Below are positions 1 to 64,000 of a DNA stretch of 64,000 nucleotides, piece after piece. The position numbers were made by a program, and so were the translations under genes. The DNA is from Styela clava (taxonomy: Eukaryota > Chordata > Ascidiacea > Stolidobranchia > Styelidae), in contig NC_135264.1 in the NCBI RefSeq assembly GCF_964204865.1, positions 4,990,001 through 5,054,000 of the forward strand, in the 5' to 3' direction. Below the pieces are notes generated by a model. The model ran no database searches and was not told the origin of the DNA. It saw nothing but the letters and a program-made list of their open reading frames with translations. The number at the start of each line of letters is the position of its first letter. Positions within the stretch are counted from its first letter, which is position 1.

Positions 1-449
1 ATGAATGAAGTTTTTGAATACCGAAAAATTGAAAAAAGAAAAAGGTTATCTGAAAAACAGATGATAGTTGATACAAATCAGACATACAGCTTCTAGGATT
101 GTTTTTAATCTTTTCTTTTTGTTCATTTATTCCCACCGAGTCAATCAAAATTCAGATTCTGATGAAGCATAAAGTCTAAGTTAAAATTTACAAGTCATCT
201 ACATAACAAAGCATTTTCTCCCTGAGCTTCATCTAAGTATGTCCTTTCTACATTTTTGCTCTTCTTTCTATTAAATGCCAAGACCTGTTGAATTATGATT
301 CATTCTTAGTGCAGAATTTTGTGTTTTCACACAACATTCAATAAAAAAATGAAATAAATATTTAAAAACGAATATTAAAAGCATTTAAACCAAATACAAA
401 TTAGCATTGAAATAACTTGGAGGATATTTTCGTATGATCGTGAAAATAC

Positions 450-3400
450 CTGGAAGAAATATAGATAGTCAGAAGTAGAGACAATCCGATAATTGAGCTG
501 ATGCACCCAATTTTTCCAATAACATCCAATGCAAAATTTCTTTTTACGCAATAGGTTTGCTGTAAACAAAAACAATGGATCGCATTTTACTTTTCAGAAT
601 TAGTTCTTATTTTGTGTTATAAAATACCTACAATTTGCATAAAAAATCCCGAAAAGTTAATTTGGAAATGAAGATATTTGTGGGATAAATATTAAGTAAA
701 ATCTCAACCTCATATCCAAAAAGAACACATAGAAAAGAGAACGTGAAGTGTTATAGAATCATTAGAACATAGAAAGGTTTAAGATTGAATATAGTCTTTA
801 AAATTCTAATTTAAAAAATAGATAAGAATTTTCAGAAATCGAAAATAAAACTATTCACCACCAAAATCGCAAAATTAGTTGTGTGATTGCAGGAACATAT
901 TGTCAAATTATTTGATTGGTCAATATCTGTAATGCATCCATCAAATTTCCACTTCGAATTGGGAATGCTTAAATATGCACATCTTTCTAATGGAATAGTC
1001 TGACTACAGGCCTGTAGAAAAATTTAAAAGCGAAGAAGTGAAAAATAGCACAAAAAGTATTATTTATATCTTTCTGTGGCTGAGAATTCGGTAACTCATA
1101 GAAGGGTATCTTAAACAAGACTGTCATCAGATATCATTCTTGGGAGATTGCTATACAACGCAAGTTAATTTAGAAACAACTCAATTAGACCTTCGTAGAT
1201 TAGATTATAAGTAAGTTAGATATGTTCAGTGGGTAAGCTGTACCCGGAACGCACCAGGTTGTTAAATATTTTACGGCATTTGCGTTTCTGTTGTTGAAAT
1301 AGAATTATGTCATAGAAAGTTTAGTTTTTTTGTAAACCTGGTTATGAACTGTACGCTTTGTAACATCATAATTGTTTTTACATCGCAGCAGACGAATAAT
1401 TAGTACAGCCATAACGTGTGTAAGAGATGTTTCTCTGACCTTTGACCCCAGAAAAATTAAACAAATAATTAATACAGCCATTAATAAGAACATGACAGGT
1501 ATTTTTGACTTAATAATAACATTTGTATTGAATTGCCAAAAAATATACTTGTCATTTTAGAGTCTAAAATTTAGACGAACATATTTCGGATAATTTCTTG
1601 TATCTCTCTGCTCTATTTTAGGACACTTCACTTTAGGATCACTTAATTTGTTCAACATCTATGTGTAATTTTATTATTACTATATCAGAATACTTGTACT
1701 AGAGATTATCATTCTTACATTTTCATCCTTCCTGTCCTTGTCTGTATGAGGAAATGAATGTTTGATAGGATCTGATAAATCTTTTAATTTTGTGCTGGAT
1801 ATCTGAGTGCTGACAATCTTAATATTCAATATGTAAATATGAAAGTTGTCACTGATATATCTTTCACAACTAAATAAGTGAGAGATCAACGGTATTGAAT
1901 TGTGACTGAGATTTCAACTGTGTTTAGTAATTTACTGTAGCATAAACTATCAAAGCCTATATTTGACAAATTGCTTACCTGTCCGACATGGATCGTTGGA
2001 TTATGTGGTTTCGGAAACAGAATTCCATTTTTATGAAAATAAAATATTGCTTTTGATGAATTTTTTATCGCAGTTACCGGAACGGCAGATGCTGGAATAA
2101 TTGATTTCACAAGTTGTGCGCCATCAGATCTGAGGTCAACTGTGGAATTATGAATACGCCCAAAAAACACGATTGGATTTGCAGATGGCAATTCACTCTC
2201 TAGCATTCGTGCCTGTATAAAGTTTTCGTTTGATTTATACACTTAAAAATATTAAACACAAGGAATTCCAATGGTTTACTCATTTGTAAATGAAAAATAA
2301 TGAAAAAAAAGGCAAATACTTCCAATATTTAGCATAAAGTTATAACATATTAAACTTCACAGAAATAAAATGCTAAATTTGTACCACTGTAGCGCAACAG
2401 TGAGAATAAACCAGTGAACAGCCATGAACTTACCATTTCATCCAATTAAATGCAAGATAAAGTGCCTGAATGATGAAATAAAAAACGCTGCAACAAACGG
2501 GAATACTACTCGTGTATACGTTTTTAGGATCCTTATATGAAAAAGCAATAATACTCTCGAAGTAGCGGAATAGAGTAAATGACTAATTGAAAATGCAATG
2601 AAAAACATCTTAGAGTCGTGGTTAGTTTTTGTTGTAAATTTGTACTAAACTCATACTGACAGCTGTTGTAACAAAGGCACAAATGTAATAATATATGACC
2701 TATCATATAATTTAAGTAACTACATCCGGTCCAGTGAAGATTTGTGACAATATACATGCCCAGTTTCTAAGACGAAACGCAGGAATTATTAGGCTGAGAC
2801 GTTTTATTTTTGTTTGTCTTTTCTATTCTTTTATAAAAACAAATGGACAAGAATATTATTATTTCTGAGATTTATTGCTGGTATTTTTATATTTAATGAA
2901 AAAAATAAATCTATTTAACTTGCGTTTGTTAGACCTATAATACTAAACCTCAAATCCAGTTCGCTGACCACTAATGGTCAATTTATCCCGCATCATAATT
3001 ACGTTAGACGGAAAAAATTCTAATGATTCTGCAAATAGAACTTTGTCTCTTTCTGTCAGATTTGTGGTGTTGCTATTCATCGCGGCAATAATAATGTTGT
3101 CTGTTGTCCAGATGAGATAATACATTGTAGTATCTGTGACCTGGAAAAAATTGTTGTTGTGGAAACACGAAATAACCTATACCCGACAAATAATAATTCT
3201 AATCGGCAATATTAACCAGAAAACTTTCTTCAATTAGTCACATACAGCAAACAAAAAAGTTTGTTTTTCATTGAAGCAAGAGTAAACTTCGCCCCAGATC
3301 ATAGGAGCTTGTGAATGTAATGAAATTATTGTATCACAGAAGTATATTCTTTTTCGTGTATTAGTAAAATGTGTGCCAATCTTGAGTTTTGAAGATGAAC

Positions 3401-6400
3401 GAGTTTTTATAAGCATGACTGCAAGGTGTGATATGCATTTTTAGTACTGCATGAGCAACTGGCAAACAACGCTTTGAGACCCAATTCTCGGAATTACCTC
3501 AAACTGTATTTTGGAAGTAATCCGTTATCAATTGTGTCTGATTCAGTTCTGATTAAATGCTTAGTTACAAAAGGTCGTATTTATAAAGTTCATTTCCTTG
3601 TTCCTGGTTATTCTAAAACAAACTAACTGTTCTGCTTATTTCCGCGTGTGACTTATCTCACGTTTCCTATATTTGATAGATATTTCCTAATTTATTTAAA
3701 ATAAGTATACAAACTGGCTTTTCCTATTGTCTGCCATTCTCGTTCTACGCCAGAAATATGAGTAATACTGTACTAGGTAACTTTTTGTTACGTAGACCTC
3801 TGAATAAGCATTAAGCACGCAAAGGTCAAATCAGGTCCGTGCTAATACAAGTATTACAATGGTACAAGATTTACAAATGGTTGATGTGGTAAAAGGGATG
3901 CGAGTAGTATATAAGAGGTACAGAACATTTTTATAAAACCGAATCAATTGGTAACCATTCATATTGATCTATATTCTATAAGATATATTTCTAAATTAAA
4001 ATGAAAATAGATTTGACTCGGACTGTTAGCCCGTGTTATATTTTCCTGTATTACGTTTAACATAGGCATATATAAATATACAGGGCGTCCTAAAATAAAT
4101 AAACCCACAAAATTGCTATTACATAGGTTGATTTCAACTCTATATGTATTTCAACTTTATCCCATAGCTTTGAATTTAGAAGAAAAGCTTTTTTTGTGAG
4201 CTCTGAAAATATAAATTATAGAGTTGAATCAACCTATTTTATTAGCAATTTTGTGGGTTTCGTTCATTTTAGAACGTCCTTTATATATAATGTAGTATTC
4301 ATACCTCAATTTCTAACTTTTTGATTTTAATGCCCAGTACATTAACCACTTTAACTACATTTGTAACATCTTCTTTGACATGACCTCGCTGAGAAGAAAA
4401 TTTTTGAGAGATGGCATTTGCAGAAGCAATGCAACGTTCAACAGACGAAGTATTTGCACGTTTAGTCTTTACCTGAAAATAAAAAGCGGTCATTGAAGTG
4501 AAAAAAAAACGCTTTTGCATTAAAATACCTCACAAACGTACCATTTTTTACCATGTCTGTAGTAGGCATAACGATGCAAATCAGACTTTTATTTTACACG
4601 ACAATGATATTCATTATTAGTATAGCATTCATATATGCTGTAAAAATACCGTTTGCATATCTACCTCAATTAACAAATCATAGGAACTAATGTTGCAAAG
4701 TACTTCCATCAGGGTTGTTTTATCAAAATATGCATAAACACTCCCGTCTAAATTCTTTTTCTCCACACATCGTATCGATGCGGTGTACTTGACGTCTAAA
4801 ATAGGAACAAAAAGATTACTCCGACGCTTTAGTTTTGATGCACCCAGCATTGCAGTAGGTGGTTGAAATTTATTATTTTATGTGAAATATGGATGCAAAT
4901 TAACCAAATATAATCAACTATAAAGTATAAATAATATTTCAATAAATCTACCTGGATTTGCGCATGTTTCTTTTGAAGGAACCAATGTGTTCACGATCGC
5001 TTGTTTGAAAATATAGAAATCAGTATGCTTTGATCGTACTTTCGATTCACGACAGATATCTTTTGCTGTGAAATTTTCTACAAAATTAGAGGACATATCA
5101 TGCATTGAGGCGTTATACTAGACACAAAACAAAATGTAATGGCGAAGTACAATAATATTTATAGACTAGAACTGTTCTAGAAAAAGCAAATCCGGATCTT
5201 TTATTGCTTGAAAACTCTTGACCAAATGTTATTCAAGCAATCTTGTGGCACAAGCCAAAATATTTTTTACATGAAACATGACATAAACACAAAAACTCAA
5301 ATAAATATTAAGATGACCGAACATGCACCTCTGATCATCATCATGCGCAAACTTCCCCTAGGTTTACCTTCACAGAAGTCTTCTACCAGCGACAATGAGA
5401 TATCAGATAGGAAAATGTTTTCATTTGTAAACACATTTTTTTCACTAACGCCGCCATTGGCAATAATTTTCAGTTCCGTCAAGTTATATTGACCAATTCC
5501 AATTGCATATGACGTTACATTACGCTCAACCGATTCGTGATACCTGATGGCAAAAAATATTCAATATGATGTATCTGTACAGTAGATCTGGTATTCAAAC
5601 AATTCAGTTTAAAATAATCTCTACAAATTTCAAGCGAAAATTGAGGGGCCAAAAACTAAGGAATCAAATAAGTACATTGGATAAAATAAAATCAAAACAC
5701 AATGAACATCAATTCATTCCAAGCACAGTTTTTGAGAAATTGGAATCCACTGTGGATAAATGTTCGGTGTAAAAAGTGAACATCTTCTGAAATTATGGTT
5801 GGAAATCGCTCCCAGTGACTTTCGCTTGTGTAATATCATCATTACCAATATGCGTAGATAAGAAAATGTTGTGCCAAACCTGGTACGAGTCTATTGAAAA
5901 GCGTTCTCACCTATGGCCTTCGATGATATAATAAATATCATAAAATAATATGAACCCAAAAATGTTCACGATGTAGCAAAAAAAGTTCATCAGCGCCATG
6001 TACTTCATACGTGATGTGCTTATAATTCCATTTATATTTTTCAACTTAGTATCGGTCTTTATTAATAGAACTGAATCATTTCCCTTTTTGCACGTAGCAA
6101 TCTTATACAAACCAGTCCAGTAAATATGTGCCATCGTTTGAATGTCCATCTGTTATTAAAACAAGACTCTTCGAAGAGAAATTTGCTCTAGGAGAATGGG
6201 GATATTCGACCTAAACAAAATTGGGAGACAATCATGTGACTCTACCCATGTATACAATTCATACCGTAATTGTAGCAAGATAATTTTCAAAAACAAAGGT
6301 TCAGTCACACTGTCTTTTTATTATTATTTTTGTTGCGTCACTTATTATCGAATGATGTTTCATATGAAATAAACGATATCACATCAATATAATTTAATTA

Positions 6401-7581
6401 ACGTTTTCTAGTTTCGTATCACCTCTTGGATGGTCTAAAATATCAAAGTAAGTTAGCACAAAAAAATTCGCACTTCGACAATTCGTTTGAGCGCGGAGTA
6501 AGTGTACGTCCCATGGCGTATTTGCGTCATATTGATTATTTTTTTTTCCATGCAATTTTTTGATAAGCAATCTCCCAATCTGAATGGAATTTCAAATTCG
6601 TTTCTCCTGAAAGAACTGTAACTGTAAATAGAAAATAAGGTAATTTCATCCGAAAAGAGTCATTTGTTCTCTGTGTCCATCAGATGGAGCATTGCTCTCT
6701 TGTTTGAATTTTTCAATATATTAATTTTAAACTTTTTGCTACGTTTTGTGATAATCTTTTTCATTTGTACTGTATTTTTTAACGTAACATGCTGTCGTGG
6801 TCGATCAGTATATAAAAATTTATTATATATTCTATACTGGACTTCCAGTTACAAATACTGCTTATAATATTCTCTTTTTAGCCAGTCATGTATCATTCAC
6901 GCCAAACAAACATCATAATCCCTAACCCGGAATACTGCAATATCCCGATTTGAACCTTCGAATCAAGTTTGTCATAGATGCTGGATGTCATTAATGTTAG
7001 CCATTGTCGTATGGTTTCAAATGTTTCACCAAAAATAGAACCCGATCCATCAACGACAAAAACAACGTCAACGTAATTACAATAATATGCTGAAAATAAG
7101 GTTTTGTATTTAAAATAGTTAAAGGAATAGGACGATGCATTTTAATTTTAAGCAACTTCATATATATGCCTATCACCAAATAGTACACTCGTTTATTTGC
7201 CAACTCAAAATAACGCAACTTTGCCGCTTTTGTAGCATTAGTACATACATATATGGTATACAAATCAAAACTATCTTTGAAAATAATTAGGCACAACATC
7301 GCTAAATAAAGTGATACTTGAGGCATTCTATTTGGAGAAACCATGCCTCATAATTTAAAAATAATATTATAGCTATGAAACATTAATCGAGCGCCTCATT
7401 CCAACAGAGGCAAGTGCGTTTGTATATAAATTGAATTATGTATTGATATTGCTTACTACCTTCATTTTTATCGCGTTTGGCTAATTAAAATGCACTTACG
7501 TGAAATAGTTGTATTTTTTCCTCCTGTTACCGATGCATTCACTATGAGAATTACCAAAACCTCTTTAATGCACCAGAACAT
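450..7581 (-). CDS. Adhesion GPCR with N-terminal VWA domain, 3' end outside the window
   Basis: Cell-surface receptor of the adhesion GPCR class, assembled from 12 exons: 7581-7500, 7089-6927, 6606-6474, 6210-6113, 5543-5368, 5077-4952, 4795-4665, 4472-4305, 3140-2949, 2212-1979, 1011-859 and 559-450. All phases close and give 588 residues before the left edge. Residues 1-20 are a signal peptide. Residues 33-215 form a von Willebrand A domain with a full MIDAS: D41, S43 and S45 in DGSGS, T115 in HGTYT, D147 in LITDG. Residues 220-500 are N-glycosylation-rich and end in GAIN-like strands (AIFYFHKNGILF). Residues 502-552 hold the GPS: RCAYL, W522, then CSCNHTTNFA with H544-T545-T546 as the expected autoproteolysis site. 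T at the middle position is unusual (normally L or I). Residues 560-587 are TM1 (LDVIGKIGC). TM2-TM7 must lie beyond base 1. The human adhesion GPCRs I recall carry no VWA domain, so ligand binding through MIDAS is inference. Confidence in the class is high; individual exons 6-8 rest on phase and splice sites only. Confidence 0.87.
4081..4281. mobile_element. mariner/Tc1-like MITE in an adhesion-GPCR intron
   Basis: The ends are inverted: CAGGGCGTCCTAAAAT on the left against AAGGACGTTCTAAAAT read from the right, and the arms continue for about 70 bases (CCCACAAAATTGCTATTA and its complement). TA dinucleotides flank both ends (4079-4080 and 4282-4283), as expected for mariner/Tc1 insertion. 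No coding capacity. It sits 24 bases from the donor end of the exon finishing at 4305. Confidence 0.75.
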
Positions 7582-8850
7582 TTTCAATACTTTTCTGGTT
7601 TATCGTGCTGCTCAGATTTCAGAAAAAAAAACTTTGATGAAAAACTTTCAATTGTTGAATAAGTTACACACCCCTGTTTGCAAATAAATCAAGATTAGTT
7701 ATCAATTCTTTTCATATTCTTATTTTTCTTAACTTTATTTAAGATTAATCTCTAGCATATACGTTGTCTCCAATCGTTCAATTTTTTCAGCTGCTGTCGT
7801 TAGTTTAGCGTCCGCCGTACAGTGATGAAAATTCATTTAATGGGACCTCGACTCATTGTAGGCCACTGCCACGAAGTGTGATTACACGAGTGACTGGCCA
7901 CAGCGTCAGCGTGTGTGCGTTTTCAGTTTGTCGATATATACTAAGTTTATATCAGTGCATTTCATGTTAAAAATTGTGAGCTAGCTTTATGCTTCCTACT
8001 TTTTGTTATTGAATGGAAATTTAATACTTACAAAGCAGTCAAATATTAATAAAAAAAATTTACCACGACTTCGACTAGATCGATAGATTATCCATAGAAA
8101 TCAATATATATTAATATATTATAATCCCTGCTGTGGCAAGCAGCCTTGCATTATAGTATACGCATACGGATCCACTAGCGCAAAAGTATTGAGGGAAGGA
8201 CTGGGAGTTAGTCTCGTTTACCCTCTGCTCATATTTATTGGGCACGGAACGGACCTATGGACCGTTTGTTGTTTTGTTATTATGTTGTTGTTTTTGTTCT
8301 TGTTGTAAAAAAAGTTCTTCCTAACGTCATGAAAAAATCGCCTTCTTTTTAATCCCTGGAACAATTGCTTGAGACTTTCAATGATTAGGGATTGTATTTT
8401 TTGGTAAAAATTCATTACTTTTTTATTTCAAAAATGTCTGTGGGCTTTATGGGATTCGTTTCCTGTGAGCTATGAGGTCATTTCTTTCTTGTTGTAAAAA
8501 ATCGTCTTTCTCTTCAATAATGACGTCAATAAAAACTGTCCACCTTGTGGCGGTTTCGTGAACGCACATCAGCGGATGTAGTGCTCAGCGAACGTCGGCG
8601 TTATTCGTACTTAGCAGAAGTGGGACGTTTTTGCCCGGGAAACGGTAGACTGTGGTACAGTAATAACTCGGATCAGTTGCTATTTCAATTCACGTTGAAA
8701 CTGAATCATGAATAATGGATCATCGTCACAGGACCTAGAAAAGCTGGGGCGATTCCTGTAACAGAACCCTGATATGGAGGCGGGCAACTCGACTGCACAG
8801 ACCATTGCATTCCAGTTACCTATTTATATTGCTATATAAACCGGTGCAAA
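7582..8850. other. Upstream region of the adhesion GPCR, no gene seen
   Basis: This is the 5' flank of the adhesion GPCR. I see no convincing exon. It contains the dispersed repeat copy at 8290-8415 and otherwise unrecognised sequence that turns GC-richer beyond about 8500. Confidence 0.4.
8290..8415 (-). repeat. Copy of a dispersed repeat with a conserved core
   Basis: On the minus strand this reads ATACAATCCCTAATCATTG, then CAAGCAATTGTTCCAGG, then an (ACA)n-like tract. The same order of blocks occurs on the plus strand near 43650-43760, 44000-44090 and 59725-59860 (AAGCAATTGGTCCAGTAGT in the best copies). It is probably the tail of a retroelement. The short open frame here has no protein support. 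Confidence 0.55.
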
Positions 8851-9287
8851 GGGAAAAATACCTCGTGCACGGACCGTGTGTCCCATTTGCTCACTCGATT
8901 TCAATTCTCTAGTACAGGGTAAGTCACATTTTAGACGTGTACATAATGGAAAAGCTGTTCCCTTGATGGCGAGTTTCTTGTGGAGATTTCGATTACCACG
9001 GCTAAAACTTCCGTTCCACTTTTGGACACCTGCACAAACACACCCCTTTTCTTTGCCTATTGCCTGGGTGTCGTCAGAGAGCACACCGGTACAGCGAATT
9101 AAGAGCGCTGTATACTCGTACACTGGCTTCCACAAGCAAAACTTTCGCTGGTTCCGGTGTGCGGCAGGTGTTCTATGTAAAATGCAAGAATCAAAAATCC
9201 CACTGGGTTGCCTGCCACCCGATGTACTCCGAACTCTCCGATTGTCGCCTGTTCCAATCTTAGGTTTGTCGTCGGGCCCTCCTGCTA

Positions 9288-9305
9288 CCCCCCCCCCCCC
9301 CCCCC
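9288..9305. repeat. Poly(C) homopolymer
   Basis: About 18 consecutive C residues inside the GC-rich retroelement relic, followed by a C/T tract. Confidence 0.9.
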
Positions 9306-10205
9306 TCCCCTCCTATTTTTCCTGCTTCCTCATTTTTATCTACTCCCATGATTCCTTTTTGTTCACATTCTGAAAACACCGTCCCAAAAACTTATTCTAC
9401 CTCCAAATTTGAAAAGATAGAAAAAAAACTGTCACTTTCTATGCTTCTTATTCCTCTCCATCTTCGCCCGGTTCGCCCCGACAAAACCCATTGGACGGAC
9501 GCCGGCCCCCAAACCGTTATTCACGTTCAGCCCAGAAACAGGCTAAATCAAACCAATTGAACGGCGAACGTGGGTGTCGGCCAGGGTTCAGTCTTCAGTT
9601 GAGGGCGGCTTTTTGGAGAAATCAGAAAAGCACGGTTAGGTCGATCATCGAAGATTCACTTGGTGAACTGCAGTGACGAAGATTCACTTGGTGAACTGGT
9701 GACTTGGCGATGCCTTCGTGGATAAGGTAAAGCTTTGCCGGACGTCGGTTACCAGTTACGATGTGGGCCGGACGTGATCGCCAAGGGCCAGGGCTACGCA
9801 GACGATTCTGCCCTGTGTGTGCCGTCGCGGCAACAGTTGGAGGCGCAACTTTCAATATGTGAAGAGGCACAATGGTCGCGGACAATGAGTCTTCCCATCT
9901 CTGGTCCGCGTGGTTGCTCGTGCTCGGCTGGGCGAGGTTTTATCGAGGCCAGGAGGCGACACAGGCCCCGATAATCGACTTTCTCAATCGTGATAACTCC
10001 TCTGAGCCAAACGGACGGCGCATCGGTCCGTATGGTGATATCTGTAGGGCCAACTGCGCTCTATGGGTTGCCGTATCGGTCTCTGCTGGGCTGTCTCCTC
10101 AGAGCGGAACTTTACCACTAACAATCTCCTGGGCGAGAGCGGCAAGAAGATAACTCGGGTGTTTCAGGGGAAGACAGTTGACTGTCACTCCCCGTTCGGT
10201 TTGGT

Positions 10206-10275
10206 CAAACCACTCTCTCTCCACGTCTGTCTCTTTCGCTCAAACCACTCTCTCTCCACGTCTGTCTCTCTCGCT
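10206..10275. repeat. 35-bp tandem duplication
   Basis: CAAACCACTCTCTCTCCACG starts at 10206 and again at 10241, with the following CTGTCTCT-rich tract also repeated. The period is 35 bases and there are two copies. Confidence 0.8.
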
Positions 10276-10660
10276 CAATTTCAGATTTCGTGGGTTTTGA
10301 AATCTCGATTAATTTTTTTGCCGCTGCAATCCGTTTGTAGACGGTTTACGGCAAATGGGGAACTGATTCGATTCTCGAGGAAATCGATGTGATGTGCCCA
10401 TTCGACAACGGCCAGGCCACCATAGATGACGCGGCTCGTCGGAAACACTCACAAAATATGAGAAGTTAGGTCGCTCTATTGCTCTTGCCTCTAGCAAAGT
10501 GGTGGGGTTCTACGCTTTTATTGTTAGTTCTCTCGGCAGTTATGTCGTTGAAACCAGACTGCTCTTCGTGCTTTGGGTGTGACCGGAAGGGTCGCTACGG
10601 CAGTCTCCCATAACTGCGTCAGGAACTCCATCCGGGGTTCCCGCCTCTGGCGGGCTTAGT

Positions 10661-13600
10661 GCGGACTTCCTGGAAGTTTCGACTAATCTGACTTCACCCT
10701 CTTTTCTGACACTGCATTTTACTCTTTCTTTAATTTCTTCTCCTTTCTCAGTGTGTGTATGAGGTGTGTTGGTGATCTTGAGTGATTTTTTTATAATTTG
10801 TTAGGTCATATCACCCAGTTGACTAGCTGTTCCCAAGGTAGTTTGATCCGTTTTCTCACTGAAATAACTCAATTGATCCAGTGGCTCAATTTGTTTAGTT
10901 GTATTTTTATCGCTCTCCCCATCACTTATCTTCACAGATTCACGGCAATAGGCATGGACCACCATATATATATTTGTTTATTCCGCTCGCCTCCATTATC
11001 TCAATATTAATTCTCAGATTTATCATACGTAATCAAATTATAATTTTGATCAATTGTCTTTAGATTTTTTTCTTTCTGCGACCACTTCACACTTTTCTTC
11101 ACTTTAATTCGGTCGATAGTAGAAGGCGAGCGGTATTTATTATACAGTCGTTTTCATCTTTAGAACCCATTTCCGAGTTGGCCAGCCCTTCGCAGCAAGA
11201 TTATTTTACGGTATTTTTTCAGTGTGGTTTTTGCTCGGTGGGTTGGCCGCGACTGGCGTTGATTCAAATGTCATACACTTTAATTATATATCCGCTAGAT
11301 CACGAACCACTCGAAAAGCATCCGACATTTATTTCATATATCTTTGGGGGGCTGGCCTAGTTAGATGAGCCGCATCATTTACTTTTATATTGACATGTGT
11401 TATTTTCATTACATGCTCAATTCATTTCTTATTTAGGATGAATATAATTTGTATTTACTTGTATAAATACTGTTCCAGCCCTCCTGCGTGGGGGAGGCCA
11501 GGTTTACTGGCGATGTACCGCAATAAAAGAAAAGCAGATCGTGATTTGATGTGTCGAAGCTGAACGTTACAAGTTGAGTGGGCGGGAAACAATTATTTGG
11601 AGAAACAAAGAAGAACGCTTCCCCCGACCGGAACAAAACCAAACGCAGACGATCCATTATGCGGGACAGAACTATTGTTACGTCACAACTTTGCTTATAG
11701 TTGTTCAAGCTCCTGGGGGTCGCGAAAAAAATTGTGCCAAGTGGGACGTGATCAAAAAAGTTATCTGAAAGCTACTTGGAATTTGAATTCACTTCCGTTC
11801 CACGAAATGGTGAAGAAAAGCCGCCATGGCGCAGCCAAGGGATTACCCCCTGCCCCCTTTTGAAATTTTTAGAAGACTGAAAAAATCGCTTATAACGCGT
11901 GCGATTGCAGTTAGTAAATCGTCCATTGTTTTTGTCATGGTAACGCATTATTTAAGCGTAAACACCTTCGCGGCGGTGTTTATTCTCCCCAAATCACAAA
12001 TTTTGTCTTGTGCCTCGACAATGATGATAATTACGTTTTGTCGTGGTATTTTAGAATTGCGATGCATTTTCGTTGTAATCAATTAAATTGTACTCGATAG
12101 GATTTTATATCACATCTTGAGGTTTTTGGAATGGTGATAACAAATTCGCAAGATCCTAAAAATTCATATCAAAATTAAATATTTCAACCGGTAGAAAAGT
12201 AATTATACGCTGAAAAAATCGACTATTTTAACGAGTGACTGTTTCAGAAGGGAATGGGAATTTTCGATTTTAAACCCTCCTTTGCAAATCCTAACTGCGC
12301 GCATGAGCCGCAATGTGTTGCTTGTAGCAAGATTTTTTGACAGTGAAAGCATGTAACCAATACCAAATAGGCTTAAACGGCATTTAGTAACATCGCATCC
12401 CCAGTTGCAACAAAAACCACGTGGCTTTTTTTTCTTGAAAATTAAACTTAATTGTCAAATATGCCGTATATTAAAAGATATCGAGACGTTTTTCACGGGG
12501 AGTCGCAACTTGAGCATATTATTGGATGGCGTCACAATACAAAGGAGTTTGAGAAACACAGCAGGTCAACGGAGTCGTGAGCACGCAACGTTGTGTGACG
12601 TCATATTACCTCAAATGTACCGAGCACCTCATTGTGCCTCAAAACCTCTCACTGTCTCATCGTCGCCAGAGCTGTTTACATTTTCGTATTTGGGTTATGA
12701 ATGAATTAACTTGGCATCGAACACATTCGGCACTGTTGTTTTCTATCTCCGAGAGGAAATCTGAGTAGTTATTGCATGGGATGTTTTTCCTTTAATATAC
12801 TAACCAGGTTATTATTCTGAAATATCTCTGTGAATACAGCAAAATAAAACGGTTCAACATTCTTTTTTATTGTGGTTATAAATTTATAACATGTACCTCA
12901 AGCAATATATAATTTCTTCTAATCTAATACTTTGTAAAAAAAAAGTTATATAAAGCATTAATTGTGTATTCGAATAAACAAATTTAAAATTAAAGGGAAT
13001 CCTATAAGTCAAAGACAACCATTGTCGGGTATATCAATGTGACTACGCAGTTCAGTTTTCAATCTGCCTATAAATATACAAAAATTTGAATAAAACAAAC
13101 ATGTTATAAGAATAATCAAGCTAACCGTTTTCAAAAATACATTTTGTAAGATATTTTTTAATCCAAATTTAAAAGTCATGATAAAATCAACAAAACCATC
13201 CAAGTCCATTCTTAAAAAGTAGTGCAACGGAAATTTTGTCTTAAACTTCGACGCTTCCATAGGTCTATTATTTCTCCGGTAATATAAATTGATAAAAAAA
13301 ATGCGAAATTATGCTTTTTTTAACATTTTTACAAGTTCCACGTCTTACGGCCCACCTGTACTTGCTGAAATTACGATTATATATAGTTTGTTTTCATGGA
13401 AATAAATTTCTATTGTAAGAAATACCTATAGCTTTACATTAATGGATCGGGGCAGACAGGAGATTGTTATCGACGCAAGTTATTTGTGAATGAACTGTTT
13501 TTCATTCATAGTTTCATATTGAGTTTTGAACCCACAGCCCAGTAACTAAGTCTATTATCTGTAAGTGGCCCACTTCGGAAAGTAATTGCCCACCCCTGAG

Positions 13601-13829
13601 CTAAATCATCCAGATTCTTGTAATTTTATCAGTGTCGGAGCAAATTTACAATAAAATCTGTCTCCGGTCCGAAAGAAATTTTGGCTCGAACTAACGGTTA
13701 CGAATTTTTTTTAGCCACCTCCGAAACCTTAATCTGGAGTAAACTAGGCTATATTGCTGCTATAATAAAATTTGTTTCAATTGAAATAATCATATGCTTG
13801 ATGTGAAATTCGTCATCGATCATATATTC
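10661..13829. other. Intergenic stretch without a recognised gene
   Basis: Six-frame reading gives only short frames without family resemblance. GC content falls gradually from the retroelement relic into AT-rich DNA. One hAT-type right end (GCCCACCCCTG, ending at about 13598) is present without a matching left end nearby. Confidence 0.4.
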
Positions 13830-16800
13830 TCATTTTTGTCTACCAATTGTCGGTGTATCATTCTTACGATACAGATGGAACTCAGCAACACCTGGAAACA
13901 AAATGTTGTTGGTCAGTTGAAAAGTCAAGCATATCATGTTTGCGGCGCTATTGATGAGTGCAATTCTGCAGTTCAGAGATGAATTCATTTATACACAGAT
14001 TCAGTATAAATAATAAGCATTAATAATTCAAAAAATATGGCTTTTTTGTGATAATGATTTTTGTCAATTTACGGCACTGTACCACTACATGAAGTATTAT
14101 GCCTAAAATTATTATATATATCTCTACTATAAAATTTGAAAAAATTCTTACCATACGCCAGAACCGAAATTACGAGCAAGGCAATGTGAATGTAGATTTT
14201 TGAACCTACGCATAGAAATGGACTCCAGAAATATCCAATTGTTATACCAATTGTAATGCAAACATTCCGCACACTGAAAGAAATCTCGCGATTTTCTGGG
14301 AAATATTGTGCAACGATAGCTGAAATAGGAATTTTATATAAGTTCAGCTTTCTCTACCGATTTTGTAGAAAGTATTCAATGCTTTCACGCATACATAGTT
14401 TTATTAATACTAAATAACTGTATTATTGTTTCATATTAGATTTTACTATCAATAAAACGCCTAATTTGAAATTTTACCAGGATTACCCTGTAGTGCGTTC
14501 AGTTGAGAGTTCTGATATTTCGAACAAATCGTTTCATTGTATGTTAACTGTTAAGCCTTACAGAACGGGCATTCAAACCATTACCAAACGGAAGTTTGTG
14601 TAATAGTTACTATCTACTAAGAATTTGAACTTGTCCGCTAATTTGCCTTACCTACTGTGGAATTTTTCCATAGTGCGTCAGTCACTCCAAATCCCACAGA
14701 TAAAAAGTAGACAAGGAATGTAGTGCTGGTAGTAGGTTTCCAAAATTCACAGAGCAAATAGTTGGCCAATGTCAATGTAGCAATGGTTGCTACGGTTGCG
14801 TTCTTGCCAAAAAATCCTATGATTTTGCCAATCAAAAGCGATGCTCCAATGTGAAAAACATCATACAATACCAATACAGGTCCAACCTTGTGATAATAAA
14901 ATGAGCTAAGAATTTCATGTTGGAAAGAAGCAATATGATAACATACCATCAAAAAGTTCCTTTCATGGATAAAATGATTCGGTTTTCAAAGAACATGGTA
15001 TATAATATATATATATCAGGGGTGGCCAACCTGCTTTCAACCGGATCGACTAAAATCTTCAAAATAGATCGCGATCGGCTGATCAGTAATAAGGTCCTAC
15101 ACAAAAACGAATGGGCGCTGATTTATTTAAATCATACAATTCAGATAAAGGGCGTGCCTAATTTTTAGTCGTAACAATTGAAAATTCTTTGAGAAACCTT
15201 GCAAAGTTTTCATGTATTATCCAAACAGCGAAAAATTAATATTCTCAATCTATGAATGTTACAAGACTACTCAAACTTCAGTATGTAATTTACAATTTCC
15301 TCCAAAAGCGATTCTTCGCTTGCTTAGAATTAGAACAAATTGGGCATTTTGATGCCACTGCTACCATTGCGAATAAAATTTATCACATTACTCTTGGAGT
15401 GAGACAATAACTTTCGCATACTGTGGAAGTTGTTGTAGGATCGTTTGTCAGTCTAGACACGCGATATTCGGCACTTCATTTTTGAACCTTGGCAGCGGAA
15501 AAACCTACATTTGTTAGGGAACAATATGCTTTACCGGGCTTGCCCAGACTTAAATACCGTATGTGTATATTGTATTGTGCGCATGTAAAGAACTGTATTC
15601 TTTCTGTTGTTAAACACACAACTGGTTCGAGGCAATTTTTGGGGGTATTTCAATAAAATTCACTCAACATCAGACGCGATCGACGTGTTGGCCACCCCTG
15701 GTATATATGTATAATCACTTGTAAACTTTGATTCATTTCTATTACCTGGTTACTTTCTGTCGTGTCCACTTAGTTTTTCATGTTTCTTTATTTGAAATTT
15801 GTATGCTGTAGCGTGTGTTTGGTTAGCAAAGTTGTAAGCTTACAGAAAGGATAGTCAATTTGGCTATATCAAATATTCAATAGTTAATTGTAAGTGTACT
15901 TCTGTCATTTCGGTAATTTCTCACCATTTCTACTCCCAATATACACGATGAAAAAGCTCTGTTCATTTCTGAGTAAACGAATGCCAAGAATAATCCATAA
16001 TGCAGCAACATTGGAAATAGCAAAATTTGCTTTAAAGAGATTGTATGCTTCATGGTCGCCTTCAAAGTCGCCAATAAGGAAACGTCTATTTTCTGTTTGT
16101 TTACAAAGAATAAATTAAATTAGCCTCATACTTACTTAACTAAATGGTTAGATCCCGTTGTGAACATGAATCACGGGCAAAAACAAAAACTTCGTTCAGT
16201 GCAAATAGCTGGGGGATCATTGTTAGTTTTAAGTGCAAAGATATTACATAGCACATCATCGGCTTTGCAGTTTTGTGCTATTGAACAAACTATATCAACC
16301 ATTGCACCATTGACCACCAAATTTGTTCCTGCCCATTTTGGAATGATATTCAAAAATGATGATATTGAGATACTCACTTTTGTTGTTTTGTCAACGGAAA
16401 CGTCTTCGCTTTCATCAATTTCGGTTGGTTTTGTGACATTTTTTACTTCTGAATTTACTAAAAACTTCGCGTGTAAACCAATAGCACAAAGCGCTACCAG
16501 AATAAAAGCTCCCATAAGACTATAAACAGAAATTGCATTAGGAGGGACGTAGTTATTGAGAAATTTTTTAGTAACGTTAGGATTTTGGCAGTCGTTCGCT
16601 CCACAGTGTTCGTAGTTATTCATCATGGTAGTACCGTTGAATAGACCTACTGTAGAGTTTGTTGTTGTATTTTCTATATCGCTCCTTGTACTGTATAATA
16701 TTGCGTAACTGAGAATGCTGGTAAATATCTGAATTCAACAAAATACTCGTTATGAATGGAGAATGATGTAGCCTACGGCGCCAATTCTCATCTCAGCTAT

Positions 16801-19012
16801 TTCACATGATTCGTTTTTGTTCATAATAATTAGGTATCTACGGACTAAATCGAAAATTGTTGACATGGGCTGACGCGAAACATATTAAAATGATGTACAT
16901 TGTCATGAAGTCTATTCGCCTGTCAGCTGAATGTGTGCTGATGTGAGTTTCAAATGTTGAAAGCACTAGGGAGGTTAAAAGACGGGGTGATAATATAGCA
17001 ATAATCCTCATGATTTTACCCCAATTTCGGAGTTTTACTCCCATTTCAGTTAAAATTACGAAAAAGACAAGCGACAATCAGATGTGAACTTACAGTACGA
17101 ACTAAACTAATGCGACTATATCTGCTATTAACACAAGAGTTGAGTAATTGTGTAATGCGAGAGAAAATATATAAGTCATATATTACCCTCCCAGATCGTA
17201 GGATAGCAAAGAATTGTCCCGTATATTTTCTTTCATAATCATCGGATTCTTTACTTCCGTATAATCCATGCATTTGACCAAATACAATGTTATATATTGG
17301 CATTGTTGTCCAAACCAGGGAGCTTCCTATTCCTTCCAAAATTCCAACCGGGATCATAATATATGGTGCTGAAAATATGGTAAATGAATATTGCTAATAG
17401 TGTTATTTTAATGCTTTGTGGTTTGAAACTGATACAAATTTTTACCTGGATAAAAATTTCCAGCGACGAAAAGAATGGCTGCAGTTTCTCCTAAAACTAG
17501 AGACCATTTGTAGCCAATCCTAAATATAAATCAGTGCATGACTAAAATGTCTGCCTTGTTTAACAAAAAAATACATCATGGCTCGGTAACAAGAGCCATA
17601 AGAGCTAGAGTGTTTAGAGCAGCGGTTCTCAACCGGAGGCCCTCGGCCCCCTAAGGGGCGCCACAGAGGAGTTGGAGGGGGGCCACAAGGATGGGCTGAA
17701 ATCTGAATTTACTTTTCACTTTAAAAGAAATCTCACAGTTTTTCCTAGTTTGCTGCTCAACAAGGTTATTTCGCAGGGTGTTTTCGCTCTCTTTTGTGCA
17801 AGTTGTTTTAACATAATGGGATTTGGAATCTATCAATGAAAATAACCCTATTAATACCTCTGGAATATTAAAGTGGGGGCCATGAGTGCTAAAAGCCTCC
17901 GAAAGGGGGCCACGAGTCATAAAAGGTTGAGAACCACTGGTTCAGAGTTTCTAATCAAAATAGATGGGATGATGCAGATGAAAAAAGAACAAAAGCATAA
18001 ACTCAAAGAATTTTAACGATTGAAATCCTTCCCGTTTCACAGAAAAGATTTGAGTTGTCCGTTTAGGCTCTATGTCCATCACATCAGCTATGATGTAATG
18101 AATGAGGTGACTTATTGCGTACCGGGAAGATTGCTGTGAGGCCAGGAAACATATTGATCCACACATCCACTTGCAGTAATTGCTTCTCACTATAAGCAGC
18201 GGAGAAGTGGTATAAAATAACTAAGTAAACCGTGTTTATGTAATTATCCAGTTTTGTAATAGGAGTACTTGTAATCATAGCTTCTAGCAGTTTTTTAAAA
18301 CAAAGATACTAATGTTTATACTTTCGTATGATCAGTGGGGTGCAGAACAGTCCAGCCAAAGTTGAAGTCAATTTAGAAGTTCCCAAAGTCTTTGTGCCTG
18401 TCAAACAAAGTACGCAGAAAATGAAATTTGTTTGTCAATCAAAGTTTTGGTGATATTTATTTTTCATTACATAAATAAAGTCAATTTATCTCGGACATGC
18501 TTTATAATATAATAACTTAAAATTTGCTATAACTTGAACTTTGCTACTATACCGATAAGGGAAAAGGATACGAGATGAAATTTCAAAAACATTGACTGAA
18601 GTGTCACTGTTAACTGAGAGTCACATCCAACACGTCAAGTCGATAGTTGCACAATTTGAGATACTTGTACATTTTTTACAGATGAGTTGCAATATTTTCA
18701 CATATCACACTCGTTGTAGTTCTGAGTGTGAAGTGGCATATGCTTTTGATAGGAAAAACTTATTATTCTGCTTTCCGTGGTTCAGTTTGTTTTTATTTAA
18801 ATTTTCCACAAAGTGTGGTACTTACCAATGTTCTTTTTAATATTTATGCTGCTCTGTAGACTGCTAACTGACATGATTGTGCCTTGGAGAAGTAAACATC
18901 CCAAGGCAAAGATATAAAAATTAATCGTAACTTTTCTGATATTTTTCCGTTTTGATAGATTTCCGTACACTTTGCGTGGAACATCTGTAACGTCGTTTCT
19001 CGCCATTCTCAT
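13830..19012 (-). CDS. UNC93A: UNC93-family multi-pass membrane protein, complete
   Basis: Nine exons: 19012-18826, 18397-18322, 17519-17446, 17368-17187, 16728-16378, 16092-15925, 14886-14652, 14319-14152 and 13891-13830. Together they are 1503 bases, 500 residues, stop TGA at 13832-13830, with every intron phase consistent. The product belongs to the UNC93 branch of the MFS-like fold, about 11-12 membrane helices. Family landmarks in order are SSLQSSINIKKNIGTKTLG after the first helix, KIGYKWSLVLGE and ILFVAGNFYP, GQFFAILRSGR before a helix, an N-glycosylated cysteine-containing loop (CGANDCQNPNVT), a cytosolic acidic linker (TEIDESEDVSVDK), then ALWKNSTVG and the final YFWSPFLCVGSKIYI helix. 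The short basic tail ends DTPTIGRQK. It resembles UNC93A more than the Toll-like-receptor chaperone UNC93B1, but this needs a tree. ATG at 19012 is in good position, although an upstream untranslated exon is possible. A hAT MITE lies in intron 2, between exons 2 and 3. Confidence 0.93.
15017..15700. mobile_element. Non-autonomous hAT-type element in UNC93 intron 6
   Basis: The left end CAGGGGTGGCCAACC and the right end, read inversely, CAGGGGTGGCCAACA match. The flanks ATATATAT (15009-15016) and GTATATAT (15701-15708) form an 8-bp target duplication with one mismatch. Length is 684 bases and there is no transposase frame. Both subterminal regions carry GATCGCG/CGCGATC. Confidence 0.8.
17620..17939. 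mobile_element. Non-autonomous hAT-type MITE in UNC93 intron 2
   Basis: The ends are CAGCGGTTCTCAACC and, inverted, CAGTGGTTCTCAACC, the classic Charlie-like hAT terminus. Flanking GTTTAGAG (17612-17619) and GTTCAGAG (17940-17947) are an 8-bp target duplication with one difference. Length is 320 bases. GGGGGCCAC is repeated inside both ends. Not coding. Confidence 0.88.
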
Positions 19013-19023
19013 TTCTTGCTTAG

Positions 19024-19382
19024 GGGGTATTTTGTTTAACGCAAGACCTAAAATGTAACTGAATATTCCAGTACTGTGTTCAACTATAAAAGGTATTAAA
19101 TAATTTAACTTAAATTTATTGATCTATAAGCTGTTTATTGCTAAATGCGTAAAATTATAAAGAAAAATTGTGTTGAGCGCTTATACAAAACAATTGACTC
19201 ATTTCTCGCTTTTTGGTATTTTTTTCAACGCAAAACCTAAAATTTAACTGAGTACTATGTTCAACTATATAAGGTATTAAATAATTTAAGGTAAAATTTA
19301 TTGATCTATATAAACTGTTTATTGCTGAATGCGTAAAATTATAAAGAAAAGTTATGTTGAGCGCTTATACAAAACAATTGAC
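19024..19382. repeat. 184-bp tandem duplication upstream of UNC93
   Basis: Two diverged copies of an AT-rich unit. TGTTGAGCGCTTATACAAAA occurs at 19171 and again at 19355, and CAACTATAAAAGGTATTAAA is matched by CAACTATATAAGGTATTAAA. It ends just 5' of the UNC93 start codon at 19012, so each copy supplies a possible TATA-like site (TATAAAAGG, TATATAAGG on the plus strand). Confidence 0.8.
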
Positions 19383-22300
19383 AGCATCTAAAATGTCTTC
19401 GCTTTTATCAGACAAAATTTAGGCTCACGATTTCGTGGCACGAAAATTTGACTCTACTTTCTGAAATTGGAATGTTTTGTTTTTGTTTTGATTTGAACTC
19501 ATCAGCCGCAAAACGAACACTTATTTATTTATGCTGTTTCATTTATATTCTGATTTAAAATTCGATTCAATCGGCTTCTTGTAAAAGAAACCCAATGTAA
19601 GTCTTCATAAACACGAGAAAAACTGACTGAAATGAAATGACTGACTGACTGAAATGGACGACAAATATTCGTCTGATATCTTCTCGGCGTTGCTAGGAAA
19701 GTGAAATGAATACATACAGGCTACAGCTTGTCTCACAATTATATACATATCTTATGAGAGCTTTCTCTGTGAGTGCATCAGTGCCGTAAACTACATACAG
19801 CATCAAGTTCTCATCTCTGCTTTCACTTTTTCCGCGTGATAGTTTTGTTGCGCGTGCTCAATTCGAAATATAAATCGCAATATCTCTCAAAATGGCTGTC
19901 ATTGGATCCGGCTGTAAGCTAGTTTTTCATTTCTCAGTGGCATATGGAATTGTTTACGCTATCTACACGCATCATGCTGATCAATTGGTTCATTTTCTTC
20001 AATATTTTGTTATATTGCAACCGGGTCATCTCGACCCTTCAGCTGATACCCATTTAGTCCACATTGATATCAAATCATGCTTGCTACATCTGTAAAATAG
20101 TTTAACCCCATTTGATACAATCCATCAACTACAATGCATGTTAATTGTTAAGTTGGGCATATAGTCAAGAAAGGACATATGACCTCAATCTCCATTATTA
20201 CTGCGTCCTTCACGGGGGCTATTGCATTCATTCGTTTAGGTTTAGACTGATGATCCTGCGTTCATGGTTTTTTGCTATATCCGACAATGCGCAAACTTAT
20301 AGAATTTCGAATAGAAATTCTTGACACCCTGTCTGCTCACTGCCAGTGTACCTCCTGGCGAACGAATTTTGTCATTCACCCAGGGTTATAACTATTAAAC
20401 TACTTTCCTCAAACTACTTAAATACTTACTCAAATTTGCTGAAACCATAGTACATCGCATTGCGCCAGTAGGCATTTGATGGCGCATAAATATATATGTA
20501 GGACCAACATTTTGCATAAATTCTAAGCTCTTGGACTTTCAATATTATTTCAATGCAAATACTTTCGTTTGCCATTAAAACCCATCCCTTGGGTAATGAT
20601 AACGAAAATAAACAATAATGACCTCCATATATACGCAAAAAATATGGGCACATATATCGCAAAAAAACAAACTATAAATATATATATATATATACGGAAA
20701 ATTACTAACATAACTTAGAAACCGTCTGTGACTATACGCGCACCATACCGTACTCTCGTGGACAATTTTATTCGAGCGCATTCGTGTTGTGAATTTGAAA
20801 AGTTTACAGTTCCTGCTTTAGCGTATTGATATTGACATTTCAATTAAATTAGCTAATGACAGTTGTGATCTCTGTGAAATGTTGCTGCAATTCGAATCTA
20901 CTTGAAGCCAGGTAATACCTCTTGTGACATAGCGAACCCGGTCATCCACCTTAATTATTTGAATAAATGACCAACTGGTAAATTGAAAATTTTATGTTAA
21001 TTGATACGTATCAAACCAAACCTAATACTATGAAAAGAAATAAAATAACACTTGTCAGTCTTTACAGTAAACTGTTTTTTACTTCCTGCTGTAAATAAAA
21101 GACGCGTTCATGCGAGTTGATCAATTGAAATTAATTTATCTGCAACCACTTTCAGCCACTTTTGTATAAATATATATTTATAAAAATAAATAACCGATGA
21201 ATTCAAGTCATCGATGATACTATAGATTTATTCTTCTTTCTTTCTCTGATTTCTGCCACGCCCGACAGATGAAAATTACTGGTGAGTTTTGGTAAAACAA
21301 ACGACTGGCCTAGACTAATTGATTGATCTGCATGAGACAGTGACAGGGTATATATATGTTCATTTTTCGACTTTTTTTAATTCCCGCTGAGATACTCAGA
21401 GTAGTCCAAGGCTGCGAGACGGACGGGCCACGGAAACGTTTGAACAGGACTTGCGGGCCGCAGTCGGAAAACCCCAACGTGATCGAAATACTGCGAGTTT
21501 AGTTAGTTTGAATATAATAAAGAAAGAGAGTTCGCCCTTCTAATCAGCCTATTGATAAGTTGCCTGGGTGGCGTTTTTTTCAAAATTGCTTCTCGAGAAG
21601 TACCGTGGTATTTCCGTATTTCTTTTCGTGTCTTGTGTTGTAATGTCGTATCGTATTATACTCTTTCGCAGTGGCGTAGCCAGGAGGGGGGGGTTGGGGG
21701 TCAGTTCCAATAAAAGCATTTTTCTGTATCATAAATAGCAATTTTTCGAAGGTTGAGACAAACCCTCAAGACTCACGAAAACACCCGCTAGCTAGTTCGA
21801 TCTAACTTAGCAAACACAAATTTCTGAATTTGTATAAATGAATGGAAAACAAACATGAATTACCATGCCAAAAGTTAAGCAAACAGAAATGGTAGTCTGG
21901 TAGTCATCGATTTGAACAAATTTTTCATTAATTTTTTTTTCCGAATCATTTGTGAAGGGTACGTTAAATCCATGAAAACGATGCGATTATTTTACTTGGT
22001 CACGTTGAGAACGAATGAAATCAAAATTCGTGTCATTTGGTGAATAGCATGAATGGATTATGTACGTTGTCCCGGACGCAGGCGTACAAATTTTATTTGC
22101 CTTTCGTGTATCACAATTAAAATAATGCAAATACAATACAACAAATCTCAATATTTTTTCCAAATAATTTTATAAATTATTGGTCTTATAGAAAACTAAA
22201 GAACCGTATGACATATGGGCATAGAAAATGTTAGAAAAATGACACATATATACACGGTCACTGCGGGACTCTCTTCGGGGGTGTGCACCAGTAAATATTA

Positions 22301-22551
22301 TTGTTTCCATTGGCATGTCATGAGAGCAGAAAGTGCGCGTCAGCAGAAAACCAGGTGAGTGATTGACAACTTTGCGCAACAAAAGCAAGTCTGTCCGTGA
22401 TAGAAAAGAAGTAATTTGAAACATATTATAGAGAGAACATAGCTTTTGTACAAAGCGTCCTTGATTTCTGACACTTTTGAGTATGCAAGCATACGCTCAC
22501 AGAAGGTCAAGCACGGACAAAATAAAAGTTTTTTTTTTCATTTCCGTAGAA
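19383..22551. other. Intergenic stretch between UNC93 and the TIR-RHIM gene
   Basis: No gene recognised. Isolated transposon ends are visible: a hAT-type CAGTGGCGTAGCCAGGA at 21671 without a partner, and a (TA)n tract near 20680. Short open frames here show no family resemblance. Confidence 0.4.
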
Positions 22552-22819
22552 CAACGGTTCCCAAACTCTTTGTTCGTGCGGTGCCAAATTATCAGGGGAA
22601 ATAAACGAAAAAGACACTTCGTATTAGACAACTACGTAGAGCTATAAAATGAATTTATTGATTCACATACAAAACATTTGATATAACAAACAATGAAACA
22701 TTTATAATAAAAACAATATGTAAAATATTCAATCATATATCAATTATGTTCAACACAATTCTGCTAATTTTCGACGCGCACATAGCAAATCGACGCGGCG
22801 CATCTTTTGGGAACCGCTG
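22552..22819. mobile_element. Non-autonomous hAT-type MITE
   Basis: Left CAACGGTTCCCAAACT and inverted right CAGCGGTTCCCAAAAG are matching ends. Flanks CCGTAGAA (22544-22551) and CCGTAAAA (22820-22827) are an 8-bp target duplication with one mismatch. Length is 268 bases, non-coding. A separate mariner-like end fragment (TTTTGGGACACCTTGTA) follows at about 22854. Confidence 0.82.
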
Positions 22820-23463
22820 CCGTAAAAGTAATAAGGAAATTTATGGGTTCCTGTTTTGGGACACCTTGTATATATACTTTTTAGAAGACGCCATGCGGCA
22901 AAACTAGTTTAGAAGAGTAGTTTCATATTTGCTTTGGTGAATATTATGTCCACAGAAAGAGTCGTCACAACTAATGAATTTCTGTGAATTTTTTATGAAT
23001 TTATGAAAATAATGAATTTTTACTTAGCATTACATCAAGTGGATAATTTTGTACAATCTACCATATTCAAAAAACAGTTCAATTAACAGCATGACAATTT
23101 ACACCTAGTCTCTACCATAAGGCTACGCTTTCAATCGAGCAGAGATTACATGGGACGCGGAATTAAAAAATGCCATTATTAGAATGACATGAATATCCTG
23201 ATAGGAACCAGAAAAATAAAACGTAACAAAAGGTCAGTAAGTATTAAGTTCATAACGGGTATAACAGTAATTAAATATATTAGTTGATGATTACGTTTCA
23301 CCAACAGTAAATTTACAAGAATAATGAAGTTGCATCAGTTATGAAATTGAAAATTTCATAGCATAAACATAAAAAGTTGGAAGTATGTCAAGCTACGATT
23401 TAAATTTTCTAAGCAGAGCAGTAGGCTACGCGAGCAAGAGCAATAGGTGTTAGGACAATTTTA

Positions 23464-24854
23464 CTACACTGGAGGTAAGTCGGAATCTTCCCTTTTATTT
23501 TCCCTCTTGCGTACCACAGAAACATTGTCAGTTCCAACCTGTCAATATAGAACACAATATAGAACCTGTCAATATAGAAGCGCTAAGTCATAACAAAGTC
23601 ATCTTCGGTTAGGATATCGGTAAATTCCCAAAGGAGTTTTTTCTGACATCTAGGACCAAGTCTCATGCGTCAAATGAATTTTGCGTATAAATATTATAAT
23701 TGGGGAATCCACACGAATAAAGAAAATGTGTGACCACTCCAATTTGCATTTTTTTTTAATATTTTTGTATAAAGGATATATTTAATTATTGCTAGAGATA
23801 TTCGGCGTCGTTAGTCAGTTGGTTGATGTGCCTTACTTAAATAGTTGCCTCGGAACTGCAGATCAGCTTAGTTTATATCATTAATCATCATTTTTATAAA
23901 ACCTCTGACTTATATGGATTTGTACTTTATAGTTTTTAAACAGATAGCTTCTAAAGTAACGTTTTATATAATTAGTTACCTGTACGTTTGAGTTATCACC
24001 ATGAATATGTACAATGTGCATTGCCTGAATGGATACTTTTTGGCCAGACGTACCTTCACCAACTAACGATTTATTATCTGGAGTCGCACATAGGTTTGTA
24101 TTACCAGAACATGACGAAACCAAGCCAGGTTCAGCAATCAAATCGTCAGAATTTGGTGGTAAATTTCTCAATTCGTTAACTCCGGTATCTACAGTTGCAT
24201 TAGGAGTTGCTGTCGAATTCTCGCGAGCGTAATCTCCCCTTGCTCTTTTCTGAACGCTAGCTATTGTCTTGGAGAGACGCATCTCAAAGAACAGATCCTC
24301 ACGTAGTGTGGTATAAGCATCAAGAGTCAGAGGAAGCCTTGAATGAAGATATTCCCTCGGTTGCACAGTAACAAATCGGATACCAAGATCACGTCTAGTT
24401 ATGGATGCATATTGGGCAATATGCCTAGCTGACTGCAGGATGCCTTTATCGTTTAACGAAGTCCTCGTAGCCAGCCATAGTACCATTTGTTGTTCACTCA
24501 CGAAAGACTCTATAGCCTCAAACACAGCTAGACCAGCGTCATAAAAATCACACATTTGTGCTTTACAACCATTCCTATTTAAGGCATCACATATGCGATT
24601 GGCAATTTGAATATCAGCATCTGCGTAGAAAAGTCCTGCTTTCAATTCATGTTCCTGCCAACAAAGATATGTTTAGAACAGGCTTATATATACACATTTA
24701 TCGCCACTGTCTCACTAAACGGTAAACCTATACAATATATTTAATTGCTGCTACAACTCACTTGATTATGTACTGTAAGCTGGTCGATTGATTGGTTGAC
24801 CGCTGGCTGACTTGAATTAGAGACTGACGCATCGTGGCTAATACCACTTGCCAT
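23464..24854 (-). CDS. TICAM: TIR-RHIM adaptor, TRIF/TICAM-like, complete
   Basis: Three exons: 24854-24762, 24654-23980 and 23538-23464. They give 280 residues; both introns are phase 0 with clear GT-AG sites, and the stop is TAG at 23466-23464. The likely role is a cytosolic signalling adaptor. Residues 1-31 are Ser/Asn/Gln-rich. Residues about 35-165 are a TIR-like domain: strand A with box 1 (KAGLFYADADIQIANRICDAL), box 2 region (CDFYDAGLAVFEAIESF), central strand MVLWLATRTS, then IRFVTVQPREYL. The form of box 2 and of the later strand resembles the TICAM branch, not MyD88. Residues 166-236 are a low-complexity linker. Residues 244-265 are a RHIM-like amyloid motif (HIVHIHGDNSNVQVGTDNV), with core tetrad V255-Q256-V257-G258. 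The tail is KRENKREDSD-rich. TRIF has the same order, TIR then C-terminal RHIM. The codon at 24645 is TTG, so the internal frame start there is artificial; the true start is the ATG in exon 1. Confidence 0.85.
23540..23578 (-). repeat. Duplicated splice-acceptor block before the RHIM exon
   Basis: CTATATTGACAGGTT occurs twice on the minus strand within about 40 bases, separated by CTATATTGTGTT. Each copy ends in a usable AG. The downstream copy gives the frame VQ-VGTDNV; the upstream copy would add VLYCVLY and then a stop. Confidence 0.7.
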
Positions 24855-25029
24855 CACAAATTACGACCCAAACGTGAAGATTTCAGCAATGTATATACTT
24901 TCTGATAGATAAACTCTTGTCTGATTTTCATCGACAAGCTCGTTACGCATCGATAGTAAAGCAGAACTCTGTATTAACTCGTATCACGTGAATCATTACG
25001 TAACGCGTACTGACGTTCGGGACAGTTTT

Positions 25030-25195
25030 TTTTTTAAATCAATAAACCTTGTGTTTGACTCTTTTAGGGGCATATTCACTTTGCTGACACAGACAGTCCC
25101 CGAACTCGTAATAGACCTAAAATAAGGAAATTCAGAATAAACATATGGTCTAACCCTAACCTGGTATACAGACAACAGGAGCCCTTTTAGGACTT
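25030..25195 (-). repeat. Dispersed repeat family A, copy 1
   Basis: Read on the minus strand it contains GTATACCAGGTTAGGG...AGACC, then TTATTTTAGGT. The plus strand at 61030-61150 has the matching series GTGTACCATGTTAGGG...AGACC, then TTATCTTAGTT. Short frames through both copies give similar peptides (VYQVRVRP, VYHVRARP), which is a property of the repeat, not evidence for a gene. Confidence 0.6.
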
Positions 25196-25264
25196 GATTT
25201 ATCTGAGTCGATAGCTTGTTTATATTATTCATTCTACATATTACGAAAAATTCCCTATACTCAG

Positions 25265-25335
25265 ATTAGATTGTTACGAGACGACGAGACGCCTTAATCA
25301 CATGACAAACCACGGTCTATCGTCCGGTTACCAGT
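25265..25335 (-). repeat. Dispersed repeat family B, copy 1
   Basis: The minus strand reads ACTGGTAACCGGACGA, then GACCGTGGTTTGTCATGTGA. The plus strand near 60345-60412 has ACTGGTAACCGGACGA, then GGCCGTGGTTCGCCATATGA. About 65 bases are alignable. It is likely a SINE fragment. Confidence 0.65.
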
Positions 25336-25399
25336 TCATGTCGGGTTCAGAATTAGTCAATCAATTATTTGTTTCATATGCACGGACTTGATGATATAG

Positions 25400-25495
25400 A
25401 AATCCGTAACCGAACAGCGGTTATGTAAACCACCCTACGGCGGGAGCAATCCGCTCACACATAATTATATCCGCGGGATTCAAGACCGCTAACCC
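25400..25495 (+). repeat. tRNA-derived SINE, copy 1
   Basis: GGTTATGTAAACCACCCTAC is followed after about 50 bases by ATCCGCGGGATTCAAGACC. These correspond to A-box and B-box-like blocks and align with the copy at 45027-45125. It is too decayed to be a functional tRNA gene. Confidence 0.5.
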
Positions 25496-25812
25496 ACGTA
25501 GAGCAGTCTGATGTGCGGTTGCGAACGTGATCCTAACCCTTAGCGCGGTGCCTAATTTCATTGAACAAAGGGGCAAGATACCTAATAAAAACTGGTACCA
25601 ATTTGACTATGAACTCTACCCAGCACCTTGCACGTTTCCTGTGTGAAAGAAACCTTCAATTACATATTGGATTTAAAAATCTGTTTTAAGTAACAAAAAA
25701 TATCAAATATATATATATCATTTTTTACTGGCATTGTTCATTGTATTCGTTATATATATTCCTAAGCTACTCTCTTACTAAATAATATTAACAGCAAGAA
25801 AGTAACAATCAC

Positions 25813-25842
25813 CCACACACACACACACACACATATATATAT
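25813..25842. repeat. CA/TA microsatellite
   Basis: (CA)n of about 9 units runs directly into (TA)n. Confidence 0.95.
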
Positions 25843-26644
25843 TTTTATTTTAAATTTATTTGTACATTCACACATTTTTGAAGAATTAACAAATATTTCA
25901 TTCTGCAAAACTGCATAGACTTGACATAACAACGAAAGAACGGTAGGCTCGAAAGAAAATTTCCTGCACTGAAGTAAGAATATTCAAATTTATCGAGAAC
26001 TTGAGATAACGTTCAAATCAGTCTGTGGTAAAATTAGTGTAAAAAAATATGTTATTCATTTTAGATATTGTTGAGCTGCTTTTTATTTAGCGACACATGT
26101 CCATGCTAACTTCCATTTATTCGTTGATTTTCAACAGGCGTCTTTTTGACACTCACGTTTCGACGTTTGCTGGATAATGAAAAACCTATAACATGAGATG
26201 GTGATATTCGGCATAAATGTCTAAATGCCTGCTAAGGTTGTTAAAATAAATCTCGATAAGCGTTGAAAACACTATTATCAACGTTATTCTATCTTTATTG
26301 AGACTTGAAAAGATAGATTTAAAACACAGTCATTATACAATTTAAATATGAGGTGTTACACCACTTAATTAATAACCCACTTTAAAAAAAAATTATTTGA
26401 ATATTCAGAATGTGGCATATATACCAGTGCAGCTGGTATCGCTAACAACAATATCTATATAATCTCATCGATTTGAGACCCCACCCCTAAAATATAAAGG
26501 CTGGGAGGCATACTTCCCCACAACTTATATACGGAGCTGTTAATAGGCATACTTGAAACTATTGTATGTACCGGCAACCTTTCATGATTTCATTGAGAAA
26601 ATCTTATATAAAGGTGAGTGAAGAGGGTGTTGAATTAACTTATT

Positions 26645-28621
26645 TTACTCACGACTTGGCTTCTTTTTGATGGTGGTTGGATCAAAAATATCCTTTGCGT
26701 CCGTACTCTCAACTTCGTCGTCGACGGCCTCGGCTTGAAAAAAGGATCCTCGTATCCTTGGATGACGAGTTAGGAACAAATCTTTTTTTCTGTTGAGAAA
26801 TAAAACAAACTCAAAAATTTTCTATTGTATACAGTCAATGTTTCACACTGGGATATCTTGTCTGGTAGATGATTGTTAGATTGAACTTCAAGGCCAAAAT
26901 TTACACATCGGATGAAATCGTTGCCAGTACTGTAAACAGATAGTGAATTAATTTGCTGGCGCTCAATTTAAAATTTACATCAATCATGTGAGCTTGATTG
27001 TACTGATTTCCAAATTTGCGTTTAGGACATTGGGAATGACTACTAGTATGTTCGTGTTCATTGTGATTTCACTTCACATATAGTGATAGTAACATTTGGA
27101 AGGTTGAGCTTCAACCTTCAACCTCAAGGGAAAGGACTAAATAAAATCCTAAAAATAGTCTCGGAATATCTAGTGAAGAATATTACCTGTATACGAAAAG
27201 TGCAAAAATTACTACCGTTGCCACTAGCAGAAGAATAATCAAGGTGACTGCAATGTGATATCCAGTACATGCACAGTATCTCTCGTTTGAATATGTCACT
27301 TCGGTATTGTTATCGTCTTTGTATATGTCAGTAGTTTTTGAGAACGTTGACACTCGAATTGTACTTTTTGTGTTTGCAACATTTAGGGTTGAAGTCTGAG
27401 TAGCTGAATTTGTGGCTGAGTAACAAAATGAAATAAGTCATTCGTTCGATTATATTATATATATAGTCAAAATAACGGTAGCAATCGTAAAAAAGATAAC
27501 GAATTCGCATTTCTATCCAATCTTAAAATTCAGTATTTAATTAACTTTAATACCTTAACGTAATTCACTCTGAACAAGAATTTACACAAGCAGCCACGGA
27601 TAGGAGCTAAAGAGCTTCCTTTTTGTGAAGAACCGTAATACTTCTGTAACTTTTTTAATTACATGTTCTATAAATTGATTCACACAACATATACGTCCAT
27701 TAGAACTAAGAAAAAATACTCTGAGCAATACTTACTAGGGTATGGTGGTGGTATACTTTGGTATGTAATATTTATTTCATTTCCGTTGAATTTACTGAAC
27801 TTCCTAAACGTAATTGTATTCAGAGAAGTCTCTTCAATTCTCCAGATTGCACAGCGACGAGGTTTTATCTTCTGCTTCAAATGTGCAAAATTTATAGACG
27901 ATATTGAGCGTTTAAAGATATGACACACGGGTTCATCGGATTTGCACGGTAATAGTCTGTTATCTGAAAATGAAAATCGAGTATAATGAATGCATAGATT
28001 TTATGTTATTAATTTCGAAGGTAATGCGTCTTTGCAATTAATTAACATTTCCATCGACTGCGCACAGTATGCCTGATTATATCGTTTTTGGTTCGGTTAA
28101 TAAAACCAAGATGTGCCATTGAGTAGCTTATTGGATAAATGCTAGACGGTTTATTTAAATTATTGTTATTGAACCAATACTCGTTTTCAGTATTTAAAAA
28201 AGTAAAATGATCAAAAATTTACCAGAGTTTATGTAAATATCAGCAGTACATGTGATATTGTTGTAAAAATTATATGACGGGATGTAGACAACGTGAAGAC
28301 ACTCAGGATTTGAAATTGCAGGAATCTTCCATCGACATCTTCCTCTCACCATGATTTTGGTGGTGTCTATCACTCCAGAAACAGTATCTGCGATGTCTGT
28401 TGGTATGTTACAGCTGTCAACACCACAAATTGAAAAATATCCTAGAAAACAAATATTTAATTATTTTTCATGCTTCATATTTGGTAATTCGAATGTGGCC
28501 CCATTTTCACAAATATTATTTTAAAAATTTCAAACGTTCCTATGATGTTGATATCAATTTGTTTGATAACGTTCATTTACCCACCTGTTATCTGAAGAAG
28601 TAGCGTTCTGAGAATTTTCAT
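26645..28621 (-). CDS. Type I membrane protein with divergent CUB-like ectodomain, complete
   Basis: Five exons: 28621-28585, 28441-28223, 27963-27736, 27415-27187 and 26789-26645. They total 858 bases, 285 residues, and phases 1-1-1-2 close. Residues 1-18 are a signal peptide (MKILRTLLLQITGYFSICG). The ectodomain, residues 20-160, has pairs of cysteines and blocks that look like an eroded CUB domain: SGVIDTT...CRWKIPA, then C-x-ADIYINSG, a second RRCAIWRIEE, and F-x-KF. This assignment is tentative. Residues 162-205 are a Thr/Ser-rich stalk (NTKSTIRVSTFSKTTD). Residues about 215-237 are a transmembrane helix (VTLIILLLVATVVIFALF), stopped by YRKKDLFLTRHPRIR. The cytosolic tail is about 45 residues and acidic in the middle (AVDDEVESTDAKDIF), with no kinase, TIR or ITAM motif. 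The protein looks like a small receptor or adhesion molecule, but I do not recognise an orthologue. Confidence 0.8.
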
Positions 28622-30027
28622 TTTTAATTCTGACTTCTAATTATAAATACATTAAATATTAATTAACTAAAATAGAAGTTATAATTATTAATCGTGGTAA
28701 TCACTTTTTTCAAGCTCACTCCAATTTGATTCTTTTTTAATGTACCAACAGAAGTAGAATTATATAAATAGGCCGGGTTGAGGTTGACGACATGGCATGT
28801 CTACTCTCATCTTGGTATATGAACAGAAAGTAACTTTCGTTTTTCCTATTGTCATGAACAAACGTTTGATAAATTCGCTCATGAATTCCTCTGTACTATC
28901 AATCCACGGCATATATTATTCACACCTGATCTCACCTAACATCATTGCAATTCCAAACTATTTATGCAACGGAATTTTTATTGATCGACCAATGTAATTT
29001 TCCAAGTGTGACGTAATACTATTGATGACGAAAGTTTAGTTTGTCATAGTCGTTGGGTTTTTCCCAAATTTAATCGTCGAAATCGGGAAAATGGTTAAAA
29101 AATCGCAAACTAAGGTAAAGTTTTTTTCGTTTCGTAATATGAGGAAAATATCTACCGTACAATCACAACCCGGACTCTCGGTATCACATATTTTTATAAT
29201 AACATGAATCTTCAACGTGAACATCTTTTGCAATTTTCTACAATGAAAAATCCATTCGACCATTTTATTAAGACTGTCAAATTACGAAACGATCTCCACC
29301 AAAACTGTGGAACTTAAAATAATTTAAGCTGATACTTGAATCTAAAGAAAGCTGTCGCATCCTGTCTCCCATTCTAAAGTTATGAAAGTGAAATTCCTTC
29401 AGGTATTTTTTATTATACTACCGACTTCATTGTTGAATACGTTTGTCTTGATTCACTCAAATGTGCTTCAGTGGCAACTTTTATTAACATAATGAATTTC
29501 TATTTCCCTGACTCTCGAGCATATGCATTCTGAGTTGCATTTTTACAAGCGCTCCTGAAAACTTATTTATTATAGTTTGTCCCAAGTCAGTTTTTCGATG
29601 ATATATACATATAGTAAATTATTATCAATAGCCCACACGTAATATTCGATAAGATTTACGTATGACGTCATCGTATGTTCCAAAACTTAGTGTATGACAA
29701 TAGTAGGCGAAAACATGAGTAATTTCACGTTCCTTAGCGATTTCCAAACACTGTGTAAATAATATGGTATGACCGACTTCGACTTTATCAGCATTGGAAT
29801 ATTTTTAATGGTAAGAATAATGAGTAATAGGAGTTGTTCAATTCCACAGTATGCTCATCCCTGCCCCCTCACATTCTATGATGACTGCTTGGTTAAGTTT
29901 TTCGCATATAAAACCAACGTATATGTATGCAGTTTAATCGTAATATAAAAACGTTTAAAACTGTAAAGAAAAGCAATTATTACGATTTTTAAATTTTCAC
30001 GATGTGATAAATGTAGATGTCCATTTT
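28622..30027. other. Intergenic stretch, no gene seen
   Basis: AT-rich DNA between the CUB-like gene and the lectin. Short frames near 28800-29000 and 29040-29260 lack flanking splice sites that would connect them to a gene. Confidence 0.35.
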
Positions 30028-31672
30028 TCAAAATTCACAGACAACACCATCACGCGCATTGTTTGGATCATAATTCCACATATTTTGAGGGGATGTGCTG
30101 GGATCTGGTCGAACTTGAAGGTTGATTTGAGTGTATGCCGCGTTTGCTGATGGGTAACCAGGGTACCATATCATGTACGGTGCTGATGTACCACCTCTCA
30201 GATAAACTTCACCGTCCTGAAACAAATATTAAATTGGTTTTTAAAAATAGGGGGGGCGCATGAAGATTTCAGAAACGAATACTTTTATTCGAATCGAAAT
30301 TAATCACGAGTCTTTTTTTCGCAATAGACATCCAATCACACAAGTAATCGAAAACATAGAATCCATCACTCAAACGGTTCACTGAGTGTTCATACCAAAT
30401 AAAATACCATGTTTAATCAAAACCTCATTAGGAAGAGAAGAGTCCTATGTCAGAATTGCATTTTGTGGCTCCAGTAAAAAAAATGACGAATTCACCTCGA
30501 CCTTTGGCGAACAATAAAAAAAAAGATGGAGGCAATTCGAAATTTTTGTCTAGACCGATTCCAATAATTTACTATTCGATTCCAAATGCCAGCCATAGTC
30601 GAAACGAATGCACGGCATTTCAAACAAATAGAAACTTGAACTAGTCATAATTATATTTCATAATACAGAGTTAAACAATGCTACAATTCTGCCTTAGATG
30701 TTTTAAAATTGGTCATAAATTTCCAAACGAAGTTATGCATTTACCGTTTTTTTGTATGTCATTCCAAGCCATGGTTCAATGTAGTATCTACCATCTGGAA
30801 ATACAGATCTAATGTATGAAGTTAATTTATCGTATTGTTCTTTGCTGTATATATTAGCGGGTTCGGCGCCAATTTTTTTGCATTCTTGTTTTGCTCTCAC
30901 ATAGTTCATCTTTTCAAAGGTCACAAAGAAACATATGTTATCATGTTTCACATGACACCAAGCTAAATAAAAAACAAATTGATCACAGTTAAAAAACGAT
31001 TCAATTCCACGAATAATTGCGATTTGAAATGTGGGAAATACCTTTCTCAAAACGATCCTCCAAATATTCCAGTCTTGGTAACAACTTCTGGAATTCTGTC
31101 AATTTAAAAAATAACACAATTCAAATATACGATACGATTTTTAACGTATTTTCACTATTTGAATACATTGAAATTATTATCTAGGATTTCGATGCTACTA
31201 GAATTGGAACTGAAACGCGAAGATGTCCAAGTCTCCTATCAATGGAAATACATATCATGTATAATTGAGCTTATAAAAGATAGATGACACCATGTCATAT
31301 ATGTATAAAACTCTTTATTTCAATTCTTAGAAGTAATAATGATTTTAAGTAGTTTAACACGGTGAATTTGTTAGACTCACCTGTTACGACTTTGTTCTGG
31401 ATTATCAACTCAATTCTGTCGTAATCTACGACTGCTGTTTCACCAGGTAGACCCTGTGGTCCAACGTCACCTTTGTTGCCTCGCGAGCCTTTTGCACCTC
31501 TTTTTCCAGGTCTACCCTGTGTTTTTGCTGTTTGGTTGTGTGTTAGAGACGTTTGGGATTCAGTCGTAAACACATCTTGAACGTCTTTACAAATCATATG
31601 ACGATCTATTGCTTGTGACGTGCGCCAACAAATAAGACACACCAAACTTTGTAACAAGTACAACTTCAACAT
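30028..31672 (-). CDS. Collectin-like secreted C-type lectin, complete
   Basis: Four exons: 31672-31381, 31095-31042, 30962-30745 and 30216-30028. They total 753 bases, 250 residues, and phases 1-1-0 close. Residues 1-21 are a signal peptide (MLKLYLLQSLVCLICWRTSQA). Residues about 52-79 hold nine Gly-X-Y triplets (GRPGKRGAKGSRGNKGDVG and on). A short neck (LLPRLEYLEDRFEK) follows and may form the trimerising coiled coil. Residues 116-250 are a C-type-lectin-like fold: WCHVKHDNICFFV, MNYVRAKQEC, WLGMT, then WYPGYPSANAAY and MWNYDPNNARDGVVCEF. The EPN or QPD sugar-specificity triplet is not seen; YPS stands in that position, and the WND triplet is WNYD. Calcium-dependent sugar binding is therefore uncertain. 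Domain order matches collectins such as mannose-binding lectin, but the collagen arm is very short. Likely a secreted recognition molecule in body fluid. Confidence 0.88.
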
Positions 31673-34446
31673 ATTTACAATTTCTATGCTGTTTTTGAAA
31701 AAAAAATTCCTTATTCGATATTTTCTGTAATTGATGATGAGGTAAGCATTGTTCTCTTTCCCATTTTGTCAAATCTACTTTGCCACGATATTTTCCTGCT
31801 TAAGCATGTTTTATGACGAAATGACTGGAATTCTAAACACGTTTTATGAAAATTCACCATGACGAAAATTTGAGATCATTTAACAAAAGTTTTATTTCGA
31901 AAATCCACCCTAAACAGGTTAAGTATCTTATACAATGAAGACAATATTTTATAATAGCAGTATTAATTGTGTCTCGTGACATGTTCTTAATTCTTGCAAT
32001 CATCTTACCAAAAGCAACGATAATCTGCGCTGTTTGTCAATTTCATCTGATAAGATGGAGTCACAATATTTCTTCTATAGTCATACAATGAAACCTTTCT
32101 ATCCCATAATTTAGAAAAGCGAAAGTCTCAGTTACATTAGAAATAATACGACGTGAGATAAAACAATAAAAAGCTGATATATCTCCGAATACTAAACTCA
32201 AAAATTGGATTTTGCTTGAAATAGTATACCATCTAGTTGTGCGACACTAGTTGTGGTAATGATTGAAATAAAGTTACCCAAATGCGTGAATTCAAACTTA
32301 CAAAAATCTACACAAGATTGTCAAATATCATTGCAAACCCTATAACTGAAATTACTTCGGACATTTCATAGACTTTTAAAATCTTTTTTGCCTTGCCAAT
32401 GCAAACATATTAATACAAAAATCTACTTATTTAACTATTAGATCAACTACTGATGTGGCAACAACTACCAGCCTCGAAATATAACGATTTTAGCGATGTT
32501 CGGTTTAAAAACGTGTTCGCAGGCGAACGTGCTTCCGAAAACTGATGCTCGTTTAACGTAAGTTTTTTAAGTAACGACTTGTTCAGATACATAACTTTCA
32601 GTATGTCATCGCTCTGTAAATTTATGGGATATATTTGCAATTCGTTGGGTAACGAATATGATGAGAGTGTGGCTAAGATCAAGTGTAGCACAAGAGCGAT
32701 CACTTCTCAAACAAGCCCAGCCGAATAAAGAGAACCATATATTTTTACTTATTTCAGTTGGGAAAAAAAGAAAGCAGCCATCATCGAAGAAAAACACCAA
32801 TCACTCCGATTTGGTGACGTTATTGACAAAGCACATTCGACTTTTAACTGACGTCGAGCAAAGGAAAACACGCGTTTCGAGATGCCGAACTACAAGGCGG
32901 CGTTGAGCTGCAACATAATCTACGACCTCTAACTAAACCGTCATTGAGAATAAGGAAGTTTCTTTGACTGTCGTTGTGTTTTTGTCAATTTAGTTAAGCA
33001 ACACCCTCATATCGATAGGTATGCCAAAGTAAATGTATTTTGCAAAATCCCAAACATGTGTTTGAAATGTAGAAGTCGGTCAAAAGTTCGATTTTGTTGA
33101 CTGACTACAAGCCAAATAGCACACTCGTGCTCTCGTAACCAATTTATTCTCGGTCATTTGCAAAGATGATCCAAACACGAATCCATCCAATCTGATTGCA
33201 CCGTATTTCATACCTTTTTAATGGCCACTCAGTCAGTAGAAGATTTTAATTTACAAATGGAACCGATTTACATTCTACAGTGTGCAAACGCACTCTCGTA
33301 TTTAGGGGAGAAATGTGGAGAAATATCAAAGGCCGGGTGAGTTTCACATGTGGCGATCGAGGACCGGATAGGAGAGCTCTGTTGCAGTCTGTGTAATGTC
33401 GTTGACTGAATATTGAACAAGGCAATATATTAGTTAACTCAATGAAACGATCTATTTATTCTATTAGTTTAAAAAATATGAGGTAAGATTCAAATTTTGA
33501 TGTCATCAATGTTTGTCATCAACACCGGAATTGGAAAGCAAAACGCTTTAGGTGGGTATCCGCCAGTGAAATGTGGGTTCGATGTTAATACCTCCAAAAT
33601 TTCATTTTTCAAATGGAAATCATACACATACGTCAGTTATGCCATACCAAAATTTACTAATATTTTCAGCCACGTATTTATAATTTTGAAGCGTTTTCTG
33701 TAACGTTTTCCACGTGAGATCTCTTTAATTCCTTGAGTTGTGTTTCATTGAATGCTATTTTTAATACAGTAATTTCTGCGAAATTTTTCCATATTCAAAT
33801 AATTGCTTGATACAATTTTAGCCTTTCAAAAAATCAGGAATCTTTAAGCTTTGTCGTTGTTCTGGTATATATTATATTAATTTTGTTAATGCAGTCTAAG
33901 ACCACCGATACTACTTTATAAAACTGCATATACTTTAGACAAAGGCTCTTTTTTTGAATAATACAATAGCAAGATACCGTTTGGCATTCATTTCATTTTT
34001 AAGGTCATGGATAATACAGCTCGTCTAGTGGTGGTTTGAACTGGCCTAATGCCATTAGTTCTTTCTTACTCAGTCGTCACACCGTGATAGACTTTTACAG
34101 AATTTTTATTTCGAGAACCACATAACTTTAATCTGCTTGACGGGCTGAAATATTTCGCAGGGGCAACGAATACACAAGTGCCAAATTTCGCCGGGGTTTT
34201 AGCTATAATTTTTGAAGCTTCATTAAAGATGATTTGTTCACATCCAACTCTTTGTGTTTATAGATGAAAGTCAGTTCCGCCATTTTCAATATATACTTGT
34301 ATATATTCAAATATATGTATATATTGTATATATGTATTAAAAATAGTGATAAATTCTGAGTATTTCGCGAACACTCGTTTTTTTGCTATAAATCACAAGT
34401 ATGTTACTTGTCATTATGTTTTTCATATCTTTATATATATTTAATA
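31673..34446. other. Intergenic stretch between the lectin and the minisatellite
   Basis: No gene assigned. One frame on the minus strand (32703-32443) begins with a hydrophobic signal-like stretch (MIALVLHLILATLSSYS) and is 86 codons long, but it has no recognisable domain and no splice partner. Confidence 0.35.
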
Positions 34447-35098
34447 TCTAATATATATTTTTTGTTTGATAAAGTGATTTGATTTGATGGACGATATTGC
34501 ACAACACAAGTTCAAAAGGAATTAAATATACATTTTGCGTTTGATAAAGTGATTTGATGGAAGATATTGCACAACACAAGTTCATAAGGAATTAAATATA
34601 CACATTGTGTTTGATAAAGTGATTTGATTTGATGGACGATAATGCACAACACAAGTTCAAAACGAACTAAATATATATTTTGTGTTTGATAAAGTGATTT
34701 GATATGATGGACGATATTGCACAACACAAGTTCAAAAGGAATTAAATATATATTTTGCGTTTGATAAAGTGATTTGATGGAAGATATTGCACAACACAAG
34801 TTCATAAGGAATTAAATATACATTTTGTGTTTGATAAAGTGATTTGATGCACGATAATGCACAACACAAGTTCAAAACGAACTAAATATATATATTTTGT
34901 GTTTGATAAAGTGATTTGATGGAAGATATTGCACAACACAAGTTCATAAGGAATTAAATATACATTTTGTGTTTGATAAAGTGATTTGATGCACGATAAT
35001 GCACAACACAAGTTCAAAACGAACTAAATATATATATTTTGTGTTTGATAAAGTGATTTGATATGATGGACGATATGGCACAACACAAGTTCAAAACG
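34447..35098. repeat. 70-76-bp minisatellite, nine copies, with higher-order pattern
   Basis: GATAAAGTGATTTGAT recurs nine times at spacings of about 70-76 bases, each followed by GCACAACACAAGTTCA. Three subtypes alternate: GGACGATATTGC with AAAAGGAATT, GGAAGATATTGC with ATAAGGAATT, and ACGATAATGC with AAAACGAACT. The last copy ends about 100 bases before the APMAP-like start codon. Open frames on the minus strand through the array are a by-product of the repeat. Confidence 0.93.
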
Positions 35099-35198
35099 AA
35101 TTTCGGTCACGACTTTTCGGAGGTTATATATGCTTGTTGGTAATTACCTCATGGCATTGTTTATTCTGCAGTAGGTATTAAAAATTTGTCTTGCAAAT

Positions 35199-36363
35199 TT
35201 GAACACCAGCTCAAGTTTGACAATGTCGGGCGGGGATGGATATTTTCGGCTGTTTCTGTGTCTTCTGGTTGGAATTGGTTTGGTAATTGGGAGTGCTTTA
35301 ATCATTTATGCTAAGAGGTCGCCAATTGAAGCAGTACCAATCAGCGGTATACACGATATACGGCAATTTAAATGGGCACAAGTTGAAAATAAAGACTTGC
35401 AATTAGGGAAAATCATAGCGCCTGATATACAAGCACCTGAATCTATTGCAATAGACAGTGACGATAACCTATATACCGGTCTAGAAGATGGGCGAGTCGT
35501 CAAAATAGAAAATCCCGGGGAGGAAAATCAAACCATCACCGACTTAACGAAATCGTTCGACTTTGCTAAAGGAAGCAAACGAAGCAAGAAACGTCCCCTC
35601 GGCATTCGCTTACATGGGTCAAAGTTATATTTCGCAGATGCCTACCAGGGGGTGATTATGATAAATTTAGAATCTACAAGTTACGAAGTCATTTTGCGCT
35701 ACGATGACGTAACTCCCCATTTAGTATTTCCAGATGACCTAACCATAACGTCGGATGGAAAAACGATATTTTTCACTGATATGAGTTTGAAATGGGCTTA
35801 TGAGGAAATCGCTCTCTTTGCTCTGGAAGGAGAATGCAGTGGAAGGCTTTTCAAAGTTGATGTGGAGACAACACGTACAGAACTAGTGCGTGATGGTTTA
35901 TGTCATCCAAATGGCATTGAAATTGACCGGAACGATAGCAAAGTCCTTGTGGCCGAGCACAATCGTCGCCGTATTGCCATCATTGACACAGAATCTGGGA
36001 AGGTTGTGCGACATGTTTTATTACCCGGTGGGCCAGATAACATTCGAAGAAGGCATAATGGCGGGTATTGGGTGTCGATTCCTTATTTGCCCGATCCGGG
36101 ACATTTTGTGACATGGGACCCGGTTTATCGCAACATAATTGCAGGCTTTAGGAGAAAAAGGAGTTCTTGGTTTGTTCAGCCTAAACCAAGGAATAGCGGT
36201 TAAGTTGGATGAAGACTTTGAGCCTGTAAGCATCCACTATGATTTGGAAGGGAAACTGTCGAAAGCGATTACAGAAATATCTGAACTTAGCGATGGAAGA
36301 CTCGCTGTGGGATCGTTCGTTGTAAAAGGAATTCCATTGGTGGATCCTCTGCCTTCCGACTGA
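35199..36363 (+). pseudogene. APMAP: Intronless APMAP-like gene with one frameshift
   Basis: This resembles adipocyte plasma membrane-associated protein, a six-bladed beta-propeller of the strictosidine-synthase-like family anchored by an N-terminal membrane helix. Residues about 14-37 are the signal anchor (RLFLCLLVGIGLVIGSALI). Propeller landmarks are PESIAIDSDDNLYTGLEDGR, RPLGIRLHGSKLYFADAYQG, DLTITSDGKTIFFTDMS, CHPNGIEIDRNDSKVLVAEH, and PGGPDNIRRRHNGGYWV. The frame from 35199 runs to a stop at 36201, but family similarity moves to the +1 frame at about 36139-36165 and continues to TGA at 36361-36363, ending AVGSFVVKG. One base is extra relative to an intact gene. There is no intron, whereas vertebrate APMAP has several, so a retrocopy is likely. 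No poly(A) tract or target duplication is evident. A sequencing error at the frameshift would make this an intact gene. Confidence 0.82.
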
Positions 36364-39300
36364 TATTTCCATCTAAAGTATAGAAACATTGATCATAGTT
36401 GACATTCATAGGAATTTCCCATTTTGGGCTTCACCCAAATCATGAACAAAGTAGAACTATATAACCTCATGATTGCATCATAAGTCTGGCATCACATTTT
36501 CAGAAATTTGATTCCCAAATTATGCGATGGTTTTGAATCATTCAACATAATCATTTTGATAAGTTCCATAGCAGTCAGTACATACGGATCCTCTGACGCC
36601 ACGCGTACACGCTACTTCATCATGATTATTTCAATTTTTTATATTTCCTGAATGTCCCCAAAGTTCATTTTTCCTTCAAATTATAGATAAACCTCAGGTC
36701 TTCAAAATATATATGGTCATAATACTATACGTTCAATTTGTTTTAGAATGATCGTAGAATGAATGAATGATTAGATTGTAGAATGATCGGAACATATTGG
36801 CAGGGTTTATGGCAGATGTCTCTTTGATTACGGCACTAGCTAGGAAATTTGATTCCCGGTATGACACTCCCTCCGATGACAACGTTACAATCCCTTTTCA
36901 GCCAATATAGGACATTGATTTTAGAATTAGGGCCGAACCTCGTTTTGAGACCTAAAGTTTTTTTATTGTTCAGATATAATCTTGATGGCATAAATAATGA
37001 TACTCAGACATGTGTGGAGCCTATAATGTTGAGCATTTGCAAACCAAAATTGTCTTCCGCGAGTAACCTATGAAGCTCCGGGACTGGGAAAATATTTTAT
37101 TAGTTGAAATAAATCGGCCTTCACATGTCTAGGAACAGTTACCGCACTTTAAGAAATGAATGGTAAATTTTACCTTCACTTTATTTAAAAAGCGTGTCGG
37201 TAAACCGATTCATCGACAAACGCGTAAATATCACGCGCGTTTTTTGTTGTTGCTTTACTCCCTAATTTGTCCGTTTGATTGACGACTTTTGGACTTCGAT
37301 ATGTAGGTAGGCTATATGACATGATTTGTATGACAGTTATATCTTACAATCTTAGTTAGCAGTATTTCTGTAAGGTAATACATCATGGATTCAATAATGT
37401 CGGTGTAGGTGTTGTGTTGTTTAGTGCTGATTATTAAAGTATTGTTCAGTGTGATTGTAGGGTTATTTCTACCGTACAGACTGACAGACCGTGTCAATTA
37501 ATCTATTCCAGTATTCTCCTGTACTGGCTATACAGCTATGACAGTACGGCAGTATAAGGTTGGTTTGACTAGCTTACATCGGTATATCCATGTTACGTCT
37601 GTGTATACTTGACACAGCTGGGGCTTGTAGAGCTTCGTATTTCCAACAGTCTGATTTTTTTTGTCAGTAAACTGGCAAATGCAGAAATGTCAATAAAATA
37701 TGCAGATATGCCCTATTCATAGCTCCAGGCTTTGAAATGTTAGTATCTAATATTCTAATTACTGAATTAAAAGAAGGGGCAAAATATCAACTGCTTTGTG
37801 ATGATAGCAGACCCAGACTACAGGGACTAAGGGAACAGAAGACTGGGAGAAGGAATGATGTTGCTCCATTAGCGGGATTAATACACTGTAGCTTAAAGAA
37901 TATGGTTTTGAAATGCACATGTACCAATTAATTCAGTGATTATATACTCATTTCAGCATTTACCTTTTTGTTGAGTAGTCTATGATACAAATTCTTTTCT
38001 TCTCTTCTATTTTAAATAGCCTACCTCATTTCTGCATTTAGCACAATTCTGTAATTACATGTATACTGATATATGCCTTTCAGTTCATGGAATTGAAAAT
38101 AAAGTAGTCATTATTGTTCAAGTACAGTATAATGAATTCATACTTGGGGTATGAATACATTCTTTTTTAACAGTTTTTTTCCTTTTGGGAAACTGAAAAA
38201 CTCCAATTATGCAGGCATGAACAAATTGTCTACCCCAACGCTTAATGTGAGAAATGCAAGTCCAGGGCTTCGAAAAAAGTTGAGATCCTGGATTCACCAA
38301 CATGCTATTTCAAGAAAAAAAAAATTTGGGGTGGTTGGTTATTTAATTTGCAAAGGAGATACATTGTCATTTGCTTTGGCAATAAAGTATTTAGGGAGTA
38401 TTAAATGTGTGATTCCGTTTGAATATAATTTCAAGTACCTCTTTCATCTGATGTACAAAGTTTTGTAATACCGGAAAAGTCTGTATCGATTGATTGTACA
38501 TAGATTTTTGTCCATTGTCTCGAACTTGACGTATGAAATATCCAAAAGAGGAAAATACAATATGAACTTCATTACAAAGGTGAGATACCATATTGAATGC
38601 TAGCACAGATAATCATAGTTCTGATGATTGCTTAAGGGTTGTATTTATTTACATTCGACAATCTTTTTACATACTCTGTAAATTTCATTTTCTGGCGAAA
38701 ATAATACATATGTAAGCATAAAAATAAGCTAATAGCGTTATTAGATTGAAGTACTGTCAATTAACATTAATAGCTATTTTTGTACTGCCATTCGACATTC
38801 AGTCCATAAAATCATATTTAAAAAAAAAATCCCAAGCTGTTGTTATGAGCCACTTATTTAGCTATCTACTACCGACTCTTATTATTTGACTATGGTCTAT
38901 TACTGATACATAATCTTTATTCAATTTTTCACTAATTCCTATCAAATTTTACTGTATATTCATGTAAATATTCGGCGTCAACAGAAGTGTTTATCAATAA
39001 AAATGCTTCTATTATATACAGATTAATTACAAACCTGAGCTACACAAATAGAGTAACAATAAAAAAATAGTAGACAGTTGATTTTTGTACATATTCATGT
39101 CAAAACTCTGCCACATTGATATCCACACATTAGGGCAGATTAGGCTATATAAAAACTGTAACAAAGATACATACATAAAATTTTAAAAGTACATCCGGGC
39201 ATTGGCGCATAATTTTCTAGTTGTCTCGTATGATCCAAACGTTGTAATAATATCTATTTTTGTACTACACTTATTTTTTTGATAAGGTATATGCAGGGAT

Positions 39301-39691
39301 GGTAGTATCTGTATTTTTATTGAATTCGGAATCACATAAGCATCTTCACATTAGGGCAAGAACGAATCAATCCAAATTTCTTTTTAGTGCAAATGAAAGT
39401 TTAAGCAATCAACTAAGTGAATCATTTTTCGATACAAAGCTTTAGGTATTTTAAGTTATATTGCTTCCATATTAGGTGGGCATTCCAGAAGTATCAACTT
39501 CACACACATTTAGAGCTAAATTGCGTGGATATAGCTCCGCCATAAAATATTCCATTCTTTTAAAATCACATTAGTAAATAAATCAAGAATGGATTCATCT
39601 AATCTATTGTCAGAAATGATCATACTTTTTTATTGAATGAAAACGATTTACAAGTCACATAAACAAAAAATATTTATAATATACACTGATA
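36364..39691. other. Intergenic stretch, no gene seen
   Basis: AT-rich DNA between the APMAP-like gene and the GPCR. Frames of 60-105 codons occur (for example 38151-38468 on plus) but show no domain, codon regularity or splice context that I can support. Confidence 0.35.
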
Positions 39692-42600
39692 TTATATTGG
39701 TTCGGTCTTCTCTGCAAGAGTTTGTAGCGGTATTCCTATAAATAAAACAAAAGTTAAATATTATGAGAACATATGAATAATGTGTCACTGCCCACAAACG
39801 ACACAACAGGATAGCAATTCCTGGTGTAAATATTACATTTAGCCATTAAAATCATATAGGCTAGCAGCGTGTTCATTCTGTATAGGGAAGACTGTGTAAA
39901 TGTGATGTAAAATTACCTCAATCGTGATTTTGTAGTCAGTAATGTGATAAATATTAGGACGATCTCATTTTCTATTGTAGTGTGTGAGATTGAGTATGGG
40001 TAGCGCCCTTGCTGCTCGCCAGCTGCTCCCACCTATCTAAGAGGACGAACATCAGTGGGGCAACTTCTAAATCTCTCTCATGCTCCAAGCGTCATACTCT
40101 GATAAACCACTGGCGGGCTAAACCACTTGAGAGTGTATTGCACCACTGGGCGAATGGTCTTTTAGAAGCAGATCACCGGACAGGATGAAAGGATTCAGAA
40201 GAACTTCAACGGCTGAGTGTCCATGGTCAGGGCGAACCTCCGCTTGGAGGAAGCCGGTTGTGCCCAAACCTGGAGAGTGATAGGCTCCACCAGGCATCGA
40301 TGCCTAAGATTCGCTACATGATGTAGCGCCCTAATGTCCATCACAATCTGTTTCGAATAGGGGTCCGCAATAGTTAGCCTTACGCCATGTGACGAAATTT
40401 AAAATAACAATGGTGATACATACTTTCTCCAGGAATACCAGCATCTTTAGCATCTTGGGAAACGATGGATTTTCTGCTTTTCAATGCATCAGTTGAAACT
40501 GAACTTTTTCCTCCACTTGTACGAGTAAATCCGGTAGCAGAGAGAAATGACTGCATTCTCTTATGATTCTTAATTTGTCTGAGTAAATGTAAAAATAATT
40601 TCATTTGTCGTCACTAATTTTGTAAATAGCTTAGATGTAATTGAGTTGATTTGAATATTATATGAATTTAAGATCCAAGATTACTATCATTCCGTTAGAA
40701 GTATTATACAAAAATTAATTTAATATATATATATCAAATGAAAATCCCGAAAGGTGTTAATCACTTATGCCAATTCTATTTTGTCCTATTTAGGGATTAT
40801 TCAAATTGAGGTCCCTACTTTTCCTTCAACTTTGCCTCTAAAGTTTTCTCTTTCGCTCAATTGTCATAATCCAAGTTTTGTTTGTATTGGAAAATGCTTA
40901 ACTAGCAATTGAAAAATATTATAAAAACAAAATTTGCATCTCACTTCATTCTTTTCTTGAAACTTCCGAGAAAGTTATACATGTATGGATTAGAGGCTGA
41001 ACTGAGGTAGGCAAGCATCACTGTTGCAGCAGCAGCTCGAGAACACAGCATATCCTAAATTATGAAATCGTTATATCAGTTTTCTCGGCTTGTAAATCAC
41101 CTGAAGACCTATTTTCCACACTTACATCATCCGTAACAATCCCAAAGATCTTTGCAATATGTACCGAGTGGAAGGGCAACCAGCAGACTGTAAACAGGAA
41201 TGCAAGCATCCCGCAAAGCATTGTCACTCGAACCTTTTCTTTGAAAGATCGACTCGCAGCTGCTGAAGATGATCTTCTTCTAGTGGGCTTAAATCCTTTG
41301 CTGGCTCCTTCGTCAGTGGAATTTCGAGATTTCTTGTCGTGTACCCCAACACTAGCCGCCATTAGCCGATGTACAATCAGTCCGTAACATACTATAATCA
41401 CCTGGAATAAAAATATATCATTTATGTAATAATTTAGGGACACGGAAACCAAAACAACATTTTTTTACCAACAATTCATGCGTCCAATCTCAACATGAAT
41501 TGAAATAGCAAATGATACGAGTCACAACTGTATTATCAAATCTTTTACAGCGTCGGTATAGTAGTCTATCGTACTTTATAAAAAAATCCGACTTTCGCTG
41601 AGCGCGAGATATGCTGACGTGCGGGCGTGGAACTGCTACAAGTAATTTTTAATTTTGATGACGTCACCACACAAAACTTCGGAAAATTTCAAAGTCCTGT
41701 ATTCAAAGCGGAGAAACGATCTTCCAAAACAAGAACGATTTAACCAAACCACCCATAGAAAATGAACAAGTCGACCCATAGGAAAATGAATAAGCGTAAA
41801 ACTGAACAAGTCGGCCTATGCTATTCTATATCACAACTATATATATTTATTATGACTAAATATACCATACCAGTAGTGGAATGACAAACATAACGATAAA
41901 ATTGAAGAAAATAAATACGCTCCATCCAGGTCTCTCGGGATCGTAATAGCAACCAACTGATATTTGACGACCAGTATTGCTAGTTGACCTGAAAATATTA
42001 TATTCTATTTATTGGTACTAGGCAACACTATCGACGATAACTTAGTCGGGCACTGGAAGATCATTTCATGCCTCAGCTGGCCGATGAACCAATGACTTTC
42101 GGCAACAAAAATGAATAAACATATATATGTAAATATATATATATATATATCTTAATCAATAAATATAAGTTATGTAATAATCCATGTCATCCATCCATCC
42201 TTCATAAATATACTCATGAGACACCATACTTGATAAATATGTTTCAGATCAATTTCAAAATTTGAACATATCAACCTCTTTCTATCTTCTCAAGTAAAAA
42301 ATAATTTAACTCACGGCGCACTAGGGGGTATCTCCGCTCCACTTTCAGGCAAAAAGTCTGGAATCAGACCACCTAATCCACTGAAACCACTCATGCCATC
42401 TAGGCCGCTGGTAGGCAGAATACCCGAAGATGATCCGCTTTCTCTTTCATTTACTTGACAAGTTTCACCATAAATTGATGGAAAAGTTACATCAATACAG
42501 TCCTGCAGTGCGGATTCTGTCTTGTCAAAACCGTTGTTATGACACCATACGTACGGATCCTTTGGAAAAACTAACCTGAAACCCAGAATAAGTTTGAGCG

Positions 42601-45519
42601 TGCTATACTATTGCTGATATTATACCAATACATAGTAGAGACGACGTTGAAAATATTATAAAAAAATGTATATATAAAAAATAGGAGTGAAAAACTCACG
42701 AGCATATACATGTTGGCGATATCCCAACTGTGCCACTGTAAAGCATGACAGGAATGCTTAGAGCCAAAGAAATGATCCAAGTCACCAGTGCCACGATATA
42801 GGAATTTCTGCTTGTGCGAATGCTTTGTATCTTATTCGCCAATGGATGGCAAACAGCTAAATATCTGTCAATGGCCATTATCTGAAAATGTAGATTTAAA
42901 TCGATATTTTTTCAAGCTATAACGAATGAAACGACGTTGTTTTCATAATTGTCGAAACAAGTTTCTCAGTTTCAACATGATCCCTAATTACTTTATCTTT
43001 GTTTTGTGGCAATGCAATTTCTTTTCGAGATCGTTTGCGACACCCAATGAGGATTTGCGACACCTAACCTTTCAGCTGAGGCAACTGAAGATTATAATAT
43101 ATCAGCAATCGGCAACCTGGGGCCCCGGAGCCGAATGCGGATCTTTGTTCTCATAGCTCCGGCCTCCGTGGATCAAGTTGGCTACAGCAGTTTTTATTAG
43201 AAGCAGTGGCGATTTAATGAAATTCGGAAGCAGTCGAATACTACACTCTAATTACACATTACAGCTGGTATAAATCGAGAGCGGTCACATTATGGTGATT
43301 CAAATCTGTCAAAACAAACTTTTTCTTCTCATTTCCCAAGTTCTTTTCATGTTGTCGTAAACAAAATTATTGCATCATTTGTAATTAATTGGCTTCTTGA
43401 GGAAGCCACAGAGTCTTAGAGAAACAACCTCGCAACCTAATATCAAGTTAACGACATAATGTATGAAAACACAAGATAGCAATTCTCAAATATATGGACA
43501 CAAAGATCAATTGCGTGTATGCAATCTGTCACAGTATACTCGGGCCACAAGGTGCGTAGTTTTAAGTGTTGTTGACGTCATCGCATACGAAAAACGAATT
43601 TTATAGAACCCACAGAAATTTTGAAATAAATAAAAGTTATAGCCTTCTAACCTTTACCCACTAAAAATATGAAAGTAATTGGCCCTGTAGTAAATGAAAA
43701 AAGTGGTTTTTCATAACAAAAAAATAATAAAAAGGAAATGAACATTAACAACAATAATAACAAGAGAGCTGTGCTCAAATATATGGACACGTTAACCAGA
43801 GCGAAGCAGTATTTACCTTTGACGCCACCGGTACCCACAAAAAATTCCGAGTTTCGCGTAGAAATAATTTACAGAATCAAACCGGACAGCCAGTGTTCCC
43901 ATGGATAAAATAATACAGCGAAATTTTAGACGAAATATCAGATTTCGTGCGAAATTTAGAAATAAAGAAAAGTAATAGCCTTCTGACAAAAAAATCAATC
44001 TTTACTCACTGAAAATTTCAAAGCAATTGGTCCAGTAGTCAAAGAGAAAAGCGATTATTTTAAAAATGATGGAGACAAATAATAACAATACCAACAAAAT
44101 CAAAACGATCGTTATGTCCACTACGTGTCCAATAACAAAACGATCCATATGTACACTTGGTGTCCAATAAATAAATCAAAAACTTCTCTTTGGGTTTAAT
44201 ATAGAACTTTTCGTGACAGGCACAACTCACTTACGCTGTCATGTTGTTTTCTGCCCCGATATTCTACAACACACAACCGATATACACACGGTATATTTCC
44301 GTCGTGACACATCTGGTGTTTGGTAACTACTGACTCATTTTATCGTGAAATGATCAAATTACTTACCATAAGAAACAAGATAGATGCATAGTATGTAAAA
44401 AATACAACTGTTTGTTGCGCTTTACATAACCACACTGCATGAATCCATCGTTTGTTAAATATTTCTGACAATCTGAACGGAAGGACTTGAAGAAATATCA
44501 AATCAGCAAAGGCCATCTGCAAAACATACCTGGAAAAGAGATGAAAAAATATATGGCGAAGAGAATAAGAAAATAGAAAGCAATGCCCAAATGTATGTCA
44601 CGAAGAGCAAATGACTGTTGTCATGTGCAAAGTCATGCAAATGTCATATGCAAGTGCAAAATAACAGGCCCCGTTTGACTCGAAAATTATTTCAAAACAA
44701 ATGAAAGTAATATTTTTTAACGACAACAACAATGATTGAGCAGAATGATTTTGTGTAGATACGCTTTATCTTCAATAATCAAAGTTTAGTGCAACACTTC
44801 AGTCTTGTGTATATGTGGTCTTTATATTTAATTATTTAAAGAAAAGGTGGTTATGACTAAATAGGAATAAATAGAATGTAATTGTTTATACTCATTCAAA
44901 AAAGTGTACAGGACGGGTTAATTAATCATGTAGCAAATTATTGTATCTCGTTCATTTTTGAGTCCAGATTAGTTAATAGAATAGATAGCGATTTCATTTT
45001 GATATATGCATGGCGTTGAATGGCGGAGGATACCGTGGCCGTCAAGTGGTTACGTAAACCACCCTGAAACAGCAAAGTGGTCCGATTCCGTCTCATACAT
45101 ATTCGATCCACAGGGATTCGAATCCAGAAAGAGTGATCTATGGTAAAATAGCAGGAGTTTTCTACAGCTGATCTCAGTGGACGTCAATCTCTGAAAGCTC
45201 AATCGTTAAAGAAAGTCGGACTCAACTCAGAACATACGTTATTTCAGATCTTCGGTGCTCAATAGCTTAGTGCGATTGAATAATACTTCCCCAGTTATAT
45301 ATGAAACACCATAGATAAATAACTTCAAAGCATTGGTATTAATTTATGTACTCACCAATGAGTTATTTTTTTGTATTCACTCAGGAACAAAATCACAAAA
45401 ATAACTAGAAGATTTCCTAATACTCCCACAACATAAATGAGTACTTTGAACACGACATCTGCTGTTTGCTCAGCATCCAATTCCAAAGGTTCATCAGTTG
45501 CCGTGAACGTGGTTGACAT
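39692..45519 (-). CDS. Rhodopsin-class GPCR, peptide-receptor-like, complete
   Basis: Nine exons: 45519-45356, 44529-44367, 42881-42700, 42575-42315, 41988-41871, 41401-41126, 41054-40945, 40578-40424 and 39735-39692. They total 1473 bases, 490 residues, and all phases close. Landmarks are GN at 35-36 (TM1), AFAD with D64 (TM2), C90 at the top of TM3, DRY at 114-116, CWLPFH in TM6 and NPYMY at 410-414 (TM7). C270 in QISVGCYY would pair with C90. The second extracellular loop is about 120 residues and carries a Gly/Ser-rich insert (SGLDGMSGFSGLGGL) plus several extra cysteines. Intracellular loop 3 is basic and Ser-rich (PTRRRSSSAAASRSFKEK). The C-tail has Ser/Thr clusters for arrestin-type regulation. 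CWLPFH and the LAVCHPL sequence after DRY suggest a neuropeptide receptor near the somatostatin/galanin/allatostatin groups; the ligand is not predictable from this. Confidence 0.9.
39975..40380. repeat. GC-rich insertion in the last GPCR intron
   Basis: About 400 bases of clearly higher GC than the surrounding intron. TAGCGCCCTT near 39999 and TAGCGCCCTA near 40325 bracket most of it as a direct repeat. It has no long frame. It is probably a SINE or other transposon copy; its family was not recognised. Confidence 0.4.
43630..44090 (-). pseudogene. Decayed relative of the 59-kb membrane ORF plus repeat cores, in GPCR intron 2
   Basis: The minus strand encodes VRFDSVNYFYAKLGIF in one frame and, after a one-base shift, VGTGGVKGKYCFALVNVSIY and LSTALL. 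This parallels the ORF at 59257-59727 (YVKVEHFVDGTGTVKGK, FISIYLSIALL). The flanking plus-strand block CAAATATATGGACACG also matches CAAATATATGGAAATG there. Two copies of the dispersed core (AAAGCAATTGGTCCAGTAGT and relatives) lie at about 43670 and 44020. It is a broken, non-functional copy. Confidence 0.6.
45027..45125 (+). repeat. tRNA-derived SINE, copy 2
   Basis: GTGGCCGTCAAGTGGTTACG resembles a class II tRNA A-box region, followed by AAACCACCCT and, 60 bases on, the B-box-like ACAGGGATTCGAATCC. It aligns with the copy at 25400-25495. It lies in GPCR intron 1. Confidence 0.6.
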
Positions 45520-46053
45520 TTTTAATATGTTATTATTCGTGTAATATAATAACTGAATATAATAAAATGAATACTAAAAGTTTATTTTGAGAATATTTTA
45601 TATCTACAAAACATAATTTTCGTGTATTTGAATACACAAATAAAGTCTGAAAATGTTTTAAATCCGGGAAAGATTTTACAGTTTTATATCGTTTATTTTG
45701 TCATTCATTTTTTTATTCAATTTTAGCCCTCAAAGTGGGTTTTTGAACTTCGAACAATTTTGCCTGATGTGTTCACAAAACTGAGAAAATGTTGGTTCGC
45801 TGCATATTTTGCAGCATAGTTAGGCGTTCAACACAATTTTATAAAATCTGCTTCTTTTGAAATGATATGGTTTTTGCTACGACCTAAAGTTTCAAAGCAA
45901 CTTGGACTTTCACATTTCCAGGGAATGTAATATATCAAGGACCTATGTCCTTCAACACGCAACTTCCACACACATATATTTACAGTATGATGCTCGCCCT
46001 TTTTCTGGTTCAGGAGTTGAAGTCTAATTCCCTGCGCACCTGAATGTCATGAC

Positions 46054-46633
46054 TACGGCTGGAATTTCAGTGAAAACACTTTAACCGTTAAACGGGTAAA
46101 ATTAACCGGTTAACCGCAGGGTGGCGTTTGATGTAATAATTTATAATTTAAGCTTCTTACATCACGATGGTTACAAGGTAATTTAGCGTGATCTTATGCC
46201 GGTATCGCTCAAAATTATTCACAAATCGAGATAGTTTCATGATCGCTCTGCTGCAAAAGATATATTATATATGCAGCGTGGTTCGGACATATGAAAGTAA
46301 TTTTTAGTAAAACCCGATTCCGGTATTAAATATCATTTATGTAACAAATTTCTAGTGTTCGAGGGGAAATTCCACTTTGAGATATCCTAAAGAAAACAGC
46401 ATCAACTGCGCACTTGTTGGATGACATTAAATATACGATTTTGCAATGAACTCGTTAACAATATATTTCGACCGAAAACTGTTTCTGAAATTATCATTGA
46501 CAAATAGTCATTTTTGAAAAAATTGTACCTTATAAAGATGATTTGTAAAGATGATATGTCAATTAACGGTTAAAATATATCATAACCGTTAACCATCTAA
46601 AATCGGTTAACCGGTTAACCATTCTCAGCCCTA
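46054..46633. mobile_element. Non-autonomous hAT-type element rich in AACCGGTTAACC
   Basis: The left end is TACGGCTGGAATTTCAG and the inverted right end TAGGGCTGAGAATGG. Flanks GTCATGAC (46046-46053) and GTCATGAT (46634-46641) are an 8-bp target duplication with one mismatch. Both subterminal parts carry ACCGGTTAACC-type palindromes. Length is 580 bases, with no transposase frame. Confidence 0.82.
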
Positions 46634-46641
46634 GTCATGAT

Positions 46642-49600
46642 GCGTACACATTAAACACGCACCCACCTGATTCTGTTTGTAATCGTTTTTATGCAATCAA
46701 TTGACACAAGAGGCTTAGCTTGCGTGATAAATTTCAAACTACTCGCTAAATTGTTTTTAAACCTTGATCTGTTCAAATTTAATAGTTATGTTGTTAGCCT
46801 CGTGATGTAGCAAATTTATAAAAAATAGCTCGGCGTACTGCATAAAACCTATCCCTGCACACATGAACTGCATCCCACGTATCCATACGCTTTTCTCTCT
46901 GTTTCAGGACTAGCTCTTTCATTTGGCTAAAACCGTATGGTCATTATTGCCATGCATGCAAACACATTCTTCCGACATGACCAGCAGCTTGTTTACCCAA
47001 CAACCAAGTCATATTTGGATCCATAAAAAACATCTCCTGGAATCACAAGTCATTGTTTGTTCTTGCTTGATTATAAAAACGCGAATGTTTGCGGATGTGA
47101 CGACAGACCATGCATACGAAGTTTTACGATTATCACGATTTGAGAAAAACGGCGATGACTCCCGACTCGTAATCCTGTGGAAGACATGAAATACCTAATT
47201 AGTGAAGAAGTTAATGTGTGCATCTTGATTTAAGTATAAACAACGTCCATATTTGGTTTTTGTAGTTTATATATTGAATTATTTCACCTTATAAGCAATG
47301 AAATTTAGCAAATTTGAAATTACAAAATCTAATTGCAAATCATATATATTTGGAATAAACAGTAATCACTGTAGAGTAGAGCGATAGTATTAAATTTTGA
47401 ACCAACCATTTTTTTTCAATGTTGTATATATGTAATAAGTTGTTTAACAACTTGTTTGGCCTTGTGCATATGAAAAATATTTTGCAACCACGACTAGGTA
47501 TTACAAGCATAATTACTACAAATTATGTTTCCTGGGTATTCGCGATGGGTATATACTTTTTATCTGGGGATTTGAAAGTTTTAAATCTAATACTCTGTAA
47601 TCCACAGTTTCTGGTACAGAGTTATTCCCTCAAATCCCTGTATAACGACCATCCAAGTATAACAATATAGCCTCCGCTGTACGGGATTGTTATAAAACGA
47701 AATACTTCACATGAACATTGAAGAGAGATTATAGAATTGATAGATTACCTAAAAATACTTAAAAATAAATTTAATGCAAATGTTTAATTTATTACCCGAT
47801 CTTGGGAATCTTACTTTTTATGTACAATATTTCATTGTACATCCGTAAAATTATCTTTAAATGGAAAGGTAAAGCAACATGCAAGATTGTGCCGGATTCA
47901 GAAGTTAAACGTTTAAAAATCGAACATATAGAATAAATACCTATTTCTCATTCTGCGGATTATACTAATTGTAACTATTGCAATTATTTATCACTGTGTT
48001 TCTGCAATCCGTATGCTTTTGACACAAAATGCTTCAATTTGGAGGGGGTAACGTTGCACCGTTCTTGTTTTTGACTCTGCTTTCCCTTCAACGTTCTGTG
48101 GACCCCCATGGTTCCGGTAGTTCAACTATAAAAATGTTCATCGAATCAAAATGTAGAATAGCGTAATGATGTGTAGATATGCGTTTGTTGCTTTCCATGA
48201 TGTTATTAAATTCACCAACAATTTAGCGCCCCCAGACAACCGCAAATAGACAGCTACTTTATGGATACCCTTTACTTTCCCTACCTACTTATGTCATCCA
48301 AATTCAATCCGGGATAAATGGAATGCCGGGGCTGTTGTGATAAACATTTATATATAAACCAACGTTTTTGGCAAAGTAAAAGAATGAGAAAAAACAAGCG
48401 TCATTTCAAAACTAAGTTTCTAAAATTTAATATCCGGTTTGAAAAATATTTTTACCCTTTATCTTTGTTTTGTGCTTCGTGGATTTATTCTAAATTATAA
48501 TTTTAAACAAGTTTATACTTGGCTTTTCTGAAAATATTATAAAATATACTGTCACTCTGATGCTCATGATGTTTAGTGATTAGAGCTATGGTCCATGGAG
48601 CCACCTATGCGTTGCGTACGTTTCGGTTTTTATAATCCAAAGTCACGCCTCACTCAACGGAAAACAAAAACCTAATAGGCTGTATACATGAACAGAGAGA
48701 TTTTGGTACTTAAAATACATACTCAACATATCGGTTGCGGTGAGCTGGTACAAAGTCTTGTTCCAATTGTTTGAAGTGGATTTGTGAAGCATCTCTTGGA
48801 AATGATACAATTTAGAATTATGTTGACGTGCGAAGCTTATCATGTGACACCCATTACTTGAAATGCTAAGTCGCGCAAGCTTGATTGCACCCTCAATATG
48901 TAATTTGAATTTTTTATGACAGAACAATAACTAATATCACGAAATAGGTTTCATTGTGTACACAAAATCTATAAGTCTCTTTGGGACCTCAATTGTTCAG
49001 ATTACAAATTCTTCGTTTTGAAAGAAAATCACATGTAGTGTGAAACTGTTTAATGTTGATTCGGTAAGTCTGGGCAAACACAACAGTTTTTATAAGAGAT
49101 GGAATTTATATTAGTTAGTGAGCTAGTTGCGAACTATTGTTTCTACATTTCCTCTGCTTATTGATAATACCAGATGACACATTTGTGTCTGTTTCGTTCC
49201 CCTTGACTTAAACAGTATAGGATTACAGTCATCAAGTTTATTAGCTGAACCGTTCCGCTAAATGTTTGAAATCGCGTGACCGACGTTAGAACGAAATTGC
49301 ATTTGTGCATTGTCATGGAGCGTGTAAAATTGGAAATAAATTCCATGAAGTTTATCCAAATTTGGAAGAATGAAATGATTTTCGTTATTATTATCACGTA
49401 CCAAAAATGCCATACAATTGTTATTTGAACCAGGGGAAAACCATGCTGAATTATGGTCTCAATCGACCTTGTTCTTGTTTATGTCATGTGTTTTTATTTG
49501 AGTTAAATACGAACAACTATGAATATACTATGGCAGTATGCGTTTTCGGACAAATATTCTCTTGATAGTGAATACAGAACTTCAGTATGGTTGAATAGTC

Positions 49601-51073
49601 GCTTCTATCTTCGAATTGACGAGTGCCATGAATGAATACTGCATACGTGATAGGGTGGCTCAAATTGTAACCAAAATGCTTTCGATAATTTAAACACATA
49701 AATATAAAGCCACTAAATCATGTTCTTAATAATGTTTGAACCAACTCAAACTAGTATAATTTCAGTAGTAGCCAAATTTATTATTTTTATCCATCCAAAA
49801 CCTCCGCTCTTCAATTACGACAATGACACATTGGTACCTTGTGCCGAACGCTGACTTCACAATTTTAAATTTACTATCCGTAAACAAATTTTTGAATACT
49901 TGGTGGGAATTTAAAAGTCAGAAGTAGTATGCACTTTATATTGTACTTAAAATCCGGTTTTAATCTTAAAAAGCGGGTTTCGGGTTTCAAGAAGATGCTC
50001 CAAAACTCTGATTTTCGATTCGGTCCCTCGATAATATTCAACTTCATACCATTTATTACATTATACTTAAATTGAATTGGCAACTATGTTCCAATAAGTT
50101 TCAATAGCATGATGGCGTGCAGATGATGATTACAAAATAGTTGAGATATAATTGTGGCTAAAGACTCTTCGAAAATATAATTTTGTATGCCCCACACATT
50201 GAAAAATTCGTGAAAACGGTTGGTTGCTAAGACGATTGAACACGTGTCTGCACCGTCACGATCAAGTGATAATAAAAAGCCGTAACTTCCTCAATAAGTG
50301 GCTCTTTAAGAAATTTTAATATCAGATTTTTCAAGTTCGATACTTTTGGAATCATCATTTCTATGTTTCATTTTGGATACTACCAAAATAATCTCAGCAA
50401 TGGGACCTTCGTCGTTGTAAAAATTGTTTCAACGGACAATAAAGATGTCATTGGTTTTAGCTGAAAATCAAACTTGAGTCCAATCAAGATATGAGTTTAA
50501 AACATTTATCCCCATCGAGTTATTATTTGGTAATCCGGTTTGATCGTACTTTTATTTCACATAAATAATATGCTTGCTATAGTTCCAATACTTGGATTGG
50601 TCCTAAACAACGTTGAGCCCTCTCGGTAATATGGGCTGAGTTCGATTGTGAAATATATGGACGCAACATAGTTGATCTAAAGATAAACACTTTACATCAA
50701 TCTAAGTCGAACGTACAAATAACTTAATTGATTAACAAGCACGAATCTTTAGTATGAAGTTTATTAAAACACACGATTAATTTTATGTCGAGCAAAAACT
50801 GATAAAGGACGGTATAGAAATAGAATGTTACATAATTGAAAGGGGTGATAATGTTATAACTACCTTGTATATTGACGTTCATTTAATATGAATCGCACCG
50901 AAGGGCAACATTTGGATAATATAGAATATATAATCAATACCTTCGACACAGTAGTGAAAAGTTACCGCGTTGTACAATAAATGCAGCAAACTCGAAATAA
51001 TTTTGTTATCATTTTTACAATCAAGCAGTTCAAAACATGTTAGTACTGAAACAAACAAAAATATCTTGTAAAG
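46642..51073. other. Long intergenic stretch, no gene seen
   Basis: Only short, isolated frames with no family resemblance, for example 46923-47189 on plus and 48643-48927 on minus. A minus-strand AATAAA at 50765-50760 is about 310 bases past the ABCG2 stop codon and could serve as its poly(A) signal. Confidence 0.4.
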
Positions 51074-53089
51074 TTAAGAGTATTTCTTTGTTCGCATCAG
51101 CTGAATGTAGGTAAAAGTATACAATGATAAACAAATACACGACAAAGCAACGTTGTTTTTCCAAAGGTCCCAATCCCCAATTGATTCAGCGCTTTCTCCC
51201 ACTGAAAGGCTGCGAAATAAGATAGCTTCTCCCGTTGTCACAGTGCACGATTGATTCCCTGTTAGAATTGGGGTAATGTTTGGAGTAAAAATAGATGGTT
51301 CTTTGTTAGTATCGTTCCCGCATAATGTGAACTCCCTCCCTTTCAATTCGTTAACGCTAAGTCCAACTAAACCATATCTGGCAACGCTCATATACTTCAG
51401 CCATGAGAGCCATGGCAACATTTGGTCAACGTTGACCAAAAGACCTGAAAATATTATGGTGAAAACAAACGTCAGCACTAAACAAAGCTGGGCAATCGGC
51501 TGCGAAAATGATGACGAATAGAACAATCCTATACCCACTGAAGCGTAACCCATTAATAATGACGTAACGAGAAATATAAAAAACGCGCCAACCTCTGCTT
51601 TAAGTCCGACCATCCAATATGTTATTGAGCAAAATATAATAGGGGCAATCGTACGCAAAGGAATCAAATCGGCCAATACTTTTGCTATAAAGTAAGATAC
51701 GACGCGATAATAACCGGAGATGTGCTCATGAATGAATATGTCTCTCTCGAGGGTAAAGGCATTTATAACACTGATAGAGCCGAACAAGAGACTCGTACAA
51801 ATGAAAAACAGGATGCCGAGCACATTTTGTACTTCAGATCCAGGGTTATCATAAATTTTATAATACAAAAGTCCAAATACTATACCGATTATGATATTTA
51901 AAAATATATTCCCCATAAGCGCTGCAGGATTACGTAAAATATTTTTAAAAGTACGACCTAAAAGAACCCAAAGTTGATGTAAAAATCCGTTTGCATACAT
52001 TGCTTTGTTAGTTGAAGAACCACTGGGACTATCAGTTGATTCCTTCCCGTTTAATTCCAGATTAGCTTTATTTTTAACAGCTAATCTGAATTTCTCTGTC
52101 AACCCAACAAGATCTTGTTTTACTTCGACGAACGGCTCTTTCGTTGAATCAAGTTCGCGGCCGATCATATTCGATTCGTATTCGCCAATCAAAACGTCCA
52201 GTAAAAAGTCAGCAGGATTATCATGAGCCTGACATTCATATCCAAGGCCCTCAAAATGTGCTAAGGCATCTGTACCAGGTCCGTGATACACAAGGTGCCC
52301 CATTGATAGAAGAGTGAGGGAGTCAAACAATCTGAATATGCTGTAACGAGGTTGATGAATGGAACACACAATAGTATTCCCTTCGTCTCCCAGTCGTTTC
52401 AATAGTCTCATTACAGATGATGCGGTCGCTGCGTCCAAGCCCGTTGTCGGTTCGTCCAAAAATAAAATTTTGGGTTCAAGAAGCATTTCAATCGCGATCG
52501 AAGTTCTTTTCTTTTCCCCTCCAGAAATGCCACGAATGATGTTGGTCCCAATCTTTGTATCGGCACAAGAATCCAAACCTAGTTCGGATAATATACTGGC
52601 TATTCTACGTCTCTTTTCGGTGCGAGATATAGACGTAGGTAACCTCATATTTGCGCAAAACCATAGTGATTCTCTTACAGTTATTGTTCCAATGAAGAGA
52701 TCATTTTGAACGACGTAACCGCTAAGATATTGAAAATTCTTCGGCACCTTCCCGCCGTTGAGTAATACTTTTCCAGTTACATTAGCTGGATCTTTTCTGT
52801 TTGCTAAAACGTCCAAAAGCGATGTTTTCCCACTTCCTGTTGGTCCCATGATGGCATTCAATCCCGGTCTGATTGTACCACTGACGTCATTGAGAATTTC
52901 CTTCACGCTTGCTTTGCGGCAGCTTCCGCAACATCTCTGACGTACAGATATAGAATAACTAACGTTTTGGAAACTCATTCGTGAGCCATGGCCTCGCATC
53001 GGTTCCATTTCAATCTCCATAGCAGTTGCTCCGCCCGAAACAGTACTAACGACTGAATTGCTATTACATAAATTTTTCTTCGTCGACAT
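51074..53089 (-). CDS. ABCG2: ABCG2-type ABC half transporter on one coding exon
   Basis: 671 residues, close to human ABCG2 (655). Half transporter that dimerises in a membrane and exports amphipathic substrates using ATP. The N-terminal nucleotide-binding domain has Walker A GPTGSGKTS (82-90), Q-loop Q128, signature ISGGEKKR (188-195), Walker B ILFLDEPTTGLD (208-219) and H-loop H245 in SIHQPR. A linker of about 300-370 is Ser/Lys-rich. Six helices follow from about residue 390, including HEHISGYYRVVSYFIAK and IIFSGLLVNVDQMLPWLSWL. The last extracellular loop holds two cysteines and N-glycosylation sites (GNDT, PNIT, NQSC). The C-terminus LMRTKKYS resembles ABCG2 (KKYS). All catalytic residues are present, so it appears functional. 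No intron interrupts the coding region, unlike the vertebrate gene. A TTTTTATTTCAG acceptor ends at 53129, and the 5' leader then begins ATGATATT, a seven-codon upstream frame before the main ATG. Confidence 0.96.
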   Translation of the reverse strand: MSTKKNLCNSNSVVSTVSGGATAMEIEMEPMRGHGSRMSFQNVSYSISVRQRCCGSCRKASVKEILNDVSGTIRPGLNAIMGPTGSGKTSLLDVLANRKDPANVTGKVLLNGGKVPKNFQYLSGYVVQNDLFIGTITVRESLWFCANMRLPTSISRTEKRRRIASILSELGLDSCADTKIGTNIIRGISGGEKKRTSIAIEMLLEPKILFLDEPTTGLDAATASSVMRLLKRLGDEGNTIVCSIHQPRYSIFRLFDSLTLLSMGHLVYHGPGTDALAHFEGLGYECQAHDNPADFLLDVLIGEYESNMIGRELDSTKEPFVEVKQDLVGLTEKFRLAVKNKANLELNGKESTDSPSGSSTNKAMYANGFLHQLWVLLGRTFKNILRNPAALMGNIFLNIIIGIVFGLLYYKIYDNPGSEVQNVLGILFFICTSLLFGSISVINAFTLERDIFIHEHISGYYRVVSYFIAKVLADLIPLRTIAPIIFCSITYWMVGLKAEVGAFFIFLVTSLLMGYASVGIGLFYSSSFSQPIAQLCLVLTFVFTIIFSGLLVNVDQMLPWLSWLKYMSVARYGLVGLSVNELKGREFTLCGNDTNKEPSIFTPNITPILTGNQSCTVTTGEAILFRSLSVGESAESIGDWDLWKNNVALSCICLSLYTFTYIQLMRTKKYS

Positions 53090-53104
53090 TATTTTTTTGA
53101 CTCT

Positions 53105-53128
53105 TCAGACAAGGATAATTAATATCAT
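53105..53128 (-). promoter_or_regulatory. Short upstream ORF directly after a splice acceptor
   Basis: Right after the acceptor AG (53130-53129) the leader starts ATG ATA TTA ATT ATC CTT GTC TGA, a seven-residue frame that ends about 15 bases before the ABCG2 start codon. An acceptor with no visible donor close by could be a 5'-UTR intron or a spliced-leader site. Confidence 0.5.
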
Positions 53129-56100
53129 CTGAAATAAAAACAGCAAGGGATTAATTTCAAAATTAAATAATTCTATATTTAGACCTTAATTAATCGGCAG
53201 ATACCGACAACCGCATGCGGAAATAACTAGGCTAAGCAGACCGGCGTCGTTAATCCAACCGGGAGAAATTAGTGTGAACTCAAAGACGCCGTACACACAG
53301 GTTAAAGGTTGCTATAAAAATTTCCTTTGTTCCGAGAGGGACTAGAATTTCAAATAATCTATATTACTGCGACAAAAATTCGCTTTATCAACTAGAAATT
53401 ACAACACATCGTCGATTGGTTCTTATGGTATCTGACTTTAAAAGCTTATTGAGAGATCACTGCTGCGTATTTAAATCTCATGAACGGATTAGTACCGCTT
53501 TTCACTGCATTTATGAGTCTAATTAGGCTAAGTTCTCTTTCACAGCGCTTGCTAATCCACTTAGAAGCAATGTAGAAGAGTATTAAAGGACGTGATAAAT
53601 TATAGAAATTATTTATCGACTTTTTCTCACGATTCTTAACTAATGCAGTTGTCAGTCAGTTTGTGCGCCGAGTGAAAAATGCATCCTATAATTAATTATA
53701 AATAGAACGCTTTGTCGATAATGGGCCGCGCGTGAACCACGAAATACCGCAGCATCACATAATAACGCAAGCGTTTCTTCTACTATATACCAGTTATGGT
53801 CAATGGATTTGAATTAATACATCAATAATGGTAGTAACTTTATTCCACTTCCTTATGATAAATTATGGTTCATTTGTAGTATGCAATCAGTGAATTATTA
53901 AGTCCTGGCTGTCATTTTATAGCCGCATAAATTTTAGTTTGAAAAAAAACGTGAATCAATATTTCCCAGTGATGTTTCAATTTTTCATGATCTACTAAGG
54001 AGCGTTGTTAAGACAGCCCCACTGCGCCCCCAAAGTTCGAGATTCAAATTGCTCTATGGTACACCAATCATATACCCTATTTCACTTACGTGACCTAAAA
54101 GCTAAATCAATTATTCCTCAGGCAAAGTATACGTCGATGACATATCAAGGCTTACACAATCATTCAGCAGTCTCTCTATATTAAACCGACTCTATTTCTC
54201 GTGTTATTATCCGGGTTTCTGGAATTATCGTGTTCTTACCAATCGTTGTCTTTTTCTAAATGTCTGCTTCTGTCAGAGAATAAATATCAGATATCCCTTA
54301 AAACTCTGACGATAAGGTTATGTCATGCTAGTTGCTACATTCTACTATTTTACATAATTCGCTTTGTATTCAACAGCTATCTCTGTTACTGACTATGCTC
54401 TACTGACGTCAGCAATTTTACACTGTAACGTTAAATCGATCACGACCAGCCAATTTTGCACAGTCATGCATTTAACATGAGACCTTCCGGCAAATCAATA
54501 AGACATAGAAATAGGTCATTATCTCGCGCTAATCAGAAACTGTAACTATAGTCTGGTATCTATAATGTAAATTACGAACGGCGCCTCAAAATTTTTATTC
54601 TAGTCTATGACAACTATTTTAATGTAGTTAACTATGAAAATGTAGATTCTAAAAAATATCAATCAAACTTTACTTCCCTTTCCGTTCGCTCAAAATTTCA
54701 AATCTGACTCATTCACTTGCCGACGTAATACCATTAATCAATGTAACGGCTACCTAAGTGTATTACACTGATGATCACAGAAATTCGATACCTGTTGACC
54801 ACTCAAAAATAATTTTGTTGACCAATTCGTTCAGTTTCGATGCCTCTGAACAACTAGCGGGATTTTCAAATATAGTTAATAATGACAATACGTAACACGA
54901 ACGTTGTTTTGAATCTACTCTGCCTTTGTTTAAAACTGATACCGGTATTTGGTAAATTATCAATAGAAAATAGTTCTCAGAAGTCTTCTTACATAATAGA
55001 TTTTCAGTTTTGCGCCAAACATACTAACATAATTATACAAAGGAAATTTTTCTTAACAAAAGATGCAGTCACGCTACAGACTAAATATTCTTTGTCATAT
55101 CCCGTGACCCTACGGGAAACCAAAAAGAGCATACATTCCCGATACAAACTCATTATAACAGCTTATAATGCTATATATAATTTCAACCACAAATTGATAG
55201 GAAAATAAATTGAAAATACACGTGCCCGTTTGTCGCATTTTGTTCTATATATATCTATGCAATTTTAAAAGAATATTAACGATTTATATTTTCACTATTA
55301 TGTATATGCGGATTATAGATGAGCATGTTTGACCGGTTGCAGTCTTTACCAGGGACCATGTGCGTTCAATTCACCTTGTTTGTGTAAATTTCATCGATTA
55401 CCATATGGCAGTAAAGCATGCACATCTGGACGACGAAGAAATACGTATTGCGTGACTGAAAGACATTTTATTTTTTTATAAAAAAGGGATCTTTAAAAGC
55501 ATCTCAATTCTAATTCTGTCTCTCCAAAAAATACTTGCTGTAAAGATAAACGCTAATTTAATTTGCGACCAAATATTTTATCCGCTTGACTTGGTCACAA
55601 AAGGTTTTAGTTGTACTAACAACATACAGTGACAGTTGTTTTGTGACATCATAATCGAAGCATGAAATTTAGACTACATTTTTTAACGCTTTTTACACCG
55701 TTTTCCTTACAAAAACGAAAAAAAATCGTCAAGATTCTTTATCATATATATGCTAAAGCACTCACGCCATCCCTAACATTCACTATTTTTAATCAAAGTC
55801 TTTTAAGAAAAAAGCTTATTGATATTTAATGTCGCACGAGTTAAAAGTTTGATCATATTAAACTTTTGTTGATCAGAATAATTTTCTAAAAGCAAGGCAG
55901 TCACTTCCATTCTCCCACTCTTGCTTACTAACTTGTCTTGAACGAGAAGCTAGCTCTACTCTCTTTCTCGGTTATTCGTGAACATCGGGGACTTCCTAAA
56001 AAGGGTTCGCATTCTAAGGATGAAAAAATTTCATTACGTAAGACTCAGCAGACGGTATGCGATCATGCATATCAGAAAAGTCACATTTAGCGACCCTTAA

Positions 56101-58004
56101 AACGCAAATGAAGCTGTTGCTTAGTATTTCTGATCCTAATAGGTAAACAAGTCTTTGTAATGGCACAAGTACATACATTTCTGACGTTCAGAAGTCTCAT
56201 TTTACGGTACAAAAAAACAAAGAGTTTGGAAGGTTTTACATTTTCATGATTTTAAAGGTCTTATCCGTAAATGTCTAGACAAGCAACCACTCAAATTGTT
56301 AGGATACGAGAGGAGTGTAAGCCTGAAACTTAAAAATAAAAATATTTATAAATCATAGCTCTGTCTTGTTGAGTTGAGGCTTTACCTTTTACTGTATATG
56401 TGACATGCAGGCATCAACTTACTGTACTGTAAGGATTGTGAAGTAGATGTGTCTGATTCAAATAGTAGCCTACTAACACGCAACAATCCATTATAAGTCT
56501 ATGACAATTCTAAGAAAACAATACCAGAAATGCCAACTTTTTAAAAGTTTTTAATGTCAACTGAACGTTTGCTTCTATCATTGATTATCAAAGCCATGTT
56601 TGTACGTTTTGCTATTTTAAAAACTAGCTGCCTGTTTATATGCCTTGCATGACGATGTATCTGTACAAAGTATGATCGTCTGTACTAAGTCTATGTCATT
56701 ATAAACATAAGTAGTATTGAAAACAGTTTTTAGACTTTGTGCTGTCCATATGATCAATAAATACTTTTGTCATTTGTATAAGATTAACGACCAATGATAA
56801 TCCATGCGCGGTAATTTGATAATGGTCATTCATCACACACGATTTATTTATGGGCCACAAATGTTCATTGATATTTTATATCATTGTTCTCATGTACTGA
56901 CCCAGTTAACAAACGTTACGGAAATAATTAAATCGTTGCGGGAAGTGTGCTGATCTAGTTACAGCTGCGAGCCAAATAATAATCCTGTTACTTCGCTCGG
57001 TCAAGCCTCAAGTCCAGCGGTCATGCACGATATACACAGGGAGCTACTGATTTGATAAATAAATCGCAATCCATCCGGTACACGATAATATTTACCTACC
57101 AAAGCTCATTTTGGCAAATTTATTTTAATTCCTGAATTCATACATAACTTACTTAAAATATATATACTGTATGTGTAATTATTATTTTTCAAATTATTGC
57201 TATTAATTAATGTAATATTAGTATTTGCATTAGAACATATCATATCCCAATGAAAACTGGAAAACATCCCCCCACATGTTGTAACGTGTTGAGAAGGGAT
57301 TTTCGGATAATGGCGTTCTACTATCTGGATTTTACAAGGATTTTACGTCCAGTACACGAAGTCTTATTAAAAAAACAAGAATGTTTTTAATATATCAATA
57401 TCTATTAGGCGTAAGCTGAACTGTCCAGATTTTTCTTTACCGGGAATAGACTGTTAACCGCCCACCAGTCGGTAGAATTCATTACACACAAGTCGGGCCT
57501 CTTCTTTGACTTTAAACAAAAGTGTCACATCCAAGTGAAACGACATTACAACAATAAGATCTGCTATTGTTACCTGAAATAAAACTGTTGCATTGTTGCT
57601 TCTCCCAGGAATTCAATAAATTCTAAAACATAAATTAACAGGGCCATTTCGTGAGAACAAAAAATATTGAATACCAATGAATATTTGTGGCCCATAGGTA
57701 AACCGTGTGTCTCAAATGAGTACATAAAAATTCTTTCCAGTATGCACATCACGTTCCGTATTGTCGCTTCACGTGATGTTGAAGTGACATAAACATCATT
57801 GCCATATCGGAGATTGCCTGCATAGATTATGGTTTTATCATGATTAATATTTTCTGAAGATGATATTATGTTACTCACTTGCATAGAACTCATTAATGAA
57901 ATGGGTGAAAAGTCAAAATGTAACATTTTTCAAATTTACATTTCTAGTCGAATTTCAACAAATGAAACCGATTACTTTGTGCTTACATAAGTAGTATATG
58001 AGCT
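53129..58004. other. Long intergenic stretch, no firm gene
   Basis: No supported gene. The plus strand at about 55327-55475 has a cysteine-rich frame (GCSLYQGPCAFNSPCLC, then CTSGRRRNTYC) with a stop just upstream. The minus strand at 57926-57570 has a 118-codon frame of unknown nature. Confidence 0.4.
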
Positions 58005-58712
58005 AGAAACGAGAGCAAGCGTTGGGATAGGAAACAATATATTACAAATTTCATTACGGAAATACGTTAACGCTCATCCGGCTTCTCAATTCCTCAGTTG
58101 GCAGCATAGGTCGGAAGGGGAGAATAGTGTCCATATATATATATATTATTTTACAATACGCCTAATTAATCTAGCAAATCAGAACACGGTTTCTGGATCT
58201 GGGTTTACTCAAACAAATGCGTAACCCAGCAGCGCGACTAAAAAAAGGAGCTATTGGTTCAAAAATAAAAAGGCATTTGTGCTACAGCTATTTTACCCAC
58301 TGGATTCTCCCTGAAAACAAAGTCTAAAGAGAAATTTATTTCATAGAAATTGCGTCTAATATTTCAGTCGGGTGCGTTGAATGTAAGCTAAACTGTTTAG
58401 ATATTTCTTACCACAAAATTAGCCGTTAGCCGTCACATAAACCGTGATTTGATACATAGAAATTGTTTGGCTCTAATCAAACCCAAGGATGAAGAAATGT
58501 TTAATAATATATATATATTATATTAGTACTTTGCGAAAGACAAAATTCTGCCCGATTCTGTTTTGATTTGCAAAATCCATAAGGCGTATTGTTAAATAAC
58601 TGACAATATCCCACATTTACGAATCATGTTACCAACTGGGAAATTAGAAAGCCCGATGAGTGTTAACGTATTTCCGTAATGAAATTCTGGTCCTACGCTT
58701 GCTTATGTTTCT
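58005..58712. repeat. Long inverted-repeat element
   Basis: The arms are about 180-200 bases each: 58005-58200 against 58540-58712. AGCGTTAACGTATTTCCGTA (inverted left arm) matches AGTGTTAACGTATTTCCGTA on the right, and AACAATACGCCT is conserved in the inner part. The loop is about 340 bases. It is probably a foldback-type or MITE-like DNA transposon; no clear target duplication was found. Confidence 0.75.
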
Positions 58713-59256
58713 CGGATGTTTTGCTATTTTTCATTGCTAATAGACTAAATAAATATACATAATGTAATTGGTTACATTTGTTGAGATTTGATTGCAAAAT
58801 ATAACTTTGAAAAGATGGATTTTGAATTTTTGCATTCATGCTGTCTGATGTGTAAAATAGTTAGTTGAAAAAATTCGTTGTTTTGTTACCTCTGTCACTA
58901 ATGAGTCGTACTTAGAACGCTCCATTTTATTTTTCAACATATCATCATCATTGCGTTTCGAGCTGATTGTGATCTCTGTTATGACGAAGAGTCAGAAATT
59001 TATTTTTATCTCACTTTATCATTTAGGAGACAATATAGAACGTGATGTGCCTAATGAAACAATTCTTATGTAACAATTTAAGAGAGAAATTTTTTTGACA
59101 AACAACATCGACATGAATAAATTAAAAAGCAAAAATAGAATGAAATTATAATGATATTATTTGAAAACATCGGTAGAATAGGGTCAGTCGGAAAGACCGA
59201 TTGAGGCTTCTCCCAAAGTAGGAAAATGAAAATACGCTATTTAATCTAGTACATAT

Positions 59257-59727
59257 TTAATACCAATATAAAAAGTAGATATGTTTTTTAGAGACTGCGT
59301 GTACTTGACCTTCGGTGCCGAAGGCCGAAAGAAGTGATCTACTCAGTACTCTAACTTGGTATTTTTGAACGTTGCGAGTTTCAATGGCTACGGTGGCACT
59401 TCGGGCAGATTCACTTTTGAAGTAGTTAACAAACTTTAAAACCGTGTGTAAACAATACAACAGAGCTATGCTCAAATATATGGAAATGAAGACCAAAGAG
59501 AAGCGGTAGTCTACCTTACCTTTTACGGTGCCGGTACCGTCAACAAAATGTTCGACTTTGACGTAGCAAGAGTGCAGCACGAGAGAGGCCGAAGAACCGA
59601 TACAAATAGTTAATATTCGTTTTAAAGTGGTCATCACACAAAATTTTAAAACGAAAAACGAATCACATAGAGCCACAGAAAGTTTTAAAATAAATAAAAT
59701 TATATAGCCTCTTAGCGAGAAATACAA
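59257..59727 (-). CDS. Orphan two-helix membrane protein, possibly element-encoded
   Basis: A single open frame of up to 156 codons. A start at the internal methionine of MTTLKRILTICIGSSASLVL would give 124 residues. Two hydrophobic segments are visible: RILTICIGSSASLVLHSC and FSLVFISIYLSIALLYCL. Between them is a polar loop with VDGTGTVKGK, and a tail of about 55 residues follows that is Ser/Arg-rich. No known family comes to mind. A broken relative lies at 43.6-44.0 kb, and the similarity continues into non-coding flanks, including the dispersed core at 59725-59860. It is therefore more likely part of a repeated element than a host gene. Expression is unknown. Confidence 0.4.
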   Translation of the reverse strand: MYFSLRGYIILFILKLSVALCDSFFVLKFCVMTTLKRILTICIGSSASLVLHSCYVKVEHFVDGTGTVKGKVDYRFSLVFISIYLSIALLYCLHTVLKFVNYFKSESARSATVAIETRNVQKYQVRVLSRSLLSAFGTEGQVHAVSKKHIYFLYWY

Positions 59728-59860
59728 TCTTTAACGACTGAAAATTGCAAAGCAATTGATCCAGTAGTTAATGAGAAAAGCGGTTTTTCTCATATGGTAA
59801 CAAGGAGAAGAAGAAAAAGCAACAAGAACAACAACATAATAACAAAACGATGCAAAGGTC
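59725..59860 (+). repeat. Copy of the dispersed repeat with conserved core
   Basis: ACGACTGAAAATTGCAAAGC, then ATTGATCCAGTAGTTAATGA and a tail of CAACAAGAACAACAACATAA. The same block order is seen near 8300 (minus), 43670 and 44020. Confidence 0.65.
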
Positions 59861-60344
59861 CTCTTCTTGTCAAAAGCAATAGTTCATCCAATATATCGTC
59901 ATTTTAGATTCGTGAATTTCCTCATGTGAGGTTTCAGACTACTTTTCTCGTATTGTTCTGTTCAAAATCTAAATCTCTGACTGTAGACTAGAAATCCCTG
60001 GTTTCGTGTTGTGAATATTTCTTTATGGTCGGCATACTTTTTGAACCTGTTCATATTTTGCGGATTCGAACTTGTCTAACACCGAGTAGTATATATTATA
60101 TACCCGTATATTTCATGTAACTCCGGCACTTCACCATCGCGACAAGAGAGAGATATATCACTAATAAAGTAAACACTATAATAAACTTGAATAAACAGAA
60201 AAATATGTCAATAATAATAAATGATTCATCATCATTTGCAAGACGAGTTATGTCACCAAGGCTCATGGCACATGTGTGTATCCTATGAATAAGTAATAAA
60301 AGTCCATGCTTCCGATAACAAATACCTGGCTAACTGATCCCATA

Positions 60345-60412
60345 CCCGACCTGGACTGGTAACCGGACGAGCGGCCGTGGTTCGCCATATGATTAAGCCG
60401 TCGTATTGGTTT
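60345..60412 (+). repeat. Dispersed repeat family B, copy 2
   Basis: ACTGGTAACCGGACGAGCGG and GTGGTTCGCCATATGATTAA match the minus strand of 25265-25335. Confidence 0.65.
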
Positions 60413-61029
60413 TCCTCTACCCAGGGATAAATATGTAAATCCTATCCTAAGAGAGAGAGGGAGAGAGATTTTATTATTTCGTCAACCAAAAAACGTAAAA
60501 AATAGTCATCAGTAAAATAGCACTAGCAAAAAAATTCTTTTTTTTGGTATGGATAGGAGGAAGCGATACGACCATACGGTCATCGAAGTCAGCTCCCACC
60601 ATATATGCTGATTTTATTAAGGTAACACTGAAAGATGACCAGTGACAAAACTACTTAAACTATTACATTAATATTTTTACAATAAAATTCTGAATAAAAT
60701 TAGGAGACTCGTGGGTAAATGCATTGTTATGAGTATTTTTAAAAGAAAGGAAGAAGAAGAAAACAATAAAGGAAGGGGTGTCCCATGTTAATCTAAAGCG
60801 ACCAGAATAATGCTATGGAAATTTAGTATTTAGCTGAAAACTAAATTACTAAATTCATAAATTCAATTGGGCTTGAAAACGATAATAAATAGAAATAATT
60901 GGATATATATAAACAGTGGATCAGGGACAAAATTTTAATGTGACGAGAAAGTGAAAAATATTTTAGTGCAACTTAGTGATACATACACAGTATTAGGAAA
61001 GTAAATAACAAAAATATGAAAATACTAAT

Positions 61030-61150
61030 TGAACTCCCGCAGTATGTGTACCATGTTAGGGCCAGACCCAAATCCTATCCAGACCTTCTTTATCTTAGTT
61101 CCATCAAGGGCTTGGGAGCAAATGAGTCTCTTGCCAAACAGGACTCAGTC
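61030..61150 (+). repeat. Dispersed repeat family A, copy 2
   Basis: CTCCCGCAGTATGTGTACCA and GTTAGGGCCAGACC match the minus strand of 25030-25195. Two overlapping short frames here belong to the repeat. Confidence 0.6.
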
Positions 61151-62152
61151 ACCTCATATACCCGATGTAAAGCAGGCGAACAAAACCAGTTACCCGCCCA
61201 CTGGTACACATACTACTACATACATTAATTAATCAACAACACATAGAAATATCATATACACCAAAATATATGAAAGAAGCACCATTCCATTGATCAACAA
61301 TAGCAATGATAGTAGGCTAATTAATTAAACACTGGTATGGTGAAAGGACCTTGACACAAACCTGCAACAATGTAGAGCAGTAATTTGTGTGTATTGAGAA
61401 GAAATATTACAAGTGATTTGAGCTATGGGAGTGGAACTTATCTATTACACAACACAACTACAAATACGAATATAGTCAGGAATGACTGAAATGCAGGGTA
61501 AAAGTAATTGGAATTGCACAATCAATTTGGCTAAGAGATTTAACATTATTCAATTATGACAAGTGCAACTGCACAACATATACCGTAATGAAAATTGAGC
61601 AATTAGAGGAAACTTTGTTCCAAAAAATCTCGAAATATAATAATAGATACCACACATAACTGATAACATTTGAATTGAACAACAATGATAGTAACTATTA
61701 TAGTGACAAACAATTGTGATGCAGAGATGAAATTTGACATTTTGGTAATTCCATTCTTGCAAGTAATGAAAATAAAGAGCATCATTGGGAAAGTTAACTA
61801 TGAAAAGTACATATGCTAAAAGCAGTCAAATTTTATCAGGTAACAATATAAGGGTTTACGGTAACTACTATAACCTCATATTATGTCAAAATATACAAAT
61901 GCTGAATAGTTTATAGTTTGGCTTATGATTAAAACTGTTGGTGTTACATACAAGCCCCTGTGCTACAGTTGAAATAACTCATGTACTATATAGCTATCAC
62001 ATCAGGAGGAAAATTAAATTTTTATATAGAAAAGAAAAGAGCGGACTTAATAGATTATATTTGCAAAGATAAAGATGCAAATCGTGAGTGAAATAGTTAT
62101 TAAGATGCAAAAAAAAAAAAAAAGAAATACAGAAAATATATCCCTACACATA

Positions 62153-63860
62153 TTAATATTTATTTATGAGATACCTCATATACTTATATTTGAAACAGCT
62201 ATAAGACGATTCTATGATTTCATTGGGAATAGAGTTCCAAATACTTGGACCAGTAATTTTAATGGAGTCGCGGGCCAAACTGGAACTTGTCCGACTAACA
62301 AAATATGCTCCTCTACCCGCTAAACGAGTGTTGTATTGGTGGACATTACTACAATTTGTGAAGTAGCTATCGAAAATTTCAGGCAGAATTCCATGTTTAA
62401 ATTGAAACATGATTTTCGCTATTTCGAATTTATATACATCAGCTACTGTAAGAATATTCATCTTTTTATAACTGGGACTTATTCTCTCACGAAAACGAGT
62501 ACCACTCATTAACCTTACTGCACGATTTTGAAGTATTCTAATCCTATCCATATAAGTCTTAGGGGCAGAACCCCATGCCACAATTCCATATTGAAGATGT
62601 GAGTAAAATAGAGCGAAATATACGGTTCTTAATACCTTTTCAGATACAAACGGTCTCAGTTTAGACATAGCACCTATGGCTCTGGACAGTCTACCTGCAA
62701 GTTGATTAATATGCCTATGCCAGTTTAGCTTATTGTCTAGAATAACTCCAAGATATTTGACAGAGTCACAGATACTAAGTAATGAGTCGTTTAGTATAAA
62801 TTTTGGAGTGAGGTTCGAATTTTTAAGGCTTTTGCTACAATTAATCAATAAGACTTGGGATTTACTAGGATTGACAGTTAGCTTGTTTTTAATTAGCCAT
62901 TCTGATATACAATAGAGATCCCTATTAACTATATTTTCTAGGTCGGACAGATTTTTTTGCAGCGAATGTAGCACTAGTATCATCAGCGAAAAGTTTAATT
63001 GGAGCCCTAATGGCATTGACAATATCATTTACATGAATTAAAAAAAGGGTAGGCCCCAGAACTGAGCCCTGGGGGACCCCTACCGACACCTTTTCACTTA
63101 TTGATTGACAACCAACCAAACTTACAAATTGACGTCTATTTTGCAAATAACTTTTGAACAATTTATTGGCTACTTTCCGAATTCCATAGTAATTAAGTTT
63201 TGTAATTAAGATATCATGATCCACTGTATCGAATGCTTTTTTCAAATCCAGAAATACACTACAGCCTAATGAGCCTTCATCTATAACGTTATAGTAATGG
63301 CTGATAATATCTAATATAGCATGTGAAGTGCAATGTCCGACCCTAAAGCCAAATTGGTCCCTATTTAGAATTGAGTTTTTGGCCAAAAAAGATTTCAGTC
63401 TCTTTAGTAATACTTTCTCATAAAGAATTGAAAGACAAGACAGTACCAAGATGGGGCGATAATTTGACACGGTTTCCTTATTTCCAGATTTGTAAACCGG
63501 CACAACTCTGGCAACCTTCAAATGCCTGGGAAATACCCAGGGTCATGGAGATGTTGAAAAGATTACACAGGGTTGGACTAATGATGGTCTTTAAAATTTT
63601 AATCAAATAGACCGGAACGCGGTCGTGACCTTCTGCTTTACCAGTCGCAAGCGTGGAAATAAGCATTTCAATTTCGTTGGTGGTGGTGGGCTCTAGATAC
63701 ATTGAAGATTTAATGGGTTGCTTTAAATATTTCATAAAATCGTAATTGCTGTTTGAAAAAGATGAGGCAAGCGTCGGCCCAATCTGGGAAAAATAATTAT
63801 TGAAAACATTACAAATGTCAACTGGATCTAATCATTCAAGAACGCGCTCACTTTCGCTCT
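62153..63860 (-). mobile_element. LINE of the CR1/L2/Jockey group, frameshifted, 5' end beyond the window
   Basis: Non-LTR retrotransposon reverse transcriptase, read right to left. Pre-RT segment: FNNYFSQIGPTLASSFSNSN. RT box 1: VARVVPVYKSGN then NYRPI. DLKKAFDTVDHDIL carries the first catalytic aspartate, VPQGSVLGP is the template grip, and LFADDTS holds the catalytic FADD. Then KLTVNPSKSQVLL, YLGVILDNKLNW, and the C-terminal block HYG-type SHLQYGIVAWG and HQYNTRLAGRG. Two one-base shifts break it: one near 63520-63540 (between SMTLG and HLKVARV), one at the T-run 62951-62957 after FADDTSATFAAK. It is thus inactive unless these are sequencing errors. The endonuclease domain would lie outside the window. 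No poly(A) tail is seen after the stop at 62153. Confidence 0.92.
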
Positions 63861-64000
63861 TTGGCCAGATATTGTACTTTCAGAAAACCCAAACTTATCT
63901 ATAGATTCACTATTTGTGGTTGGTAAATTTTTGTATTCAAAAATGTTCGCTACGCTTTCAATATACAAGGAAACAAAAGAGCAACGCTCAAATATAGGGA

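Follow-up and report, generated by a model that had tools for sequence, protein, structure and literature searches.

The window, which is the whole 64,000-nucleotide stretch of DNA analysed here (G000:C19:4990001-5054000), carries on its minus strand a gene for a predicted protein that joins a likely TIR domain to a RHIM-like motif near the C-terminus, and a paralog of the same order lies on the same contig. The pair is a variant of the TRIF plan, a TIR domain with a RHIM-like tail and without the N-terminal domain of TRIF, present in two copies in a tunicate. The observation of an earlier sequence-only reading is confirmed and stands on firmer ground than was known then, and its interpretation is partly supported. 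We see roughly an even chance that the window protein, one of the two paralogs found, acts as an adaptor in the manner of TRIF in this tunicate and is most likely a TICAM relative that has diverged strongly.

The 280-residue protein was reconstructed exactly from the sequence as three minus-strand exons with phase-0 boundaries:

24762..24854, minus strand: exon 1, 93 nt, residues 1-31, with the ATG at 24854 and the donor GTGAGT
24655..24761, minus strand: intron 1, 107 nt, phase 0, GTGAGT...TTGGCAG
23980..24654, minus strand: exon 2, 675 nt, residues 32-256, containing the TIR domain, the linker and the first half of the RHIM-like motif
24253..24645, minus strand: probable TIR domain, about residues 35-165, recognised by a weak Pfam TIR_2 match, identity to the paralog, alignments, trees and motifs
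23980..24015, minus strand: first part of the RHIM-like motif, residues 245-256, IVHIHGDNSNVQ
23539..23979, minus strand: intron 2, 441 nt, phase 0, GTAACT...TTGACAG, which splits the tetrad as VQ^VG
23464..23538, minus strand: exon 3, residues 257-280 and the stop codon, with the VG of the tetrad, TDN and a charged tail
23515..23538, minus strand: second part of the RHIM-like motif, residues 257-264

An in-frame TAA lies three codons 5' of the ATG, and the splice sites are canonical. With 263 aa including read-through, exon 2 has the longest frame of 84 listed between 20 and 28 kb. If the second splice is omitted, the frame continues for 32 other codons into intron 2 and the G of the tetrad is lost. 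The three exons, phase-0 introns and open frame of 280 aa that had been proposed were thus recovered exactly, with the codon and phase of intron 2 shared by the paralog, and the exon reconstruction bears out the predicted VQVG tetrad at residues 255-258 of 280.

A search of the whole genome (376.6 Mb, 379 contigs) with the window protein returned, besides the three exons of the query itself, a single further place, G000:C19:12447951-12448643, which is 7.4 Mb distant and 37% identical to the window protein (E 8.1e-35). With this paralog as the query, the genome search returned itself and the window gene and no further member. The paralog has the same order of a TIR domain, a divergent linker and a RHIM-like tail. 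Its exon ends in ...NIHITGANSTVQ, and after an intron of 390 nt comes IGSGNQQIFDGNQQ and then the stop codon; splicing creates the tetrad VQIG at residues 232-235 of 247, as it does in the window gene. The junctions of this intron align at the identical codon and in phase 0 in both genes, and therefore both tetrads are cut between Q and V/I (VQ^VG and VQ^IG). Intron 1 of the window gene apparently has no counterpart in the paralog, in which the start codon heads the TIR exon, and the paralog carries an additional IQLG at residue 6, N-terminal of its TIR domain.

Over the aligned columns, the two proteins are identical at 60/129 positions in the TIR domain (47%), 14/75 in the linker (19%), 10/24 in the motif region comprising residues 241-264 (42%) and 0/6 beyond the motif. 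The pattern G.NS.VQ(V/I)G..N is kept between them despite the low identity of the linker. The codon-position identities within the TIR domain (0.53/0.74/0.31) are as expected for a coding sequence under constraint. It is mainly because the paralog shares the tetrad-splitting intron, a conserved TIR domain and tail, and a divergent linker that we accept exon 3 and the motif. Among candidate relatives outside the animal (query A1), 0/143 pattern matches on viral contigs and 0/69 on genome contigs were confirmed.

The first domain of the window protein is likely a TIR domain. Pfam TIR_2 matches with an E value of 0.0032 for the whole protein and 0.00064 for the domain alone, both below the cut-off. 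The paralog has no TIR match in Pfam, genome scans with TIR and TIR_2 returned 3 and 21 places that include neither paralog, and PDB sequence searches with the proteins found no TIR. For comparison we used ten human TIRs (TICAM1, TICAM2, MyD88, TIRAP, TLR1, TLR2, TLR3, TLR4, SARM1 and IL1RAP), with the start of TICAM1 set as in the PDB chain; alignment z values against the ten were calculated from 1000 shuffles. In global alignment, the window TIR scores highest with TICAM2 (4.40) and TICAM1 (3.95), followed by MyD88 (3.39), TLR4 (3.36), TLR3 (2.93) and the others, and the paralog TIR scores highest with TICAM1 (4.37), followed by MyD88 (4.10), TICAM2 (3.58), TLR2 (2.69) and the others. Local alignment places TLR3 above TICAM1 for the window TIR (3.71 and 3.03) and MyD88 above TICAM1 for the paralog TIR (3.79 and 3.33). 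The hhalign matches are all weak, with MyD88 (17.5%) ranked first, above TICAM1 (4.4%).

Two short motifs, both chosen after the alignment, link the pair to the TICAM proteins: DFxxxG occurs in both paralogs and, among the ten human TIRs, only in TICAM1, and AxR[VI] occurs in both paralogs and only in TICAM1 and TICAM2. The BB loops read CDFYDAG and CDFYQAG. They keep the D, F, G and spacing of EDFxxPG, which the available part of PMC7075850 gives for the TRIF group, but not its E and P. In an IQ-TREE MFP tree of 12 sequences, the pair stands beside TICAM1+TICAM2 with a UFBoot of 60 and an SH-aLRT of 57; in a mixture-model tree it is left without a resolved position, next to TLR3 at 20/1 on long branches, and the TICAM grouping is not recovered. 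Joining the pair to the TICAMs in a single clade is not rejected by an AU test (p 0.455), a result that speaks neither for nor against the kinship. The TIR of the pair leans towards TICAM1/2 on motifs and pairwise scores: of the TICAM-like TIR first proposed, the TIR itself probably stands, on the weak TIR_2 match and the 60/129 identity to the paralog, and the kinship with TICAM is not settled by the trees. Neither protein contains LxIS, which was sought as a test for pLxIS. With a loosened pattern, one TRAF6-like site, PREYLH, is matched inside the window TIR and none in the paralog.

The tail was evaluated with a 14-column RHIM score built from four known RHIMs, three of them from the PDB, against a background of 211,442 windows, from which nine duplicate loci were left out and in which the window, L007 and some duplicates remain. 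The window tail scores 18.25, a value attained by 10 of these background windows; for the paralog tail, with 16.25, the number is 24. For the unspliced reading of the window tail, 2,519 background windows score as high. Human TRIF obtains 26.3 from a model built without it. If only the three RHIMs seen in the PDB are used, the same tail site scores best in each paralog. When the residues after the TIR domain are shuffled, 20/5000 shuffles match the tail score of the window protein and 74/5000 that of the paralog. Both tails contain the core (V/I)Q(V/I/L/C)G, which is the consensus given in the consulted section of PMC9444067; the longer motif ends in a hydrophobic residue two past the Asn, and neither VQVGTDNVS nor VQIGSGNQQ has one there. 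The Pfam RHIM model (PF12721), the kind of profile that the sequence-only reading had put forward as a check, matches neither protein at E values up to 10. Because the scores and shuffles lie above background while Pfam RHIM is silent and the last hydrophobic residue is missing, we regard the tail as carrying a RHIM-like motif that is above chance yet divergent, and not as a certified RHIM. The C-terminal motif claimed earlier is upheld to the extent that it is the best site in both proteins and that the intron splitting its tetrad is conserved.

An internal duplication (HIHGDN / VQVGTDN) had also been suggested. On inspection, an approximate mirror symmetry around Q, also found in the RIPK3 and RIPK1 RHIMs, fits better, and the duplication was rejected. 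In the genome, the Pfam RHIM scan at E values up to 10 returned two weak places, L004 and L005. L004 (G000:C14:4570399-4570431, STNIQLGHNNTMSI) reads NIQLGHNNTM and has a RHIM score of 25.0, the top of the background set; because its frame is AT-rich and has no protein-like context, it was set aside as a probable chance match.

One of the closest known systems is vertebrate TRIF/TICAM1, in which the TIR domain likewise precedes a RHIM close to the C-terminus; its BB loop has the DFxxxG spacing and its first helix AxR[VI]. TRIF/TICAM1 differs in its length (721 residues in the TICAM1 chain of PDB 8rlm, compared with 280), in its N-terminal domain, for which the window protein has no Pfam match and only 34 residues before the TIR domain, and in the E and P of EDFxxPG and LxIS, which are not kept in the pair. 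Unlike the RHIM of TRIF, the RHIM-like motif of the pair is split by an intron and has no hydrophobic residue at the second position past the Asn. The TRIF architecture assigned earlier is thus retained for the TIR domain and the C-terminal RHIM-like tail but not for the N-terminal domain. TICAM2/TRAM shares AxR[VI] and is the top match of the window TIR in global alignment, but is described in the part seen of PMC9440496 as a TIR-only protein with no RHIM, unlike the pair. The RIPK3/RIPK1 RHIMs and related fungal and bacterial amyloid motifs have in common with the pair the core (V/I)Q(V/I)G, with xxN after it, and the approximate mirror about Q; the tails of the pair differ in their divergent flanks and in the silence of PF12721.

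The earlier reading had also inferred that the TIR-RHIM fusion predates vertebrates. According to the available part of PMC6043800, this had already been claimed for amphioxus bbtTICAM, although PMC9440496, as far as its available text goes, describes the RHIM motif as conserved except in Actinopteri and lancelets. Excerpts of PMC6043800 and PMC11788365 report that bbtTICAM acts through its RHIM; this TICAM of a non-vertebrate chordate resembles the pair as far as its published description goes. In the literature open without subscription, we found no published tunicate TIR-RHIM adaptor. PMC12816324 speaks of the absence of a MyD88-independent pathway for the TIR-less TLR-like genes of Ciona.

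The reading we prefer, a TRIF-like adaptor related to TICAM, has to be weighed against a tunicate-specific, non-TICAM TIR protein that gained a RHIM-type tail independently and resembles TRIF by convergence, which we regard as possible though less likely. Such convergence would fit the support of 60/57 in one tree, the unresolved placement in the other and the long branches, as well as the preference of local alignment and hhalign for TLR3 or MyD88. It would also fit the report in PMC7075850 that no TRIF-group TIRs were found in lancelet, lamprey or Ciona, which suggests a restriction to jawed vertebrates, and the occurrence of bacterial amyloid motifs paired with TIR domains (PMC7889193). However, TICAM is favoured over the eight other human TIRs by the global scores, by the DFxxxG spacing and by AxR[VI], with the motifs selected post hoc. 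A TIR adaptor with a non-amyloid tail, whose VQVG would be a coincidental match within a polar sequence, seems unlikely to us. The silence of Pfam RHIM, single-tail shuffle frequencies of only 20/5000 and 74/5000, and the higher score of the apparently non-coding L004 agree with it, but the tetrad and G.NS.VQ(V/I)G..N are kept in the paralog despite the divergence of the linker, with an intron interrupting them at the matching position.

That exon 3 is mis-predicted, with the protein ending in intron 2 without the tetrad, or that the locus is a pseudogene, is very improbable: the frame does extend 32 codons into intron 2, but the paralog keeps both junction and phase, joining there likewise makes VQIG, the frame of the window gene is intact and its TIR shows codon-position bias. 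Enzymatic TIR domains are widespread beyond the adaptors of TLRs. A SARM1-like, NAD-consuming TIR enzyme clustered by an amyloid tail was considered. Neither paralog contains W-x3-E, which among the ten human TIRs is present in SARM1, TLR1, TLR2 and TLR4 and absent from TICAM1, TICAM2, MyD88, TIRAP, TLR3 and IL1RAP, and the scores with SARM1 are low; the NADase reading was rejected on the missing W-x3-E and has hardly any probability left. For a TRIF-like adaptor, the TIR domain itself suggests docking to an activated TLR or to other TIR assemblies. Clustering would then gather the C-terminal RHIM-like motifs and, as the motif suggests, nucleate a short amyloid, which would capture a partner with a compatible motif, and the output may be NF-kB activation or cell death of the caspase/MLKL type.

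The genome contains a glycosyl hydrolase 6 exon just downstream of exons that carry, by eye, the cellulose-synthase motifs DAD, TED and QRSRW. The CesA-GH6 locus is a tunicate hallmark, and the apparent invertebrate of the sequence-only reading can be named more precisely as a tunicate. Tunicates are the sister group of vertebrates. The genome also has a cluster of TLR-like genes, recognised by eye. Membrane-protein frames at 16171-16734 and 17046-17393 of the window look UNC93-like by eye and have no Pfam match; UNC93B traffics TLRs in mammals. Elsewhere in the window are a collagen-like stretch at 31295-31768 (Pfam E 0.00016, below the cut-off), an adjoining lectin-like frame at 30733-31098 (a possible collectin by eye, with no Pfam match), an ABCG-type transporter in a single open frame of 676 residues at 51074-53104 (ABC2_membrane, E 3.1e-43), and LINE-like pieces with a reverse transcriptase at 62153-63831 (RVT_1, E 3.6e-26 for 62925-63542).

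A RIPK1-like gene (L042 217-1737; G000:C2, about 20785.1-20786.7 kb) combines a kinase domain and a death domain in a single open frame of 507 residues. Both domains are closest in the PDB to RIPK1 (5.1e-44 and 5.9e-11, respectively), and the death domain is also detected by Pfam. By eye, its catalytic motifs are degenerate, with VAIR, HLL and DIG in contrast to the VAIK, HRD and DFG of active kinases, and its frame contains no RHIM tetrad. At five more kinase places, one downstream piece of 900-1600 nt was read for each; frames longer than 60 or 80 residues were free of the tetrad, which is a partial test because the pieces of L076 and L077 have no continuing kinase frame. An excerpt of PMC12119088 reports that RIPK1 homologs, defined with the RHIM tetrad, were not found in tunicates; because this definition required the RHIM, published work may have overlooked a tunicate RIPK1. 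For amphioxus, a RHIM in RIPK1 is reported (lancelets; PMC12119088, same excerpt) or denied (B. lanceolatum, together with starfish; available part of PMC11507063). A RIPK1 partner engaged through its RHIM, as reported for amphioxus and vertebrates, is unsupported by sequence here, since the only RIPK1-like gene found lacks the RHIM tetrad.

MLKL has been described in Ciona and Styela, according to the part of PMC11476962 that was available. In this genome, an MLKL-like locus (G000:C13:11914802-11916875 and L080) has one MLKL_N exon over the cut-off and one weaker neighbour. The 2 kb downstream contain exons that are pseudokinase-like by eye, with HGN replacing HRD, and no tetrad in frames over 30 residues.

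A caspase-domain scan of the genome returned 54 places, and a death domain is joined to a caspase domain in six of the frames in view, two of them confirmed by Pfam. Two of these genes, L044 and L048 (G000:C6, 18.835-18.840 Mb), carry one and two I.I.G.N(A/S)..(I/V)(Q/E/R) motifs in the linker between the death and caspase domains. The pattern I.I.G.N(A/S), which was defined post hoc, has 3 matches in 2/6 such linkers, compared with about 0.005 expected from shuffles; elsewhere, a scan of 666,605 residues in six frames, duplicates included, gave one further match, in a 20-residue frame. A genome search with one of the linkers returned the same two genes only, and the caspase heads L072-L074, named by eye, contain no such motif. 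The linker motifs resemble the adaptor tail, yet without VQ.G. Several apparently NLR-like, intron-poor frames (L058, L059, L060, L065, L066, L067 and L069, of which L058 and L060 overlap) consist, by eye, of two death domains followed by a P-loop (GDTGSGKTT or alike).

Because the TIR-RHIM adaptor is kept while the RIPK1-like kinase has no RHIM tetrad, the adaptor amyloid may act as a template for some other effector, such as the death-domain caspases with I.I.G.N(A/S) linkers. A direct TLR-to-caspase amyloid axis of this kind is a speculative and rather improbable reading; within it, the tetrad-splitting intron of both paralogs would let intron retention yield amyloid-dead isoforms.

The tunicate TIR-RHIM pair would imply either that vertebrates and tunicates inherited an amyloid branch of TLR signalling from their shared ancestor or that the same fusion has arisen twice. 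With a RHIM-less RIPK1-like gene and MLKL-like exons alongside the pair, the role of a RHIM adaptor without a RHIM kinase becomes testable.
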